NCBI GenBank assembly: GCA_030693335.1
Contig: JAUYAU010000001.1
Span: 201,796-265,795, forward strand
Reading direction: 5' to 3'
DNA from: Sulfuricurvum sp.
GTDB taxonomy: Bacteria > Campylobacterota > Campylobacteria > Campylobacterales > Sulfurimonadaceae
DNA: 64,000 nt
Under the pieces are notes generated by a model. It saw only the letters and a program-made list of their open reading frames with translations. It was not told where the DNA came from and made no database searches. Made by a program: the position numbers and the translations under genes. Positions 1-64,000 of this stretch are shown piece by piece. Position 1 is the first letter of the stretch. Every line of letters begins with the position of its first letter.

Positions 1-5
1 TGTGA

Positions 6-1175
6 ATGAAGTCCGTAGTAATCCTTGGTGGCGGTATTGCCGCGATAGAAGCAGCTATTTTTTATCGTAGGGAGGGCTTTAGGGTTGAATTGATCAGTGA
101 ACGGGACTATTTGTTTATTTATCCAATCTCGATTTGGATTCCTGTTGGGACAACACCGTTTGAATATGCCACAATGTCATTGGAAAAGCTGGCGAAACGC
201 CATGACTTTATTTTTACGCATGACAGCGTAATCGACATCAGTGGTTCGCAAAAAAGTATAACACTCAAAGATAGCGGTATACGAAAGGCAGAGCATCTCG
301 TGATCGCATTAGGCTCAGGTAAAATGAAACATATGGGCATAGAGCATACTCTCTCCATTTGTGCAGCACCTGAACAGTCGGTATTGCTGAAAAATCGCAT
401 TGATGATTTGATAGCAAAAGGGAGCGGAAAAATCGCTTTAGGGTTTGGCGGAAACCCCAAGGATAGTAGTGGAGTCCGTGGCGGTCCGGGATTTGAACTA
501 TTGTTTAATCTCCATCATACGTTGGTGAAAAAAGGGGTTCGTGATCGATTTGAACTGACATTTTTTGCTCCGATGCCACAGCCCGGTGCACGTATGGGAG
601 AAAAAGCTCTTGCTATGATGGGGAACATGTTTAAACGTGACCAAATAGCCACAAAGTTCGGCCAAAAAATTAGCGGCTTTACAGCCAATGGCGTTATGTT
701 TGAGGATGAGAGCTTTTTGCAAGCGGATCTCACAATGTTTATTCCTGCAGGCGATGGTCATCCCGTAATCAAATCAAGTGATTTGCCTCAAAATGAAGCA
801 GGATTTATACATATCAATGATTATTGCCAAATTGAAGGAATTGATGGATGGTATGCCATCGGTGATGTTACAGCGTTGCAAGGTCCTGACTGGAAGGCCA
901 AGCAAGGTCACATTGCAGAAGTAATGGCACGCAACAGTGCCCATAACAGTGCAATTTCTTTGGGCTATAAACGTGGTGAGCTAAAGGGGTATCAAGAGCA
1001 TTTGACGATTTTATGTGTTATGGATATGGGCAATGGTGCAGGATTTGTCTATCGAAATGATGTTAAAGCGCTGTTGATTCCAATGCCAATTGTCGGACAT
1101 TGGATGAAAATCGTCTGGGGCTGGTACTATAAATGGTCGAAACTAAAGCTCATCCCTAGAATACTGGGATTATAA
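6..1175 (+). CDS. FAD-dependent oxidoreductase, sulfide:quinone reductase-like
   Basis: A 389-residue flavoprotein of the SQR/NDH-2 superfamily, expected to be a peripheral membrane enzyme passing electrons to quinone. The N-terminal dinucleotide-binding loop VVILGGGIAAIEAA and the later stretch around IHINDYCQIEGIDGWYAIGD (FAD ribose/pyrophosphate site) are clear. Canonical SQR uses three conserved cysteines; I see C119 and C337 (ILCVMDMGNG), but the middle one is replaced in the NPKDSSGVRGGPGFE region, so sulfide may not be the substrate. The start is bounded by an in-frame TGA directly upstream. It converges on the phnA-like gene with a 6-base overlap. Family confidence is high, substrate confidence low. 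Confidence 0.8.
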   Translation: MKSVVILGGGIAAIEAAIFYRREGFRVELISERDYLFIYPISIWIPVGTTPFEYATMSLEKLAKRHDFIFTHDSVIDISGSQKSITLKDSGIRKAEHLVIALGSGKMKHMGIEHTLSICAAPEQSVLLKNRIDDLIAKGSGKIALGFGGNPKDSSGVRGGPGFELLFNLHHTLVKKGVRDRFELTFFAPMPQPGARMGEKALAMMGNMFKRDQIATKFGQKISGFTANGVMFEDESFLQADLTMFIPAGDGHPVIKSSDLPQNEAGFIHINDYCQIEGIDGWYAIGDVTALQGPDWKAKQGHIAEVMARNSAHNSAISLGYKRGELKGYQEHLTILCVMDMGNGAGFVYRNDVKALLIPMPIVGHWMKIVWGWYYKWSKLKLIPRILGL

Positions 1176-1736
1176 AGATTTTTTCATATAAGCGGCGACT
1201 AAGACGATTTGGGTTCCGTTAATTTTCCCCTCGATGAATTTGATATCATCGGTTAGATGGATATTCTTGATAATGGTTCCGCGTTTTGCAGTAAAGCCTG
1301 CACCTTTGACATCCAAGTCTTTAATAAGTGTTACAGTGTCACCTTCTTCTAAAATCGTACCGTTGCTGTCACGGTGAACGATTGCCCCTGTTTCATCCGT
1401 ATCGTTTGCATTTAATTTTTCGCTATCTGCCCATGCTTTGATGTCATCTTCGAGATACATCATGTCCAGCAGCTCTTGATTCCCGAGTGCTTGGAGGAGT
1501 CGGTACGAGATAACTTGTACGGCAGGAGTCTCATTCCACATACTGTCGTTTAGGCAGCGCCAGTGATTGGCATCGAGCTCTTTTGGATTGCGGATCTGTG
1601 TACGGCAGATATCACAAGCATAGACAGATTGTTCTGCACTGCCGTCTCCGATATTTAAAACGTCTAGATTCTCTGTTGAACCGCACAGTTCACACTGATG
1701 GTTACTTCGATTGATTAATATTTGTTGAATACTCAT
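1170..1736 (-). CDS. PhnA/YjdM-family zinc-ribbon protein
   Basis: A 188-residue protein with an N-terminal zinc ribbon (CELC near residue 15 and CDIC near residue 41) and a C-terminal SH3-like PhnA/YjdM domain (GDTVTLIKDLDVKGAG, then the stretch ending in GTQIVLVAAYMKKSL). The family was named from its place near phosphonate genes in E. coli, but its biochemical role is not settled and nothing here suggests phosphonate use. Its ATG shares one base with the acpS stop (TAATG), so it is probably translated as the last gene of a fliL-acpS-phnA transcript. A conserved cytosolic protein of uncertain function. Confidence 0.8.
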   Translation of the reverse strand: MSIQQILINRSNHQCELCGSTENLDVLNIGDGSAEQSVYACDICRTQIRNPKELDANHWRCLNDSMWNETPAVQVISYRLLQALGNQELLDMMYLEDDIKAWADSEKLNANDTDETGAIVHRDSNGTILEEGDTVTLIKDLDVKGAGFTAKRGTIIKNIHLTDDIKFIEGKINGTQIVLVAAYMKKSL

Positions 1737-2098
1737 TATTTTCCTTTATTATCCGATTCGATGGCAACAACGGCGATTGCATAGTCCCCATCATGGGTTA
1801 TGGATATTGAAATGTCTCTGATTTTAAAATAGTCGGATACTTTTTGATTAAGAGCGATTTGAGGAGCTCCTTTTGGAGTTTTGGATATCACAATATCGTG
1901 AAAGCCGCACTCATCTCCTATGCCGCAGCCCAATGCCTTTGCGCATGCTTCTTTGGCTGCCCAAAAACCAGCAGCATTGCGAGGATTTTTGATGAGTGCA
2001 ATTTCGCTTGGAGAGAGAAACTTTTGCAGTCCGCGATCGCCAAAACGTTCTGTAAAACGTTTCATGCGATCAATTTTGATGAGATCGATACCGATCAT
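1736..2098 (-). CDS. acpS: Holo-[acyl-carrier-protein] synthase
   Basis: A 120-residue phosphopantetheinyl transferase that moves 4'-phosphopantetheine from CoA to a serine of acyl carrier protein, activating it for fatty acid synthesis. The family signatures are present: MIGIDLIKIDR at the N-terminus, where the aspartate binds magnesium, and GFWAAKEACAKALG around residue 43 with the glutamate metal ligand. The length is typical. It lies 7 bases after fliL, an order also seen in Campylobacter genomes, and overlaps the phnA-like gene by one base. Confidence 0.93.
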   Translation of the reverse strand: MIGIDLIKIDRMKRFTERFGDRGLQKFLSPSEIALIKNPRNAAGFWAAKEACAKALGCGIGDECGFHDIVISKTPKGAPQIALNQKVSDYFKIRDISISITHDGDYAIAVVAIESDNKGK

Positions 2099-2105
2099 AA
2101 GCAGT

Positions 2106-2678
2106 TTATTGAACTACGAAATCGGTGAAGTAGACGTTTTTAATTTTCCCGTCTTTGACGCGCTGGTTAAGATCGACGATAATCTCTTCTTTGAGTGTTT
2201 CTTTACCTCTAACAGTGGAAACCTCTTCGAGTGATTTACCCGATAGGATACGAATGATGACATCCCGTAAAACGGGTTTCTTAGTTTCAAGTTCAAGAAC
2301 GAGCTCTTCACCTTCGAGTTCGAGGTTCATTGCAACTTTTAAATAACGTCTGCCGCTTTCTGAGAGGAGATTAACGATAAATATATCCAGTGGAAACATG
2401 ATTCCGACTTCTGTTGAAATATTTCCATGACTTCCTCCTGATGGTGTGCGATGCTTGCCCTCGGCAGGTGCTTCTTCGCCGTGCGCGGATGCTTCTTTAT
2501 GTTCTGATGATCCGGCTTCTGCTTCGTGGTTACCCGACATTAATGCAAAAATAACGCCACCTATGACTAAAATAAGTACTAAAACAACAATGATAATAAT
2601 CAGAAGCATATTTCCCGATTTTTTACTTTCTTCGCCTTCAGGGGCTTTTTCTTTGTCTTCGTGTTCTTTTCCAGCCAT
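2106..2678 (-). CDS. fliL: Flagellar basal body-associated protein FliL
   Basis: A 190-residue inner-membrane protein that surrounds the stator at the flagellar motor. A charged cytoplasmic N-terminus is followed by one long hydrophobic segment (about residues 22-48, very rich in I/V/L), a His/Glu/Ala-rich linker and a C-terminal FliL domain (about 85-190) containing FPLDIFIVNLLSESGRRYLK and the closing KIKNVYFTDFVVQ. The stator proteins MotAB are not in the window. It is first in a fliL-acpS-phnA group; its promoter must lie in 2679-2840, which it shares divergently with nadE. Confidence 0.92.
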   Translation of the reverse strand: MAGKEHEDKEKAPEGEESKKSGNMLLIIIIVVLVLILVIGGVIFALMSGNHEAEAGSSEHKEASAHGEEAPAEGKHRTPSGGSHGNISTEVGIMFPLDIFIVNLLSESGRRYLKVAMNLELEGEELVLELETKKPVLRDVIIRILSGKSLEEVSTVRGKETLKEEIIVDLNQRVKDGKIKNVYFTDFVVQ

Positions 2679-2805
2679 TTAGTACTCCTGATTTTAAATA
2701 ATAGTTTAATTGTAGCAAGATAGTGATGAAAAGTTGGAATTGTGTCCAATAATTAAAATAAACTTATCTCTTTGCATTATCATCAACTTAATGAAAAATA
2801 TTAGT

Positions 2806-2811
2806 TATAAT
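2806..2811 (+). promoter_or_regulatory. Probable -10 element upstream of nadE
   Basis: A perfect TATAAT lies 32 bases before the nadE GTG in an AT-rich region. No good -35 box is visible, which is normal for Campylobacterota sigma-70 promoters. Confidence 0.5.
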
Positions 2812-2843
2812 ACAAAACGTTTATAAATTAGCAAGGTTTTGAT

Positions 2844-3644
2844 GTGAGTAGATACGCACTTATCAGTCATTATTTGGAAAACTTTTTAAGCAACGAAGTG
2901 AGAAAAACAGGTATCCAAAAAGTAGTTCTTGGACTTAGCGGCGGCTTGGATTCAGCTGTTGTAGCAGTTCTGGCCCAAAGAGTTTTTGGTGATGCATTGC
3001 TGTGTGTAAAGCTTCCTTCGCATTATTCATCTCAAAATAGCATTGACGATGCAGATGCTTTGTGTGAGAAATTCGGTATTCGCAGTGAAACTATCAGTAT
3101 AGAACCATTGTTAAGAGCGTGTGAAACGAATGAAATGTCACCTTTGAGAATTGGTAATTTTTCGGCACGTTTACGTATGACAACTCTTTTTGATGTATCC
3201 GCACGTGAGGGTGCTTTGGTTTTGGGAACAAGTAATAAAAGTGAACTGATGCTGGGATACGGAACACTGTACGGCGATTTGGCCAGCGCTATCAATCCGA
3301 TCGGGGATTTGTATAAAACAGAAGTGTTTGAATTGGCACGCTATTTGGAAGTAAATGATTCTATCATTTCCAAGCCTCCTTCAGCAGACCTGTGGGCAGG
3401 GCAGAGTGATGAATCAGAAATTGGCTATGCGTATGCTGATTTGGATCGTGTTTTAAAAGGGTATGTGGAATTACGTCATACCAAGGAAGAATTAATAAGT
3501 GCAGGTGAAGATCCGCAATTGGTGAATATGATTGTTGAACGAATTTATAAAAATCAATTCAAGCGTAAGATGCCGATTATCGCAAAATTGACATCACGAA
3601 CGATCAATCATGATTTTAATTATCCTAGAGATATAACTTTATAA
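2844..3644 (+). CDS. nadE: NAD+ synthase
   Basis: A 266-residue synthetase that amidates nicotinic acid adenine dinucleotide to NAD+ in the last step of NAD synthesis. The pyrophosphate-binding loop SGGLDS is at residues 32-37, and LGTSNKSELMLGYGTLYGD and the lysine- and proline-rich KPPSADLWAGQ segments are typical. There is no nitrilase domain, so it should use ammonia or an external amide donor. Translation starts at GTG 2844: the ATG two bases earlier runs straight into TGA, and AAGG lies 7 bases upstream of the GTG. It heads a plus-strand run through thrC. Confidence 0.93.
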   Translation: MSRYALISHYLENFLSNEVRKTGIQKVVLGLSGGLDSAVVAVLAQRVFGDALLCVKLPSHYSSQNSIDDADALCEKFGIRSETISIEPLLRACETNEMSPLRIGNFSARLRMTTLFDVSAREGALVLGTSNKSELMLGYGTLYGDLASAINPIGDLYKTEVFELARYLEVNDSIISKPPSADLWAGQSDESEIGYAYADLDRVLKGYVELRHTKEELISAGEDPQLVNMIVERIYKNQFKRKMPIIAKLTSRTINHDFNYPRDITL

Positions 3645-3654
3645 GGAGAATCCT

Positions 3655-4773
3655 ATGAGCATTCCATTTTATCGGGTCGACGTCGGCGGTGATGAGCGTG
3701 AAAAAATTGATGAAGTGTTGGACGGTGAAGCACCTGAAATTGTTCAGGACTTAGAGTCTGCATTTGAATCTTATATTGGTGCAACGTATGCCCTTGCAAC
3801 ATCTCATGGGACCAGTGCACTTCATTTGGCGATGTTGGCGATTGATTTGAAGCGCGGGGATAAAGTGCTGTGTTCGATTAATGCATTTCCCTCAATTCCT
3901 GAGGTTGTTCGACATTTTGATGCGGAACCGACATTTATCGATATTGATCCTGACAGTTATGCAATTGATTTGGATAAGCTGGAGAGCTATTTATCCATTA
4001 ATAAATCTAAAAAACTTAAAGCGGTCATCGTCTCCCATTCTGCAGGTCAAAGTATTGATCTTGATCGTTTGTATGAAATCGCAAAAACCTACGATGTTAA
4101 AGTTGTTGAAGATGCATCCGATGCATTAGGGGCAACGTATAAAGGGCAAAAGATTGGCTCTACAGGTGCGGATATCACCTGTTTTGATTTTAGCCCACAC
4201 TTGCGCCGCAATGTTTGTAACGGCGGAATGTTGGTGAGTGACGATGAAGATATTATTGAACGGGCAAAATTGTTGCGTTATCACGCACTGACTGTTGATG
4301 ATGATGCGCTTGGGTATGTTTATGATGTTACCAACATTGGGAGTGAGTATACGATGAGTCCTCTTGATGCTGCGACGATCTTTGTACAGCTTGAAAAACA
4401 AGACGAGATTATTGAACGTCAAAAAGAGATTGCAGAAATTTTCAATGAGAGACTGGCAGAGGCTCCCCACGTTACGCTTCCCGTTGTCACGCAAGATCAT
4501 GCCTATTCGCTTTATATCCTGAAAATCGATAAAAACAGAGACTCATTTGCACGTGAACTTTCTGTTCTTGGGATCGAAACGGGTTTGCATTACATTCCAT
4601 TGCATTTGATGAGTTACTATAAATCAAAATACTCATTACGCATTAATGATTTTCCGGTTGCTTTGCGCAATTACAGTCAAGTGCTGTCAATACCTAATTA
4701 TGCGGCATTAACGGATGATGAAGTCAATGAAATCTGTGATGCAATTTTAGAAGTGGCTTCAACGCGGGTTTGA
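3655..4773 (+). CDS. DegT/DnrJ/EryC1/StrS-fold protein lacking the catalytic lysine
   Basis: A 372-residue protein with the fold of sugar aminotransferases: TSHGTSALHLAMLA near residue 50, VVEDASDALGATYKG near 148 (PLP-binding aspartate) and a C-terminal small domain. Where active members have a lysine in an FHPxKxxTTGEGG motif, this one reads FDFSPHLRRNVCNGGM (about residues 177-192) with no lysine at all. It therefore cannot form the usual PLP aldimine there. It may act as a dehydratase-like enzyme, in the way ColD carries histidine at this place, or have lost catalysis. AAGGAG precedes the ATG; its stop overlaps the lpxK start by 4 bases, suggesting a lipopolysaccharide-related role. Confidence 0.75.
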   Translation: MSIPFYRVDVGGDEREKIDEVLDGEAPEIVQDLESAFESYIGATYALATSHGTSALHLAMLAIDLKRGDKVLCSINAFPSIPEVVRHFDAEPTFIDIDPDSYAIDLDKLESYLSINKSKKLKAVIVSHSAGQSIDLDRLYEIAKTYDVKVVEDASDALGATYKGQKIGSTGADITCFDFSPHLRRNVCNGGMLVSDDEDIIERAKLLRYHALTVDDDALGYVYDVTNIGSEYTMSPLDAATIFVQLEKQDEIIERQKEIAEIFNERLAEAPHVTLPVVTQDHAYSLYILKIDKNRDSFARELSVLGIETGLHYIPLHLMSYYKSKYSLRINDFPVALRNYSQVLSIPNYAALTDDEVNEICDAILEVASTRV

Positions 4774-5684
4774 AACAGCTAGTTACCTTCTGGGTAGAGG
4801 GGTATTTTTACAATCCCTCTCCTTTTCAAAAATTTCTTTCCCTTCTCTTGTACCCATTGAGTCTTCTTTATTGTTTTACAGCATGGCTGCGTTATTTGTC
4901 CAGCACCCCTAAATATTATGGCATTGCGGTTGTAAGCGTCGGTAATCTGACCGTAGGCGGGAGCGGTAAGACCCCTTTGGTGAGTGCGTTATCCGTTCAT
5001 TTTAAAAAGCCGGCCATTGTCTTGCGCGGTTATGGTAGAGCGAGCCAAGGGTTAATTGTTGTGAGAGATGAGCGCGGTATTGTGTGTGATGTCTCTCAAA
5101 GCGGCGATGAAGCAATGTTGTATGCACAAAATCTTCCTCACGCCGTGGTGATCGTGAGTGAAAAGCGTGATTCAGCCATTGAAATGGCAAAATCTTTTGG
5201 GTGCGAAGTTGTTTTTCTCGATGACGGTTATGGGAAACACTCGATTGAAAAACTGGATTTAGTGATCAGTGTTCAGACACCAAATTCCTTTTGTCTTCCC
5301 AGCGGACCGTACCGTGAGCGTTTGTGGAGGAAAAAAAAGGTGGTTATGGTGGATGAAAATCGTTCTTTTTTTCGTCACGTTCGTGTAGAAAATCCAACGC
5401 AAAAAATGGTGCTGGTCACAGCCATCGCACGTCCGCAACGGCTTGACCCCTATTTACCGAAGGTAGTGGATAAAATTTATTTTGAAGATCACCATTTTTA
5501 TACAAAAGAAGAGCTTGAAGCAATTTTGAGAGAAACGGGGGCTGAGAGTTTGCTCGTTACTCAGAAAGACTTTGTTAAAATAGCGGCTTTTAATCTGCCA
5601 ATATCGTTACTGGCATTGGATCTAGAGTTGAATCGGGAATTAATTGAGACCGTAAGGGAGTATGTAGATGCAAAAGAAGATTGA
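4770..5684 (+). CDS. lpxK: Tetraacyldisaccharide 4'-kinase
   Basis: A 304-residue inner-membrane-associated kinase that phosphorylates the 4' position of the lipid A disaccharide. The hydrophobic N-terminus (about residues 20-42) fits the membrane anchor. The P-loop VGNLTVGGSGKTP is at residues 57-69 and the conserved aspartates are in FLDDGYGKH near 150. It starts at TTG 4770, inside the stop of the preceding gene, so it is probably coupled. The last 17 bases overlap argB. Together with lpxB at 20.2 kb it covers two neighbouring steps of lipid A assembly. Confidence 0.92.
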   Translation: MKQLVTFWVEGYFYNPSPFQKFLSLLLYPLSLLYCFTAWLRYLSSTPKYYGIAVVSVGNLTVGGSGKTPLVSALSVHFKKPAIVLRGYGRASQGLIVVRDERGIVCDVSQSGDEAMLYAQNLPHAVVIVSEKRDSAIEMAKSFGCEVVFLDDGYGKHSIEKLDLVISVQTPNSFCLPSGPYRERLWRKKKVVMVDENRSFFRHVRVENPTQKMVLVTAIARPQRLDPYLPKVVDKIYFEDHHFYTKEELEAILRETGAESLLVTQKDFVKIAAFNLPISLLALDLELNRELIETVREYVDAKED

Positions 5685-6519
5685 AACCGTTCGAACACTG
5701 ATGGACGCAATGCCGTTTATTAAAGAGTTTCGTGATGAAATTATTGTTATTAAGTACGGCGGTTCAGCACAAAGTTCAGATGAACTTAAAGCAAAATTTG
5801 CACAAGACATTGTATTGTTACACCTTGTCGGTATAAAAGTAGTCATTGTGCATGGCGGTGGGAGTCGTATCAGTCAACTTTTAGAGGATTTGAAGATACC
5901 GACAGAGTTTATTGATGGAGAGCGTGTCAGTACACCTGAGGTTATGCGCATTGTCGAAATGGTTCTAAGCGGCGAGATTAACAAAGAAATTACCTCGCTT
6001 CTCAACTCATACGGAGCAAAAGCCATTGGAATCAGTGGTAAAGATGCCCATTTTCTCAAAGCCAAACCAAAAGATGCCATTAAATTTGGTCTTACAGGCC
6101 GCGTAGAGAGTGTCAAAGCCGATGTGATCCATAATCTATTGCGTGAGGGATTTATCCCCGTTATCGCTCCTATCGGTGCGGATGAGACAATCGGGCATCC
6201 AGGCTACAATATCAATGCCGATTTGGCAGCCTCTGCCATCGCGGGGGCGATTGGTGCATGCAAAGTCATCTTTATGACCGATACTCCAGGGGTACTCAAT
6301 AATGAAAAAGAGCTTCTCTCAACTCTCAGTGAAGAGCAAGTTGAAGCACTCAAGGCAAACGGAACGATTCATGGAGGCATGGTACCCAAAGTCGATGCGT
6401 GTTTGGAAGCCGTAGATGGTGGTGTGTTAAAATCCCATATTATTGATGGACGAATTGACCATGCTATCTTGCTTGAGATCTTTACCTCCGATGGTGTCGG
6501 GACTCAGATCACCCTCTAA
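5668..6519 (+). CDS. argB: Acetylglutamate kinase
   Basis: A 283-residue amino-acid kinase that phosphorylates N-acetylglutamate in arginine synthesis. Visible family motifs are VIKYGGSAQ (ATP binding), IVHGGGSRIS (substrate glycine loop), NINADLAASAIA and FMTDTPGVLN, with the terminal KVDACLEAV lysine segment. The length is standard. The start codon ATG at 5668 is inside lpxK, with a GGGAG ribosome site (TAAGGGAGTATGTAG) just ahead. It is embedded in the nadE-lpxK-thrC run. Confidence 0.95.
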   Translation: MQKKIETVRTLMDAMPFIKEFRDEIIVIKYGGSAQSSDELKAKFAQDIVLLHLVGIKVVIVHGGGSRISQLLEDLKIPTEFIDGERVSTPEVMRIVEMVLSGEINKEITSLLNSYGAKAIGISGKDAHFLKAKPKDAIKFGLTGRVESVKADVIHNLLREGFIPVIAPIGADETIGHPGYNINADLAASAIAGAIGACKVIFMTDTPGVLNNEKELLSTLSEEQVEALKANGTIHGGMVPKVDACLEAVDGGVLKSHIIDGRIDHAILLEIFTSDGVGTQITL

Positions 6520-6542
6520 GCCATGACTTGGAGGGTCTTGGT

Positions 6543-6548
6543 TATAAT
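6543..6548 (+). promoter_or_regulatory. Probable -10 element for thrC
   Basis: A TATAAT sits in the 56-base gap between argB and the thrC ATG, 28 bases before the start codon. It suggests that thrC can be transcribed apart from the upstream genes, with a short leader. Confidence 0.4.
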
Positions 6549-6575
6549 GGCAAAAATATTTACAAAAGTAGTATC

Positions 6576-8045
6576 ATGAAATTTATTGAAACACGCGGAA
6601 ATGATGGAATCAATCCCCTGGAAACAACTTTTTCAGAAGCAATTTTAAGTCCTATTGCTTCTTTTGGCGGATTGTATGTTCCCCAAGAGCTTCCTGCTTT
6701 GGGTGAGACTTTTTTAAGTAAACATTTGAATTCCAGCTATAAAGAACTGGCATCGGATCTTCTGGCAACGTTGGATATTGATATTGAACCTTCGGTTATT
6801 CGTGAAGCGTTGTCTCTGTACGATAAATTTGATGATCCCTCAAACCCTGTCCCTGTCGTAAAAGTACGGGATGATCTGTATGTGAGTGAACTGTATCATG
6901 GACCGACCCGTGCGTTTAAAGACATGGCGTTACAACCGTTTGGTGTGGTGCTCTCTTCTTTGGCACAAAAGCGTTCCCAAAAGTATTTGATACTGGCGGC
7001 TACGAGCGGTGATACGGGTCCTGCCGCACTTGAAACGTTTAAAAATCGTCCCAATGTTCGTGTAGTATGTCTCTATCCGGATGGCGGGACATCGGACGTT
7101 CAGCGTCTTCAGATGGTTACAGAAGATGCACCTAATCTCAAAGTCATAGGGATTCACGGTGATTTTGACGATGCGCAAAGTGCGCTTAAGCGTTTGTTGA
7201 GTTCTGAAAGTTTTAATGCAGCGTTAAAATCTAAGAACATTGAACTCTCAGCAGCCAATTCGGTCAACTTTGGACGAATAATCTTTCAGACCATTTATCA
7301 TATTCACAGCTATTTGGAACTGGTACGCCAAAATGCGATCACGATGGGCGAAAAAATTTATTTAGACGTTCCAAGCGGAAATTTTGGTAATGCACTGGGT
7401 GGTTATTATGCAACTAAAATGGGGCTTCCTGTTGAAAAAATTATTATTGCTTCGAATGAAAACAATGTACTTACGCGTCTTATTAATACAGGACGTTATG
7501 ATCTTCGCGGTGAAAAAGTAGTCCCTACGACGTCGCCTGCAATGGACATCTTGATTTCCAGTAACGTAGAACGTATTTTGTTTGACTTTTTTGGAGCGGC
7601 GCGTACAAAAGAGCTTATGCAATCGTTGGAGAGCAGCCGTTATTATGCTCTTACGGATGATGAGACGATGAAATTGCAAGCGTTGTTCTCGGCAGATTAT
7701 TGTAACGGTGCCGAGGGAAAAGGCTATATCAAAGAGGCGTATGATTCCGGATACCTGATGGATCCGCATACGGCTACGTGTTTTAAAGCCTACGACTGTT
7801 GTGCAACAAAGCCGCTTAAAACCATTGTCTATTCAACCGCAGAGTGGACAAAGTTTTCACCGACGATCGCTAATGCATTGACAGGGGAAAATGATGCAAA
7901 CGATATTGATGCACTCAAATCAATTGCACACACTGCAAATATCGCAATACCATCTGTTATCCAAGAGCTTTTTAGCAAGTCAGTCGTGCAAGATACGGTT
8001 ATTGATAAAGAGAACATAGAAGCAGAAATACTTAAATTTCTTTAA
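6576..8045 (+). CDS. thrC: Threonine synthase
   Basis: A 489-residue PLP enzyme that converts O-phosphohomoserine to threonine. The N-terminus MKFIETRGNDG is typical of the longer bacterial/fungal-type family. The PLP lysine is in HGPTRAFKDMALQ (K115), the phosphate loop is TSGDTGPAALE, and VPSGNFGNALGGYYA follows. An upstream in-frame TTG at 6528 would add 16 residues that match nothing in the family and would include the TATAAT, so ATG 6576 is preferred. It converges with the HDOD gene with a 4-base gap. Confidence 0.95.
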   Translation: MKFIETRGNDGINPLETTFSEAILSPIASFGGLYVPQELPALGETFLSKHLNSSYKELASDLLATLDIDIEPSVIREALSLYDKFDDPSNPVPVVKVRDDLYVSELYHGPTRAFKDMALQPFGVVLSSLAQKRSQKYLILAATSGDTGPAALETFKNRPNVRVVCLYPDGGTSDVQRLQMVTEDAPNLKVIGIHGDFDDAQSALKRLLSSESFNAALKSKNIELSAANSVNFGRIIFQTIYHIHSYLELVRQNAITMGEKIYLDVPSGNFGNALGGYYATKMGLPVEKIIIASNENNVLTRLINTGRYDLRGEKVVPTTSPAMDILISSNVERILFDFFGAARTKELMQSLESSRYYALTDDETMKLQALFSADYCNGAEGKGYIKEAYDSGYLMDPHTATCFKAYDCCATKPLKTIVYSTAEWTKFSPTIANALTGENDANDIDALKSIAHTANIAIPSVIQELFSKSVVQDTVIDKENIEAEILKFL

Positions 8046-8049
8046 ACGG

Positions 8050-8850
8050 TTAAGTTGCTTTTTCCACAGCAACCCTAAATTTTTCTAAATCCAAGCCATA
8101 TTCTTCAACCAGCGTGAGGGCTTCTTTCAAGCCCTCTTCAGTAATTACACCGTTATAGGGAAGAACAGTGTGTATGCAGTGTAAGATCTGAGCATATAGA
8201 CGATCTTTTGCGGGAGCATTCACTGGGTTGTCACAATAGCGCAGGGTATTAACAAGTCGTTCTTCCATAGACCAATGCTCAAAGACTTCAGCGGTTAGCT
8301 CAACAGCAGTAATTGAGCAAAACATGTGTTCTGCTTTTTTGTAATCAGAGTCTTCTTGTATTGCGTTTTTAAACTCCATACTTTTGTTTTCATGAATCAG
8401 GTATTGGGTAATAAGAACCTCTCCTAGGTTGGAAAGAAAAGTTGCAGGAGAAAGAATATTGAACAGTCTTGGCATGGATTCAAAATACCAATTTGTGGCA
8501 AAAGTATGATGTTTGAATGCAGATAAAGAAAATTTTTCTGGCGTCATATCATAGGGCTCAAGTGTAAAAGAAAAGTTTTTTCTAACATAAACAGCCAGTA
8601 CAAAACCGCGTATCGTACCAAGGCCAAAGAGCGATACAGCAGCATCAAGACTGGTTATTTTTTTACTGATACCGTATAATGGAGAATTTGCTGCTTTTAA
8701 AATCTCTGATGTCAAAACAGGGTCTTTCTCCAGCATTTGCGAAACTTGTCTATAGGATACATTCGGATCTTTCGCATAGGCTTCGATTTTCAAAACGGAT
8801 TCAGGAAGGGGAGGAATATTGTTGATAATCTGTTTAAAAAAATCTTGCAT
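8050..8850 (-). CDS. HDOD domain protein
   Basis: A 266-residue protein consisting almost wholly of an HDOD domain, a non-hydrolytic relative of HD phosphohydrolases used in bacterial signalling. The N-terminus NNIPPLPESVLKIEAYAKDP, the helix VSQMLEKDPVLTSEILKAAN and SPLYGISKKITSLDAAVSLFG are family hallmarks. No extra domain is attached. It is divergent from a histidine kinase/EAL-protein operon with 146 bases between starts, so a link to that signalling system is possible but only inferred. Confidence 0.85.
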   Translation of the reverse strand: MQDFFKQIINNIPPLPESVLKIEAYAKDPNVSYRQVSQMLEKDPVLTSEILKAANSPLYGISKKITSLDAAVSLFGLGTIRGFVLAVYVRKNFSFTLEPYDMTPEKFSLSAFKHHTFATNWYFESMPRLFNILSPATFLSNLGEVLITQYLIHENKSMEFKNAIQEDSDYKKAEHMFCSITAVELTAEVFEHWSMEERLVNTLRYCDNPVNAPAKDRLYAQILHCIHTVLPYNGVITEEGLKEALTLVEEYGLDLEKFRVAVEKAT

Positions 8851-8996
8851 ATTCTTCCTTCCTAAATAATTTTTTTATTATACCAATTATTATCAGATTA
8901 ATTAAACTAATAATACAATAAAATATTCTTCTAATTAATAAACTTATATCTGTGCTACAATTTAGTTTCTTCAAGATAACGTGAAAGGTATTTTTG

Positions 8997-10403
8997 GTGA
9001 ACAATATGGGATCACTTCTAAAACGTTTACAATTTTTGCTTACGATAGGCGATAAGGAAAGCGACACAGAAGATGAAAAACGTCAGCATGGCTTTTTGAT
9101 TTATATGGGCCTTCTAATGAGCTCTGGCGGACTTATGTGGAGTACCCTGTGTGTTGTCAATGAGCTGTATCTTCCTGCTATTGTCCCTTATACGTATATT
9201 TTTGTTACTATCTTAAACTTCACGTATCTATACCATACAAAAAACTTTGTAATTACACAAAATATCCAAATATTTATGTCGTTGCTGCTTCCTTTTTTCT
9301 TTCAATTTTTACTGGGAGGATTTGTCGCCAGTGGGGGGAATGTTCTCTGGTCTGTGTTGGCAGTATTTGGAAGTTTTACGTTACGGAACAAGAAAATGTC
9401 AATCATATGGCTTATATTATTTATTTTACTGATGATATTTAGCGGATTGGTGGATCCACTGGCAAAACAATTTGACATTGGTTTATCTGAGGGGTATATT
9501 ATTGCCTTTTTTGTTCTTAATTTCATTACGACCGTCTTGATAATTTTTAGTCTTTATTATTATTTTGTAAGCAGTGAGGAAGATGCCAGATTGAAGCTTC
9601 AATCCAGTTTGGAACAGCTTCATCTTGCGCAAAACCAGCTTATTGAATCTGAAAAAATGGCATCGCTTGGTTCCCTCGTTTCAGGAGTGGCACATGAAAT
9701 CAATACCCCATTGGGTGTTGGATTATCGGGTATTTCACAAATTGAGCATGAGGTTAAAAAGTTAGAAACGAATTATAATGATCAAACATTAACTGAAGAA
9801 GCATTGCGAGGTTATATTGCGACAACAAAACAGCTCGTGACTACAATTCGGGACAGACTTAACAATGCTGTGGCACTTGTGAGATCGTTTAAAAATATTT
9901 CAGTTGATCAACATTTTGAAGATGTAAGAGAGTTTAATCTTAAAAAGTACATTGACGATCTTCTGTTAAGTCTTCAAAATCAACTGAAAACAAAACACGT
10001 TAAAGTTATTAATTCAATTGATGAACATCTTGTTATTGAAAGTTATCCCGGTATTTTTTCACAAATAATTTCAAATTTTATTCTCAACTCCATTAAACAT
10101 GCATTTGAAGGTGATGTGAACGATGGAGCGGAAAATCTTATTAAGATTTCTATTCGTCAGGCCGATAATAGATTGGTTATAGAGTATGAAGATAATGGTC
10201 AAGGGATTACTGATGAGACTGAGAAGCGGCTGTTTGATCCATTTTTTACCACCAAACGAGGGCAAGGGGGAAGCGGATTGGGACTCAATATTGTATATAA
10301 TCTTGTGACACAAAAACTTGCAGGAACATTGGATGTTGTTCGAGTTTCGCCACATGGTCTTGGTTTCACTATCGTTCTAGATACTTTGGTAAAAAAGGTT
10401 TAA
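8997..10403 (+). CDS. Membrane sensor histidine kinase
   Basis: A 468-residue kinase with about six membrane segments in residues 20-195, a short coiled linker (EQLHLAQNQLIESEKMASLG), an H-box GVAHEINTPLG with the phospho-accepting His at about 233, an N-box NFILNSIKHAF, and G boxes YEDNGQGI and GSGLGLNIVY. There is no periplasmic domain of note, so the membrane block may sense the signal itself. In-frame TTG 8994, GTG 8997 and ATG 9006 are all possible; AAAGG at 8984-8988 favours GTG 8997. The next gene, a receiver-EAL protein, begins 3 bases after the stop and is the likely partner. Confidence 0.9.
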   Translation: MNNMGSLLKRLQFLLTIGDKESDTEDEKRQHGFLIYMGLLMSSGGLMWSTLCVVNELYLPAIVPYTYIFVTILNFTYLYHTKNFVITQNIQIFMSLLLPFFFQFLLGGFVASGGNVLWSVLAVFGSFTLRNKKMSIIWLILFILLMIFSGLVDPLAKQFDIGLSEGYIIAFFVLNFITTVLIIFSLYYYFVSSEEDARLKLQSSLEQLHLAQNQLIESEKMASLGSLVSGVAHEINTPLGVGLSGISQIEHEVKKLETNYNDQTLTEEALRGYIATTKQLVTTIRDRLNNAVALVRSFKNISVDQHFEDVREFNLKKYIDDLLLSLQNQLKTKHVKVINSIDEHLVIESYPGIFSQIISNFILNSIKHAFEGDVNDGAENLIKISIRQADNRLVIEYEDNGQGITDETEKRLFDPFFTTKRGQGGSGLGLNIVYNLVTQKLAGTLDVVRVSPHGLGFTIVLDTLVKKV

Positions 10404-10406
10404 TGT

Positions 10407-12113
10407 ATGGCGAATATAACATTTGCAAAAGAAAATAAAACAGACTTTCAAGTCAAAAGAAGAGTGCAAAAAATTTTGGTTGTGGATGATGATCAGTCGA
10501 TTCATGACATTACGAATATGGCCCTAAAAGCAATGGATTTTTCTGATTTTGAGCTAGAGATATTTAGTGCATACAGTTCTGGCGAGGCAAAAGAGATATT
10601 GGATCAAGAAGATGATATCGCATTGGCCTTAATTGATGTGGTTATGGATACGCCTACAGCGGGTCTGGATTTGGTTAACTATATTAGAAATGATTTGGAA
10701 AACAAGCTTATTAGACTTATTATACGTACAGGTCAGGCAAATGATTATCCTCAGATGCATGTTATCCAGCATTATGATATCAATGATTTTAAAGAAAAAA
10801 CAGAACTTACTCTTGAACGCTTGTACACAACCATTCGTACCTCAGTAAAACAATATGAGCAATTAGTAGAACTTCAAAACAAATATGAAGAGACTTACCG
10901 TCAGTTGACGACTAACTCCCTCACTCGTCTGCCAAATCGTATCAAGCTCATTGAGGACTTTTCTAAAAAATCCAATCAGACGCTTATTTTGATTGATATT
11001 ATCGGTTTTAGTATCATTAATGATACCAATGGCTATGATGTTGGTGATTTTGTTCTCAAGGAACTTGGAGGATTTCTCATAGCGATGTACAGTAGCAGTT
11101 TTAACGTTTATCACCTCAATAATGACTTATTTGCACTTGTAACGACTGCAGAGCATTTGGATGATTTTGTAGCAACGGTTGAAAAGATTAAAGATGATAT
11201 TTCAAAGTTACACATCGTCACAGATAACTTTAATAAGACCATAGAAACGACGATAGGCGTTGCGTATCAAACCGAAGATGATGTGATGCGAAAAGCAGAA
11301 TTGGCACTCAAAGAAGCACGTAACACCGGAAGAAATCAGATTAAATTTTACTCTAATGATTTGAAAATTATCCAGCAAATCAATGATACAAATCGCTGGG
11401 CACCGATTATCAAGTACGGATTGGATCATGGTGGTATGATGGCCTATGCGCAGCCGATACACCGAGTTGACGATAGAAGTATTGATAAATATGAATTATT
11501 GGTGAGACTGAAGCATGAAGGAACGGTTTATACTCCATTTTATTTTCTTGCAGCTGCCAAAAACAGTGGACAGCTTTACAATATCTTTAAATTCATGTTT
11601 GAACAAGGGTGTATTTTAGCGGTTAAAACAGGTCATCGTTTTAGCATTAATATTAGTGATTGTGAGCTAAGCAATGAAGGCCTATTGGAATTCATCACTA
11701 CAACTATGAAAAAATATGCGGTGGACCCTGGACTCCTTTCACTTGAAATCCTGGAATATAATGCGATTAGCCATTCGGCGGAGATTAAAGAAATGTTGAT
11801 GACAATTCATGCATTAGGTATTGAGTTGATTGTGGATGACTTTGGAGTGCAATGTTCGAACTTTGGGCAAACAGAACACTTGCCGATCAGTACCCTCAAA
11901 ATAGATGGTTCCTATATTCAGAATGTTCATGAATCAATCAACAGTCAGATCGTCGTTAAAACCATCCAAACGTTTGCTCGTGAAAAAGGGCTTAAACTTA
12001 TTGCTGAGTTTGTTTGTGATGAAAAAGTTTTTGAAAAGGTCAAAGAACTCGGAATAGAATACGTACAAGGGTACTATTTAGCCGAGCCGGCACCTTTTGA
12101 TGATTTGTTTTAG
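10407..12113 (+). CDS. Response regulator with degenerate GGDEF and EAL domains
   Basis: A 568-residue protein: receiver domain (about 20-150; phospho-Asp D77 in ALIDVVMD), GGDEF-like domain (about 165-320) and EAL domain (about 335-568). The GGDEF signature is replaced by HLNNDLFALV, so cyclic-di-GMP synthesis is unlikely. The EAL domain keeps ELLVRL in place of EALVR, SINIS, SLEIL, VDDFG, LKIDG and VQGYYLAEP, so the metal and base residues look intact and it may hydrolyse cyclic-di-GMP. The receiver shows IIRTGQ where most have a Thr/Ser-Ala switch. It follows the histidine kinase by 3 bases, giving a two-component route to second-messenger control. Confidence 0.9.
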   Translation: MANITFAKENKTDFQVKRRVQKILVVDDDQSIHDITNMALKAMDFSDFELEIFSAYSSGEAKEILDQEDDIALALIDVVMDTPTAGLDLVNYIRNDLENKLIRLIIRTGQANDYPQMHVIQHYDINDFKEKTELTLERLYTTIRTSVKQYEQLVELQNKYEETYRQLTTNSLTRLPNRIKLIEDFSKKSNQTLILIDIIGFSIINDTNGYDVGDFVLKELGGFLIAMYSSSFNVYHLNNDLFALVTTAEHLDDFVATVEKIKDDISKLHIVTDNFNKTIETTIGVAYQTEDDVMRKAELALKEARNTGRNQIKFYSNDLKIIQQINDTNRWAPIIKYGLDHGGMMAYAQPIHRVDDRSIDKYELLVRLKHEGTVYTPFYFLAAAKNSGQLYNIFKFMFEQGCILAVKTGHRFSINISDCELSNEGLLEFITTTMKKYAVDPGLLSLEILEYNAISHSAEIKEMLMTIHALGIELIVDDFGVQCSNFGQTEHLPISTLKIDGSYIQNVHESINSQIVVKTIQTFAREKGLKLIAEFVCDEKVFEKVKELGIEYVQGYYLAEPAPFDDLF

Positions 12114-12118
12114 TTGAT

Positions 12119-14329
12119 CTAGACATCCACTTCGGCACCCAATTCCGACCTTGTGAGCCGAAGTCTGTTTGCTAATTCGGTCGCAAGGCTCTGCATAAAA
12201 TGAAAAGATGCTTTTTTATGATGTTCTGAAAATAGATTAAATGCTTTGCGTGAGATAACGTAAAGATCTGTATTTGTTGCAGCTATAACATCGGTATAGT
12301 GTGGACTTCCTTCTAAAAAAGAGAATTCTCCGAAAAAATTATTTTGACCAATGGTACTGAGATGAACACTTTTTCGGTTTTCACCTGGAAGCATAATACG
12401 CACCAGGCCACGGCGAATGAGAAAAATCTCTCCTCTTGGATCACCCTGAGTGTAAATAACATCTCCTTTTTGAAATGATCGGGACTCTACTAGGCTTTGA
12501 ATTTCTTCGATTGTATCTTCTTTTCGTTCTTTAAAAAGATCAAAATCATGCAATTCAAGGAGTTCTTCCTCTTTTTTTTCTAGCATGCTTTCTTGAATAA
12601 TTTTATTTTCTGCCCATTCGACGGCATCATCCAAATCATCAAAAAGTTTAATGGGGCTTAGATGTTTGAGTAATCCTACTTGATTGAAATAGCTTTCTAA
12701 ATCGTCTCCTGTTGGAAGTTTATGAGGTAAACGGCTAAGGATTAGATAGCCATCTTTTTCATGGAGCATGTCTTTAATTTGGAGTAAAATATGAGCAGCT
12801 GTCAGATCGACTGTCTGTACCCGTTTCATATCAATAATAATGTACTTTTTGGTTTTTAGATCTTCTTGCAGCATCGCATAAAGCTGGTTTGCTGTTCCAA
12901 AGAAGAGACTTCCATGCAATTCATAAACTGAAAACTCAGACCCCTTTTCGAGTAAAAGATCAGTTTCATCTTGATTACGGATAAGCTTACTTTGTATTTC
13001 CAAGCCGTCAAAGTGGCGATAGACGACAGAAGTTCTAATTTGTTGAGCAATGTACAAAATAACAGCCAATATCAATCCTACACCTGAAGCTGCTATAAGA
13101 CTCACAGAAACGGCCGTCAGAGCAACAGCAACAATAATTAAAAAATCAAGAGACGTTTTACGTGTTTTAATCAGTTGAACGCTATGTTTATCAATCATTC
13201 TAAAACCGATCACTATCAAAATTCCAGCTAATGATGCGATGGGAATCCATGCAATCAAACTTCCAAGTATAAGAAAAGCGAGAATGCCTAAAATCCCTTC
13301 TACAAAACCAGAAACAGGTGATGATGCACCGCTGCTAAAGTTAACCATAGTTGGTCCCATGGTTCCAGATCCTGGCATTCCTCCGATCAGGGCAGATGTG
13401 ATATTCCCGGCACCTTGAGCGATTAGTTCTTTATTTGGGTTATGAAAAGAATGGGTCATAGAATCCAGTACAATGCAAGTTTTGAGCGTATCAATTGAGA
13501 GAAGAGCAGCCAGCGTTAAGGCGGGAAAAAAAAGTTGAGATATATTATCAAATGAAAGGTCTGAAAGATTTTTAAACCGTTGGGCTAATGCTGTAAATAA
13601 ATCAATACCATCGCCGTTACTCAGTTTACCAATGATAAAGGGGCTGTTGATTTGAAGTAATGAGGAATCAACAAGTCCAATGAAAAAATAAGAAGAGATA
13701 CCTGCGGTTAAAGCAATAATCACAGCAGGGACAGTACGAAATAGTTTTCCTGCAAAGAGCATGGCCATAATGGTTACTGATCCTACAGTGACACTTTGCC
13801 ATTGCCATAATAGAGGATTTTGCAAGCTGTCCCAAAAATGTGTTTCTGCGGGCATGCCTAAAAATTTTGGTGATTGTGAGGCTATAATGTATAAACCAAT
13901 ACCGCTTAAATAACCGCTTACTACAGGAAAAGGCATGTATTTGATCAATCGCCCCAAACCAACGGCACCAAAGGTTATTTGTAGAATTCCGGCTAACAAT
14001 GCTACGACCATGAGCATAATAAATATTGTATTCGGATTGACTCCGCGAATCATATACTCAAGTGCAAATGCAGATAAAACAGCTGCTGCTGGGGCACTAG
14101 GTGCAGAGATTAAACGATCTGTTCCACCCAGTATTGAAGCGATTATTCCGACTGCAATAACTCCAAGAATACCTGCAATGGCTCCATAAGCTGCATAGTA
14201 ACCTCCAAGTGGTGCATATATCGTTACACCAAATGCAATTGCAGCAGGTAAAGCTACCAGCATGGCTGCCAATCCAGCCCAAAAATCACCCAGAATACTC
14301 TTAGATTTTAAAACAATAGGAATCGTCAC
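12119..14329 (-). CDS. SulP anion transporter fused to STAS and cyclic-nucleotide-binding domains
   Basis: A 736-residue fusion. Residues 1-430 are a SulP permease of 10 or more membrane segments (start GDFWAGLAAMLVALPAAIAFG; conserved GGMPGSGTMGPTMVNFSSGA). A STAS domain follows (about 455-570, with YIIIDMKRVQTVDLTAAHIL), then a linker and a cyclic-nucleotide-binding domain (about 610-725, containing GDVIYTQGDPRGEIFLIRRG and NNFFGEFSFLEGSPHYTDVI). SulP proteins carry sulfate, bicarbonate or other anions; the substrate cannot be read from sequence. The binding domain suggests gating by a nucleotide or similar ligand. It begins 2 bases after the ppk2 gene and is probably co-transcribed with it. 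Confidence 0.9.
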   Translation of the reverse strand: MTIPIVLKSKSILGDFWAGLAAMLVALPAAIAFGVTIYAPLGGYYAAYGAIAGILGVIAVGIIASILGGTDRLISAPSAPAAAVLSAFALEYMIRGVNPNTIFIMLMVVALLAGILQITFGAVGLGRLIKYMPFPVVSGYLSGIGLYIIASQSPKFLGMPAETHFWDSLQNPLLWQWQSVTVGSVTIMAMLFAGKLFRTVPAVIIALTAGISSYFFIGLVDSSLLQINSPFIIGKLSNGDGIDLFTALAQRFKNLSDLSFDNISQLFFPALTLAALLSIDTLKTCIVLDSMTHSFHNPNKELIAQGAGNITSALIGGMPGSGTMGPTMVNFSSGASSPVSGFVEGILGILAFLILGSLIAWIPIASLAGILIVIGFRMIDKHSVQLIKTRKTSLDFLIIVAVALTAVSVSLIAASGVGLILAVILYIAQQIRTSVVYRHFDGLEIQSKLIRNQDETDLLLEKGSEFSVYELHGSLFFGTANQLYAMLQEDLKTKKYIIIDMKRVQTVDLTAAHILLQIKDMLHEKDGYLILSRLPHKLPTGDDLESYFNQVGLLKHLSPIKLFDDLDDAVEWAENKIIQESMLEKKEEELLELHDFDLFKERKEDTIEEIQSLVESRSFQKGDVIYTQGDPRGEIFLIRRGLVRIMLPGENRKSVHLSTIGQNNFFGEFSFLEGSPHYTDVIAATNTDLYVISRKAFNLFSEHHKKASFHFMQSLATELANRLRLTRSELGAEVDV

Positions 14330-14331
14330 AT

Positions 14332-15282
14332 TTAGCCTTTTTCATTAAACTCATCATTCTTTTTAAGTGACATGCTTGATTCCATAAGCTTGAGTTCCTG
14401 ATCTCCATTAAGTAAAACTTTATTAGATGTGATAAGTTGTGACGCATTGAATTTACTTGGATAATCACTTCGAGCGAGTACGTGTTTAAAACAGTTGAGT
14501 CGTGCTTTTTTCTTATTATCGGATCGGATGATAATCCATGGAGCATGCAGTGTGTGCGAGGCTAGAAGCATGGAATATTTTGCAATTGTATATTTATCCC
14601 ATAAATCTTGTGATTTTTCATCAACAGGAGAGAGCTTAAATTGTTTCAGAGGATCCGTCTTTCGCCCCTTGAACCGTCTTGCCTGCTCATTTTTGGAGAC
14701 AGAAAAATAAAACTTGAATAAAATAATGCCTGAATTAACCAGCATGCGCTCATATTCACCCACTTCATGCAAAAATTCTTTATGCTCTTCTTCGCTACAA
14801 AAACCCATGACCGGTTCAACACCGGCACGGTTGTACCAACTTCGATCAAAAAAGACCATTTCTCCAGCACTTGGCAGATGTTGTACGTAACGCTGAAAAT
14901 ACCATTGTGTTTTTTCAACATCGGATGGTTTGTCAAGTGCTACGACGCGCGCACCGCGTGGATTAAGATGTTCGGTAATCCGTTTGATCGTCCCACCTTT
15001 CCCGGCAGCATCACGCCCTTCAAAAATCATCAAAATTTTCAGTCCTTTTTCTTTGACGTGATTTTGAAGTTTTAGAAGTTCGATTTGAAGGGTTTTGAGC
15101 TCTTCTTCATATTCAATGACACTTGCTTTGACCCAAATAGGTAAGCGTTCTTCTTTTTTGCCTTGCTTGCGCTTCTCTTTTTTTTGTTCCTTTGCGTTTT
15201 TGCGGCGATCAGCGTGAACTACTTCTTCTATTTTGTCCGCTTCCGCTATCTCTACTCTGGCGATTGATCCTTTTGCATGCAT
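14332..15282 (-). CDS. ppk2: Polyphosphate kinase 2 family protein
   Basis: A 316-residue cytosolic PPK2 enzyme that moves phosphate between polyphosphate and nucleotides. It has the Walker A loop FEGRDAAGKGGTIKRI, the lid motif FFDRSWYNRAGVEPVMGF, and the lysine-rich FKGRKTDPLKQFKLSPVD region of class I PPK2. The N-terminal 45 residues are a Lys/Arg/Glu-rich extension. The ORF is open from GTG 15288, but AAGGGG lies 5 bases before ATG 15282, which I take as the start. The SulP-CNB transporter follows after 2 bases. Confidence 0.9.
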   Translation of the reverse strand: MHAKGSIARVEIAEADKIEEVVHADRRKNAKEQKKEKRKQGKKEERLPIWVKASVIEYEEELKTLQIELLKLQNHVKEKGLKILMIFEGRDAAGKGGTIKRITEHLNPRGARVVALDKPSDVEKTQWYFQRYVQHLPSAGEMVFFDRSWYNRAGVEPVMGFCSEEEHKEFLHEVGEYERMLVNSGIILFKFYFSVSKNEQARRFKGRKTDPLKQFKLSPVDEKSQDLWDKYTIAKYSMLLASHTLHAPWIIIRSDNKKKARLNCFKHVLARSDYPSKFNASQLITSNKVLLNGDQELKLMESSMSLKKNDEFNEKG

Positions 15283-15451
15283 GCACACCCCTTACTTTTA
15301 CTATTAATATCATTCATTGTAGCCCAAATTAATTTAAAGTGATGCTTTTAGGAATGAATCCAACTTTTTTTAAATACTTTCGGATTATTCTAGCAAATGT
15401 TAACAAAATGTGAATAGCTACTATTATAAGAATTTATTAACTGTATTGATA

Positions 15452-15457
15452 TATACT
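15452..15457 (+). promoter_or_regulatory. Probable -10 element of the MNIO RiPP operon
   Basis: TATACT lies 32 bases ahead of the precursor-peptide ATG, in an AT-rich 200-base region divergent from ppk2. AAAGGA (15477-15482) is the ribosome site, 6 bases before the ATG. No clear metal-responsive operator is recognisable by eye. Confidence 0.45.
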
Positions 15458-15488
15458 GCACTATGAATATCATAATAAAGGAAATAAC

Positions 15489-15743
15489 ATGACAAAAAAT
15501 GAAGTAGCAGCTCTCGTATTAGGTGCAACACTGTTAAGCGCCCCAATGGCAATGGCTTATGAGTCAGGAGAAAAATGTGCTGCAGATAAATGTGGTGCAG
15601 TTAAAACGAAAACAGCAGACGTAAAATGTGGTGCTGGTAAATGCGGTGCAGCTAAAATGAAAACAGCAGATGCAAAATGTGGTAGTGCAAAAGATAAAAA
15701 CGCTACTAAAGCAGCGGAAGCGAAATGTGGCGCTAAAAAATAA
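15489..15743 (+). CDS. hvfA: Cys-rich secreted RiPP precursor peptide, HvfA/bufferin-like
   Basis: An 84-residue peptide. Residues 1-23 form a Sec signal peptide (hydrophobic VAALVLGATLLSA, cleavage after APMAMA). The mature part has six cysteines (30, 35, 47, 52, 64, 80), five followed by glycine in K-C-G, and is otherwise Lys/Ala-rich with almost no hydrophobic residues. Two units of the form KCGAxKxKTADxKCG repeat every 17 residues, also visible as a 51-base DNA repeat. In Haemophilus HvfA-type peptides, EGKCG cysteines are modified by an MNIO enzyme into a copper-binding group; the gene order here is the same. Metal binding and modification are inferred, not shown by sequence. Confidence 0.85.
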   Translation: MTKNEVAALVLGATLLSAPMAMAYESGEKCAADKCGAVKTKTADVKCGAGKCGAAKMKTADAKCGSAKDKNATKAAEAKCGAKK

Positions 15744-16577
15744 GTGATAATGGGGATGAAAAATATCAAAGGGTGTGGATTAGGCTTGCGTCGGGAGTTT
15801 TTAGCAGAGTTTAGTGCTTTGAAAAAAAAGCCTGACTGGATTGAAATCACTCCTGAAAACTGGATTTTCATCCCGCATCGTTATGCAGAACATTTTGATG
15901 AGATTATGGGCTCAATGCCTGTAGTCGCACACGGTGTTTCACTCTCTATAGGTTCACCCGAGAAGATCGACAAAAGTTTTTTGAGAGAAATAAAAACTTT
16001 TTTAGATCGATATAACATTCAACACTATTCAGAACATTTGAGCTTTTCAACCTTGGGAGGGATGCAGACGTATGAACTGCTTCCATTACCGATGACAAAA
16101 GCTATGGTGATGCATATAGGGGATAAGATTAAGCAGGTAGAGGATTTCCTACAACGCCCTTTGATTCTTGAAAATGCGAGTTATTATCTGGCACCCTACA
16201 GTGAGATGGCAGAGGTAGACTTTCTCAATGAGATTGTGGAGTATGCAGATATAACACTATTGCTTGATGTTAATAATGTGTATGTTAATGCAACTAATCA
16301 CGGATTTGATGCGGATGCGTACATTAAACAAATATCTCCGTCTCGTGTAGCGTACATGCACATGGCCGGGCATCTCGAATACCCCAATGAGGCATTATTG
16401 CTGGACACTCATGGTGAAGCCATAAGCAAAAAAGTATGGAATTTATTGGAGCGAACGCTTAAAAAGATAGATAGGCCCGTGATGATTGAACGTGACAACA
16501 ATATCCCACCATTAAAAGAGTTAATGGAGGAATATAAAAAACTCTCCAAAATCGTTGCCAAAAGAGGTACGAAATGA
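15744..16577 (+). CDS. hvfB: MNIO (DUF692) family multinuclear iron oxidase, HvfB/BufB-like
   Basis: A 277-residue TIM-barrel protein of the DUF692 family, which installs modifications on cysteines of precursor peptides using two or three iron ions and oxygen. Expected metal ligands are visible: H63 (VAHGVSLS), H98 (YSEHLSFS), E143 (LENAS), D175 (LLDVNNVYVN), H206/H210 (YMHMAGH), D221/H223 (DTHG) and E249 (IERDNN). The frame is open from GTG 15744, directly after the precursor stop; ATG 15750 and 15756 are alternatives. It overlaps the next gene by ATGA. The likely substrate is the peptide encoded just upstream. Confidence 0.92.
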   Translation: MIMGMKNIKGCGLGLRREFLAEFSALKKKPDWIEITPENWIFIPHRYAEHFDEIMGSMPVVAHGVSLSIGSPEKIDKSFLREIKTFLDRYNIQHYSEHLSFSTLGGMQTYELLPLPMTKAMVMHIGDKIKQVEDFLQRPLILENASYYLAPYSEMAEVDFLNEIVEYADITLLLDVNNVYVNATNHGFDADAYIKQISPSRVAYMHMAGHLEYPNEALLLDTHGEAISKKVWNLLERTLKKIDRPVMIERDNNIPPLKELMEEYKKLSKIVAKRGTK

Positions 16578-17272
16578 AAACTGAAACAGCGGTTATGGAG
16601 CGTTTCGTCCAAATCATCCAAAATAACGAAGAACTCTCTAACCCTTTACATAATCGATTACAGGTGTATCGGGATATGGTTCAATATCGATTTGTCGAGA
16701 CGATTGAAAATATTTACCCGATTCTTTCATCGCAATTGGGACCAAAGATGATGCATGATCTCATACGGGAGTTTATTTCGATAGGAGCAAAAAATCCGCT
16801 TATCGTCAAGATGGCAGAAGAGTTTGGCGACTTTTTACGTCATCATGCAAAGCTAAAATCGATTCTGTATTTGGAAGATCTTTTATGGTTTGAGTATGGT
16901 GAATTGGAACTGTTGAGCAGAAGTTTTAAGGATGCTCAAACACGATTCGATTGGAATAAACAATACAAGCTCTCATCTTCTTCATTGGTGCGCAATGTTA
17001 GCTATAGAGTGCATAGCAGTGAATTTGATTCACTTTGTACTTCTTCATTACTGCTGTATTATCATTTTGATGAAGAACGGGTCTATTTTGAAGAGATCAC
17101 CTTTTTTGCTCAGCAGCTTATTGACATGCTGGAGAAGATGACGCTTGAACATTCGGTAATAGAGTTGGCGCAAATATATGAACTTGATGTTGAAATATTA
17201 CGTGAAAGCGTTGAGAAATTGGTTACAAAATGGTGTAATCAACGTGTGTTAATCAAATTTACGGAGGTATGA
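16574..17272 (+). CDS. hvfC: DUF2063 family RiPP-recognition partner, HvfC/BufC-like
   Basis: A 232-residue protein whose first ~95 residues match the DUF2063 domain (ERFVQIIQ..., HNRLQVYRDMVQYRFVETIE, IYPILSSQLG, EFGDFLRHHA), labelled a putative DNA-binding domain in databases but known in this setting as the partner that presents the precursor to the MNIO enzyme. The C-terminal half (about 110-232) has the arrangement of a winged-helix-like precursor recognition element. It overlaps the MNIO gene by 4 bases and ends 1 base before the DoxX gene, so the stoichiometric pair is probably translated together. Confidence 0.88.
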   Translation: MKTETAVMERFVQIIQNNEELSNPLHNRLQVYRDMVQYRFVETIENIYPILSSQLGPKMMHDLIREFISIGAKNPLIVKMAEEFGDFLRHHAKLKSILYLEDLLWFEYGELELLSRSFKDAQTRFDWNKQYKLSSSSLVRNVSYRVHSSEFDSLCTSSLLLYYHFDEERVYFEEITFFAQQLIDMLEKMTLEHSVIELAQIYELDVEILRESVEKLVTKWCNQRVLIKFTEV

Positions 17273-17273
17273 A

Positions 17274-17702
17274 ATGTATTCTTTACTAAAAAAAATGGAA
17301 ACTTTACTGGACAAGGGGCAAGATTTCTCACTGTTATTTTTGCGTCTTATTTTAGCGTACGGCTTCTATTCACCTGCTATGAACAAGTGGGCAGATATCG
17401 GTGCAGTTGCAACGTGGTTTGAACAAGGGTTGGGAATTCCATTTCCCTTGCTTAATGCTTATTTAGCAGCATCAACGGAAATGGCAGGCGTAGTATTATT
17501 GGTGTTGGGTCTTGGGGTGCGTTTTATTGCACTGCCGATGATGGTCGTTATGGTGGTGGCAATTACGGTAGTTCATTTGGCAAACGGATTTTCATCAGGG
17601 GATAACGGATTCGAAATTCCGCTGTATTATCTGTTGATGTTGTTTACCCTTGCCGTATATGGTGGTGGAAAATTCGGTTTGGATAATTTTTTAAAAAAAT
17701 AA
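17274..17702 (+). CDS. hvfD: DoxX family membrane protein, HvfD-like
   Basis: A 142-residue DoxX-family protein with four membrane segments (about residues 18-34, 60-82, 84-104, 114-134) and the family sequence FLRLILAYGFYSPAMNKWAD near the start. GGAGG lies 7 bases before the ATG. DoxX proteins are commonly the fourth gene of DUF692/DUF2063 clusters; their biochemical role there is unknown. It ends the four-gene operon; a weak stem-loop follows at 17714-17731. Confidence 0.88.
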   Translation: MYSLLKKMETLLDKGQDFSLLFLRLILAYGFYSPAMNKWADIGAVATWFEQGLGIPFPLLNAYLAASTEMAGVVLLVLGLGVRFIALPMMVVMVVAITVVHLANGFSSGDNGFEIPLYYLLMLFTLAVYGGGKFGLDNFLKK

Positions 17703-17713
17703 TAGATTTCATT

Positions 17714-17736
17714 AATACTGTTAATAGTATTGTTTC
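17714..17736 (+). terminator. Weak stem-loop after the RiPP operon
   Basis: AATACT and AGTATT form a 6-base stem around a 6-base loop, followed by the T-rich GTTTCCTTTT. This could be a leaky terminator separating the RiPP operon from dsbD. Confidence 0.35.
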
Positions 17737-17793
17737 CTTTTCTTACATCAAGGTATGCTAAAATAATGCATACAAGCAATCAAAGGGTTAACA

Positions 17794-19632
17794 ATGCGGT
17801 TTTTAATTCCATTATTTTTTTCTGTGGCTCTTTTTGGAGTCAGTTTTCTTCAGCCTGAAGAAGCCTTCAAACCTAGAATCAGCAAAATTGACAAAGACAC
17901 CATTGGTATTGATATTGATCTAGGTCAGGATATCTATCTTTATAAAGACAAAATAAAGATCGAAGATGCAAATCTCAAAGACGGGATTAATTTCAAGTCC
18001 GTAAAAATGGAAAAATCCGTAGATCATGACGGAGAACAGGTCTTTATGAGTTCTCCAAAAATCCGCATTGACCTATTGAAAACAAATGTTATCAGCGGTG
18101 ACCATAAAGTCAAAGTAAATCTTAGCTATCAGGGATGTTCATCTGCTGGACTGTGTTATGAGCCTATGGATACAACACTGGAAGTATCGATTGATGCGGA
18201 TCAGCTGGATGACGTAAAGACGGCAGAGCCTTCAGTGATTAAAGCGGATGCTGTAGAAGTAAAAGAAGTTAAATCACTCATAAGTGCTGAAAAAAATGAT
18301 ACGAAACTTAGTGGAATTTCTAAGGTATCCAATGAATCCGAAACGGATAGAATTGCTAGCGTAATTCAAGGCGGGAGTATTTGGTTTATCATTATAAGCT
18401 TTTTCGGATTTGGTTTATTACTTGCTTTAACGCCATGTGTTTTTCCTATGATTCCGATTATATCTTCCGTTATTCTTTCACAGGGTGAGGGTATTGGAAC
18501 GAGAAAAGCATTTTTGCTTTCTCTAGTTTATGTCCTATCGATGGCGGTTGCTTATACAATAGCAGGTATTCTTGCAGGTCTTTTTGGGGCGAATTTACAA
18601 GCAGCTTTCCAAACACCGTGGATCATTACTGCATTCGCACTGATCTTTGTCCTTTTGTCTTTATCTATGTTTGATGTGTATGAACTGCAAATTCCAAATT
18701 TTATTCAATCACGTATTTCTAAACTTGGCGGTCAACGAAGCGGCGTTATCGGTGTCGCGATTATGGGATTTTTGTCGGCACTGATTGTTGGACCGTGTGT
18801 TGCGGCACCACTTGCCGGAGCTTTGATTTACATCGGTCAAACAGGTGATGCTTTACTGGGAGGAATTGCACTCTTCATGCTAAGTATTGGGATGGGTGTT
18901 CCATTACTTATTGTAGGGACTACATCGGGTAAATTTATGCCGAAACCTGGCATGTGGATGGATGTTATTAAAGCGATTTTTGGGGTAATGCTACTTGGAA
19001 TTGCTATTTGGATGATCGGACGTGTATTAGACGAAAACACTACTTTGTTGTTATGGGGTGGATTGGCAATCTTTGTAGCTATTAATATGAATACGCTAGA
19101 ACCATTGGGTGAACATCCATCTTGGAGTTCACGTGCTAATGTGAAAGCACTTGGCTTTATGATACTGCTATATGGGATGTCACTACTTTTAGGCGGAATG
19201 GCAGGGGCTAAAGACCTTCTCCATCCACTTGATCCTTTTGTAGGCAAAGGTCAACAAGCTTTAGCGCAGGCGACAATGCATAATAGATTTGAAAAAATTC
19301 GAGCGATTGAAGAGCTTGATGCTATTTTGCTTGAGAATAAGGGCAAGACGGTCATGGTAGATTTTTACGCTGACTGGTGTACTTCGTGCAAAGAGTTTGA
19401 AAAGATAACGTTTAGTGATGAATCTGTTCAATCAGAGATGGATAAGTTGATTTTAGTACAAGTTGATCTAACAACAAATGATGATGCTGCCAAAGCTTTT
19501 ACGAAAAAATACGGTATTTTCGGTCCGCCGGCCATTTTATTTTTTGATGAGAATGGCCATTTACGAAATGATAAAACAATTGTCGGATTTAAAGAGCCAA
19601 AAGAGTTTTTACAACATCTTAAAGGGCTATAA
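17794..19632 (+). CDS. dsbD: Thiol:disulfide interchange protein DsbD
   Basis: A 612-residue electron conduit that passes reducing power from cytoplasmic thioredoxin to the periplasm. It has a signal peptide, an N-terminal immunoglobulin-like domain with the Cys pair in SYQGCSSAGLCYEP (about residues 110-125), eight membrane segments (about 190-490) with the Cys pair in LTPCVFPMIP and VGPCVAAPLAG, and a C-terminal thioredoxin domain with C529/C532 in ADWCTSCKEFE. AAAGGG precedes the ATG. It lies 91 bases after the DoxX gene on the same strand; keeping the secreted precursor's cysteines reduced is a possible reason for the proximity, but that is inference. Confidence 0.94.
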   Translation: MRFLIPLFFSVALFGVSFLQPEEAFKPRISKIDKDTIGIDIDLGQDIYLYKDKIKIEDANLKDGINFKSVKMEKSVDHDGEQVFMSSPKIRIDLLKTNVISGDHKVKVNLSYQGCSSAGLCYEPMDTTLEVSIDADQLDDVKTAEPSVIKADAVEVKEVKSLISAEKNDTKLSGISKVSNESETDRIASVIQGGSIWFIIISFFGFGLLLALTPCVFPMIPIISSVILSQGEGIGTRKAFLLSLVYVLSMAVAYTIAGILAGLFGANLQAAFQTPWIITAFALIFVLLSLSMFDVYELQIPNFIQSRISKLGGQRSGVIGVAIMGFLSALIVGPCVAAPLAGALIYIGQTGDALLGGIALFMLSIGMGVPLLIVGTTSGKFMPKPGMWMDVIKAIFGVMLLGIAIWMIGRVLDENTTLLLWGGLAIFVAINMNTLEPLGEHPSWSSRANVKALGFMILLYGMSLLLGGMAGAKDLLHPLDPFVGKGQQALAQATMHNRFEKIRAIEELDAILLENKGKTVMVDFYADWCTSCKEFEKITFSDESVQSEMDKLILVQVDLTTNDDAAKAFTKKYGIFGPPAILFFDENGHLRNDKTIVGFKEPKEFLQHLKGL

Positions 19633-19639
19633 TCATTAA

Positions 19640-19665
19640 CCCTTCGAGGGGCTCAGGGCAAACGG
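19640..19665. repeat. REP-like palindromic element
   Basis: Starting CCCTTCGAGGGGCTCAGGGC and ending AAACGG, it resembles the dispersed palindromic intergenic elements (CCTTCGACAGGCTCAGGGC type) seen in many bacterial genomes. It sits in the 41-base convergent gap between dsbD and the lpxB-linked membrane gene and may act as a two-way terminator. Only one copy is in the window. Confidence 0.45.
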
Positions 19666-19673
19666 TTTCAATA

Positions 19674-20204
19674 TTATTTTTTTTCTTCTACAAGTTTTTC
19701 TAAAATATACAGCTGCATATTTTTATGCGGTATTTCTTTTTCAAGCGCATCTGCATAAATGACTGCCACTTCTTTGGCATGACGATCGTAATCAAAATGG
19801 GGAAAGTGATTTCCCCATCCTTTTTTGACAATTTTCAATGCAACGGTATCGATTAGATATTCTTTGAATATTGAATAGGTCGCAAAAAACATACCTGTAA
19901 ATAAAATAGCCATAATCATCAGTAAATGACAGTCAAGCTTTGCTAATTTTGCATGAAATAAAATAGCAGGTATGATGATAATGGCATGCCATAATACGAT
20001 GAAAACAATATAACTTTTTCCGATACTCATACGAAAGCCTGGGACATTTCCTTCGAGTTTTAGTCCATCTTGATACATTTTATTGGTGTGTAGCAATTCG
20101 CGTAAAAGCATTGGTGAATCGCTAAGGGTAAAAACATAGGGGATGATTTTTTCTTGCATAAGAGCAGTGGCGTTAGTACTGATCCAAGAAGTAAGTCTAA
20201 GCAT
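19674..20204 (-). CDS. Conserved membrane protein downstream of lpxB
   Basis: A 176-residue protein I do not recognise. It has two strong membrane segments (about residues 66-85 and 90-112), with soluble parts on both sides; the C-terminal part is His/Asp-rich (GNHFPHFDYDRHAKE) and mildly helical. Its start overlaps the lpxB end by 8 bases, so it is translated with lpxB and an envelope-related role is likely. No enzymatic motif is visible. Confidence 0.7.
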   Translation of the reverse strand: MLRLTSWISTNATALMQEKIIPYVFTLSDSPMLLRELLHTNKMYQDGLKLEGNVPGFRMSIGKSYIVFIVLWHAIIIIPAILFHAKLAKLDCHLLMIMAILFTGMFFATYSIFKEYLIDTVALKIVKKGWGNHFPHFDYDRHAKEVAVIYADALEKEIPHKNMQLYILEKLVEEKK

Positions 20205-21249
20205 GTGGTATTTCCTTTATCATTTCGCTGACACGTTTTGCACTACCATGTTGAAGCAGTGATCTCAATTTCGTGGCATTACGGAAAAATTGTTCTTTAT
20301 CCATTTGAATATAGCTATTATACAGATTTTCAGCCGTAACCTGTTGTTGAATGAACTCAGGATGCAGCGTAATATTATAAGCATGTGAAAGCAATAAGTT
20401 TGCAAGTCCTGCATATGAGATTTTGATAAGTGCTCTGCCAATCATATAATCTAGCTTTTTAGCAATGTAGACAAGAACAAACGGTGTTCCAATCAGCGAG
20501 GCTTCAAGCGTTGCTGTACCGCTGCAAATAAAGGCAAAATCTGAATTTGCCAAAGTAATATGAGCATCATTAGTGACCGTAAATGCGCTGATATCCCCAT
20601 ACAGCTGCGCTATTTTTTCATCATTAAAATGAGGAGGAATAACGAGCATTGCTTCGCATTGGATTTTTGCACGAACCTCTCTGTAAATATTCATAAGTTT
20701 TTTTATCTCACCAGGTCTGCTCCCTGGCATAAAGGTGATGATACCCGTAGGGGTCAAATCGGTTTTATGGATGGTGATCTCATCGAGAAGAGGGTGACCC
20801 ACATATTCTATGGGTGCCATAGGAGAATAGTAAGAGGGTTCAAACGGTAAAATGGAGGCAAGTTTTGTGATCGTCTTTTCTAAAACGGGGATGCGTTTTT
20901 TCTTCCATGCCCAGGCTTGCGGAAGGATATAATAGATGATCTCTTTGTCAGGGTAACGTTTTTTGATTGCTTTGGCCAAAGGAAGGTTGAAACCCGAAGA
21001 GTCTATGAGGAGAACTTTGTCAACATTGCTTGCAAGTTCTACCATCTGATCTTTGAGGCGAAAGAAAAAAGGGAGTTTTTTGAGTGCATCCACAAATCCC
21101 ATGATCGCGGTTGAACGTAAATCGACAATGCTCTCACCCAGCGACGAATCAAAAACACCACAGATTTTGACATCGTCTCCCAGCTCTTTTAGTAGGTATT
21201 TTAAATGTATATTGGCAGAATGTTCCAGTGCAGAAACTAATATTTTCAC
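20197..21249 (-). CDS. lpxB: Lipid-A-disaccharide synthase
   Basis: A 350-residue GT-B glycosyltransferase that joins lipid X to UDP-diacylglucosamine. The start MKILVSALEHSANIHLKYLL corresponds to the usual SAGExSGD region. Later motifs are YYILPQAWAWKKKRIP, LPFEPSYYSPMAPIEYVGHPLLDE, FMPGSRPGEIKKLM and FICSGTATLEASLIGTPFVLVY. It overlaps the cytochrome gene at its start by 4 bases and the membrane gene at its end by 8. It makes the direct substrate of the lpxK product. Confidence 0.93.
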   Translation of the reverse strand: MKILVSALEHSANIHLKYLLKELGDDVKICGVFDSSLGESIVDLRSTAIMGFVDALKKLPFFFRLKDQMVELASNVDKVLLIDSSGFNLPLAKAIKKRYPDKEIIYYILPQAWAWKKKRIPVLEKTITKLASILPFEPSYYSPMAPIEYVGHPLLDEITIHKTDLTPTGIITFMPGSRPGEIKKLMNIYREVRAKIQCEAMLVIPPHFNDEKIAQLYGDISAFTVTNDAHITLANSDFAFICSGTATLEASLIGTPFVLVYIAKKLDYMIGRALIKISYAGLANLLLSHAYNITLHPEFIQQQVTAENLYNSYIQMDKEQFFRNATKLRSLLQHGSAKRVSEMIKEIPHA

Positions 21250-21605
21250 GATCCGCCATCTCCTTTTATAGTACGTTCCATGGTTCCGTGACTGCTTTCT
21301 TCATGGTATTGGGATAAAAAAACGATGAGTATCTTGATTTGCGCATCTGTCAAATTTTGTGCAAAGGGTATCATCAACTGGGCTTGTTGCGTATCGGCAA
21401 TTTTTTTACGATAACGTTGCAGTTTGTAGTTCAAAAATCCTGCAGGCCGGTAGGCAAGTCCTGGGTACTGCGCGAGTCCTTTGGCATCAATGCCGTGACA
21501 TCCATTGCATCCTTTTGAAAAATAAAGCTTTTTTCCTTCATTATAAAAGCGATCAGATCCCATAAGTCCAATGGTACATAATAAAAGCCAAATGAATGGT
21601 CGCAC
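21246..21605 (-). CDS. Small periplasmic monohaem cytochrome c
   Basis: A 119-residue class I type cytochrome with a signal peptide (PFIWLLLCTIGLMG) and one haem site, CNGCH, followed by GIDAKGLAQYPGLAYRPAG; a distal methionine is available in MIPFAQNL. The frame is open to 21686, but GTG 21605 has AAGGGA upstream and starts at the signal peptide, so I use it. It overlaps lpxB by 4 bases, an unusual pairing of a cytochrome with lipid A synthesis. Its electron partner is unknown. Confidence 0.85.
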   Translation of the reverse strand: MRPFIWLLLCTIGLMGSDRFYNEGKKLYFSKGCNGCHGIDAKGLAQYPGLAYRPAGFLNYKLQRYRKKIADTQQAQLMIPFAQNLTDAQIKILIVFLSQYHEESSHGTMERTIKGDGGS

Positions 21606-21666
21606 ACTATCCCTTTTTAAACGTTCATAGATTACAATAACATTATTATAGCCAAACGGGAGTCTT

Positions 21667-22884
21667 ATGCTTATTTGTAATGCCATAATTTGTGATATAC
21701 ACGGAAATCGTCAAGAAGATGTGCGAATTGAAAATGGCGTTATTACGCAAATAGGGTCTAATCTCATGGATGATGAATCTATCGATGCATCGGGATGTTA
21801 TTTGATGTCGGGATTGGTAGATACCAATGTTCGATTAAAAGACCTCCAACTGAATGGAAAAAATCTTGAAACCCTTTCACGTGAAGCACTCAGTGGCGGT
21901 GTGAGTACGGTTGTGCTCAGCGGTGAAATGGTTGGGCGTGTAGACAATGAAATTACTCTTGAATTTGTTAAAAAACATCAGATACATGATGGCGGAGCAA
22001 AAATCGAATGTGCTATCAGTGCACTGAGCGAAGAAGGAAATCTTACCAACATTGCACTTCTGCTAAAAAAAGGCGGTAAAGCTCTTTATACCAAGACAAT
22101 CAGTGATTATAACTTGATTATGCGTATGGCTCAATACCTTAAGATGTCGAATAAGCCGTTGTACTATTTAGCTCAGGACAAGAGTCTGAGCGAAAGCGGT
22201 GTTATGTCTGATGGAAAAATAGCGACGTCATTAGGACTTCCAGGTATTCCCTCAATTAGCGAAGTGGCACACATAGCGGCAATGATTGAGATCGCACGTG
22301 AGTATGAAATAACGATTGTTTTTAAGAGCGTAATAGAGCCTCGTTCGGTTGAATTAATAGCGCAAGCACGGCGTGAGGGTGTCAAGGTAGAATGTGAGGT
22401 CGCACTGCATCATTTAGTACACAGTGATGCAGCATGCAGAGGTTTTGATACGGATGCAAAAATTAATCCTCCGCTTGTGAGTGATTCAAAACGAAAGAAG
22501 CTGATTGAGGCATTGCAAAGAGGGGATATTGCTTCATTAACTGCTTTGCATCAGCCAAATTCAGATGTCTATAAAGATATTACCTTTAATGACGCGAGCT
22601 ATGGAACAACGTCTATCGGTGAATATTTGCCGTTGTGCTATACTCACCTTGTCAAACCCGGTATCATTGATATGCCTACACTGTCACGTTTGACGTCGTA
22701 TGTTCCCGCAGTACATGCGAATATAGATGTCCCGAAAATTGAGGTGGGTCAAAGAGCTGATATGATTCTTTTTAATCCGAATGAGTCTTTGATCGTCGGA
22801 CATCATCATTCGCTCTATAAAAATGAGACATTGTCGGGACGTGTGACAATGGCGATACAAGGTGATGAAATCACCCGTTTTTAA
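21667..22884 (+). CDS. Dihydroorotase-like amidohydrolase lacking metal ligands
   Basis: A 405-residue member of the dihydroorotase family by overall layout (SGCYLMSGLVDTNVRLKD, LSREALSGGVSTVVL, LGLPGIPSISEVAHIA, HHLVHSDA, KINPPLVSDSKRKKLIEAL, ADMILFNPNES). The metal-binding DxHxH motif reads D52-T-N-V-R, and the later TDHAPH motif reads LTALHQP, so several zinc ligands are missing. Non-catalytic PyrC homologues that support aspartate transcarbamoylase are known in some bacteria. I infer a structural role or a changed activity, not dihydroorotase catalysis. It overlaps the chorismate mutase gene tail to tail by 4 bases. Confidence 0.8.
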   Translation: MLICNAIICDIHGNRQEDVRIENGVITQIGSNLMDDESIDASGCYLMSGLVDTNVRLKDLQLNGKNLETLSREALSGGVSTVVLSGEMVGRVDNEITLEFVKKHQIHDGGAKIECAISALSEEGNLTNIALLLKKGGKALYTKTISDYNLIMRMAQYLKMSNKPLYYLAQDKSLSESGVMSDGKIATSLGLPGIPSISEVAHIAAMIEIAREYEITIVFKSVIEPRSVELIAQARREGVKVECEVALHHLVHSDAACRGFDTDAKINPPLVSDSKRKKLIEALQRGDIASLTALHQPNSDVYKDITFNDASYGTTSIGEYLPLCYTHLVKPGIIDMPTLSRLTSYVPAVHANIDVPKIEVGQRADMILFNPNESLIVGHHHSLYKNETLSGRVTMAIQGDEITRF

Positions 22885-23180
22885 AGTGATTTAGCATTTC
22901 GAAATTCGGCTATTTCGGCTTCAACCATTTCGTCTATCATTATCGTGTAGAGTTTTGTGAGTAGATTGGGTGAAACTCCAAACTCCATTGCGCGAGTCCG
23001 TACACGATCCATGACGGCTTCCATTCTTTCTTTACCTTTTATCTCTTCCACCGATTCTTTAAACTGTGCCGCTTTTTTAACATAAGCATTGCGTGTGGCT
23101 ATAAGCTCTACTATTTGATCGTCAAGCTCATCAATATAATGGCGTACATCTTCAAGGGATGAACAAGTTTCTATTTGCAT
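22881..23180 (-). CDS. AroQ-type chorismate mutase-like protein
   Basis: A 99-residue all-helical protein. LEDVRHYIDELDDQIVELIA at the start and RNAYVKKAAQFK after it match AroQ chorismate mutase helix 1, with the catalytic Arg/Lys set (R13, R31, K38 and later K48 in the alignment I would make). It would convert chorismate to prephenate; a related lyase activity cannot be excluded. ATG 23180, with GAGGA upstream, is preferred over the ORF limit at 23225. It stands alone, not fused to a dehydratase. Confidence 0.8.
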   Translation of the reverse strand: MQIETCSSLEDVRHYIDELDDQIVELIATRNAYVKKAAQFKESVEEIKGKERMEAVMDRVRTRAMEFGVSPNLLTKLYTIMIDEMVEAEIAEFRNAKSL

Positions 23181-23447
23181 TTGATTTGATTCCTCATCGC
23201 TAATTTTCCTTCTAGATAGTAGCATGTTCTAAATTAAAGATGTCATGGGTAGGTTAAAGATAATAATTTTGAATTTATATCACTTTACTATCACAAGAAA
23301 TTAGAGAATAGATTCATTTTGTTTTATTATATAAAATTTAAGTTGCACATAAGAAAAATGATTCTACGATGTCCCAAGCAATAATAATGGGAACTCAAGA
23401 ATATACCCTGAATCTTGCAATACTACACCAGATGGAGAATTAATATT

Positions 23448-24866
23448 ATGAACATTTCAAGACGTGATTTATTTAAGTTCGCAGGTATCAGTGCAGCAGC
23501 CGCTGCAGTAACCGGATGCAGTACAACGGCCTTTGATCCATTGCCTAAAACGGGTTCAAAAAACAGTGCTATCAACAGCAAATTAGGAAAACATCAAGTA
23601 GTTATCATCGGTGGTGGTTTTGGCGGTATGACGGTAGCAAAAGAGCTTAAAAAAATTGACAGTAAATTTGATGTTCTGATTATTGAAAAGAATGACAGCT
23701 TTATGTCATGTCCGTTTTCAAATTGTAATTTGGGTGGCATCGAGGGTGTGAGTCTGAGTTCATTGACGTATGACTACTCACAGGCTATTGAAAAAAACGG
23801 CTACAGCATGCTAACAGCCGTGGTAACGGATATTGACCGTGAAAACAAAGTGGTTCATACATCACAGGGTGCAGTAGGATATGATATTCTCGTTATGGCA
23901 CCTGGTATCGACTATAATTATAAAAAGCAATTTCCGACATGGGACGCGGCAAAAATCGCAAAAGCACGTCGTGTGGCACCTGCGGCACTAGTACCTGGCG
24001 GTGAGCACGTAGCATTGGATCGTTTGGTAAAAAATATGGAAGACGGGGATACGGTCGTTATTACTGTTCCAGCAGGAAAGTACCGTTGTCCTCCGGCACC
24101 ATTTGAACGTGCGAGTATGATTGCCAACTACATGAAAAAAGAGGGAATCAAAGGTAAAGTAATTATCTTGAATGAAACGGCTGAAATTGCTAAAGGTGCG
24201 GCATTCAAAGAGACATGGAAAGATTTGTATAACGGTGTAGTTGTTCACGAGGATAATTGTAAAATTACCGATGTTGATTTCGACAAAAAAGTAATTACAT
24301 ACGCACAAACGGTATTTAAAGATAAAGAGGACACAGAAGGTGTTACGACAACAAAAACATTGAAGTACGGAGTATTTAACTTTATTCCTCACAATATGTC
24401 AAGTCCGGTCATTGAGATGTCAGGTGTCGCAACGACACCAGACGGATTTAAAAAGGTAAAAATGGCGTCCAGCGCCGAAAAACCGGTTTCATTTCAAACA
24501 GCAACCGATGCAAGTATTTATGCTGTTGGTGATGTTGTCGGTCATGCAATTCCTCCAAGCGGTCAAGCAGCAATCTGGTCAGGCAAAGAGTGTGCAAAAG
24601 AGATTGCGCATGCTTTGCAGGGTAAATCGTACAGTGTGGCTTCCACCCTTCCATACAAAAGTGCCAATGTCTGTTATTCAATGGTCAATGGCAATCCGGA
24701 AGAGGCTATCATGGTTAATCATGAGTTTATGGTGGCAGGTCCTGTTATCGGAAGCAAAGGGAGCGTTCCAAAAGGGGATGAAGCGGCGAATAAATTCCGT
24801 TCAAAAGGGCTTGGTAAAGCGACTCGTGATTGGTACAGAGGTGCTATGAGCGATCTTTTCAATTAA
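23448..24866 (+). CDS. fccB: Flavocytochrome c sulfide dehydrogenase, flavin subunit
   Basis: A 472-residue periplasmic flavoprotein that oxidises sulfide and passes electrons to a c-type cytochrome. SRRDLFKF is a Tat signal; VTGC24 at its end fits a lipobox, so it may be a Tat-exported lipoprotein. VVIIGGGFGGMTVAKEL binds FAD. Family cysteines are seen in FMSCPFSNCNLGG, GKYRCPPAPFERAS and SANVCYSMVN. GGAG lies 11 bases before ATG 23448. It is followed by a Rieske protein and a monohaem cytochrome instead of the usual dihaem FccA, suggesting a different electron path. Confidence 0.9.
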   Translation: MNISRRDLFKFAGISAAAAAVTGCSTTAFDPLPKTGSKNSAINSKLGKHQVVIIGGGFGGMTVAKELKKIDSKFDVLIIEKNDSFMSCPFSNCNLGGIEGVSLSSLTYDYSQAIEKNGYSMLTAVVTDIDRENKVVHTSQGAVGYDILVMAPGIDYNYKKQFPTWDAAKIAKARRVAPAALVPGGEHVALDRLVKNMEDGDTVVITVPAGKYRCPPAPFERASMIANYMKKEGIKGKVIILNETAEIAKGAAFKETWKDLYNGVVVHEDNCKITDVDFDKKVITYAQTVFKDKEDTEGVTTTKTLKYGVFNFIPHNMSSPVIEMSGVATTPDGFKKVKMASSAEKPVSFQTATDASIYAVGDVVGHAIPPSGQAAIWSGKECAKEIAHALQGKSYSVASTLPYKSANVCYSMVNGNPEEAIMVNHEFMVAGPVIGSKGSVPKGDEAANKFRSKGLGKATRDWYRGAMSDLFN

Positions 24867-24877
24867 TAAAACTGCAT

Positions 24878-24898
24878 TTTCACCCTTTTTGGGTGAAA
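24878..24898 (+). terminator. Stem-loop between fccB and the Rieske gene
   Basis: TTTCACCC and GGGTGAAA form a perfect 8-base stem around TTTTT. No T-run follows, so it may attenuate or protect the fccB message more than end transcription. Downstream comes a near repeat CTCACTAAAAT / CTCGCTAAAAT. Confidence 0.45.
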
Positions 24899-24952
24899 TC
24901 TCACTAAAATCTCGCTAAAATTAATTATCAATCTTTTTAATCAGGTGCAATC

Positions 24953-25678
24953 ATGGACAGAAGAAATTTTTTAAAAGTTGTTGCCGGTGCAACAGTGGTA
25001 GCTATCAATCCTTCATTGATTAGTGGTAAATTGTATGCTTCGGATGGAAGACTTTATGTGGCGTATGAAAAAACGCAATTAATGGATGCTGCGGGTAAAC
25101 CTATCAAAGCATCTATGCTTGAGCAAGAGGTGAACTATGTGTTCAATTACCCGTATGTATCTACGCCGTGTTTACTCGTTAATTTACCCAAGCCAACACA
25201 GCAGGATGTAGAACTGACCGCAGAGAATGGTGAAAAATACGTATGGAAAAGCGGTGTCGGAAAAAATCGTACCATTGTAGCGTATGTGGCGATTTGTACC
25301 CATCAGTTAACCCACCCTACACCAAACGACAGTTTCATCATGCACGTTCCTGAAAAAACAAAAACCATGGCTTATGATAAAAGCGGTGTCATCGTCTGTT
25401 CTTCACACCTTTCCGCATTTGATACAAGTGCGGGGGCAAAAGTTCTAGGCGGAGCGGCAACGCAGCCATTGTCCGCTGTTGTACTTGAACATGCTGCCGA
25501 TGATACTCTTTGGGCTGTAGGTATTTTGGGAATGGATAAATTCCAGGATTATTTCAAGGCATTTAAACCTGAACTAAAACAGTTTTACAATGGTCCGGCA
25601 GAAGCGAAAAAATTGGTCTCTATATCGGCAAAAACCGTAAAGTTGACCGAATTTTCAAAAGATCTTATTCAATATTAA
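24953..25678 (+). CDS. Tat-exported Rieske iron-sulfur protein
   Basis: A 241-residue protein with a Tat signal or anchor (DRRNFLKVVAGATVVAINP) and a Rieske [2Fe-2S] centre: C115/H117 in AICTHQLTHP and C149/H152 in VCSSHLSAFD. The second motif lacks the usual CPCHGS sequence, and no disulfide cysteines are obvious next to the ligands, so the potential and stability may differ from the bc1 Rieske protein. It lies between the sulfide dehydrogenase flavoprotein and a cytochrome gene, with 10 bases to the latter, so it probably takes part in periplasmic sulfide electron transfer. Confidence 0.87.
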   Translation: MDRRNFLKVVAGATVVAINPSLISGKLYASDGRLYVAYEKTQLMDAAGKPIKASMLEQEVNYVFNYPYVSTPCLLVNLPKPTQQDVELTAENGEKYVWKSGVGKNRTIVAYVAICTHQLTHPTPNDSFIMHVPEKTKTMAYDKSGVIVCSSHLSAFDTSAGAKVLGGAATQPLSAVVLEHAADDTLWAVGILGMDKFQDYFKAFKPELKQFYNGPAEAKKLVSISAKTVKLTEFSKDLIQY

Positions 25679-25688
25679 AGGTGCATCG

Positions 25689-26099
25689 ATGAAAAAAATA
25701 ATAACAACAATTGGTTTGGTATCCTTATTGGCAGGAGCGCTTAATGCAGCGCAAATTGATCACAGAAGCATGATGATGAAAGATATGCGTACGATGCTTG
25801 AGGGGATGGAGCAGATTCAGCGCGGCGGTTTTTACAGTTCAAGTGAGGATATGAAAGCAGGTGTCAAAAAACTGCAAGCAACATTGAAAAGACTGGAAAG
25901 CGAAGATGTAAAATGGATTTTGCCAAAAGATCAAGTGTATGCGTATCAATTTGCGCAAAAATCGGCACGTATGCTGCGTCTTTATTCTGATGATTTGATC
26001 GTATCAGTTGATGCAGGACACATGGATGAGGCGCTGGAAAATTATAACCAGCTTTTAAAGCAGTGCACTTCTTGTCATATTCGTATTCGTAACTGGTAA
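25689..26099 (+). CDS. Periplasmic monohaem cytochrome c with C-terminal haem (c'/c556-like)
   Basis: A 136-residue protein with a signal peptide (cleavage near GALNA/AQ) and a helical bundle-type sequence ending in the haem motif C126-TS-C129-H130, six residues from the C-terminus. This is the layout of class II cytochromes. It is the third gene of the sulfide dehydrogenase group and could accept its electrons. A near-identical copy of its last ~100 bases lies at 26848-26952, beyond the YceI gene. A rho-independent terminator follows. Confidence 0.85.
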   Translation: MKKIITTIGLVSLLAGALNAAQIDHRSMMMKDMRTMLEGMEQIQRGGFYSSSEDMKAGVKKLQATLKRLESEDVKWILPKDQVYAYQFAQKSARMLRLYSDDLIVSVDAGHMDEALENYNQLLKQCTSCHIRIRNW

Positions 26100-26150
26100 T
26101 TACGTTCTCTTCGCTTGACGTTTCGGCGTCACTTGTTTTCCGGAACTTTT

Positions 26151-26167
26151 GGGCCATAGGCCCTTTT
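26151..26167 (+). terminator. Rho-independent terminator after the cytochrome gene
   Basis: GGGCC-ATA-GGCCC followed by TTTT, placed 50 bases after the cytochrome stop. It closes the fccB-Rieske-cytochrome unit. Confidence 0.65.
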
Positions 26168-26185
26168 AGCTCTTTTTATATAATT

Positions 26186-26740
26186 TTATTTACACGTTTT
26201 CTTCGTTTTAATCTCAAACCCGATTTCTACATCTTGCCAGGTTTTCCCCAAATGTAGATCAAAACAAGCTTTGTTGATTGATTGCAATGAAGAGAGCATG
26301 CTAAAATCAGCTAAATCAATAATACCTTTGGCACTAATGATATTTTCGTTAGAGATAGCATAATTCATTGGGATAGTTTTTGTAATCCCATTCATAGTGA
26401 TATCAACCTGCGCTTTACCATTTGCAGCGGATTTTATTTTTCCAACGATCAATTTAGCATTTTGAGTCTCAAAAAAAGTAGCGTTAATCGTCGCATCACG
26501 GCCAGCATTGCCTGTATTGACACTTTTGGTTTCAATAGTGACATCAGCGGATGCTAGTAGTTGATCGAGGCTTACAGCTTTTTGGATCACGAATGTTGCT
26601 TGATCAAATGATCCAGCTACTCCAAGCTTTTCATAGGTTTTGAAAGCTTTCCAGGTAGCTTTTGCACTCTCTTTTTCATACTCACAATCAGCGATAAGAG
26701 AGGAGACGACTAAGAGGGTACAGAGAAGAATAGATTTCAT
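26186..26740 (-). CDS. YceI-family periplasmic protein
   Basis: A 184-residue protein with a signal peptide (MKSILLCTLLVVSSLIADC) and the YceI lipocalin-like beta-barrel pattern (WKAFKTYEKLGVAGSFD, ETKSVNTGNAGRDATI, HLGKTWQDVEIGFEIKTKK). Family members bind isoprenoid or amide lipids in a barrel; the ligand here is unknown. The gene is inserted between the cytochrome gene and a duplicated piece of it, on the opposite strand. Both ends are AT-rich. Confidence 0.85.
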   Translation of the reverse strand: MKSILLCTLLVVSSLIADCEYEKESAKATWKAFKTYEKLGVAGSFDQATFVIQKAVSLDQLLASADVTIETKSVNTGNAGRDATINATFFETQNAKLIVGKIKSAANGKAQVDITMNGITKTIPMNYAISNENIISAKGIIDLADFSMLSSLQSINKACFDLHLGKTWQDVEIGFEIKTKKTCK

Positions 26741-26847
26741 GTATTTTCCTTTAAATATATTTGATATATTTATAGCTTTAGTTTACTTTGATTGTTCTTG
26801 TTTTAAATAATTTAATAAAAAACTTTCTATTGAGCTAATGCAGTATG

Positions 26848-26952
26848 CTGATGATTTGTATAGTATCGATTGATGCAGGACACATGGATGAGGCGTTGGA
26901 AAATTATAACCAGCTTTTAAAGCAATGCACTTCTTGTCATATTCGTATCGTA
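26848..26952 (+). pseudogene. Duplicated 3' fragment of the upstream cytochrome c gene
   Basis: About 105 bases nearly identical to 25987-26090, including the codons for the CTSCH haem motif, with a handful of substitutions, a one-base insertion near 26858 and a one-base deletion near 26949. It has no start or signal peptide and cannot make a cytochrome. It lies in the otherwise gene-free 26741-27209 region. Most likely it is the remnant of a tandem duplication later interrupted by the YceI gene. Confidence 0.85.
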
Positions 26953-27126
26953 TTTTTAAAAAGAGTAAGCGAATATAGTGGCTATTGTTATAACAATAAT
27001 TATAATAATTTATAAACTTATTTTTTAGTGATAGATAAGTATTTGAAATATGTATTGAGTATATCACATTTTTATCTCAATTTATAATAAGATGCTTTAT
27101 ATATAAGAGTAATTAATATAATTAAA

Positions 27127-27186
27127 GATTCTTTTAAGAATCATCCCTCTAGAATTGTGCTGCGATCCAAATAAGATTATCTTATT
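27127..27186 (+). promoter_or_regulatory. Two perfect inverted repeats in the porin leader
   Basis: GATTCTT-TT-AAGAATC (27127-27142) and AATAAGAT-T-ATCTTATT (27170-27186) lie 40-85 bases ahead of the porin ATG. Each is perfect and too AT-rich to be a terminator. They may be operator sites or leader stem-loops controlling this abundant protein. The porin ribosome site AAGGAG follows at 27199-27204. Confidence 0.5.
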
Positions 27187-27209
27187 AAGGACGGTTTTAA
27201 GGAGAATGA

Positions 27210-28766
27210 ATGAAATTAGGAAAATTAAGTTTAGTTGCCGTAATGGCATTGGGTACAAGTGCTTTTGCAATTGAGAATGTAAAAGTAAGCGGTGATGTGA
27301 AAATTATCTATCAAACAAATGACAATGAAGCAGGTCCTAGAGATCTTAGTGGTACTTCAGGCGTTTCAGGTGCTACACCTGCTGCTGGGCTTGGAACTAC
27401 CCAACCTTCTAGTTCTGGTTGGTTTGAGCAAGGAGCTGGAAATGTGGCTGAGGTTTCTCCCTACAATAATGCTTCAGCGGGTGGTATCGCTGGACGTATT
27501 GGTGTAACTGCTGATTTGTTGAAATCAGTGAGCGCAGGTGCTGAGGTGCAAGTTTATTCAACTCTTGGTCTTAACAACAACGTTTTTGGCGATAGTATGA
27601 TCAATGCGCCCTATGGAGAAACCGGATTTACCAATGGTAATGATGTAGCTCAAAGAAGCACTGCTATAAATGGTTCAACCCATGCAGATCGTATGAGTGA
27701 TGCTTCAAATATTAGTCAGTTGTGGTTAGCAACAACAATGGGTAAAACAACTGTAAAAGCGGGACGTATGGAGCTCAATACGCCACTTATTTTTACTGAG
27801 AAATGGAATCTCGCGTACAATACTTTTGAGTCAATCGTAGCGGTTAATACTGACTTGCCAGATACATCAATTGTTGGTGCATGGATTGGAAAACATAACG
27901 GACACGGTGGGGGTGACAACAGACAAAATGTTGGCGGTGGTGTTGGTGATGTGCGCCTAGAGGGTGGTATCCGTTTGGCAGGAAGTCCTGGACGTACGGT
28001 AAATATGGACAGTTTCCGTACATTTGGTTTTGGGCAAGAGGCTAATGGAGCATACGCAGTTGGTGTTACCAATAAATCGATTGCCAATACAACACTTCAA
28101 GCATGGTACTACAATGTTGTAAGCGTTGCAGATGCTGTATGGCTCCAAGCGGATACAAAAATAGCTGGAATGGTGACATTGGGCGCACAATATGCTACTA
28201 TGAGTCCAAGTGGTCGAATGAATTCATCGACTAATACAGCAGTCGATATTACATCTTCAAACCTTCAGAAAAGTGATAATGACTCTAGTATTTGGGCAGT
28301 AAAAGCAGCGGTTGATGTTGCGGGTGTCAATCTCTATGCGGCGTATTCACAGGCAGATAAAGATGGCTATTTGGGTTTCTCAAACATGTCAACTGCGGAT
28401 AAAACAAACATCTACACAGGTGATGGTTCAATCTACTTTGACGGCGTTGTAACAGCTCCGGGTGTTAAAACGTATAAAGTTGGAGCAAAAGGTTCTGTTG
28501 CAGGATTCGACCTATCAGCTGCCTATGTTAATGCAAGCAAAGCATACTGGTTTAGTCACACAACTGGCGCTCACGTTAATTCAGGAGACGGAATTGATGG
28601 ATTTGATTTATCTGTAGGGACAAAAATCGGTAATCTCGGGTTAACAGCAATGTATACTCTTGTAAATAATAATGCAAGCGATTTAGGTTTTCCACCAAAC
28701 GGAAATCCATACTACTTTGGTCGTGATATCGAGACATTGCGTCTAATTGCACAACTGAAATTCTAA
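27210..28766 (+). CDS. Major outer-membrane porin, Campylobacterota Opr family
   Basis: A 518-residue beta-barrel protein with a signal peptide cleaved after SAFA and the start IENVKVSGDVKIIYQTND typical of Campylobacterota porins. Alternating hydrophobic strands and Gly/Asn-rich loops run throughout, and it ends in the aromatic-type closing strand IETLRLIAQLKF with terminal Phe. No metal or substrate motif is visible, so general diffusion of small solutes is the safest call. It has its own leader with inverted repeats and a good terminator after it, so it is probably a single-gene transcript. Confidence 0.9.
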   Translation: MKLGKLSLVAVMALGTSAFAIENVKVSGDVKIIYQTNDNEAGPRDLSGTSGVSGATPAAGLGTTQPSSSGWFEQGAGNVAEVSPYNNASAGGIAGRIGVTADLLKSVSAGAEVQVYSTLGLNNNVFGDSMINAPYGETGFTNGNDVAQRSTAINGSTHADRMSDASNISQLWLATTMGKTTVKAGRMELNTPLIFTEKWNLAYNTFESIVAVNTDLPDTSIVGAWIGKHNGHGGGDNRQNVGGGVGDVRLEGGIRLAGSPGRTVNMDSFRTFGFGQEANGAYAVGVTNKSIANTTLQAWYYNVVSVADAVWLQADTKIAGMVTLGAQYATMSPSGRMNSSTNTAVDITSSNLQKSDNDSSIWAVKAAVDVAGVNLYAAYSQADKDGYLGFSNMSTADKTNIYTGDGSIYFDGVVTAPGVKTYKVGAKGSVAGFDLSAAYVNASKAYWFSHTTGAHVNSGDGIDGFDLSVGTKIGNLGLTAMYTLVNNNASDLGFPPNGNPYYFGRDIETLRLIAQLKF

Positions 28767-28780
28767 AACTCACTTCTAAC

Positions 28781-28799
28781 AGGGCTTTGCGGCCCTTTT
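28781..28799 (+). terminator. Rho-independent terminator after the porin
   Basis: AGGGC-TTTGCG-GCCCT followed by TTT, 14 bases after the porin stop, in the convergent gap before the radical SAM gene. Confidence 0.7.
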
Positions 28800-28861
28800 A
28801 ATTCTTCTTAACCTAAGCTTTGTGTGGGGATTCGTCACCCTCACACGCCTTCTTCCTCTTT

Positions 28862-30367
28862 TTATTCTATCCGTTTTGATTGTCGTTTCGGCGTTATCTG
28901 TTTTTCGCTGCTTTTTGGCCCCTCTTTGGAGACATCGTGCGTTAAGAAAAAGGGAATTCTTCTCCCCGGTGTTGTGTTGATGTCTGCGATTAATGATGTT
29001 TGTATCACTTCAAGCGCAGTATCTAATAATAGGTACTCATACATCAGTGATATTTGTCTGTCAAGCGATATTTTCCATGTAGAAAGCGTTTGAGTAAATA
29101 TCCACTCGCTGAATGCATAGAAGCCCTCAAAGACTTTCTCCTCTTTCCATAACAATCTGACACTTTTATCAAAATTCCCGCTGTTGTAATACAGATCCCA
29201 AAAACGGGCAAAACGTTTCATCTTTTGTATTTGTACAAAGCTGAGATTGTTGTTTTGGAGGATGTCATACGGGGGGATATCACTGTAGATCATTCCATGC
29301 TCTTTGTCATGGCGTGATAGGGTGGTGCCTGAAAGATTTTTCAAAATACCGATTTGGATTTCACTATGAGTGAGTGAGCAGAGTTTATCCAGATTACGTC
29401 CAAATCCCTCAATCGTTTCACCTGGCAGTCCTACAATGAGATCGAGGTGCATGTGCGCTTTGGTATCGTTTTCTAAAAAATGCAAATTTTCAAAAATCTT
29501 CTCGAGTCGCAAAGGTCGGTTAATCCCTTTGGAGATAACGGGGTCCAGGGTTTGAATACCCACTTCCAGTTGCAATGATCCGGGAGGGAAGAGGGCTATT
29601 TTAGATTTTAACACATCGGGAAAATGGTCGGGAATGACTTCAAAATGAGCAAAATAGGGTGGCTCTTTGGAAAGGAAAAAGTCAAGTATGCGGTTAGCAA
29701 AAGTCATATTGAGATTAAACGTACGGTCGATGAATTTAAAACTTCTTGCCCCGCGATTCCACAACACTTCAAACTCTTCTAATAGTTCATCCAGCGGAAA
29801 ATTGCGTACTTTTTCATCGATCGATGAGAGGCAGAACTCGCACTCAAACGGACACCCTCGTGATGCCTCCACGTAGATCGTACGATGTGCCACATCTTCA
29901 TCGCTGTAGGCGGTATAGGGAAGGGATATTACTTTTAGATCGGGCATTTCAGCACGGATAAAACGTTCAGCTGGTGTAATTCCATCCAAAACGCTGCGAC
30001 ACAGCTCATAAAACGCTATTTCTCCCTCGCCGCTGACAATGTAGTCGGCATTGTCAAAATTAACACGATGAGGCATATAGGAGGCTTCTGGACCACCAAG
30101 GACGATGATGGTGTCGGGAGATACTTTTTTGAGTATCTCGATGAGTTGTGCGGTTTCGGTTGCATTCCAAATATAGACACTGATTCCGATAATTTTTGGA
30201 GTATGTTCGAGGACCACTTCGGCAATGCTTTGTATCTGCTCGTTGATCGTAAATTCGACGATCTGTGTATCCTTTTTCAGTTCGTGCATGTTCGCATACA
30301 AATAGCGTAGCCCCAATGCACTGTGTGCATAGCGGGCATTTAGTGTAGTGAGGAGGATGGGTGTCAT
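28862..30367 (-). CDS. B12-binding-domain radical SAM protein
   Basis: A 501-residue protein with an N-terminal cobalamin-binding Rossmann domain (about 1-140; IVLGGPEASYMP, YIVSGEGEIAFYEL) and a radical SAM domain with cluster cysteines C172, C176 and C179 in RGCPFECEFCLSS. The classical DxHxxG cobalamin motif is not seen at the expected place. The C-terminal region (about 380-501) matches the DUF4080 type of tail. Substrate unknown. Its ATG overlaps the stop of the ParA-like gene upstream by 4 bases. The 3' end is convergent with the porin. Confidence 0.85.
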   Translation of the reverse strand: MTPILLTTLNARYAHSALGLRYLYANMHELKKDTQIVEFTINEQIQSIAEVVLEHTPKIIGISVYIWNATETAQLIEILKKVSPDTIIVLGGPEASYMPHRVNFDNADYIVSGEGEIAFYELCRSVLDGITPAERFIRAEMPDLKVISLPYTAYSDEDVAHRTIYVEASRGCPFECEFCLSSIDEKVRNFPLDELLEEFEVLWNRGARSFKFIDRTFNLNMTFANRILDFFLSKEPPYFAHFEVIPDHFPDVLKSKIALFPPGSLQLEVGIQTLDPVISKGINRPLRLEKIFENLHFLENDTKAHMHLDLIVGLPGETIEGFGRNLDKLCSLTHSEIQIGILKNLSGTTLSRHDKEHGMIYSDIPPYDILQNNNLSFVQIQKMKRFARFWDLYYNSGNFDKSVRLLWKEEKVFEGFYAFSEWIFTQTLSTWKISLDRQISLMYEYLLLDTALEVIQTSLIADINTTPGRRIPFFLTHDVSKEGPKSSEKQITPKRQSKRIE

Positions 30368-30948
30368 TGAGCTGTACCTTGGAAATACTGTCCATCGGTC
30401 GTAAAGAGTTTGAGGATTTTTTGATATTCACTGTATGCTTGTTTATAGACGTGTTGCGTGTGTTTGCTTGATTCGTAAAGTTCACGTGCACTTAGACCTG
30501 TTTCAAGCGCATTTTTGAGCAGTTTAGTACGGCGCAGATAGGTGAATGCGAGATTGGGAAAATGTTCATGTATTTTTTGGCGTATCACTGCGGCATCGTT
30601 TGCATTGTCGATCATATTGGCAAAAACGAGGATGGTTTTTTCTTTGTAGTTTTTGATGAAAATTAAGCTCTTCATAATGGAATTGAGATCATTAATCGTC
30701 GCCACGAGAATGATATCGGAGGCGCGTAAAATTTCATCCGCATGTTGCGCATCAAACCCGCCGAAATCGTATACGGTATCGGGATGCAATGGGATTTTAT
30801 TAGGATAATAGCGGGCATTTTTGTATTTGTTCAGCACCACCGACATATCATTGGTAGCATAGCGATACCCGAGGTCTTTAGCCAGAGAAAAGGCGAGAGA
30901 AGTTTTACCTACTCCCCCTTTGGTGGATGCGATAGAGATAATAGCCAT
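30364..30948 (-). CDS. ParA/MinD-family P-loop ATPase
   Basis: A 194-residue ATPase starting MAIISIASTKGGVGKTSLAFSL, the deviant Walker A of the ParA/MinD family. It is shorter than typical ParA, and DFGGFDAQHADEILRASDII corresponds to the Walker B/switch region. No ParB or DNA-binding domain is attached, so a role in partition is not supported; it may organise a protein or plasma-membrane site. ATG 30948 with GGAAAA upstream is chosen over the ORF limit 30975. It overlaps the radical SAM gene by 4 bases, which points to a shared function. Confidence 0.85.
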   Translation of the reverse strand: MAIISIASTKGGVGKTSLAFSLAKDLGYRYATNDMSVVLNKYKNARYYPNKIPLHPDTVYDFGGFDAQHADEILRASDIILVATINDLNSIMKSLIFIKNYKEKTILVFANMIDNANDAAVIRQKIHEHFPNLAFTYLRRTKLLKNALETGLSARELYESSKHTQHVYKQAYSEYQKILKLFTTDGQYFQGTAQ

Positions 30949-31037
30949 AATTTTCCATACGAATTGTTTTCGCAACTATAGCATAATTCCGTGATATGCC
31001 TTAATTGTAAGCATTCGTTATCAACGGAGGATGAGTT

Positions 31038-31412
31038 CTACGCCGCAGTGCTACCAAATCCAAACTCCACGCGAAAATCAGTTGCCTGAACGGTTGGAAT
31101 AAGGTTGTTCTTTTCTTTGTGCAATTCCACGATTCCATAGCGTTCAAGTGTTTTGAGAGTGCGTGAAAGGTTTGATTTTTTTCGACCTGTCAGCGATTCA
31201 AGCTCAGTCAGAGATTTGGGATGCTTTTCATCGATGATTTTTAAAAGCTCTTGATTTTCATTACTGAGAATTTGAGCCAATGATTTGATTGACTCGAACC
31301 AGACTTTTGGTTCATCTGTTTTGGGTTTGTATTCCCCTTTTGCAATGGCAATGGTTCGTTTGATGTAATCGGCTTTATTCATAATACCGACATATAAAAT
31401 TTTAGATTTCAT
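31038..31412 (-). CDS. Winged-helix antitoxin/regulator of the TumA (HVO_A0114-like) type
   Basis: A 124-residue protein with a MarR-like winged helix in its second half (ELLKIIDEKHPKSLTELESL, then GRKKSNLSRTLKTLERYGIV), the form that partners TumE-type toxins. GAAGGA lies 7 bases ahead of ATG 31412. It follows the toxin-like gene by 11 bases on the same strand. It is expected to bind DNA and repress the pair; the neutralising function is inferred from context. Confidence 0.75.
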   Translation of the reverse strand: MKSKILYVGIMNKADYIKRTIAIAKGEYKPKTDEPKVWFESIKSLAQILSNENQELLKIIDEKHPKSLTELESLTGRKKSNLSRTLKTLERYGIVELHKEKNNLIPTVQATDFRVEFGFGSTAA

Positions 31413-31423
31413 ACTGTTTTCCT

Positions 31424-31783
31424 TCAATGGTTTGTCAAATAATAATTGACGCTGTTCCAAAAATCTTCCATGAGTACACCTGCACAATCGAACTCATACC
31501 CAAAGGTTTCTTCTTTTTTGTGGATATGATCCCATGTTGTTTTTCTAGCACCGTATCGAAAACTGCTAGGTTTGAAACTGTGTGCATTGTCATAGCCGAT
31601 GATACGATGATTGCTTTTGTCGTGCAGTGTCAACGAATAACGAACACCATGAGGTATGTTTTCGCTCAGCTTCACAACTTTGGCTTCAAACTTTACCCAA
31701 TAGCCGTTGTCCATAGGAAAGATTTCGCCGTCTAACAACAAGAGGTTTTCTAAATCACCCACTTTGCTTCCTTTTATTATCAT
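31424..31783 (-). CDS. TumE-family (DUF6516) toxin-like protein
   Basis: A 119-residue alpha/beta protein with the family pattern YWVKFEAKVVKLSENIPHGVRYSLTLHD, GYDNAH, and a C-terminal YEFDCAGVLMEDFWNSV. The Tum E/A systems place this gene directly before a winged-helix gene, exactly as here. The toxin's target is not known from sequence. A palindrome, TATCAT-CTA-ATGATA, covers its start codon. Confidence 0.75.
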   Translation of the reverse strand: MIIKGSKVGDLENLLLLDGEIFPMDNGYWVKFEAKVVKLSENIPHGVRYSLTLHDKSNHRIIGYDNAHSFKPSSFRYGARKTTWDHIHKKEETFGYEFDCAGVLMEDFWNSVNYYLTNH

Positions 31784-31792
31784 CTAATGATA
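31778..31792. promoter_or_regulatory. Palindrome over the toxin start, candidate autoregulatory operator
   Basis: TATCAT-CTA-ATGATA is a perfect 6-base inverted repeat that includes the toxin's ATG on the minus strand. Autoregulation through such palindromes is normal for toxin-antitoxin operons. It also lies 60 bases before ycaO on the other strand. Confidence 0.4.
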
Positions 31793-31852
31793 ACATATTA
31801 TATGATTAAATAATAGGGTATACTCTAACTAAAATTAGCAAAGTGAATCTGT

Positions 31853-33481
31853 ATGAATTTATTATCCAAAAATGCCCCACTCGAAGAATCCATCAAGAAA
31901 ATGGAAGCGGTACTGGTTGATGTAGGCTGTGAAGCGGTTTTTTCGCAGGAAAAACATCCACTAGAGTATTGCTATTCGGTGAATTTAGCCTCGATAGAAG
32001 CTCCTCGTCATATCTACTCTAACGGTAAGGGAATCGTCTCGGATGCTTCCAAAGCGAGTGCGTTGGGTGAGTACATCGAGCGATTGCAAACCAACAACTT
32101 TTTTATCGATTTTCATCTCCCTAACCGTAAATATTACCCTGATGAAGTGGCGTTTGAGTTTGGGGGTGGGTATCTCAATGATGAATTGCGCAAAATTTAC
32201 AATCCTGATGGGAGTCTAACTGACGATGAGCTTGTGGATTATAACAGTGATTATGAGGACAAAATTGTAGCCTTGCCGTTTCAAAAACATTCCGACGGTC
32301 AAACGGTATACATCCCGATCAATATTTTGAGTAATCTGTATGTGAGCAATGGTCTCGCGACGGGAAACACTCCCGAAGAAGCAAAAGTTCAGGCACTCAG
32401 TGAGATATTTGAGCGTTACGCGAAAATAGAGATCATTAAAAACGGCTATGCTCTCCCAAAATTTCCTGAAGAGGTGATCCATTCGTTTGAGAGGCTCAGT
32501 CATGATGTGCATGCGTTACGAGCATTGGGCTACATCGTTGAAGTATTGGACGCGTCATTGGGCGGTAGATTTCCTGTCACGGCGATTTCGCTCATCAATC
32601 CTGAGAACTCGACACTTTTTGTCTCTTTTGGGGCACATCCAATCTTGCAAGTATCGCTGGAGCGTACGATGACCGAGCTGATGCAAGGCCGCGGTTTGGA
32701 AAATCTGGATGCATTTGAAGTACCGACGTTTGATATGAGTCTGGTCTCTGACAGTTTCAATCTCGAATCGCATTTTATCGATTCCAACGGCAAACTGGGA
32801 TTTGGATTTTTGAGTGCTAAAAAGAGTTTCAAATACACACCGTGGGATTACACAGGTGAGGGGAGTGCCGCGGAGTACGACTACTTGTTAGGTATTTTAA
32901 ACTCCATGAAAAAAGAGATGTACGTGCGCGAGTACAACTATTTAGGATTCTACTCTTGCCAGATGATAGTCCCTAGTGTCTCAGAGGTTTACCCGATAGA
33001 GGATTTGACGTACAACAACAAAAACAACGGCAAGCTCATACGAGAGATGGTTTTGAATTTTACCGAGTTTGATCCTGAGGAAATATTGGATTACATCGAA
33101 TCGCTTGAGGATACTCTCAATGTAGAAAAATACATCGGTGTTATCTTCGAGAATAATTTTACGATGGCTCAATTAAAAGCGCAAATTTATTTGTTGGCAG
33201 GAAATGCACAAGAAGCAATTTCTCTGCTGGAGTTTGGAACCGATAAAATGGGACATATCGTAGCAGAACTCATACGTATGGGAGAAGCAGAATTGCCATG
33301 GGAAGAGTACGAAGAGGCTCTGTTTGATATCTATGGCAAAGAGAAAATCGAAAAAGCGTTGTTGATCATCGAAGGAGAAGAATCCCTGATTGATGTGACA
33401 TTGCACCAAGATTATCATAACATGCTCAAACTCTATGATCGTTTGGACGTTAAAAAAGCATTGATGATGCAAAAAAGTTAG
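31853..33481 (+). CDS. ycaO: YcaO-domain protein, ribosomal S12 methylthiotransferase accessory type
   Basis: A 542-residue protein of the E. coli YcaO type. The ATP-binding YcaO core (about residues 55-410) shows SKASALGEYIERLQ, NGLATGNTPEEAKVQALSEI and FERYAKIEI, and the C-terminal 130 residues are helical, TPR-like. E. coli YcaO helps RimO methylthiolate ribosomal protein S12. No azoline-type precursor or partner gene is adjacent, so a RiPP role is not indicated. TATACT at 31820 and an ATG at 31853 fit its own promoter. MATE gene follows 4 bases later. Confidence 0.85.
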   Translation: MNLLSKNAPLEESIKKMEAVLVDVGCEAVFSQEKHPLEYCYSVNLASIEAPRHIYSNGKGIVSDASKASALGEYIERLQTNNFFIDFHLPNRKYYPDEVAFEFGGGYLNDELRKIYNPDGSLTDDELVDYNSDYEDKIVALPFQKHSDGQTVYIPINILSNLYVSNGLATGNTPEEAKVQALSEIFERYAKIEIIKNGYALPKFPEEVIHSFERLSHDVHALRALGYIVEVLDASLGGRFPVTAISLINPENSTLFVSFGAHPILQVSLERTMTELMQGRGLENLDAFEVPTFDMSLVSDSFNLESHFIDSNGKLGFGFLSAKKSFKYTPWDYTGEGSAAEYDYLLGILNSMKKEMYVREYNYLGFYSCQMIVPSVSEVYPIEDLTYNNKNNGKLIREMVLNFTEFDPEEILDYIESLEDTLNVEKYIGVIFENNFTMAQLKAQIYLLAGNAQEAISLLEFGTDKMGHIVAELIRMGEAELPWEEYEEALFDIYGKEKIEKALLIIEGEESLIDVTLHQDYHNMLKLYDRLDVKKALMMQKS

Positions 33482-33485
33482 CATA

Positions 33486-34817
33486 ATGCACATGGACTTA
33501 ACGCAAGGGGATATTAAATCTCAGCTCAAAAAACTCTCCATACCTGCAAGTATCGGGTTTTTCTTTCATACGATGTATAACGTTACGGACACCTATTTTG
33601 CAGGACAAATATCCACTCAGTCACTTTCGGCACTGACTCTTTCAGCTTCTATTTTTTTTATGATGATCGCTATTGCGGGAGGGGTGAGTGAAGCGGTTAC
33701 AGCTCTTGTCGGCAATGCATTGGGAAAAAAAGATCGCTCTACTGCGGCCCACATCGCCCTCAACGCGTTGCTGTTTGGTCTTTTCCTCTCTGTTGTTCTG
33801 ACCATTATCGGTGTTATTTGTACACCGTACTTGATGAGTATACTTGGGGCGCAGGGTGATTATTTACAAGAATCCCTGGACTATATCAATGTCATTTTGT
33901 ACGGGTCTGTATTTTTTGTTTTTGCATTTTTCATTAATGCCTTGCTCAATGCAGTCGGTGATATGGTCTCTTTTCGCAATGTATTGATTTTTTCTGCATT
34001 TTTGAATGTGGTGCTGGATTATTGGTTTGTTTATGGCGGATTGGGAATACAACCCTCGGGCGTGAGCGGTATCTCTATGGCAACCGTTATTACGGAATTT
34101 ATAACAGCTTTTTATCTTTTTTATAAATTAACCAAGACCACTTTATTGGATGGTTACCGAGAGTTTTCATTGGATACAGCCGTTTTTAAAGCCTTGGTCA
34201 CGCAGGGATTTCCACCCAGTATTAATATGGTCATGATGGCCACCGGGATTTTTATCATCACCTATTTTGCGGCTCCATATGGGAAGGAAGTAGTGGCAGC
34301 TTTTGGAATCGGGATGCGGATCGAGCAAATCATTTTAATGCCGACCATTGGATTAAACGTTGCCGTTTTGGCAATCGTCGCACAAAACAATGGAGCAAAG
34401 CAGTTCGAGCGTATTGCACAAACGTTAAAAACGTCACTCTATTATGGAGGATTGATTTCGCTTGTGGGTATGGTCGCGTTGCTCTTTGGAGCAGAGCAGT
34501 TTATGCGGTTCTTCACACAGGATATCAATGTCATTGAAGCGGGGGCTGTGTATTTAAGAGTGGAAGCATTTATTCTTTTTTCGTTTGTAGTGATCTTCGT
34601 TCATCTGGCGATGCTGCAGGGGATTGAAAAACCAGGATTTATCTTTTATATCTCTATTTTTAGACAGATTATTGCACCGATTATCCTTTTGAGTTTATTC
34701 ACGTATCTGGAGCTTGAAGTTGTGTGGATATGGATTGGTATCGCGCTTATCGTAACGCTATCAGCACTTGTTACATGGCGATACAGCGTGGATAAACTGG
34801 AGGAAGTTTCAAGTTAA
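33486..34817 (+). CDS. MATE family efflux transporter
   Basis: A 443-residue, 12-segment membrane protein of the MATE family, exporting cationic or aromatic compounds in exchange for Na+ or H+. The repeated halves begin near LSIPASIGFFFHTMYNVTDT and QGFPPSINMVMMATGIFI; the conserved NALGKKDRSTAAHIA loop is in the first half. It starts 4 bases after ycaO on the same strand. It ends with a short stem-loop shared with the convergent helicase-like gene. Confidence 0.9.
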   Translation: MHMDLTQGDIKSQLKKLSIPASIGFFFHTMYNVTDTYFAGQISTQSLSALTLSASIFFMMIAIAGGVSEAVTALVGNALGKKDRSTAAHIALNALLFGLFLSVVLTIIGVICTPYLMSILGAQGDYLQESLDYINVILYGSVFFVFAFFINALLNAVGDMVSFRNVLIFSAFLNVVLDYWFVYGGLGIQPSGVSGISMATVITEFITAFYLFYKLTKTTLLDGYREFSLDTAVFKALVTQGFPPSINMVMMATGIFIITYFAAPYGKEVVAAFGIGMRIEQIILMPTIGLNVAVLAIVAQNNGAKQFERIAQTLKTSLYYGGLISLVGMVALLFGAEQFMRFFTQDINVIEAGAVYLRVEAFILFSFVVIFVHLAMLQGIEKPGFIFYISIFRQIIAPIILLSLFTYLELEVVWIWIGIALIVTLSALVTWRYSVDKLEEVSS

Positions 34818-34834
34818 GCGGAACTTTATTCCGC
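34818..34834. terminator. Small bidirectional stem-loop
   Basis: GCGGAA-CTTTA-TTCCGC overlaps the end of the helicase-like gene and follows the MATE stop directly. Without a T-run, it is only a candidate terminator. Confidence 0.3.
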
Positions 34835-36001
34835 AGACTCTTTTGGCTTGAGGGATTTTACGCTGATACGGCGTGGTGCTCGTTTAGGGGCGGTATCGGT
34901 TTGTGCCGGTTTTGGTCTGTCATATGCGGGTTTGCTGTCATAGGATTTTTTCTCACCATAAGGTTTTTTATCCCCAAATGGTTTTTTGTCGCCATATGGC
35001 TTCTTGTCACCAAAAGGTTTTTTATCACCGTAAGGCTTCTTTTCCTCATAAGGGCGTTTATCGTCTTTGTTAAACGCTGGTTTCCCCTCATACGGTTTAC
35101 GTTCAGGATTGAAAGGTTTTTTTGCGTCATCATTTTTCTTGGCTTTATCATGCTCACCAAAGAACTTTGGTTTATTGACAAATGCAGTTTTTGCAAATTT
35201 TTCAGAATCACTTCTTGGCGTTCCATCAATATAATGATTTCGTTCACGTGTTTTGGTACCAAAAATCGGTTTACCGTTTTCGTCTTTACCTAAAAATTCA
35301 GTAGGTCTCGGCTTTTTGTCCCATGGATTCGAGCTTTTAGATTCTGTTCTATTTCCCTCATACGGCTTGCGAGCAGGACGGCTGTCGTCTCTTGGACTAC
35401 GCTCTTCACGTTTGAATTCAGGTCGTGCATCATCACGTCTTGGTTTGAAATCAGATTTGGAATTATCACGGCGAGGTTTGAATTCGCTTCGTGAATCTTC
35501 CCGCTTTGGTTTAAACTCACGTTTTGGTGGTCTGGCACGTTCTTCTTCACGTTTGGCTCGTTGTGCGGCCATCTCTTCTTTATTTTTTTGCTCTACCGCA
35601 ATTCCGAAGTTTGGTTCAAAACCTGCAACAGGCTCTTGTGTGATCGTGCGACCGAAAAGCGTTTCGATCGCATACAGATTTTTTTGATCTTCCGCACCCA
35701 AAAGAATAATGGCAAATTCTTTTGCACGAGCATAGCGTGTCATGTAAATAATCGCTTTATCAGGCAGATCATAACTGATGACAATGTCATACATCGTCTC
35801 GCTAGGCTGTACTAAATCACTGTCGCTTACGAGTGTGATATCTTTGGTTTGGGCTATGTCAATCGCTTTTGTATCATTGGCTGTTACAACGAGGATTGAA
35901 CGGGCAGGGTTTTGTGAGATGACAAAGTTCAGTAATTCCGTTTTACGGGCAGTACTACAAGGGTGGATACGGTGGTTTTGACGTTTGATAGTTGATGACA
36001 T
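34826..36001 (-). CDS. Degenerate helicase C-terminal-domain protein with repetitive basic tail
   Basis: A 391-residue protein. Residues 1-130 resemble only the second RecA-like domain of DEAD-box helicases (ILVVTANDTKAIDIAQTKDI, YDIVISYDLPDKAIIYMTRY); the HRxGRxGR motif is degenerate (TRYARAKE) and the first, ATP-binding domain is absent. Residues 140-391 are disordered and basic: EFKPRRD-type repeats, then six 6-residue units of the kind KKPYGD/KKPFGD. This suggests an ATP-independent RNA-binding or chaperone protein. The ribosome site lies in a stem-loop (36007-36042). No assigned name. Confidence 0.7.
   Translation of the reverse strand: MSSTIKRQNHRIHPCSTARKTELLNFVISQNPARSILVVTANDTKAIDIAQTKDITLVSDSDLVQPSETMYDIVISYDLPDKAIIYMTRYARAKEFAIILLGAEDQKNLYAIETLFGRTITQEPVAGFEPNFGIAVEQKNKEEMAAQRAKREEERARPPKREFKPKREDSRSEFKPRRDNSKSDFKPRRDDARPEFKREERSPRDDSRPARKPYEGNRTESKSSNPWDKKPRPTEFLGKDENGKPIFGTKTRERNHYIDGTPRSDSEKFAKTAFVNKPKFFGEHDKAKKNDDAKKPFNPERKPYEGKPAFNKDDKRPYEEKKPYGDKKPFGDKKPYGDKKPFGDKKPYGEKKSYDSKPAYDRPKPAQTDTAPKRAPRRISVKSLKPKESAE
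34940..35045 (-). repeat. 18-base coding tandem repeats (KKPYGD/KKPFGD)
   Basis: Six near-identical 18-base units alternate Tyr and Phe at the third from last place. They lie within the helicase-like gene. Copy number could vary between strains by slippage without shifting the frame. Confidence 0.75.
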
Positions 36002-36006
36002 GAAAG

Positions 36007-36042
36007 TCCTTAGGAGTGTAAACCTCTGAAGTGAGGCTAAGG
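36007..36042 (-). promoter_or_regulatory. Stem-loop sequestering the ribosome binding site of the helicase-like gene
   Basis: On the minus strand the leader reads CCTTAG (36042-36037), a nested CCTC/GAGG hairpin, then CTAAGG (36013-36008), whose AAGGA (36011-36007) is the ribosome site 5 bases before the ATG. Pairing CCTTAG with CTAAGG would hide the site. This fits translational control by temperature, an RNA-binding protein or the product itself. Confidence 0.55.
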
Positions 36043-36103
36043 TAAGCTGGAGAGCAAACGATTAATTATTAACCGCATTATAGCGTAGTGTTGCTAGAGA
36101 GTG

Positions 36104-37201
36104 TCATAACCGTAGCAGTTGAACCGATTTTTCAGCCAGAGACCAGTGTGTGGTGAGTTTACCGCCAAAGATATGAAGCAATTTTGTCTCTCCAAAATTA
36201 TGTAAATCCAGTTGATATTCTCGAGATGTTTTAACCATAGATTGTTTGGATTCCACAAGTGGGCGTATTCCGATATAGGTTTGAATAATATCAGTATGTT
36301 TAAGAGGGGTATTTAAAAAATGGTTGGCATGGGAGAGGAGGTAATTGATATCCTCTTCGTTGACGTGTACTTGATCTGTTTCACCTGTTTCATTCCGTTC
36401 TGTGGTTCCTATAACGGTTTGATTTGTCTTGTTCTCAGGGATGATAAAAAAGATACGTTGATGATCGGTTTGAAGAAAAACGGGTTCTGTGGTGAGAAGA
36501 CCATTTATGACGATATGAATTCCACTGACTTTGCTGATCTTATAGCGTGAGGGGAGAGTGAACCTATGATTTACCTCATCTATCCAGGGCCCTGTAGCAT
36601 TAATGAGTATGCTAGCTTGCAGTTGTCTCTCACCACATAGAATATGATAGCCATCCTGATGACGCTTGATCTCATCTATCGGTGAGTTTTCAAAAAAAAT
36701 GGCTCCATGCTCTTGGGCTTCTTGCGCTACAGTTTGGGTGAGGAGCAGATCATCGGTTTTGGCATCGTAATAGGTGAAAACTTTTTTCAGACCTTTTGTT
36801 TTTAGAGCACTGAATTTTGTTTTGAATTCATCTATCTCCATAACGTGATGCGGTGCGATGAAACGGGAAAACAGATCGTATAAATAGAGTCCCGCTTTTA
36901 TAATCCACCATGGACGTCCCAGACCAGTGTACACAGGCAGAATAAAGGGGCGCAGAACTACGAGATCTGGGTAGGCGAAAATAAGACGGGTACGATCATG
37001 CAATGCCTCTTTGACCAAAGCAAAATCACCGTGTTCGAGGTAACGCAAGCCTCCATGAATAAGCCTGGAAGAGTGCGATGAGGTACCAGACCCAATAGTC
37101 TGTTTGTCGATGATGGCGACGCTTTTACCAAGCCTAGCAGCCTCACGTGCGATAGCACATCCATTGATACCTGCACCAATGATGATAATATCATATTTCA
37201 T
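36104..37201 (-). CDS. GlpD-like FAD-dependent glycerol-3-phosphate dehydrogenase, short form
   Basis: A 365-residue flavoprotein: YDIIIIGAGINGCAIAREAA for FAD, GTSSHSSRLIHGGLRYLEHG typical of GlpD, and ATGPWIDEVNH. It would oxidise glycerol-3-phosphate to dihydroxyacetone phosphate, feeding electrons to quinone. E. coli GlpD is about 500 residues; this one stops just after FGGKLTTHWSLAEKSV, where the C-terminal domain would start. It is divergent from a glycerophosphodiesterase with 41 bases between starts, which makes the substrate in the same pathway. Confidence 0.85.
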   Translation of the reverse strand: MKYDIIIIGAGINGCAIAREAARLGKSVAIIDKQTIGSGTSSHSSRLIHGGLRYLEHGDFALVKEALHDRTRLIFAYPDLVVLRPFILPVYTGLGRPWWIIKAGLYLYDLFSRFIAPHHVMEIDEFKTKFSALKTKGLKKVFTYYDAKTDDLLLTQTVAQEAQEHGAIFFENSPIDEIKRHQDGYHILCGERQLQASILINATGPWIDEVNHRFTLPSRYKISKVSGIHIVINGLLTTEPVFLQTDHQRIFFIIPENKTNQTVIGTTERNETGETDQVHVNEEDINYLLSHANHFLNTPLKHTDIIQTYIGIRPLVESKQSMVKTSREYQLDLHNFGETKLLHIFGGKLTTHWSLAEKSVQLLRL

Positions 37202-37242
37202 AATAACTCCCGATATAATAGTGTATCAAAAAAGGAGAGGTT

Positions 37243-37956
37243 ATGCACATTATCGCCCATCGCGGCTTCAGCGCTGAATATCCTGAAAATACCCTTTTAG
37301 CTTTTAGAGAAGCGATAAATGCAGGTGCGTGGATGATTGAAACCGACATACGTCTGAGCGCTGACGATGTTCCTGTGATATTCCATGACAGCAGTTTGCA
37401 ACGTGTCTGCGGACTGAGAGAGGGGGTCGAAGATTTGCCGTATGAAGTTTTGTCTAAAATCGACATCAGCTCTTATTTTGATTCTGCAATGCCATTGCAA
37501 ACCATACCGACATTGGCAGAACTATTGGATTCGATTCATGGAGAAATCGGTGTGATTCTAGAGATCAAATACCATCCGAAAACCTGCGAGAAAATAGCAT
37601 CGATCGTTGAGCCAATGATTGCGGATAAACTCGATTGGCTGGAGGTGTCGAGTTTTGATGATGGGATATTGGAAGATTTTCATGTGCGTAATCCTGCCAT
37701 CAAGCTGCATAAGCTCATCGAAGATGTTGAGGTATTACAGCGCAGTGATTTTGTAAGTGCTTACGGATATGTTTATGCATTTGATATTGATATCAATTTA
37801 TTGAATCATCCAAAAACGCAAAGCTTAATGCAAACGCATAAGGTGATCTTCTGGACGGTAGATGATCAAGACCCCATTACATTCCCAAAAGCCTTTGCAG
37901 CCATGAGCAACAACCCCATTCATCTGAAACAGAGGATTGCTCACGGTAGGCTTTGA
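37243..37956 (+). CDS. Glycerophosphodiester phosphodiesterase
   Basis: A 237-residue TIM-barrel phosphodiesterase that releases glycerol-3-phosphate from deacylated phospholipids. HIIAHRGFSAEYPENTLLAF carries the catalytic His and Arg-Gly, METDIRLSADDVPVIFHD the metal Glu/Asp and second His, and GVILEIKYHP the third metal Glu. No signal peptide, so it is cytosolic. Its last 80 bases overlap the 3' end of the deacetylase gene on the other strand; the C-terminus (after FWTVDD) looks diverged there. Confidence 0.9.
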   Translation: MHIIAHRGFSAEYPENTLLAFREAINAGAWMIETDIRLSADDVPVIFHDSSLQRVCGLREGVEDLPYEVLSKIDISSYFDSAMPLQTIPTLAELLDSIHGEIGVILEIKYHPKTCEKIASIVEPMIADKLDWLEVSSFDDGILEDFHVRNPAIKLHKLIEDVEVLQRSDFVSAYGYVYAFDIDINLLNHPKTQSLMQTHKVIFWTVDDQDPITFPKAFAAMSNNPIHLKQRIAHGRL

Positions 37957-38725
37957 TGCCAAGCATATTGTCTAATTGTACGAAAGCATAGCCTTGTGCT
38001 TTTAAGTTCTCAATGATTTTTGGTAATGCAGCGACACTCACCGGGTTACGGTGCATGAGAATGATATCGCCGTTACGGACATTGGCAGTTACGTTTTGGA
38101 TGACGGCATCGGGCTCTTTGAGGGTCCAATCCAGAGAGTCCAATGACCATAGAACTGTCGTCATATTATGATCATTGATCGTATCTACAACAGAAGCATT
38201 GATTGAACCATAGGGAGGACGAAAGAGGAGCGGATATTCTCCTGTAATGGATTGAATTCTCTGGGCGGCACGATTGAGCTGTATTTCCATGGCGCTGATA
38301 TTGAGATCGGTCATACGGGGATGGTTGAAACTGTGATTTAAAACCAAATGTCCCTCATCAAATGTCCGTTTTACTACGGTGACATTATCATCCTTCATTG
38401 TTCCGCCGATCATGAAAAATGCTGCTTTAACCTCATGCTCTTTGAGAATATCGAGCAGTTTATAGGTATTGTTTTCATCGGGTGAATCATCGAAGGTTAG
38501 GGTTATCTCTTTGCGGTTTGTGTCCCCGTTGACAATGACATTTTTATACGTACCGTGCTGGATAGGGGTGACGGTGGCAGTACGCCAATTACCTAAAAAA
38601 AGAGTCATATTCGTATCCAGCAGGAAAGAGTTACCTCGAATATCGTAAATGGTACGGGTGTCACCAAAGAGTAGTATCGGTAATAAGAGAGTGAAAATGA
38701 GCAGGAATTTAGACATAAAGATCAT
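37877..38725 (-). CDS. Secreted polysaccharide deacetylase (NodB-type)
   Basis: A 282-residue protein with an N-terminal signal peptide (FLLIFTLLLPILLFG) and a NodB homology domain: LTFDDSPDENNTYKLLDIL (catalytic Asp, metal Asp), VLNHSFNHPRM (metal histidines) and LFRPPYGS. It would remove acetyl groups from a periplasmic polysaccharide such as peptidoglycan. The start is 38725 or the ATG at 38716. The C-terminal 27 residues overlap the glycerophosphodiesterase gene tail to tail. Confidence 0.88.
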   Translation of the reverse strand: MIFMSKFLLIFTLLLPILLFGDTRTIYDIRGNSFLLDTNMTLFLGNWRTATVTPIQHGTYKNVIVNGDTNRKEITLTFDDSPDENNTYKLLDILKEHEVKAAFFMIGGTMKDDNVTVVKRTFDEGHLVLNHSFNHPRMTDLNISAMEIQLNRAAQRIQSITGEYPLLFRPPYGSINASVVDTINDHNMTTVLWSLDSLDWTLKEPDAVIQNVTANVRNGDIILMHRNPVSVAALPKIIENLKAQGYAFVQLDNMLGIKAYREQSSVSDEWGCCSWLQRLLGM

Positions 38726-38800
38726 TTCAAAAAAATTTGGAGAAAGTATAGCGTTAATTGATTGTTAATAGTATGCTATGATATACAAAAAGGAGTCCTT

Positions 38801-39010
38801 ATGGATGCATTACAAAAAGAGCTTGCGAGCCGAAAATCAGAAATTATAAGTGGAATGGAACTTTTTTTTAAAGCCAATATGACCATAACCGACTGGGATG
38901 TTCCAGAGGTCGATGATCATGCTGCGGCGATACAGCTAGTTGCACTGATGCAAGAAGCATTGGATAAGATTAAAGCAGACATAGGATCTGGAAAGTATGA
39001 TTATTATTGA
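38801..39010 (+). CDS. Small hypothetical protein
   Basis: A 69-residue, acidic, mostly helical protein with no cysteine and no signal peptide (MDALQKELASRKSEIISGME...). AAGGAG lies 5 bases ahead of ATG 38801, so the longer frame from 38762 is not needed. The gap to the methyltransferase is 36 bases on the same strand. I do not recognise the family. Confidence 0.6.
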   Translation: MDALQKELASRKSEIISGMELFFKANMTITDWDVPEVDDHAAAIQLVALMQEALDKIKADIGSGKYDYY

Positions 39011-39046
39011 TTAGCTTGTACAGTGTAAGGAGAGGAAAAGGCAAAG

Positions 39047-39649
39047 ATGACACAACGATTTGATAAAGCAGCAGAAGAGTGGGACAGAGGTGATGTACGG
39101 CAAAACATTGCGGAGGCTGTATTTAAAACACTGGCAAGTCGTATAGCCTTATTAAATACGATGAAGATACTCGATTTTGGTGCGGGTACGGGACTGTTGA
39201 GTTTTAAAATAGCTCCTTTGGTACATTCGGTTACGGGTATAGATCTATCGAGTGGTATGTTGGAACAATTGGAAGCCAAAAATACTCCTTCCATTTATGT
39301 GAAACCGTTACTTCAAGATATTATGGAAAACCCCTTAGATCAAAAGTTTAACGGAATCGTCAGTTCAATGGCAATGCACCATGTTGCAGATACGAAAAGG
39401 CTGTTTCAGACCTTCTATGAACATTTACAACGTGACGGTTTTATTGCTATTGCTGATTTGGAAGAAGAGGACGGGACGTTTCATGCACAGCATGGGAATG
39501 ATGGAGTTCACCATTTTGGATTCAACAGAGATATGTTGAGAGGTACGATCGAAAAAGCCGGATTTAGAAATGTACGCTTTCATGATGCCTACAGTGTCAA
39601 CAGAGAAGATGGCAGCTATCCGATTTTTTTAGTAACTGCGATGAAGTGA
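39047..39649 (+). CDS. Class I SAM-dependent methyltransferase
   Basis: A 200-residue methyltransferase of the UbiE/type-11 group. Motif I is ILDFGAGTGLLSFKIAP, followed by the acidic residue at the end of strand 2 in VTGIDLSSGMLEQL and GIVSSMAMHHV as motif II. It starts RFDKAAEEWD like SAM methyltransferases acting on small molecules. Acceptor unknown. It is followed after 6 bases by a YqiA-like esterase. Confidence 0.85.
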   Translation: MTQRFDKAAEEWDRGDVRQNIAEAVFKTLASRIALLNTMKILDFGAGTGLLSFKIAPLVHSVTGIDLSSGMLEQLEAKNTPSIYVKPLLQDIMENPLDQKFNGIVSSMAMHHVADTKRLFQTFYEHLQRDGFIAIADLEEEDGTFHAQHGNDGVHHFGFNRDMLRGTIEKAGFRNVRFHDAYSVNREDGSYPIFLVTAMK

Positions 39650-39655
39650 GAAGAG

Positions 39656-40225
39656 ATGGATAAATATATTTATATACATGGCTTCGGCGGAAGCGGGTTA
39701 GGGGTAAAGGCCAGTCTTTTTCGTGAGCATTTCGCAGACACGATTATCTGTCCTTCGTTATCGTATGTACCTGCATTGGCAATAGATACACTAAAGCAGA
39801 TCATAGAGCAGATGATCGATCATTCAACCGTAACGCTTATCGGTTCATCGTTAGGCGGATATTATGCGACGTATCTGAGCGAACACTATGGGATCAAAGC
39901 CGTACTGATCAATCCATCCACACTGCCTTATGAGACATTGCAAAAAGTCTATGGTAGTGCATTTAACTATTACGATGAGAGCCACTTTGAATGGAATGAG
40001 CAGCACGTCCATGCCCTAAGAGAGTATGATGTTCAGGATGTTACACCGCAACAGTATCTAGTATTGCTTCAAACAGAAGACGAACTGTTAGACTATAGGC
40101 AAGCGCAAGACAAATTCCAAGATGCGACAGTCGTGGTAGAAGAGGGCGGAAATCATTCCTATGAGAACATAGAGAGTAAGTTTGAGCTTATCGAGAGTTT
40201 TGCACACAGGTCAAGTTTTTTATAG
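39656..40225 (+). CDS. YqiA/UPF0227-like alpha/beta-hydrolase
   Basis: A 189-residue small esterase. It has the start YIYIHGFGGSGLGVKASLF with the oxyanion HG, the nucleophile in LIGSSLGGYYATYLSE, and a late His in EEGGNHSYENIE. E. coli YqiA shows esterase activity on CoA and short acyl esters. The natural substrate is unknown. It ends in a run leading to an inverted repeat (40221-40228 with 40254-40261) before hemF. Confidence 0.8.
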   Translation: MDKYIYIHGFGGSGLGVKASLFREHFADTIICPSLSYVPALAIDTLKQIIEQMIDHSTVTLIGSSLGGYYATYLSEHYGIKAVLINPSTLPYETLQKVYGSAFNYYDESHFEWNEQHVHALREYDVQDVTPQQYLVLLQTEDELLDYRQAQDKFQDATVVVEEGGNHSYENIESKFELIESFAHRSSFL

Positions 40226-40261
40226 AGTGTAAAGGGTATCATTTGATATATAAACTCTATA
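40221..40261 (+). promoter_or_regulatory. Inverted repeat between the esterase gene and hemF
   Basis: TATAGAGT and ACTCTATA form an 8-base inverted repeat separated by 25 bases, spanning the esterase stop and ending 12 bases before the hemF ATG. It could be an operator or a leader stem. Confidence 0.35.
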
Positions 40262-40273
40262 AAAGTGATACGA

Positions 40274-41311
40274 ATGACACGAATAGCTCCCAAATCTCCA
40301 AATGCACACACTGCCTCTGACATAGTCACAAAATTACAGTCCTATTTTGTAGAGGCACTCAATGACCTCTCAAGTACCTTAGGTTCAAACAAACCCTTTA
40401 CTCCCGTAGAGTGGTTTCGTGATGAGGGAACCCATGGAGGAGGAGTACGATATGAGTCCAGAGATGAACAACTCTTTAATCGCGGCTCAGTCAATTATTC
40501 TCAAGTACACTATGACGATGACGAAACCAAAAAGCTCTCTTCGGCTACGGCTATCTCTACGATCATTCATCCTAAAAATCCATTAGTACCTTCGATGCAC
40601 ATGCACATCAGCTGGACACAAATGCGCGATGGAAGCGGATACTGGAGAATCATGGCAGATCTCAATCCCAGTAATCCTGATGCTTCCGATACACAGCAGT
40701 TTGAGCACATGCTTCGAGAAGCGGGTGGACGTTACTATGAAGAGGGAAGTGCACAGGGAAATCGCTATTTTTATATCCCCGCATTAGGACGACATCGAGG
40801 GGTATCCCATTTTTATTTAGAGAACTTTAACACAGGCGATGAGGTTGCTGATCAAGATTTTGCGCTGAGTTTTGGTAAAAGTGTCATTGATACGTATATT
40901 ACAATCATCCGCAACGCAATCCAAAATCGTACTGCATACGATGAGGTAGCAAAAGCAAATCAATTGAACTACCATACTTTGTATTTACTCCAAGTCCTTA
41001 CGCTTGACCGCGGTACGACGTCGGGATTGTTGATACACGATCAAAACGATGTGGGGATAATGGGGTCATTGCCATCGCATGTGGATAAGAGACTGCTGCA
41101 ATCCTGGGTTGGCAGATTAAACGGGGTTCAAAACGATCTTTTGCAAGCCATAGTGGATTCTTTGGGGGAAGGTGATATTATCCTCGTAGATGAAAAAATC
41201 AAAGCAGTTTTGGCCAATGCAGTTCGAGGGCACTACAAACAACACCCGCAGGCAATTACCCTGCAAGCCAGTGGTGACCATATACCCTCAACGGTGAACA
41301 ATCACCGCTAA
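40274..41311 (+). CDS. hemF: Coproporphyrinogen III oxidase, aerobic
   Basis: A 345-residue oxygen-dependent enzyme that oxidatively decarboxylates two propionates in haem synthesis. Visible motifs are SATAISTIIHPKNPLVPSMH and IMADLNPSNPDA with the catalytic Asp, plus FGKSVIDTY. Many anaerobic relatives use HemN, so HemF indicates oxygen-tolerant life. AAGTGAT precedes ATG 40274 by 5 bases, and a GTG at 40265 is the alternative. Cytochromes in the window imply a strong haem demand. Confidence 0.85.
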   Translation: MTRIAPKSPNAHTASDIVTKLQSYFVEALNDLSSTLGSNKPFTPVEWFRDEGTHGGGVRYESRDEQLFNRGSVNYSQVHYDDDETKKLSSATAISTIIHPKNPLVPSMHMHISWTQMRDGSGYWRIMADLNPSNPDASDTQQFEHMLREAGGRYYEEGSAQGNRYFYIPALGRHRGVSHFYLENFNTGDEVADQDFALSFGKSVIDTYITIIRNAIQNRTAYDEVAKANQLNYHTLYLLQVLTLDRGTTSGLLIHDQNDVGIMGSLPSHVDKRLLQSWVGRLNGVQNDLLQAIVDSLGEGDIILVDEKIKAVLANAVRGHYKQHPQAITLQASGDHIPSTVNNHR

Positions 41312-41331
41312 ACACATATAGGAGTATTACC

Positions 41332-42414
41332 ATGATCGTAGGGATACCAAAAGAGATTAAAACCGACGAATATCGTGTGGGGGCAACCCCGGCAGGGGTG
41401 ATGGAGCTCGTCAAAGCCGGACATACAGTTTTAGTTCAGATCGATGCTGGAATCGGAAGCGGTTTTGAAAATGGTGATTATGAAAATGCGGGGGGGATAA
41501 TCATCTCAACAGCTGGTGAAATTTATCAGCGTTCACAAATGATTATGAAGGTCAAAGAACCGATCGATGCAGAATATGAGTTGCTGCGTGAGGGGCAAAT
41601 ACTCTTTACCTATTTGCATTTAGCGGCAGATAAACGATTGACTGAGGTATTGTTGGAGAAAAAAGTGACTTCATTGGCGTATGAGACGCTTCGTATCGGA
41701 AAACGATTGCCATTATTGGAACCTATGAGTGAGATTGCCGGTCGTATGGCGACACTTTTTGGAGCGGTTCACTTAGGACGTTACAATGGTGGAAGCGGAA
41801 GACTTTTGGGCGGTGCTGTAGGTGTTGAGCATAACCGTGTGGTCATTTTGGGAGCAGGGGTTGCGGGTAAATCAGCAGCAGATGCCGCGGCAGGCCTTGG
41901 GGCTGATGTCATATTAATAGATATTAATACTGAGCGCCTCACTTATTTACGTGATGTGATGTCTCCCAATGTCACTATGATCTATTCTACGCATGATGCG
42001 ATAGTCACTGCATTAAAAGATGCAGACCTCATAATCGGGACAGTATTACTGCCGGGAGAGAAAGCCCCAAAACTCATAACACGAGATATGCTTGGTCTAA
42101 TCAAAAAAGGATCGGTACTTGTAGACGTATCGATTGATCAGGGTGGATGTTTTGAAACATCACACCCGACAACCCATTCCAACCCTACCTTTACAGTTGA
42201 TGGAATAGTGCACTACTGTGTAGCCAACATGCCTGGCATGTACCCTAGAACCTCAACGATAGCATTAACCAATGCAACCTTGCCGTATGCTCTTAAAATA
42301 GCTTCAACGCCATTGGAAGAGTTATTAAAGGACGATGCTATAAAGTCAGCACTCAATACCTATATGGGCAAGCTGACCAATCATGCAGTAGCTGTTGCAC
42401 ACGGTTTATCTTAA
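41332..42414 (+). CDS. ald: Alanine dehydrogenase
   Basis: A 360-residue NAD-dependent enzyme that interconverts alanine and pyruvate plus ammonium. The N-terminus MIVGIPKEIKTDEYRVG is near-universal in the family; MKVKEP holds the substrate lysine, YLHLAAD the catalytic His, VILGAGVAGKSAADAA the NAD loop and DVSIDQGG the catalytic Asp. The length is standard. An AGGAG site lies 8 bases before the ATG. It converges on the TolC-type gene with a 4-base overlap. Confidence 0.95.
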   Translation: MIVGIPKEIKTDEYRVGATPAGVMELVKAGHTVLVQIDAGIGSGFENGDYENAGGIIISTAGEIYQRSQMIMKVKEPIDAEYELLREGQILFTYLHLAADKRLTEVLLEKKVTSLAYETLRIGKRLPLLEPMSEIAGRMATLFGAVHLGRYNGGSGRLLGGAVGVEHNRVVILGAGVAGKSAADAAAGLGADVILIDINTERLTYLRDVMSPNVTMIYSTHDAIVTALKDADLIIGTVLLPGEKAPKLITRDMLGLIKKGSVLVDVSIDQGGCFETSHPTTHSNPTFTVDGIVHYCVANMPGMYPRTSTIALTNATLPYALKIASTPLEELLKDDAIKSALNTYMGKLTNHAVAVAHGLS

Positions 42415-43772
42415 AGTTCGTAGGAACCGCCAATTTCTTTATGGGCTTCTTGTTCTAGCAATAAATACTCTAAATTGTATTTTAAGAGTTTTTTCTTTAT
42501 TTCGAGGGTATACAGCTCCCTTTGGTTGACCATAAATAAGTCGCTAAGACCTAATAGATACTTTTTATTTTCTGCTTCTTCTAGTTTTTCTACCAACATT
42601 ACTTCATCTTTTGAGTTTTCTAGATTGGTTGCTAAATTGTCCAAAGAGTTAAGAATGTTGGTTAGATTGGTTTTGATGGTAATGATCTCTTTTTCTTTTG
42701 TATTTTCTATATTTTTGATGGTTTTTATGATTTCTGCATGTTTTCCTTCATACTTTCTTCTCTCTAATGGAAAATCCATATCCAAGGACACTTTAAAACC
42801 GTTTTCATATTGCAAATCATGAACACCATAGACAGAGACATTAAGATTTGGATAGTTTAACAGTTTGGCGTATTGATCATGCACATTCATTTTTTTAACT
42901 TCATAATCAAGCATTTTCAAGTCAGGTCTGTTTTCTATTGCAGTATTAATAGCACGCTGAAGATTCCAATGCTTTGCTTGATCTTTTGGTATAACTTCCA
43001 TCTGGGGAAGCGTATAGCGTTTTTCAAATGCTTCTTTTGAAAGATTTAAATATTGTAAAAAACTTTCATAAATATTAGTAAAATCATTCTCTTGAGTTAC
43101 CAATCGCTGTTTTCTATTAATGGTTTGCTGCGAAGCTTCTAGCAATGCAATATCTGCTAGTGCTCCGACTTTGACTTTTTGCTTGATAATATTTTCTCTC
43201 TTCTGCGCGGTGAGCAGAAGCTCTTTTTCAAGTTCGAAAACAGCTTTGGAATAAAGAAGTTTGTTGTAATGGGAGATTATTTTAAAATATAAGAGTCTTA
43301 GATTGTCTTGAGCCTCATAGTTGATTCTTGTGGTATCCAAAGCGGCAGAATTGAGATTGAGTTTACGGGTATTCATATCGTGAATAAGTCCAAAAACAGG
43401 AACTTTGACACCAGCGCGTATTTCCCCCTCACTACCTGTTTTGATATTATTGAACTCTTGCGTTCCTTGGGCATCTCGGTACCCTGCAAGAAGTTCTATC
43501 CCATTTTCAAGAGGTTTTTGAAGGGTTACATCAAAAAATTCTGCGTCGCTTTTTGGGTAGTTTTTTTTATCATAAGCAGATGAGAGTTTTGTGTCAAAAT
43601 CACCTAAATAATATTTCTCTTTTTCTTTATATATGTATTTTTTGCCTATCTCAGAGTAAACGAAAGGGTTCTCTTCGGTCAAATAGTGAGAAATCTTATC
43701 TTTTGTAAACAGTTCCGTAGCTGTGAGTGTGGAAATGCACATTACGCCAAGAGCTAAAACAAGAGCCTTCAT
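42411..43772 (-). CDS. TolC-family outer membrane channel
   Basis: A 453-residue protein with a signal peptide (LVLALGVMCISTLTATE) and a TolC-type coiled-coil, beta-barrel pattern, seen in long helical stretches and a repeat of about 200 residues (KLNLNSAALDTTRINYEAQD, RENIIKQKVKVGALADIALL; later halves match). It would form the outer membrane outlet. It starts one base inside the stop of the HlyD-type gene. Its inner membrane partner genes are just upstream, but the ATPase is missing. Confidence 0.85.
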   Translation of the reverse strand: MKALVLALGVMCISTLTATELFTKDKISHYLTEENPFVYSEIGKKYIYKEKEKYYLGDFDTKLSSAYDKKNYPKSDAEFFDVTLQKPLENGIELLAGYRDAQGTQEFNNIKTGSEGEIRAGVKVPVFGLIHDMNTRKLNLNSAALDTTRINYEAQDNLRLLYFKIISHYNKLLYSKAVFELEKELLLTAQKRENIIKQKVKVGALADIALLEASQQTINRKQRLVTQENDFTNIYESFLQYLNLSKEAFEKRYTLPQMEVIPKDQAKHWNLQRAINTAIENRPDLKMLDYEVKKMNVHDQYAKLLNYPNLNVSVYGVHDLQYENGFKVSLDMDFPLERRKYEGKHAEIIKTIKNIENTKEKEIITIKTNLTNILNSLDNLATNLENSKDEVMLVEKLEEAENKKYLLGLSDLFMVNQRELYTLEIKKKLLKYNLEYLLLEQEAHKEIGGSYEL

Positions 43773-45061
43773 TATTTTTTCTCAATAATAGGGGTTACCA
43801 TCTTGGGGGGAAGTGCATTCATCATTCTCCAAATTTGGTACCAAATTGGAACCGTTTCTAATCTCACCCATACCGTAGCTTGCGTTCCCATTCTCAAACT
43901 ATTCCCTTTTGGCCAAGGTTCTTTTGGGTCTTCTACAATTTGCGCGTAGTAAAATCCTTTTTCACGGGAGGTTTGTTCAACTCTTTTTATAATACCGGCA
44001 AAAGTACCAAAGCGTATTTTTGGCCAACCCGATATTTGCAATGCAGGCCATCCATAGAACATGATTCGTACCGGCAACCCTTCTTTGATTAACGGCATAT
44101 TAAAATCGGAAACCTTGAGTAAAACGGACTTGGTTGTCACTTGAGGTGCAAAATGCATTATTGGTTCAGATATTTTGATTAATTTATTTTTATCATTTTG
44201 AAAGATTTTGACAACATATCCATCTTTTTCTGCGATGACTTCACCGCTTCTGTATCGGGAAACATTGACGGAGTTTGTTTGTACCGTCTGACCCAGCGAT
44301 TGCAATGTATTTCTAGATGACAGTGCATCGTTATCTAATAGTTTTAGTTTATTTTCTGTCTCTTTTAAAAACTTCTCTCTTTCATTTTTGAGAATATCCA
44401 GATTATTCATTTCAACTTGTATGTCAATGTTGATTTTTTTCAGCTCTGCATTTGCTTCTATATAACTGTTTTCTCGCACTTCCAAATTTCTTTTTGACTC
44501 AATGCCATCTGAATGCAGCACCTTTGTTCGCTCAAAATTAGATTTTTCAATTTCATGGTTTTTTTCCAGCGAGATTTTTTTGAAATTAAGACTGTCGATC
44601 TTATTTTTGGTTTGTACGTATTTTTGTTGATAAACATTGAGCCCTACGGCCAGATATTCATGCAGGTTTTTTTGTGTATCTTGATAATTAGTAATTTGTA
44701 TTTGAGAATTTTTATATTGATCTTTGGAACTGCCTTCAATAATTTTTAGTTTATCTAAATAGGTTTTATCCAAATCTACCATTGTGAACAGTTTGGTCCC
44801 TTTTTTTACAAATTGATTTTCGGTGACATAAAACGCATCAATAAATCCATCGAAAGTGGCAAGAATAGGATAATCTCTTTGCGTCGGATCATACGCGACA
44901 ACAGTACCTTCACCCTCAACAGTTTGTTGCCAAGGCAAAAATACACACACAAAAATGATTAGAAAAACAATTCCACTAAAGACCCATATTTTTTTACTAA
45001 AACGGTGTGGCTGAACTTTTTTCAGTGAAGTAAACGTGTAGTTAGACATCGGCATGCTCAT
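43772..45061 (-). CDS. HlyD-family periplasmic adaptor
   Basis: A protein of about 429 residues: cytoplasmic start, one membrane helix (IWVFSGIVFLIIFVCVFLPW), a lipoyl half (AYDPTQRDYPILATFDGFID), a long coiled-coil (about 100-270) and a second lipoyl half with GEVIAEKDGYVVKIFQNDKN. It bridges inner and outer membrane. ATGs at 45061, 45055 and 45049 are all possible and all overlap the preceding gene's end; the open frame to 45103 would overlap by 62 bases. The operon is ABC-HlyD-TolC. Confidence 0.85.
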   Translation of the reverse strand: MSMPMSNYTFTSLKKVQPHRFSKKIWVFSGIVFLIIFVCVFLPWQQTVEGEGTVVAYDPTQRDYPILATFDGFIDAFYVTENQFVKKGTKLFTMVDLDKTYLDKLKIIEGSSKDQYKNSQIQITNYQDTQKNLHEYLAVGLNVYQQKYVQTKNKIDSLNFKKISLEKNHEIEKSNFERTKVLHSDGIESKRNLEVRENSYIEANAELKKINIDIQVEMNNLDILKNEREKFLKETENKLKLLDNDALSSRNTLQSLGQTVQTNSVNVSRYRSGEVIAEKDGYVVKIFQNDKNKLIKISEPIMHFAPQVTTKSVLLKVSDFNMPLIKEGLPVRIMFYGWPALQISGWPKIRFGTFAGIIKRVEQTSREKGFYYAQIVEDPKEPWPKGNSLRMGTQATVWVRLETVPIWYQIWRMMNALPPKMVTPIIEKK

Positions 45062-46001
45062 GTAATGAATTGGATAATTTTGCAAGTTTATAGACGCCTT
45101 CAATCATGTCATAGATATAATCCAGATGCTTCATAAATCCTTTTAAAACATACATGATGGAAACAACAATGATCTCGGCAGCTACAAATTCACCTACAGG
45201 TAGTGTTCCATTAATAACCAGATAACCGCCTCCAATTAAAAAACTGCTCAGTACAATTCCTTCCATGACAAATGTCAACGTTAATTGTCTCATGATAATA
45301 AAAAACATATTGTTCCTTGTGGTAACAAATCGTGTTAAATACTCATCAAGTTTTTCAAATCTTTTTTCTTCGGATGTTTGTTCGTAGGGGATGTTTTGCA
45401 AATAATAAATCGCATTGTGTTTTGCATCCGAGCGCTTGATAGCATAGTCTATCCCATTGGTTCCCAATATAAATAACATCACCACAAAGAAGACAAGGAA
45501 GAATACACCAAGACCAAAAAGCAAAGGATCAAAAGCCAAAAGTAATAGCAGGCTTGCCAATATTCTGATAATTAGCCCAGTTCCGTCAAGCAACAGAATC
45601 GGGAAAAACTTTTGGATTGCACTGATATCAAAAAAGTAGTTCATGTATTTATCAATAGAATCTTTTGTATCAATGCTTGATGGTTTCAAGTGTGTTGCCA
45701 ATTGAGCAACTTCTATACCTGTAGTTACAAATATTTTCTGTTGAAATTTCTCAACAATGTATTCTTTTACGATTTGTAACACAGTGGTTAGAATAAATAT
45801 AATAATAATAATAGTTCCAAGCGTAAAAACAGAAATCGCTGTATGCGCTAGAACACTATTGATGATAAACGATGAGGCCAGGGGGATTGACATTACAAGG
45901 ATGGCTTCGATTAGTGAATAATAAAGAAGAAAGAAAATATTTTTTCTATCTTCCTTCATAATTTTAGTAATACTGGATATTACCTTTTCTTGTACATTCA
46001 T
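45042..46001 (-). CDS. ABC exporter membrane domain without ATPase
   Basis: A 319-residue protein with a six-helix ABC exporter fold (segments near 24-45, 55-75, 130-175, 240-290), the coupling-loop type sequence EKFQQKIFVTTGIEVAQLAT and LPVGEFVAAEIIVVSIMYVLKG typical of the last helix. It stops at the end of the membrane domain (SLHEHADV), where a nucleotide-binding domain would start. There is no Walker A or ABC signature, and the next gene starts at once. The energy source must be elsewhere or absent. First gene of the ABC-HlyD-TolC operon. Confidence 0.8.
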   Translation of the reverse strand: MNVQEKVISSITKIMKEDRKNIFFLLYYSLIEAILVMSIPLASSFIINSVLAHTAISVFTLGTIIIIIFILTTVLQIVKEYIVEKFQQKIFVTTGIEVAQLATHLKPSSIDTKDSIDKYMNYFFDISAIQKFFPILLLDGTGLIIRILASLLLLLAFDPLLFGLGVFFLVFFVVMLFILGTNGIDYAIKRSDAKHNAIYYLQNIPYEQTSEEKRFEKLDEYLTRFVTTRNNMFFIIMRQLTLTFVMEGIVLSSFLIGGGYLVINGTLPVGEFVAAEIIVVSIMYVLKGFMKHLDYIYDMIEGVYKLAKLSNSLHEHADV

Positions 46002-46121
46002 TGTATTTCATCTCTTTGAGTAGAATAGTTTTTAATAAGTTGAGATTGTACACAATATAGCTTATGTTTGTATTTATTTAATGTAATACACTGTATTGGT
46101 ATAAATACAGTAAAAATCGCT

Positions 46122-47546
46122 CTAATCTTTCAAATTTTTAGCACGATTGAGAATCGATGATGCCATATTGGCAAATATGAGATGATGAAGCGGAATCAAT
46201 GCATACCAATACAACCGTCCAGAAACTCCATCGGGATAAAAGTAGGCACTTTGTATTAATTGTTGGTCTTGTATTTTAAACTCCAGCCATGCTTTGCCAG
46301 GTAATTTCATTTGAGCAAAAAGGAGAAGGCGTTCATTTTCTACCACATCAACTACTTTCCAAAAATCGACACTGTCTCCGATTCGTAGTTTTTGGGAATC
46401 TCTGCGCCCTCGATTGATCCCGGCTCCCCCGAACAGTTTATCGATTACTCCACGTATCTTCCAAAGCCAGTCATATCCAAACCAGCCATGCTTTCCCCCG
46501 ATCATGCAAAAGCTGCGGTAGACGTTATGAGGCGGTATCTCACCGAAATCGACGATTCTTCGATCCGTGAAAATGGCATTGGAAATGTTATCCGTAGATT
46601 CCCTATGTGCAGTGCCCACACCGCTGTCACTCCATCGGCTGATGACTTGATTGGATTCGATCTCTTTTATCGCATGTTGAACTGCCTCTTCAAGCGTATG
46701 CGGATGGATGTCAAAGAGCTCATGTCGCAGGTCATTGGTTACGATTACTTCACTTTTTAGCCCCTCTATCAAAGAACTGGCTACACCATAGGGTACGGGA
46801 GTAAACAAAGTGAGCCAGTAGGATGAAAGTTTCGGGGTAAGAACATTAACGGGAATTAAATAGCGTTTTAGTCCCATACCAGTACCGATGCGAAGCATCA
46901 AATCGCCATAGCTCATCGCCTCTTCACCCAAATCGATCATCAGGTTTTTATTTTCTTTCAATTCAAGCGCCGCAACGAGATAACGGATTATATCTTCCAC
47001 TCCGATGGGAGTGATGAGAGTTGAGACCCACTTAGGAGTAATCATAACCGGCAATTTTTGAACCAAATGACGGATGATTTCAAAACTTGCACTCCCTGAG
47101 CCTATAATCACACCTGCACGAAACCAGATACACTGAACCTTATCGGGGCGAGAACTGAGGATTTCCCCTGTTTCGATTCGACTTAGCAAATGTTCGCTTC
47201 CAGTTTCTTTATCCCCCAAACCGCCCAGATAGATAATTCTTTTGACATTTTGGCGAATACACGCATCAAGAAAATTTTGGGCACTTTGTCGATCCAAATC
47301 ACGAAAGTTGGAGTGAGTGAGCCCATGAATAAGATAATAGGCTACGTCCACATCGTGCAGTGCATTATCGAGAGTATCCGAATGCATGACATCTGCTGTG
47401 ACATACTCACACTCTTCTTGAACCGTTGTAGAGAGACTTTGGAGATTGCGCACCATCAAACGGATAGTAATGCCCCCTTTTTCAAGGAGAGCATATTTGA
47501 GACGCCGCCCGATGTATCCGTTTGCCCCTGTGAGTAAAACACGCAT
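46122..47546 (-). CDS. SDR-family NAD(P)-binding protein with DUF2867 domain
   Basis: A 474-residue protein with an atypical short-chain dehydrogenase domain (about 1-300; MRVLLTGANGYIGRRLKYAL, IYLGGLGDKETGSEHLLSRI) and a C-terminal DUF2867 domain (about 330-470; YDWLWKIRGVIDKLFGGAGI, WYALIPLHHLIFANMASSIL). No Y-x-x-x-K catalytic pair is evident in the usual place. The domain pairing is common in bacteria but the substrate is not known. Promoter lies in the 228-base AT-rich region 47547-47774. Confidence 0.82.
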   Translation of the reverse strand: MRVLLTGANGYIGRRLKYALLEKGGITIRLMVRNLQSLSTTVQEECEYVTADVMHSDTLDNALHDVDVAYYLIHGLTHSNFRDLDRQSAQNFLDACIRQNVKRIIYLGGLGDKETGSEHLLSRIETGEILSSRPDKVQCIWFRAGVIIGSGSASFEIIRHLVQKLPVMITPKWVSTLITPIGVEDIIRYLVAALELKENKNLMIDLGEEAMSYGDLMLRIGTGMGLKRYLIPVNVLTPKLSSYWLTLFTPVPYGVASSLIEGLKSEVIVTNDLRHELFDIHPHTLEEAVQHAIKEIESNQVISRWSDSGVGTAHRESTDNISNAIFTDRRIVDFGEIPPHNVYRSFCMIGGKHGWFGYDWLWKIRGVIDKLFGGAGINRGRRDSQKLRIGDSVDFWKVVDVVENERLLLFAQMKLPGKAWLEFKIQDQQLIQSAYFYPDGVSGRLYWYALIPLHHLIFANMASSILNRAKNLKD

Positions 47547-47600
47547 CTATGAACCTTCTTTTCTAAAAGTTTTATCTATTCTAGCTGATTTTATATCATA

Positions 47601-47622
47601 GAGTTTTATAAATAAAAAACTC
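47601..47622. repeat. AT-rich stem-loop in the 47547-47774 gap
   Basis: GAGTTTT and AAAACTC form a 7-base stem around an 8-base A/T loop. It is in the divergent region between the SDR gene and a membrane gene; a regulatory or structural use is possible. The rest of the gap shows nothing gene-like. Confidence 0.3.
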
Positions 47623-47774
47623 CACTTTTCTTAAAGGTATCTCTTACATTATAGCATGTCAAAAATTTCTGTGATCTCTTGTTCTTTCCATATATTCGGT
47701 AATTGTAGAGGATATTAATCAGTTTTATTAATATATAATGGGTATGAGATTTAAATATACACAAGCAGTTAAGC

Positions 47775-48350
47775 ATGAAAAAAAATATAGTCGAACGATA
47801 TGAAAGAAGTGAGAACGGTGAGATTATTATTAATATTTCGGCACATAAGATAGAAGATTTATATAATAATTTTGACAGAAAATCCCATTTTTTAAAAAAA
47901 GATTTAAATCAAGATCTGGTTGAATATATCATCGACAGCGTGTCTGAAATTGACAGTGAGTCATTTCTAATAGAGTTTTCATTAGAACAAAAAGCTAATA
48001 ATGAGGCAATATCAAGAGTCCGAAACAGTTTAAAGAATTTTTTCCTCTATATGAAAGAATTAGAGCTTAAAAACATGGATGATATGATTCGAACGTCGAT
48101 CATCCTCCTCTTCACAGGTCTTGTTATCGCTGGAATGTCTGTTCTTATGAATGAGAGTGCATTGGCAAGAGACAGCATTATTGGAGGGGTCATTGCAGAG
48201 GGATTAACGGTAGCTGCGTGGGTTTCACTTTGGGAGTCTCTGGCTACATTTTTAATCAAATGGATGCCGTATAGAAGAAAAATCAGCCTCTATCAAAAAA
48301 TCTCTGATTCAAAAGTGACGTTTAGCTTTAGTAATGCATCAGAAGCTTGA
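47775..48350 (+). CDS. Hypothetical two-helix membrane protein
   Basis: A 191-residue protein I do not recognise. Residues 1-100 are a soluble, mixed-charge region (NISAHKIEDLYNNFDRKSHF...), followed by two membrane helices (about 108-124 and 135-156) with an acidic pair MNESALARD between them, and a basic tail. No motif is visible. It has a good terminator right after it. It seems a stand-alone accessory gene. Confidence 0.65.
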   Translation: MKKNIVERYERSENGEIIINISAHKIEDLYNNFDRKSHFLKKDLNQDLVEYIIDSVSEIDSESFLIEFSLEQKANNEAISRVRNSLKNFFLYMKELELKNMDDMIRTSIILLFTGLVIAGMSVLMNESALARDSIIGGVIAEGLTVAAWVSLWESLATFLIKWMPYRRKISLYQKISDSKVTFSFSNASEA

Positions 48351-48352
48351 TT

Positions 48353-48376
48353 GTATCTCTGATACCATATTTTTTT
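48353..48376 (+). terminator. Rho-independent terminator
   Basis: GTATC-TCT-GATAC followed by CATATTTTTTT, right after the membrane gene and at the end of the opposite-strand Nudix gene. Confidence 0.55.
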
Positions 48377-48956
48377 AAAGATGGATGTTTAGAACTTCAG
48401 ACAACAGGACTTCGAGATCTTCTTTGGTCGCCCCTGCAAAAGAGTTTTCCAAAAATCTATCAAGCCCTTTGTTCTCGTGTCTGAGCAGTGGAACGATCTT
48501 AATCCCCGTTATCTCGGACATAAAGTGGGATTGGTCTCCCTCTTCGTAAGCGTGCAGGAGGATGGAACGGGAAAAGTTGTTGAGGATGTGATAGTAGATA
48601 TGTAAAAATTCTATTTCGAGTACTTTTAGTCCATAGAAATGAGTGACGATACGGTTTTCATGAGAGGCGATCTGACGGACTTGAGAGGGTTTGATCGTAA
48701 TCCCGACTTCCTCTTTGATCTCACGCATGAGAGCTTCCATCAGAGCTTCTCCCTCATTCACCGTTCCCCCCGGAAATCCCATTCGTCCATCCCATCGGTC
48801 GATCATGATGAGTGCGGGGCATTTGATATGCTGCATATCATCTTTGAAATATTTCCATGGAGAAATCGATTCGACATATATGGCCAAAAAAACCGCATTT
48901 TTCTTATCAGGATTGGTCTGTCCAAACGGTACTCGCTGTGTTCTCATGATGCTCAC
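48375..48956 (-). CDS. NUDIX hydrolase
   Basis: A 193-residue protein with a full Nudix box: the signature glycine G in GGTVNEGEALMEAL, then REIKEEVGI carrying the metal glutamates. It hydrolyses a nucleoside diphosphate-linked substrate that cannot be named. Large loops around it (MIDRWDGRMGFPGG) are typical of U8-type Nudix proteins. GTG 48956 or ATG 48947 can be the start. The next minus-strand genes upstream are a DUF4160/DUF2442 pair. Confidence 0.85.
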   Translation of the reverse strand: MSIMRTQRVPFGQTNPDKKNAVFLAIYVESISPWKYFKDDMQHIKCPALIMIDRWDGRMGFPGGTVNEGEALMEALMREIKEEVGITIKPSQVRQIASHENRIVTHFYGLKVLEIEFLHIYYHILNNFSRSILLHAYEEGDQSHFMSEITGIKIVPLLRHENKGLDRFLENSFAGATKEDLEVLLSEVLNIHL

Positions 48957-48964
48957 ATTTTATA

Positions 48965-49198
48965 TCAGACTGCTTTTTCGTAGAGCCGTTCGGGTGCTAT
49001 GTCTACTTCGCCATCCCATACTAATGTGCCGTAATCAATAGTGAAATTTTTAAAATAGTCAATGTGTCCGAAGTTGGCAAATACTCCACCGCGTTTGGTG
49101 TACTCTGACAGATCGACGATTCCGTGTTTACCGTCTTCAAAAGTCATGTCAATTTTGTAATCGTGCAGGTAGTGGGCATCGACAACGGTGTATTTCAT
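48965..49198 (-). CDS. DUF2442 protein
   Basis: A 77-residue protein with the DUF2442 pattern (VVDAHYLHDYKIDMTFEDGK, GIVDLSEYTKRGGVFANF, GTLVWDGEVDIAPERLYE). It is found with DUF4160 genes and is usually viewed as the DNA-binding or antitoxin half of a small module. It lies 9 bases after the DUF4160 gene. Toxin-antitoxin role is by context only. Confidence 0.8.
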   Translation of the reverse strand: MKYTVVDAHYLHDYKIDMTFEDGKHGIVDLSEYTKRGGVFANFGHIDYFKNFTIDYGTLVWDGEVDIAPERLYEKAV

Positions 49199-49207
49199 AT
49201 CTACTCC

Positions 49208-49474
49208 TTATTTCAAAGGTTCTATTTTATGCGGTTGTTGGTCATTTTGAGAGAGTTCCCAATCTTGGATAAGCTCATCTTGATGTGCTAACGCCCATTC
49301 GACGATTAGTCCTGCTGCTTTGGGCGGGAGTTTACCCTCGGTAATCGCCAAATCAGCAATTCGTATTACCGCATTATACTCATTATATTGTACATGAAAA
49401 TGAGGCGGATTATGCTCATCGAAAAACATCATCACCCGTATTCCATAGAATCGGCTAATTTCAGGCATTATCAA
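49208..49474 (-). CDS. DUF4160 protein
   Basis: An 88-residue protein with the DUF4160 start (MPEISRFYGIRVMMFFDEHN after a short lead) and HFHVQYNEYNAVIRIADLAI. Family members pair with DUF2442 proteins in candidate toxin-antitoxin modules of unknown mechanism. The start could be ATG 49474 or the ATG at 49468. A 127-base gap before it shows no gene. Confidence 0.8.
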   Translation of the reverse strand: MIMPEISRFYGIRVMMFFDEHNPPHFHVQYNEYNAVIRIADLAITEGKLPPKAAGLIVEWALAHQDELIQDWELSQNDQQPHKIEPLK

Positions 49475-49601
49475 CTCCCTTTTTATCGGTTATTGTAATG
49501 CTGTGCTATCTTATATTGAAATTATATTGCATTTTGAAATGTGGGGTGAGGGAAGGTGAATAAAAAAGTAGCCTGTCCCCTTTTTGTTTGATTAATTGTG
49601 A

Positions 49602-49805
49602 TTATGCCGAAACACGATTGGCAATTTCAATGTTTTTTCGTAAAAGTTCATTGATAAGACTTTGAAGAGTTTCTTTTTTCCCTTTGAGCTTTTCAGCGAA
49701 AAAACTGGCAACATCTTTTTCTAGGTAGATCGGAGCCTGAATCTCTTCAAGCGGAATGTAAAATTTGCCTTGTTCAGCATTTGTAAAATCGTATTCTTCT
49801 TTCAT
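49602..49805 (-). CDS. Second antitoxin-like protein, paralogue of the BrnT partner
   Basis: A 67-residue protein. Its start MKEEYDFTNAEQGKFYIPLE shares the EYDF...GK pattern with the next gene upstream, which is a common opening of short CopG-like antitoxins. The rest is a helix-loop-helix (LQSLINELLRKNIEIANRVS). It starts 5 bases after the preceding gene's stop and looks like a duplicated, diverged antitoxin. Function inferred from context only. Confidence 0.6.
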   Translation of the reverse strand: MKEEYDFTNAEQGKFYIPLEEIQAPIYLEKDVASFFAEKLKGKKETLQSLINELLRKNIEIANRVSA

Positions 49806-49810
49806 TTTTT

Positions 49811-50020
49811 TTATGCCGATTGTGCTGTTTTTGAGTTCTTGGCAAGAAGACGCATAAGGGTACGTAAGGCTTCATTGACGGATTTTGAATCTGGAAATAC
49901 TTTTGTTACGTCTTCATCGATTTTGACGATATTGACACCTTCATTATAGGCTTGCGCATATTTACCGCGAACACCTTTGCTGAAATCGTATTCGTCCAGC
50001 ATTTCAGATTGTTTTTTCAT
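49811..50020 (-). CDS. BrnA-like antitoxin
   Basis: A 69-residue protein with DEYDFSKGVRGKYAQAY and a C-terminal ribbon-helix-helix-like SKSVNEALRTLMRLLAKN. It overlaps the BrnT toxin gene by 4 bases, as antitoxin genes commonly do, and lies just after it. It would bind the toxin and the operon's promoter. Its sequence differs enough from classical BrnA that the name is tentative. Confidence 0.7.
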   Translation of the reverse strand: MKKQSEMLDEYDFSKGVRGKYAQAYNEGVNIVKIDEDVTKVFPDSKSVNEALRTLMRLLAKNSKTAQSA

Positions 50021-50298
50021 TGCTGTTCCTCATAAAAATTTTGTTCATTTTTCGTGGCAGGTCGTGCTGAAATAATTCGAATCGATTCATGTCTTTCGAT
50101 ATGAACGACGACTAGGGTATTGAGATATTCGGATTTTCCGATGATAATTAATCTGCTTTCGTCATCGGAATGTAAAGGATCGTCGATCGTAATGGCGAGC
50201 CAATCCCCGAAAACTGTACTAGCTTCTTCAAATGAGATAGCATGCTTTTTCAGATTTGAAATTGCTTTTTTATCATCCCATTCAAATTTCAAGCCCAT
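50017..50298 (-). CDS. brnT: BrnT-family toxin
   Basis: A 93-residue ribonuclease-like toxin with the family pattern FEWDDKKAISNLKKHAISFE, EASTVFGDWLAITIDDPLHS, DESRLIIIGKSE and the C-terminal RIISARPATKNEQNFYEEQ containing the conserved Arg. ATG 50298 with AGGAAA upstream is used instead of the ORF limit 50334. The antitoxin-like gene overlaps it by 4 bases. An inverted repeat (CCTAT-GTTG-ATAGG) is upstream. Confidence 0.85.
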   Translation of the reverse strand: MGLKFEWDDKKAISNLKKHAISFEEASTVFGDWLAITIDDPLHSDDESRLIIIGKSEYLNTLVVVHIERHESIRIISARPATKNEQNFYEEQQ

Positions 50299-50307
50299 TT
50301 TACTTTT

Positions 50308-50321
50308 CCTATGTTGATAGG
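50308..50321. promoter_or_regulatory. Inverted repeat ahead of brnT
   Basis: CCTAT-GTTG-ATAGG lies 10 bases before the toxin ATG on the minus strand, next to a TACAAT-like -10. It may be the autoregulatory operator. Confidence 0.4.
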
Positions 50322-50464
50322 GATATTGTAGCATAATTTGAGATGGTGCTTAAGGGTAGTCTGCATTCCCACTCAGGAGAGTGTGAACGAGAGAAAAAAA
50401 GGTAAATATAGTTTATTTACGATATATTAGACCTTATAATTGTTTTTAGAATAAGGATACATAA

Positions 50465-50790
50465 ATGATAGATGATGATTTAAAAGATAAAGCAGGGAGC
50501 TCAGCTGCAACTACATGGGTGATTTTATCAGTTATTATGATAATAGTAATTTATGATTGGCATCATTTATTTACATTTAAAGCTGTTTTACTAATAGTTA
50601 TAGGTATGTTTTTTGCAGCATTGACAATAGGAGTAGCTAAATATTTATTAGCAAGAACAATTACAAATTTAGTAGTTAAAAAAAATGGGCACCATATCTT
50701 TTACCTTTATTCACATTGATATTGACAATATTTGAATGGGGTACAGCTTATGTTTTAATAAATAATTTATTGGAATGGCTTTTTAGATAA
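50465..50790 (+). pseudogene. Small membrane protein gene with a frame break at a run of eight A
   Basis: The open frame gives 84 residues ending in VVKKNGHHIFYLYSH. If the A-run at 50678-50685 had nine A, translation would continue as a natural third helix, VVKKKWAPYLLPLFTLILTI, and stop at 50790 (108 residues). The extended product has three membrane segments (about 17-32, 39-62, 75-105), while the truncated one ends in a non-hydrophobic tail. It may be a real pseudogene, a sequencing error in a homopolymer, or a phase-variable switch. Family not recognised. Confidence 0.7.
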
Positions 50791-50805
50791 AATTTTTAGA
50801 AGATC

Positions 50806-50827
50806 GATTCCCGCATTCGCGGGAATC
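50806..50827. repeat. REP-like perfect palindrome
   Basis: GATTCCCGC-ATTC-GCGGGAATC is a perfect 9-base stem, a form common as dispersed intergenic repeats in bacteria. It lies between the broken membrane gene and htpG and may end both transcripts, although no T-run follows on either strand. Confidence 0.5.
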
Positions 50828-50836
50828 ACGGAGAGA

Positions 50837-52717
50837 TTATAGCGCTTTTGCCATAATACGGTTAAGACGTGCGATAAACCCTGCGGTATCAGCTAACGTT
50901 TCACCCTCATAGAGTTTCGCCTGATCGAGCAATACGTGCGCTGCATCTTCGATAAGGTTCACATCAGCCGAATCACTGAGCTTTTTGATCAACTCGTGGT
51001 TAGGGTTGATCTGTAGGATCTGTTTTGGTGCCGGGATGTCGCCACCCATGTTTCCGAATTGTTTCATCATCTGCGCCATCATGTAGCCAGAATCTTCTTT
51101 GTCTACTTTGATACAAACCGCTGAGTCTGTGAGGTCAAATGTGGTTTCGACCTTGGATACACTCTCGCCCAATGCGCTTTGGAGCTGTCCGATGAAGCCT
51201 TCAAGAGTTTTTGCTTTTTCTTCATGCTCTTTTTTCTCTTCTTCACTCTCTTCGAGTTTTGCGTCGGTGACGTTGATGAGTTTGAACTCTTTGTACTCAT
51301 TTACCATTGGGAATACGATGGTGTCGATCTCTTCGTTGAGGACAAGGACATCAATCCCTTTTGCTTTGAAACGCTCTAGGCTCGGAGAGTTTTTGAGCAT
51401 TTGCAAAGACATTTTTGCCGTGATGTAATAGATCTCTTTTTTCTCAGCATCTGCATCCTCTACGAACTTGCTAAACATAACTGGTTCAGCAGAATTAAGC
51501 GTGTTAAGTTTGAGAAGCTCTAGGATACGCTCACGGTTGCCCATATCGCTGTAAAGTCCCTCTTTGAGAACATTGCCGAACTCTTTGTAGAATGCGTCGT
51601 ATTTCTCTGTATCGTTTTCAGCAACTTTTGAAAGTTCACCGAGGACTTTTTTAACCGATGCATTTTTGATCTTACTCATCACTTTGTTGCTTTGCAAGAT
51701 CTCACGGCTGACGTTGAGCGGGAGGTCAGCAGAGTCGATCACCCCGCGCAAGAAACGCAAGTAGGTCGGCATAAGCTCTTTTTCATCATCAGAGATGAAG
51801 ACACGGTTGATGTAGAGTTTGACACCGCTTTGGTAATCTACACGGTACAAGTCCATCGGTGCTTTGGATGGGATATAGAAGAGGGTGGTGTATTCGAGTG
51901 ACCCCTCTGCCTTGTTGTGCATCCACATCAACGGTTGGGCAGAATCGTGGGCGATGCTTGAGTAGAAATCTTTGTACTCATCGTCGCTGATCTCGCCTTT
52001 GCTGATCGTCCATAGTGCGTTTGCTTTGTTGATCTGAACGTTTTTGGTTTCGTTGTGACCTTTTTCTTCACCCTCAGCAGGTGCTACCCACTCCTCTTTG
52101 TCCATGAAGATCGGGAAAGGGATATGGTTAGAGTATTTTTTGATGATGGTCTCGATACGGTGAGTCTCTAGGAACTCCTCCTCATCGTCTTTTAGGTGCA
52201 TGATGATGCTTGTACCGTGTGTGTCACGCTCTGCAGGTTCAAGATCATACTCACTTCCCGCCATTGAAGACCATTTGTAAGCGCTCTCATCACCCGCTTT
52301 ACGGCTGATGACTTCGACTTTGTCGGCTACCATAAATGCAGCATAAAAACCGACACCGAACTGTCCGATTAGGTTAGAGTCTTTTTTCTGATCGCCTGAA
52401 AGCTGTGCCAAAAATGCTTTGGTTCCTGATTTTGCGATTGTTCCTAAGTTTTCGACCAAATCGGTTTCGTTCATACCGATACCGCTGTCAGAAATCGTGA
52501 GCGTTTTTGCCTCTTTGTCGATGATGATGTCGATACGTGGGTTAAAGGTAACCCCTTTGTATGCGTCATCGGTGAGGACAAGCATGTTGAGCTTATCCAG
52601 TGCGTCTGAACCATTCGATACGAGTTCGCGTACAAAGATTTCTTTGTTCGAGTAGAGCGAGTGGATCATTAACTGTAAGATTTGTGAGACTTCAGTCTGG
52701 AACTGATGTTTTGCCAT
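50837..52717 (-). CDS. htpG: Molecular chaperone HtpG (Hsp90)
   Basis: A 626-residue Hsp90 homologue that remodels client proteins with ATP. It has an N-terminal GHKL ATPase (IFVRELVSNGSDALDKLNML, LTISDSGIGMNETDL, GQFGVGFYAAFMVADKV), a middle domain and a C-terminal dimer domain ending IARLNRIMAKAL. The length is typical. No heat shock regulator site is visible in its promoter region. It is a stand-alone gene on the minus strand. Confidence 0.96.
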   Translation of the reverse strand: MAKHQFQTEVSQILQLMIHSLYSNKEIFVRELVSNGSDALDKLNMLVLTDDAYKGVTFNPRIDIIIDKEAKTLTISDSGIGMNETDLVENLGTIAKSGTKAFLAQLSGDQKKDSNLIGQFGVGFYAAFMVADKVEVISRKAGDESAYKWSSMAGSEYDLEPAERDTHGTSIIMHLKDDEEEFLETHRIETIIKKYSNHIPFPIFMDKEEWVAPAEGEEKGHNETKNVQINKANALWTISKGEISDDEYKDFYSSIAHDSAQPLMWMHNKAEGSLEYTTLFYIPSKAPMDLYRVDYQSGVKLYINRVFISDDEKELMPTYLRFLRGVIDSADLPLNVSREILQSNKVMSKIKNASVKKVLGELSKVAENDTEKYDAFYKEFGNVLKEGLYSDMGNRERILELLKLNTLNSAEPVMFSKFVEDADAEKKEIYYITAKMSLQMLKNSPSLERFKAKGIDVLVLNEEIDTIVFPMVNEYKEFKLINVTDAKLEESEEEKKEHEEKAKTLEGFIGQLQSALGESVSKVETTFDLTDSAVCIKVDKEDSGYMMAQMMKQFGNMGGDIPAPKQILQINPNHELIKKLSDSADVNLIEDAAHVLLDQAKLYEGETLADTAGFIARLNRIMAKAL

Positions 52718-52752
52718 GTGACTAATTCCTTTTTATTTTATTTATACGCCTC

Positions 52753-52823
52753 GGGGCAAAGCCCCATTCGGCTACGCTAACGCTGGATTTCCTTCGGCAG
52801 GAAGCCCAAGCACGTTAACGTGC
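52753..52823. repeat. GC-rich stem-loops upstream of htpG
   Basis: Two perfect stems in an otherwise AT-rich region: GGGGC-AAA-GCCCC (52753-52765) and GCACG-TTAA-CGTGC (52810-52823), the second followed on the plus strand by CTTTT. They lie in the 184-base region between truA and htpG and look like a dispersed intergenic element or a terminator for the upstream truA transcript. Confidence 0.4.
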
Positions 52824-52901
52824 CTTTTAGCGGATGTGATTATAACAAAAGAGTTTTTGTAATGCAAGAGATATCAATAAAGTTTAGTCTATATGACTAA
52901 A

Positions 52902-53630
52902 CTAATACTTGATGCGGGTTAAATAAAGTCCGTTATGAGGTGCAATGCTGGTGCTGTGGCGTTTGATGCCGTTTAGCTGTTCGATGAGTTGTTCTTTGGT
53001 TGCTTTGCCATTGGAAATACGCAGTAAAAATCCGACCATAAGGCGTATTTGAGATCGCAAAAATCCGTTCCCCTCAAAAACAAGGATAAAATAGCCCTTA
53101 TGAGAATAGGTATAGGCACGGTAGATACGACGGACATAGTGTTCCATATCGTCGCCACTTTTTTTGAAGAGCTCGAAATTATGATCGCCGACAAAAGCTC
53201 CTATCGCATCACTGATAATCTCACGGTTCAGAGAGGGTACAAAGGTGACAAAATCGTCTTCAAAAGGGTTACTGATCCCCTCTTTAAAGATATAGCGGTA
53301 AACGCGCTTGCGTGCACCGTATCGGGCATGAAATTCTGTGGTGACAAATTCGATACGTCGTATTCGTACAGAGGGTGGGAGTTGGAGGTTGAGCATGTCT
53401 TTAAGACGTCGCAGATCGGTCCAAAAGTGGGGTAAATCGATGTGCATTACCTGATGCGTCGCGTGAACCCCACGATCAGTTCGTCCTGACCCTTTGGGTA
53501 CAGAAGCGATCTTGAGACGTTTGAGGGCTATTGTGAGTGTTCCTATGACGGTATTGGTCGTAGTGGGCTGCTGTTGCGAACCCATGAATGCTGAACCGTT
53601 ATAGCTCAGTGTGATCTTGGCACGATTCAA
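52902..53630 (-). CDS. truA: tRNA pseudouridine(38-40) synthase
   Basis: A 242-residue enzyme that isomerises uridines 38-40 in the anticodon stem. The catalytic Asp (D52) is in GSGRTDRGVHATHQV, and FHARYGARKRVYRYIF and GFLRSQIRLMVGFLL are family motifs. It overlaps the LptF/G-type gene by 4 bases and follows it on the minus strand. Ending near 52902 before the htpG-side hairpins. Confidence 0.94.
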   Translation of the reverse strand: MNRAKITLSYNGSAFMGSQQQPTTTNTVIGTLTIALKRLKIASVPKGSGRTDRGVHATHQVMHIDLPHFWTDLRRLKDMLNLQLPPSVRIRRIEFVTTEFHARYGARKRVYRYIFKEGISNPFEDDFVTFVPSLNREIISDAIGAFVGDHNFELFKKSGDDMEHYVRRIYRAYTYSHKGYFILVFEGNGFLRSQIRLMVGFLLRISNGKATKEQLIEQLNGIKRHSTSIAPHNGLYLTRIKY

Positions 53631-54649
53631 AAGCGATTACCCACCAAGCGACGATAAAAAGTGTAGGTGATGGAAAGCCATGCGATGGCAACAACGGGGA
53701 TTGTCCAAAAGAACAGCCATTTTTGCAGCAAGATGGCTGAAGCATAATAGGCGATAATGCTTAAAAAGAGCCAAAGATAGATCCACCGCTTTTGGTGGCG
53801 TGCGTGTACTACACCAAGAGCAATAATGAGAAAGATTGAAAGTAGAGGAAAAAGACTCAGGAGTGTATTGGTAATCAATAATTTCTGTTTTGCTGTTTCC
53901 TCTTTGTAGTTTTCCCAAAAACCAAGAATGCCTTTGTACTCATGGGCATTCTTCTCCATCGTGTCATTGATCTTGAGGGTTTTGAATTTCATGTGTTTGA
54001 AGGTTTTATCATCGTAGGTATACCCTTCGCCATTATCCAGTTTTAGCTGCAGTAAACCATGGTTATTGAGCAGTTCCGCATCTTTGGCAACGATGAGAAT
54101 TTCCTCTTTTTTCTCTTTGTTGAACAAAACGACTCCGCCGTATTTTCGGTTGTCATTGTTGCTTTTGTTGATGAAAAGCATCCAGTCTCCAAAATGGTGA
54201 CCAAACTCTGAAGCGGTAAGGTTAAATTTAGCCTCACTTTTTTTGGTTTGGGTGAAATTTTTGTTGATGTGTTTTAGATAAGGGGTAATGACTAAAAAGT
54301 TGATGAATAAAAGCAAACTGAGGGTAAAGGCGGGGAGGGCCAATATCCGTGCTAAAAATCTTGGTGAAATACCCATTGAAAAAACGACGACCATTTCATT
54401 GTCATTCGAAAGACGAAAAAAAGTCAATGCGGCAGAGACAAAAAAAGCGATCGGAAGAGTATAAAAAAGTAACTCGGGAAGGGTGAAAAGATACATTTTC
54501 CCCATTTCGGATAGGTTAAGGCTAATCACAGAGGTCAATGTTGCGATTTTAATCATAAAAATAACCGATGCAATGGTGAGCAACGGAATAAAGATAGAGA
54601 AAAATAAAACGTTTAAGTGGGAAAAAATGTATTGATGCAATTTACCCAT
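53627..54649 (-). CDS. LptF/LptG-family lipopolysaccharide export permease
   Basis: A 340-residue inner-membrane permease of the YjgP/YjgQ type, part of the LptB2FG complex that extracts lipopolysaccharide. It has helices near the start (VLFFSIFIPLLTIASVIFMI, then LLFYTLPIAFFVSAALTFF), a periplasmic beta-jellyroll (about 130-255) and three C-terminal helices. Whether it is F or G cannot be decided here. ATG 54649, overlapping the prepilin peptidase stop, is preferred over the ORF limit 54685. Confidence 0.85.
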   Translation of the reverse strand: MGKLHQYIFSHLNVLFFSIFIPLLTIASVIFMIKIATLTSVISLNLSEMGKMYLFTLPELLFYTLPIAFFVSAALTFFRLSNDNEMVVVFSMGISPRFLARILALPAFTLSLLLFINFLVITPYLKHINKNFTQTKKSEAKFNLTASEFGHHFGDWMLFINKSNNDNRKYGGVVLFNKEKKEEILIVAKDAELLNNHGLLQLKLDNGEGYTYDDKTFKHMKFKTLKINDTMEKNAHEYKGILGFWENYKEETAKQKLLITNTLLSLFPLLSIFLIIALGVVHARHQKRWIYLWLFLSIIAYYASAILLQKWLFFWTIPVVAIAWLSITYTFYRRLVGNRF

Positions 54650-55391
54650 AAAGCGCTTCCAAATAAAGAGTAACTTGGGTATCAAACATCAAAACTATCC
54701 ATGTAGCAATCGCTAAAAATGGGATAAAGGGGAGCTGCTCGGACTCTTCATCCTCTGTACGGGTCAATAGCAATGCAGGCAAAGCCAAAATGGCTGAAAG
54801 AAAAACAGCGACAAGTGCGAGTTTTATTCCGAGAACGGCGCCCATAGTTGCAGCGATCATAATATCTGCTTCTCCCATAGCCTCTTTTTTAATGGCGTAG
54901 GAGAGGTAAAAACGCAAGAGAGAGAATCCGCCTGCCAATAGCAGCGCATTGGTAAAATGGATTACAAAGTCAGGGAATGAGGTGACACTAAATATTGCAA
55001 AGGTAAGGGCACTGAGATTGATACTGTCAGGAACCATTTTATAGCGAAAATCGATAACAGAGAGAGCCAAAAGCAGTGCAAAGACCATCGAAATGCCAAA
55101 TGCCTGATAAGTGATTCCCAGTTTCCATGCAGAACACAAAAAGATTAAGCCGGTAAGCAATTCGATAAGAGGGTATTGAATCGAAATTTTAACACCGCAA
55201 AATGCACATTTACCGCGTAAAAAAAGCCATGAAAAAAGTGGAACATTGTGCCATGCACGTAGCGGTGTATTACAGCTCATACAATGCGATGCCGGAAAAG
55301 ATACACTTTGATCAATCGGGGTACGTAGGATTAACACATTGAGAAAGGAGCCTATCATTGCCCCCAATATAAATACGATTGCCCATTCCAT
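54642..55391 (-). CDS. pilD: Prepilin peptidase (A24, PilD type)
   Basis: A 249-residue membrane protease that removes leader peptides from type IV pilins or type II secretion pseudopilins. The zinc-binding cysteines are in CMSCNTPLR and CAFCGVKIS; the catalytic aspartates are in VIDFRYKMVPD and MGEADIMIAATMGAVLG. About seven membrane segments. No pilin gene is in the window. It overlaps the LptF/G gene at its end and shares a base with uppS at its start. Confidence 0.9.
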   Translation of the reverse strand: MEWAIVFILGAMIGSFLNVLILRTPIDQSVSFPASHCMSCNTPLRAWHNVPLFSWLFLRGKCAFCGVKISIQYPLIELLTGLIFLCSAWKLGITYQAFGISMVFALLLALSVIDFRYKMVPDSINLSALTFAIFSVTSFPDFVIHFTNALLLAGGFSLLRFYLSYAIKKEAMGEADIMIAATMGAVLGIKLALVAVFLSAILALPALLLTRTEDEESEQLPFIPFLAIATWIVLMFDTQVTLYLEALYG

Positions 55392-56071
55392 CAGTTAAGT
55401 CCTCCAAAACGTCGTTCAACTTTTTTGAATTTATGTATTATCTTTTCCAACTCATCGGGTGTGAATTGTGGCCACAGAGTATCGGTAAAAAAAAGCTCGG
55501 CATACGCTGATTGCCAGAGCATAAAATTGGAGAGGCGGTGATCCCCTCCGGTACGTATTAACAGATCAACATCGGTTGCGCAGTCTAGCGTTTGTGTTAT
55601 TAAATCAAGGCTAATAGGGGTTTGTGCCGTTTGTAAGGCAGAAGCGGCACGTATGATCTCATCCCGTCCGCCGTAATTGAGCGCGAGGCTTTGAATAAGA
55701 CCTGTGCAATGAGCAGTTTGTTCTTTGAGTTGGATAATTGTTTTTTGCAGTGAGGCAGAAAAAGTGGATAAGTCACCGATGGGTTGGAAACGAATGTTAC
55801 CTTCCAGATAGGTTGGCAATTCCTGTGTGAGATATTTTTGAAGCAGTTTCATCAAAAATTCCACTTCTATTTTTGGGCGTTTCCAGTTCTCAGTGCTAAA
55901 AGCGTAGAGGGTCAAGCGCTCGATTTCGGGATTTTTGGCACAGTAGGTCGTGATGGCGCGAACCACTTCAGAGCCTTTTTCATGACCAAAAGTGCGGTTT
56001 TTACCCTGTATTTGGGCCCATCGACCGTTTCCGTCCATGATAATCGCAATATGGCTTGGGTTGTTATTCAT
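55391..56071 (-). CDS. uppS: Undecaprenyl diphosphate synthase
   Basis: A 226-residue cis-prenyltransferase that makes the lipid carrier for peptidoglycan and other polymers. IAIIMDGNGRWAQIQGKNR, GHEKGSEVVRAI, LTLYAFSTENWKRP, LNYGGRDEIIRA and DLLIRTGGDHRLSNFMLWQ are all classical motifs. The start ATG at 56071 overlaps the coaBC stop as ATGA; ATG 56080 is an alternative. Runs on with the envelope gene group. Confidence 0.95.
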   Translation of the reverse strand: MNNNPSHIAIIMDGNGRWAQIQGKNRTFGHEKGSEVVRAITTYCAKNPEIERLTLYAFSTENWKRPKIEVEFLMKLLQKYLTQELPTYLEGNIRFQPIGDLSTFSASLQKTIIQLKEQTAHCTGLIQSLALNYGGRDEIIRAASALQTAQTPISLDLITQTLDCATDVDLLIRTGGDHRLSNFMLWQSAYAELFFTDTLWPQFTPDELEKIIHKFKKVERRFGGLN

Positions 56072-57309
56072 GATATGCATGCTTGAGCAGATTGTAAAAT
56101 TTTTTCTGCAAGATCAAATTTACTGTTTCGACCCAAATCTATTTGATCGTTTTTGGTAATAAAGGTAATGCTATTGTCTTCTCCGCCAAAACTTTTTGCA
56201 TCTTGGAGAAGATTGTAGCAAACTGCATCCACCTTTTTTTGCGTTAAAAGATTTTTGGCATTATTTAGCCCTGTTTCGTCGTCCATTTCGGCCTTGAAAG
56301 CGATGGTGGTTACACCTTCGCGCTCAATGGATAGTGTACTTAATATATCGGAGGTTTGTTCCAGTTCAATCTGCCAATTTTCGCCCAGCATGGATTTTTT
56401 GAGTTTGCCTTGTTGTGGATGTTTGGGGGTGAAATCAGCGACTGCCGCAACCATAAACAAAAAAGGGCGCTTGGTGGTTTGGGTATTGTCTTTAGCACGA
56501 CAAAGGGCATCTTTGGTAGCTTTGAGCATCTCTTTGGCATCTTCTACGTCTATCGTGCGGATGCTTTTTGGAAGCCCATCATTGCCTTTTGTGGTGATGT
56601 AGGACACATTTGCCCCTTTGAAATAGAGAGAAAGAGCGATAGCTTTTGCCATTTTTCCTGAAGAAAAATTAGAGACATAACGTACTTCATCTATTTTTTC
56701 TCGTGTTCCTCCACCGGTGATAACAACAGGTCTGTCTTCCCAATAAGAATCTTTGAGCAACACTTTAGCCGTTTCAAAAAAGATATCGATCGGTTCTGCC
56801 ATGGCGCCATCGCCTACGGTTTCACAGGCAAGTTCTTTGATCTGTGTAGAGACCATTTTATAATTTGCACTAGAGAGTCTTTTGAGTGCATCTTGGATCA
56901 TCGGGTTTTGGATCATATGGGTATTGGCTGATGGGGCAAGGAGTTTGGTCTTGGGAAAAGCCAGTGCGCATTGTGTCAAAATCGTATCCGCAAGTCCGTT
57001 GGCAAGCTTGGCAATAGTGTTGGCAGATACGGGAGCGATGACCATGATATCAGCCCATTGGGAGGTCTTGATATGGTTGAAATCATCCGCCCAGGATTCG
57101 TTGGTATCATCCAAAACACGGTTACGGCTCAGTGCTTCAAAACTCAAAGGTGCGATAAACTTTTTGGCAGAGGGACTCATCACAACACGTACATCCGCAC
57201 CTGCTTTGGTATAGAGTCGTAAGAGTTCAAGCGATTTATACGCAGCTATAGAACCTGTGACTCCTAGAAGTATTTTTTTACCTTCTAGTAAATTGGCGGG
57301 GATGAGCAT
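56068..57309 (-). CDS. coaBC: Bifunctional phosphopantothenoylcysteine decarboxylase/synthetase
   Basis: A 413-residue two-domain enzyme of coenzyme A synthesis. The N-terminal CoaC flavin domain (about 1-190) shows ILLGVTGSIAAYKSLELLR and PVSANTIAKLANGLADTILT; the C-terminal CoaB domain (about 195-405) shows VVITGGGTREKIDEVRYVSN, SSGKMAKAIALSLYFKGA and VAAVADFTP. It shares one base with glmU and 4 with uppS. Confidence 0.95.
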   Translation of the reverse strand: MLIPANLLEGKKILLGVTGSIAAYKSLELLRLYTKAGADVRVVMSPSAKKFIAPLSFEALSRNRVLDDTNESWADDFNHIKTSQWADIMVIAPVSANTIAKLANGLADTILTQCALAFPKTKLLAPSANTHMIQNPMIQDALKRLSSANYKMVSTQIKELACETVGDGAMAEPIDIFFETAKVLLKDSYWEDRPVVITGGGTREKIDEVRYVSNFSSGKMAKAIALSLYFKGANVSYITTKGNDGLPKSIRTIDVEDAKEMLKATKDALCRAKDNTQTTKRPFLFMVAAVADFTPKHPQQGKLKKSMLGENWQIELEQTSDILSTLSIEREGVTTIAFKAEMDDETGLNNAKNLLTQKKVDAVCYNLLQDAKSFGGEDNSITFITKNDQIDLGRNSKFDLAEKILQSAQACIS

Positions 57310-58613
57310 TAGGCACCTTTACCGAAAAATTTAGTAAAGAAGCCGGCAACTTTACGGATGGGTGCGCGGCTGAGAATTAAGATGCCGCTTTCATATTTGC
57401 CTGAAGTAACGGTGGTCCCTGCGGCAATCATGACATTATCAGCAATCTCTATGGGAGCTACAAGCTGTGAATCACTTCCGATAAAAACATTTTTGCCGAT
57501 GATGGTTTGGTATTTTTTGACACCATCATAGTTACAAGTAATGGTTCCCGCACCGATGTTGGTTCCCTCACCGATGGTGGCATCTCCTAGATAGCTGAGA
57601 TGTCCCGCTTTGACACCGTTAAGCGTTGATTTTTTGACCTCGACAAAATTCCCGATGTGTGTTTTATCCAAAACACTAAGAGGACGCAAATGCGCCAGCG
57701 GTCCGACATCGGAGTCTCGTACAATGCTCTCTTCGATAACGCTGTGTGCTTTGATGTGCGAGTTTGCGATGAGGGTGTCACCGCACAGACGTACGCCGTT
57801 TTCGATGATAGACTCTCCCTCAAACTTTACACCTTCTTCGATGTAGATCGTCTCAGGCAGCTGCATGATCACTCCTGCATCCATCCATGTACGGCGGATT
57901 CGATCCATCATGATGATCTCGGCGGTTGAGAGGTCAAACTTCGAGTTTACCCCTTTAAACTCTACTTCTTCGACAATAAGCGGTGAGATTTCCAATCCAT
58001 CATTACGGGCGAGGGCAATGACATCGGTGAGATAATACTCGCTTTGGGCATTGGCATTGGAGAGTCTTGGTAAATACGTTTCTAAGACACTGCGTTTAAA
58101 TGCATAAACACCTGCATTGACCGTGAGAATTGCTTTTTCGGCATCGCTTGCGTCTTTTTCCTCAACGATGCGCACAACATGACCATTTTCAATTACGACA
58201 CGCCCGTAACCGCTGGAATCTTCCAATTCGATCACCGACATCACGATATCGCTTTTACTTTTCATAAATTTGCTGACAGAGTGCTGGGTGATGAGCGGCA
58301 TATCGCCATTAAGGACGAGGACATTCTCATGCTTTGGCTTGACTTCCATCATAGCACCGCCCGTTCCCGGAAAGTTCTCGGTATCTTGGGTGACAAACGT
58401 GAGGTTGTCAAAATGTTTATTCATAGCAGCGATAACTGCATCTTTTTGATGTGCAACGACAACAATGACGTCATCACTTAAAGCGCGTGCTGCTTTGATA
58501 CTGTAATACAGCATTTCACGTCCGCAAATCTCATGGAGAACTTTCGCTTTGGGCGACTTCATCCGACTCCCTTTTCCTGCAGCGAGGATAACAATGGAAA
58601 GAGAGTGTGGCAT
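57309..58613 (-). CDS. glmU: Bifunctional N-acetylglucosamine-1-phosphate uridyltransferase / acetyltransferase
   Basis: A 434-residue enzyme making UDP-N-acetylglucosamine for peptidoglycan and lipopolysaccharide. The N-terminal nucleotidyltransferase has VILAAGKGSRMKSPKAKVLH; the C-terminal half is a left-handed beta-helix of hexapeptide repeats with GHLSYLGDATIGEGTNIGAG and a conserved acetyltransferase region. ATG 58613 is preferred to the longer ORF start at 58631. It heads the glmU-coaBC-uppS-pilD-lptF/G-truA run on the minus strand. Confidence 0.95.
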   Translation of the reverse strand: MPHSLSIVILAAGKGSRMKSPKAKVLHEICGREMLYYSIKAARALSDDVIVVVAHQKDAVIAAMNKHFDNLTFVTQDTENFPGTGGAMMEVKPKHENVLVLNGDMPLITQHSVSKFMKSKSDIVMSVIELEDSSGYGRVVIENGHVVRIVEEKDASDAEKAILTVNAGVYAFKRSVLETYLPRLSNANAQSEYYLTDVIALARNDGLEISPLIVEEVEFKGVNSKFDLSTAEIIMMDRIRRTWMDAGVIMQLPETIYIEEGVKFEGESIIENGVRLCGDTLIANSHIKAHSVIEESIVRDSDVGPLAHLRPLSVLDKTHIGNFVEVKKSTLNGVKAGHLSYLGDATIGEGTNIGAGTITCNYDGVKKYQTIIGKNVFIGSDSQLVAPIEIADNVMIAAGTTVTSGKYESGILILSRAPIRKVAGFFTKFFGKGA

Positions 58614-58718
58614 TAGGGCTCCTATGAACAAATTGATGTAATTTTAGCAGAATTAATCGAGAACTACACATAGTTTGTGGTATTATCGCCTACTTAAAAG
58701 ACTTTCAGGGGTGATTAT

Positions 58719-59453
58719 TTGGCTCGTTTATTAATGGTTATGCTTTGGATGGGCGCTACACTTTTTGCGGCCGATAACCCCGTTCCAAGCATGAGCTTCA
58801 ATTTGGCCTCCCCTGATACCCCTGCACAAATGGTGAGCTCTCTCAATGTTTTGATGATGCTTACGGTGTTGTTCTTGGCACCGAGTCTGGTTCTTGTCAT
58901 GACGACTTTTACCCGATTTGTGATCGTGTTTGGATTTTTGCGTCAGGCCTTGGGAACACAGCAAGTCCCCCCTACACAGCTTTTGGTTATGCTGGCCCTC
59001 ATCCTCACGATCTTTGTCATGGAGCCCGTTGCAACCAAAGCATACGACGAGGGGATAAAACCGTACAGCGAAAACCTGATTTCCTATGATGAAGCCTTTG
59101 AAAAGACAACCGATCCATTTAAAAATTTCATGGTACGCAATACGAGAGAAAAAGATTTAGCCTTGTTCATGCGCATCAGACATATGCAAAACCCTCAATC
59201 AATCAAGGAAGTTCCCCTTACTATTGTTATTCCCGCTTTCGTCATCAGCGAGCTAAAAACCGCGTTTGAGATCGGATTTCTTCTCTTCTTACCATTTTTG
59301 GTAATTGACATGGTGGTTGCTTCCATCTTGATGTCCATGGGTATGATGATGTTGCCGCCGGTTATGATCTCGATGCCGTTTAAAATTTTGGTCTTTATTA
59401 TGGTCGATGGGTGGAATCTTCTCATCGGTAACCTGATCGCCAGTGTCAAATAA
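58719..59453 (+). CDS. fliP: Flagellar export apparatus protein FliP
   Basis: A 244-residue inner-membrane core of the flagellar type III export gate. It has an N-terminal signal-like segment, four membrane helices and the family motifs FGFLRQALGTQQVPPTQLLV, VIPAFVISELKTAFEIGFLL and PFLVIDMVVASILMSMGMMM. It starts at TTG 58719, preceded by the strong site AGGGGTGA at 58707-58714. FliQ and FliR are not adjacent. It is the first of a plus-strand run with trmA. Confidence 0.95.
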   Translation: MARLLMVMLWMGATLFAADNPVPSMSFNLASPDTPAQMVSSLNVLMMLTVLFLAPSLVLVMTTFTRFVIVFGFLRQALGTQQVPPTQLLVMLALILTIFVMEPVATKAYDEGIKPYSENLISYDEAFEKTTDPFKNFMVRNTREKDLALFMRIRHMQNPQSIKEVPLTIVIPAFVISELKTAFEIGFLLFLPFLVIDMVVASILMSMGMMMLPPVMISMPFKILVFIMVDGWNLLIGNLIASVK

Positions 59454-59461
59454 GGGTACGT

Positions 59462-60577
59462 ATGCAGTGTGAATATTTTGGAGTATGCGGCAGCTGCCGT
59501 ATGTATGAGAGTGGATACGACGAACAGCTCAATACTAAAAGCGCCGCGATCATGGAAAGTTTTACTCCCTATTATCAGGGAAAGATCGATGTATTTGCTT
59601 CGCAACAAGAACGCTACCGCTACCGATCCGAATTCAAGATTTATCATGATGAGGGGATCGTTTCGTATGCGATGAGCCGTATGGATAAACAAGGTTCTGT
59701 CAAAATAAATAGCTGTTCTATTGTTGCACAACCCATTGCCAGCGTCATGACCCCTTTGCTGGATGCTATATGTGATGCGAAAATCGAGCATAAGCTCTTT
59801 GGTATTGATTTTCTCTCTACTCAAGCAGGGGAAGTGGTTGCCAGTTTATTGTATCATCGAGCCTTGGATGAACAGTGGCAGGAAACGGCCAAAGGTATAG
59901 CTAAAAAGTTGGGTATCCATATCATCGGACGAAGCCGTAAGCAAAAGCTCATCCTTTCTCAGGATTATGTAACAGAGACATTGAAAATCGGGGATAAAGA
60001 TTATCGTTATGTCCATATAGAAAACAGTTTTACACAGCCCAATGCACAGGTCAATGAAAAGATGATCGAGTGGTCTCTTTCCAAATTGGATAATATTGGA
60101 GGAGATCTATTGGAACTGTATTGCGGTGCGGGGAATTTTACGATTCCGTTTGCGGCAAAGTTTGATCGGGTATTGGCAACCGAAATTTCAAAACCCTCTA
60201 TTATTGCGGCAAAACGAAATATGGAGCTCAACCAAGTCGATAATATCCACTTTGTCCGTTTAAGTGCAGAAGATTTTACACAGGCACTGGATCAGACCAG
60301 AGTTTATAAACGTATTGATAGTGAAAATTTCAGTGATTATCAGCTTAAGACCCTTTTTGTGGATCCGCCACGTGCAGGTTTAGGTGAAGAGCCGTGTGCA
60401 TTTGCACAGCGTTTTGATCATTTACTCTATATCTCATGCAATCCTGATACTCTTTTGCGTGATCTTGAACTTCTTAGTCCTACGCATACAGTAGAATCCA
60501 TGGCACTGTTTGATCAGTTCCCGTATACGCACCATTTAGAAGTAGGGGTAAAACTTGCCCGAAAGGTTTTCTCTTGA
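59462..60577 (+). CDS. trmA: tRNA (uracil-5-)-methyltransferase
   Basis: A 371-residue enzyme that makes ribothymidine at U54 of tRNA with SAM. CEYFGVCGSC at the start is an iron-sulfur-like Cys cluster, LLELYCGAGNFTIPFA is the SAM loop, FVDPPRAGL and LYISCNPDTLLRDLE hold the catalytic Cys. It starts 8 bases after fliP and overlaps the next gene by 4 bases. Confidence 0.94.
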   Translation: MQCEYFGVCGSCRMYESGYDEQLNTKSAAIMESFTPYYQGKIDVFASQQERYRYRSEFKIYHDEGIVSYAMSRMDKQGSVKINSCSIVAQPIASVMTPLLDAICDAKIEHKLFGIDFLSTQAGEVVASLLYHRALDEQWQETAKGIAKKLGIHIIGRSRKQKLILSQDYVTETLKIGDKDYRYVHIENSFTQPNAQVNEKMIEWSLSKLDNIGGDLLELYCGAGNFTIPFAAKFDRVLATEISKPSIIAAKRNMELNQVDNIHFVRLSAEDFTQALDQTRVYKRIDSENFSDYQLKTLFVDPPRAGLGEEPCAFAQRFDHLLYISCNPDTLLRDLELLSPTHTVESMALFDQFPYTHHLEVGVKLARKVFS

Positions 60578-61929
60578 AAATAATTTTACTCTCTTTATAT
60601 ACGGTAAGCACTCTCATGGGGGCTGCTGAAGATCCTCAGTCGATATTGAAAGAAGTAAGTAACTTACGCCAAAAATATGAGGAATGTCGTGCAAGCAAGG
60701 ATGATGTCAAGGGAGTTGATCCCAAAGTATTGGCACAATATAATGATAAATATCAAAAACTTTTAATCGAAATCAATAGAAAAAATGGAGTGATTAAGAG
60801 CCTTGAGCAGACAATGCTTATGCGCGACCGTTCCTATCGTGAAACTGTTGCTCGTAATAAAAGCCTAATAGCTCAATTGCATACACAAAATGTTACCCAT
60901 CAAGAACGCGAAATGTTAAAACGAGCATTGGTATCGGTTAAGGGAGAACTTGCTCTTGCACAAAAGGAACTAAAAGGCGGCAGTTCATCGATAGTGAAAA
61001 TACGCGAAGAGCTAACGGCAACAAAAGCAGCCCTTGCCAAACTCCAATCACATCCTGTAAAAGCCTCAACAACTGAAAAAATAGTAACCAAAGTCGTTGA
61101 GCCGACAGAAAAAATCAAGGCACTTCAGCTGCAATTGAATGCTGCCAACTCGGTCATTGCACAGTTGCGAAGCGTACCGGCCAAAACACCATTACAGCAG
61201 CCTGCTGTGATATACAAAGACCGTATTGTAACGCAAGAAAAAATTGTCTATAAAGACCGTCCTGTTGAAAAAGTGATTGAAAAAGTCGTTTACAAAGATC
61301 GTCCGACACAAAAAGAGAAGGCCGTGGAGAAAGTGGTCTATAAAGACCGTATTGTGACACAGGAAAAAGTAGTATACAAAGATCGGCCTGTTGAAAAAAT
61401 CGTTTATAAAGATCGTCCCGTTGAAAAAGTAGTGACGAAAACCGTTATTGTGGAAAAACCGATCGTAGATGAAATTACTCGGCGCAAAATGGACAAGCTG
61501 GCACTGGAGTTAGAGCGGGAAAAAACGTTGAATCTTAAACTTACACATGATTTAGCGAAAACAACAGTAAAACGAAAAGGGACTATGGAGCAACTTCCGC
61601 CTTTGCCTCCAGTTGTATCAACACCAAAACATAGTGTCGCTAAAACGATTGCGGCACCGGCAGTTAAAAAAGTACCTGAGGCGGTAGAAACGACATCCAG
61701 CAGTTCAAAAAAATCTTCTGGTGTTTATCGCATGGCCAGTAATGCATCTATATTCAATGCTCCAAACGGACGAGCAATTGATACATGGGAAGCACGTCGT
61801 TCTTTTACCGGGAACAGCCCTGAGAATGGATGGATACATATTACAGGTTATTTTGTTAATCGTGTATTCCAAGGAACAGCTGAGGGAGAAAATTTGTGGG
61901 TAAAAGAGAGTGACGCGATACGTAGATAA
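60574..61929 (+). CDS. Exported coiled-coil protein with charged repeats and SH3-like C-terminus
   Basis: A 451-residue secreted protein: signal peptide (MKIILLSLYTVSTLMGAA), coiled-coil region (about 20-190), then tandem YKDR-(I/P)-V-type units (about 210-295; e.g. VYKDRPVEKVVYKDR alternations), a linker, and a C-terminal SH3-like domain (about 375-448; VYRMASNASIFNAPNGRAID, ENGWIHITGYFVN). Such SH3 domains often bind peptidoglycan. I do not recognise a named family. It starts at a TTG inside the trmA end. It may be a cell envelope spacer or tether. Confidence 0.75.
   Translation: MKIILLSLYTVSTLMGAAEDPQSILKEVSNLRQKYEECRASKDDVKGVDPKVLAQYNDKYQKLLIEINRKNGVIKSLEQTMLMRDRSYRETVARNKSLIAQLHTQNVTHQEREMLKRALVSVKGELALAQKELKGGSSSIVKIREELTATKAALAKLQSHPVKASTTEKIVTKVVEPTEKIKALQLQLNAANSVIAQLRSVPAKTPLQQPAVIYKDRIVTQEKIVYKDRPVEKVIEKVVYKDRPTQKEKAVEKVVYKDRIVTQEKVVYKDRPVEKIVYKDRPVEKVVTKTVIVEKPIVDEITRRKMDKLALELEREKTLNLKLTHDLAKTTVKRKGTMEQLPPLPPVVSTPKHSVAKTIAAPAVKKVPEAVETTSSSSKKSSGVYRMASNASIFNAPNGRAIDTWEARRSFTGNSPENGWIHITGYFVNRVFQGTAEGENLWVKESDAIRR
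61206..61440 (+). repeat. In-frame YKDR repeats
   Basis: About seven imperfect units encoding a Y-K-D-R-(P/I)-V motif run at 61206-61440 within the envelope protein gene. They preserve the reading frame; length variation between strains is plausible. Confidence 0.7.
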
Positions 61930-62021
61930 CCTTTTTGATTATATACATTAGTAAACTAGTATGGATACTTGACTTTAGATTTAAGTGCGATTATAATTGC
62001 ACAAAATCATAAGGAATTATT

Positions 62022-62465
62022 ATGTCACAAGCATGTCCGTTACTTTTTAGACAGGTCGATGCCAATATAAGCAAAATGAGTGCGGTTGCCGTTTCAATCG
62101 GAGTGATTGCTTATTTGCTAACGATGCAAAAAATTATTTTAATTTTTATTATTATTGATTTTATACTTCGCTTGAGTATGCATAAAGGGCTTAGTCCGAT
62201 TTTTAGAGCTTCTTGTTTTGTCAAAAGAGTTTTAAATCTGCCAACACGGCTTGAAGATGCAGGTGCAAAACGGTTAGCAGCTATATTTGGTTTGGCCTTT
62301 TCAATCGCAATGTTAGGATTCGATTTCTTTGGACTCATTTTGGGCATATGGATTGTTGCCGGGATTTTTATTACTTGCGTTGTTTTAGATCTATTATTTG
62401 ATTATTGCATCGCGTGTAAAGTTTACAGCATAGCCAGAAAACTCTATCCTGCGTGGTTTGAATAA
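62022..62465 (+). CDS. DUF4395 membrane protein
   Basis: A 147-residue protein with four membrane segments (about 20-40, 44-52, 86-105, 108-130) and the DUF4395 layout: VDANISKMSAVAVS, RLSMHKGLSPIFRAS, LNLPTRLEDAGAKRLAAIFG, IACKVYSIARKLYP. The cysteines at residues 5, 65, 128 and 131 are notable: family members sit near thioredoxin or rhodanese genes. It shares a base with the Rrf2 gene (TAATG) and has a good site AAGGAA ahead. Confidence 0.82.
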   Translation: MSQACPLLFRQVDANISKMSAVAVSIGVIAYLLTMQKIILIFIIIDFILRLSMHKGLSPIFRASCFVKRVLNLPTRLEDAGAKRLAAIFGLAFSIAMLGFDFFGLILGIWIVAGIFITCVVLDLLFDYCIACKVYSIARKLYPAWFE

Positions 62466-62869
62466 TGGCAGCGTTATCGTCAAAAGCTATTTACGGTTTG
62501 GCGGCAATGCATGTTTTGTCACATTCCACCAACGGTCGTTCAATGCAAGTTAAAGAAATATCAGCAATGACGCAAATATCTCATGGCTATTTAGAACAAC
62601 TGCTTTCTATTATGCGCCGTCAAAATTTAGTTTTGAGCATACGAGGAGCATCGGGTGGCTATAAACTGGCACGACCTGCACATGAAATTGAGGTTATTGA
62701 AATTATTGAAGCATTAGAAGGGCCATTTTACAAGATAGAAGGTAACGTAGGCTCTAGCTTAATACTGGAATATTTTTGGAAAGAAATCGAAGTCAAGATG
62801 CAGGGACTGTTCGGGTTAAAACTCTCAGAGTTGGATCAAGCCTATCAGCCGCATTTTTACGAAATATAG
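62465..62869 (+). CDS. Rrf2-family transcriptional regulator without cysteines
   Basis: A 134-residue winged-helix protein with the Rrf2 start LSSKAIYGLAAMHVLSHS, the helix-turn-helix MQVKEISAMTQISHGYLEQL and the wing VLSIRGASGGYKLARP. IscR, NsrR and RirA types carry three cysteines for a cluster; this protein has none, so it is closer to the cluster-free (CymR-like) kind and must respond to another signal. It is co-translated with the DUF4395 gene. Confidence 0.88.
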   Translation: MAALSSKAIYGLAAMHVLSHSTNGRSMQVKEISAMTQISHGYLEQLLSIMRRQNLVLSIRGASGGYKLARPAHEIEVIEIIEALEGPFYKIEGNVGSSLILEYFWKEIEVKMQGLFGLKLSELDQAYQPHFYEI

Positions 62870-62880
62870 AGCGTTATTGC

Positions 62881-63135
62881 TTAACGCTTAGTATAGTTTG
62901 TTTCAATAAGTTTTCGGTTCTGAATCATGATCATTTCAATTTGTGTCGCATTCTTTCCATTGTAGATATTTTCAATAACCGAGATATTCTTTTTAGCTTG
63001 AACTTCTGAATAAAAATCGTTGAGTGTATTGCCTGTTTTTTTACTACTCTTAAGTGATTTTAGGGAGGTTCTCTTCCCTTTTTGAGGTTCAAGGTAATGA
63101 TTTATTAGGTTTTCGCTGACTTCGTTTTTACTCAT
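62881..63135 (-). CDS. Small hypothetical basic protein
   Basis: An 84-residue, lysine-rich protein (PQKGKRTSLKSLKSSKKTGN) with no cysteine or membrane helix and a helical C-terminal part (NATQIEMIMIQNRKLIETNY). A weak AAAGAG precedes the ATG. It is convergent with the Rrf2 gene with 11 bases between. Not recognised. Confidence 0.5.
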   Translation of the reverse strand: MSKNEVSENLINHYLEPQKGKRTSLKSLKSSKKTGNTLNDFYSEVQAKKNISVIENIYNGKNATQIEMIMIQNRKLIETNYTKR

Positions 63136-63187
63136 TAATTACTCTTTATAGGATATTTTATTCTTCAAGCAAAAACTATTCCGATAA

Positions 63188-63805
63188 TCATAAGCCTTCA
63201 CACAATACATACCAAAGACGCTCAATTTCATGATCGCTTAAAAAGAGTGTTGAATAATGTTCATATAGCCACAAAAGGCCTTTTTCGTTAATCGATAAAG
63301 TGTGTGAACATTCGGTGTGGGCAGGTAAGAATGCGCGTATTAATGAAATGTTGTTTTCAATAAGTTCGTTGCAAAAAAAACAATTCATATGGGAATGCAG
63401 TCGCCCTTCATATTCTAACAATTCAACATATGCTTCTATTGCAAGACGTTTTGGGTTTTGATCACCCCATCGATTGGCGCACTTATTTAATAATTGGTAA
63501 TAGAAAGGACCTATCTCTTCTGAACTGCCAATATGAGGATAAAAGAGTGCTATAAATTGTTGCCATATCAAGATTCGATCGTATTTTCCCATCCAGCTAA
63601 ATCCTAGATGGATCACGTCACGCATACGTGGTATGGAGCTTTTTAAAGAGATTTCAGATTCATAATCAATTTTAAATCCCAAATTTATAGGGCTATGACG
63701 TGCACCATAAAAGCGATAAAGGGTTGTTAAGCAATCCTCAGATATGATGGTTATTATCATATCTTCGTCACGTACTCGGCTAAGTTTAATGATAAATCCT
63801 TGCAT
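63188..63805 (-). CDS. recO: DNA repair protein RecO, short Campylobacterota form
   Basis: A 205-residue recombination mediator. Starting QGFIIKLSRVRDEDMIITII, it has an OB-fold followed by helices and the C-terminal Cys pair in HMNCFFCNELI. It is shorter than the usual 240 residues, as in Campylobacterota. The 52 bases before the preceding ORF and 118 after it are gene-free. It helps RecR load RecA on single-stranded DNA. Confidence 0.8.
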   Translation of the reverse strand: MQGFIIKLSRVRDEDMIITIISEDCLTTLYRFYGARHSPINLGFKIDYESEISLKSSIPRMRDVIHLGFSWMGKYDRILIWQQFIALFYPHIGSSEEIGPFYYQLLNKCANRWGDQNPKRLAIEAYVELLEYEGRLHSHMNCFFCNELIENNISLIRAFLPAHTECSHTLSINEKGLLWLYEHYSTLFLSDHEIERLWYVLCEGL

Positions 63806-63922
63806 CTTTTGCTTCTAAACTACACTTTTTTATCAGATTTTTTTTATTGATGTCCGTATTTTAAAGCTTTTTAACCAAATTATTGGTAAAATAAAGAAAT
63901 TTCAATCCTCTTTAGACTAGTT

Positions 63923-64000
63923 ATGTTTAAAAAGAGATTAAATACATATAATTTCCGGAATTTTCCGATGTATAAGGTGATATATCAGTGGAATATCAAG
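63923..64000 (+). CDS. Start of a gene cut by the window edge
   Basis: An ATG at 63923 opens a frame of at least 26 codons (MFKKRLNTYNFRNFPMYKVI...) to the end of the window. No ribosome site is obvious, though a TAAAAT-like -10 lies near 63887. The product cannot be named. Confidence 0.3.
   Translation, partial: MFKKRLNTYNFRNFPMYKVIYQWNIK

Follow-up and report, generated by a model that had tools for sequence, protein, structure and literature searches.

We identified four adjoining plus-strand genes at 15489-17702 of a 64,000-nucleotide stretch of Sulfuricurvum DNA (the window, part of a 2.17 Mb Campylobacterota assembly in 18 contigs), encoding a precursor peptide, an MNIO enzyme, a DUF2063/RRE partner and a DoxX/HvfX protein. 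In all likelihood, they constitute an oxazolin-type RiPP operon that makes a periplasmic copper-binding thiooxazole peptide. This reading draws on the genes and their families, the conservation of the enzyme's ligands, the fold of the partner, the repeat unit of the precursor and conservation across species, all observed here. Judged by its profile matches, the locus falls in the Hvf/oxazolin ("captophorin", Lys-Cys) branch and not among the bufferins proper, and it adds another example to a recently described, chemically worked-out cluster type instead of founding a new one.

Organization of the locus

The features of the locus and its immediate surroundings are as follows.

15400..15473, plus strand: candidate promoter stretch with the blocks TTAACA and TTgATATATACT
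15489..15743, plus strand: hvfA-like precursor gene, 84 aa (NF050137, 43.4 bits; orthologues in 5 further genomes of the genus)
15572..15683, plus strand: 51-base tandem repeat, 2.2 copies (Tandem Repeats Finder)
15756..16577, plus strand: hvfB-like MNIO (DUF692) gene, 273 aa from ATG 15756 (PF05114; the ORF as called starts at GTG 15744)
16574..17272, plus strand: hvfC-like DUF2063/RRE partner gene (PME type 1), 232 aa (PF09836, 3DEE)
17274..17702, plus strand: hvfX-like gene for a DoxX integral membrane protein, 142 aa (PF07681, NF050144)
17794..19632, plus strand: dsbD, thiol:disulfide interchange protein (DsbD_TM, 4.5e-93)

The original prediction had read this segment as a plus-strand set of four genes for a secreted Cys-rich precursor, a DUF692 enzyme, a DUF2063 partner and a DoxX protein. 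All four open reading frames are present and intact, and all four identities are borne out by profile matches together with a signal peptide read by eye. The profile search that it had proposed as a check placed the 277-residue protein inside DUF692 (PF05114, 313 bits, E=1.6e-93), the third gene product in DUF2063 (PF09836, 36 bits over 27.2, E=8.5e-9) and the fourth in DoxX (PF07681, 58 bits, E=1.1e-15), values that rule out chance for the family assignments.

As to spacing, predicted as overlaps of 4 bases and gaps of 0-1, the B and C genes do overlap by 4 bases (ATGA, 16574-16577) and C and X are 1 base apart, but the gap of 0 between A and B hangs on the GTG at 15744. Because homologues start at the counterpart of ATG 15756 (MKNIKGCGLGLRREF...), this codon is preferred, and the enzyme probably has 273 residues, with a 12-base A/B gap. 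A ribosome-binding-like AAAGGA/AAGGA upstream of the precursor gene is conserved, and the TTAACA and TTgATATATACT blocks are common to most of the six genomes of the genus that carry the locus. A sigma-70 scan of the upstream stretch gave results at chance level, promoter and terminator scans did not rise above shuffled sequences, and the search for RNA elements returned no Rfam match.

The published operon order is hvfA-B-C-X, and the fourth gene exceeds the cut-off of the HvfX model (NF050144, 122.5 bits over 80). The "D" in the predicted label "HvfABCD" should therefore read hvfX, the name of the DoxX gene in the literature on the hvf operon, where we did not find an hvfD.

The MNIO enzyme

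Among NCBIfam models, the enzyme is best matched by HvfB (323 bits, cut-off 360), ahead of BufB (274 bits), both scores lying below the equivalog cut-offs, and its best match among solved structures is 3BWW (E=8e-57), called closely related to HvfB in a 2026 preprint. The metal ligands named in the original prediction (H63, H98, E143, D175, H206, H210, D221, H223 and E249, numbered on the 277-residue form) and, in addition, N177 are invariant in all 38 enzymes of the alignment, one of them the 3BWW fragment. Together with the profile scores, this places the enzyme in the HvfB/BufB branch of MNIOs, its iron ligands conserved. Replacing N175, D242 or H244 of HvfB abolishes activity, and these residues would correspond to N177, D221 and H223 here.

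A methanobactin-like system for copper acquisition, with oxazolone-thioamide groups and re-uptake, would share the enzyme superfamily, and some similarity to MbnB is indeed detectable (E about 1e-7). However, the enzyme scores just 50 bits against the MbnB model TIGR04159, far below its cut-off of 325, the partner is a type 1 DUF2063 protein in place of MbnC, the precursor has a signal peptide, and the products of HvfB have been reassigned to 5-thiooxazole, so that we regard this reading as extremely improbable.

The precursor peptide

The N-terminus of the precursor forms a putative Sec signal peptide, MTKNEVAALVLGATLLSAPMAMA, with an AMA cleavage site, both read by eye. The mature part comprises 61 residues, with a computed average mass of 6058.0 Da when unmodified. 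Of its six Cys, five lie in KCG motifs and the remaining one in KCA, and none of 20,000 shuffles of the mature peptide reached five KCG. The 51-base repeat encodes a 17-residue unit holding two KC[GA] motifs, and this is the unit, with two EGKCG motifs in 17 residues, published for Buf_EGKCG/oxazolin precursors (PMC12452194). Conservation across relatives falls on the signal region and on the Cys motifs. The computed pI of the product is about 9.3, and no second, unlinked precursor, MNIO or partner was found elsewhere in the same genome.

The precursor thus combines a signal peptide with Lys-Cys repeats and exceeds the cut-off of NF050137, the HvfA-type KCG domain model (43.4 bits versus 19.5). 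It scores 34.6 bits against the HvfA equivalog, short of the cut-off of 95, and by this measure is not an HvfA equivalog. The HvfA, HvfB and HvfC equivalog models rank at or near the top for A, B and C, yet all three proteins miss the cut-offs, and the locus therefore represents a diverged subgroup within the Hvf branch. A relative from the Arcobacteraceae (L003) gives the same pattern against these models. The strict EGKCG motif is absent from the precursor, which carries AKCGA, DKCGA and VKCGA instead. As published, however, the class takes in other Lys-Cys 5-mers, and membership therefore stands.

The original prediction had named the type "HvfABCD/bufferin", of which the Hvf part holds and the bufferin part does not. 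A bufferin operon proper (Buf1/Buf2), with a folded precursor of four or six Cys, would have the same core genes and an enzyme related to BufB. Yet neither DUF2282, which marks the Buf1-type precursor of bufferin 1, nor any other Pfam family matches the precursor, which matches the HvfA-type domain model instead and carries KCG repeats, and the enzyme scores higher against HvfB than against BufB. As for bufferin 2, the KCG-repeat layout of the precursor fits the description of the EGKCG group instead. Taken together, a bufferin identity is very unlikely.

The partner protein and HvfX

The DUF2063 protein scores 75 bits against the HvfC model, below the cut-off of 142, and a single-sequence search against the PDB found no solved relative. 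A profile built from 20 of its relatives, in turn, matches 3DEE, a published type 1 MNIO partner, at 1.1e-21. An AlphaFold2 model of the protein (mean pLDDT 87) likewise has 3DEE as its top Foldseek match (E=2.9e-8, TM 0.69/0.79), followed by TglHI. Profile and fold thus agree on a PME type 1 partner with DUF2063 and an RRE, a kind that accompanies precursors bearing signal peptides. The HvfX-type DoxX protein completes the set, HvfX being optional in the family.

Distribution in Campylobacterota

An MNIO was found in 10 of 60 relatives, five of them within the genus; in the phylum as a whole, 26 of 397 genomes had one above the cut-off. Within the genus, the locus occurs in six genomes, the window included, and is lacking in the majority; this patchiness argues against an essential function. 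In all six, the order A-B-C is kept, with dsbD next downstream. The sister genome G022 (L001 / L034, G022:C92) lacks hvfX, with A, B, C and dsbD still in place; L001 and L034 appear to be one genome, as both have an identical enzyme and a 22,370-base contig. In eleven Arcobacter-type loci, no gene directly after C resembles DoxX, as judged from the sequences and from the absence of BLAST matches to HvfX, consistent with the variable gene combinations that have been published (PMC12452194). In one locus, L037 (G043:C79), the MNIO and its partner have no recognizable Cys-rich precursor just upstream.

The Campylobacterota enzymes form a single clade with full support in a tree rooted by midpoint only; with this rooting, horizontal transfer from outside the phylum is not supported. 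Our literature search found no paper on Campylobacterota members, although such papers may exist.

Patchiness in the genus, along with an additional copy that stop codons interrupt in one relative, could also be taken to mean that the locus is inactive or decaying. This is highly improbable, given that none of the four reading frames is broken, every ligand is retained, and the orthologues of the enzyme, the partner and DoxX are 70-90% identical across several species. The broken copy is a separate one (L038:1228-1725; G030:C4:56548-56790), in which a second KCG precursor of 78 aa is followed by an MNIO frame interrupted by two TAG codons, and it is a decaying extra copy.

Genomic neighbourhood

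The dsbD gene starts 91 bases downstream of the operon. We considered it as a fifth operon gene and rejected this as a firm claim: dsbD is present in most relatives, including most of those without the operon, and its adjacency therefore says little. In the five MNIO-free relatives inspected (L071-L074, L087), dsbD faces a DUF255/thioredoxin-like gene beside PPK2 (the DUF255 family being assigned on the orthologue in L082), so the operon's place among these thiol-redox genes varies in content between genomes, and what ties the operon to dsbD is position. Across the genus, the interval between PPK2 and dsbD (window 14332-19632) holds the MNIO operon in some genomes and, in others, a DUF255/thioredoxin gene or different redox genes.

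Elsewhere in the window, a BrnT toxin gene (PF04365, 92.7 bits) and a small ORF downstream of it, probably the antitoxin, lie at 49811-50334 on the minus strand, near DUF4160 and DUF2442 genes. An array of six tandem copies (18/36 bases; 34946-35053) lies within a 391-aa minus-strand ORF (34826-36001), for which a Pfam search gave no match.

Comparison with known systems

The closest counterpart in gene content is hvfABCX of nontypeable Haemophilus influenzae (PMC13419390), which has the same A, B, C and X genes, a precursor with a Sec signal and six Cys in repeated KCG-type motifs, and the same iron ligands. It differs in its precursor motif, AEGKCGEGKCG versus AKCGA/DKCGA plus one KCA here; further, A, B and C of our locus stay under the Hvf equivalog cut-offs, and dsbD lies downstream. 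The fontiphorin cluster fonABC of the captophorin class (PMC13097082) likewise combines an MNIO, a PME1 protein and a precursor of the Lys-Cys group, yet FonA has EGKCG at seven sites, in contrast to the Glu-poor AKCGA type described here. Buf_EGKCG/oxazolin type 1 (PMC12452194) has the 17-residue unit with two motifs as well; these systems are mostly from Pseudomonadota, whereas ours is from Campylobacterota, short (2.2 units) and Glu-poor. The bulbicupramide cluster of Microbulbifer (PMC12538549) also encodes a precursor with KCG repeats, an MNIO and a DUF2063 protein; its units are EGKCG, the cluster was described as mmrA-C only, and copper protection was doubtful there.

AKCGA is among the common 5-mers catalogued for captophorins, and FonBC accepts Ala after Cys (position 5) as well as most non-Glu residues at position 1. 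Nevertheless, FonBC modified an AKCGA double substrate just once, and an E6A variant was turned over poorly (PMC13097082). The Glu-poor motif is thus compatible with thiooxazole chemistry, but the single modification of AKCGA suggests that the enzyme here is probably of adapted specificity. The suggestion in the original prediction that the product may be a new metallopeptide goes too far, considering that the motif unit and the 17-residue repeat are published and that a related enzyme pair has on one occasion modified an AKCGA substrate.

Proposed function

In the scheme that we favour, the precursor would carry a Sec signal peptide by which the HvfC-like RRE partner also recognizes it. With a mixed-valent diiron site and O2, the HvfB-HvfC pair would then oxidize Cys of the KCG repeats to up to six 5-thiooxazoles, with a loss of about 4 Da per Cys. 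The modified peptide would be exported, its signal cut after AMA-23, and would remain in the periplasm or close to it, there using its thiol groups to bind copper and buffer surplus metal, with HvfX in an assisting role. What we propose for the cysteine chemistry, for copper binding and for protection is inferred from studied relatives. Work on HvfBC and FonBC established the mixed-valent diiron site and the oxidation of Cys, each of which loses about 4 Da on becoming a 5-thiooxazole, and showed that the partner protein is needed and that the signal peptide favours modification; HvfBC in particular converts six Cys to 5-thiooxazoles and acts preferentially on a precursor that has its signal.

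Copper buffering, the least certain step of the scheme, is moderately probable. Among the immediate neighbours, none was recognized as having an obvious role in copper handling, and a closely similar thiooxazole peptide conferred weak, non-robust copper protection in E. coli. Alternatively, the thiooxazole chemistry may be kept while the product serves in redox or sulfide stress or handles another soft metal. A DoxX homologue elsewhere guards against oxidative or sulphur stress, further metals have been proposed for MNIO peptides, and dsbD adjoins the operon in every operon-bearing genome of the genus. Set against this are the binding of copper by the characterized EGKCG products and the presence of dsbD in genomes without the operon, and we consider such a role possible, if unlikely. 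A more specific and rather doubtful variant is a Campylobacterota-specific subgroup that lost the Glu of EGKCG, with HvfBC co-evolved to process AKCGA repeats fully, and whose basic thiooxazole product would differ in the metals it prefers or, linked to DsbD, play a redox/sulfide role.

The locus leaves the understanding of the class unchanged. As a probable oxazolin-type operon, it extends the range of chemically established thiooxazole metallophore operons to free-living Campylobacterota, and it gives a compact natural substrate lacking the Glu of EGKCG that helps to learn which precursor residues the enzyme pair reads.
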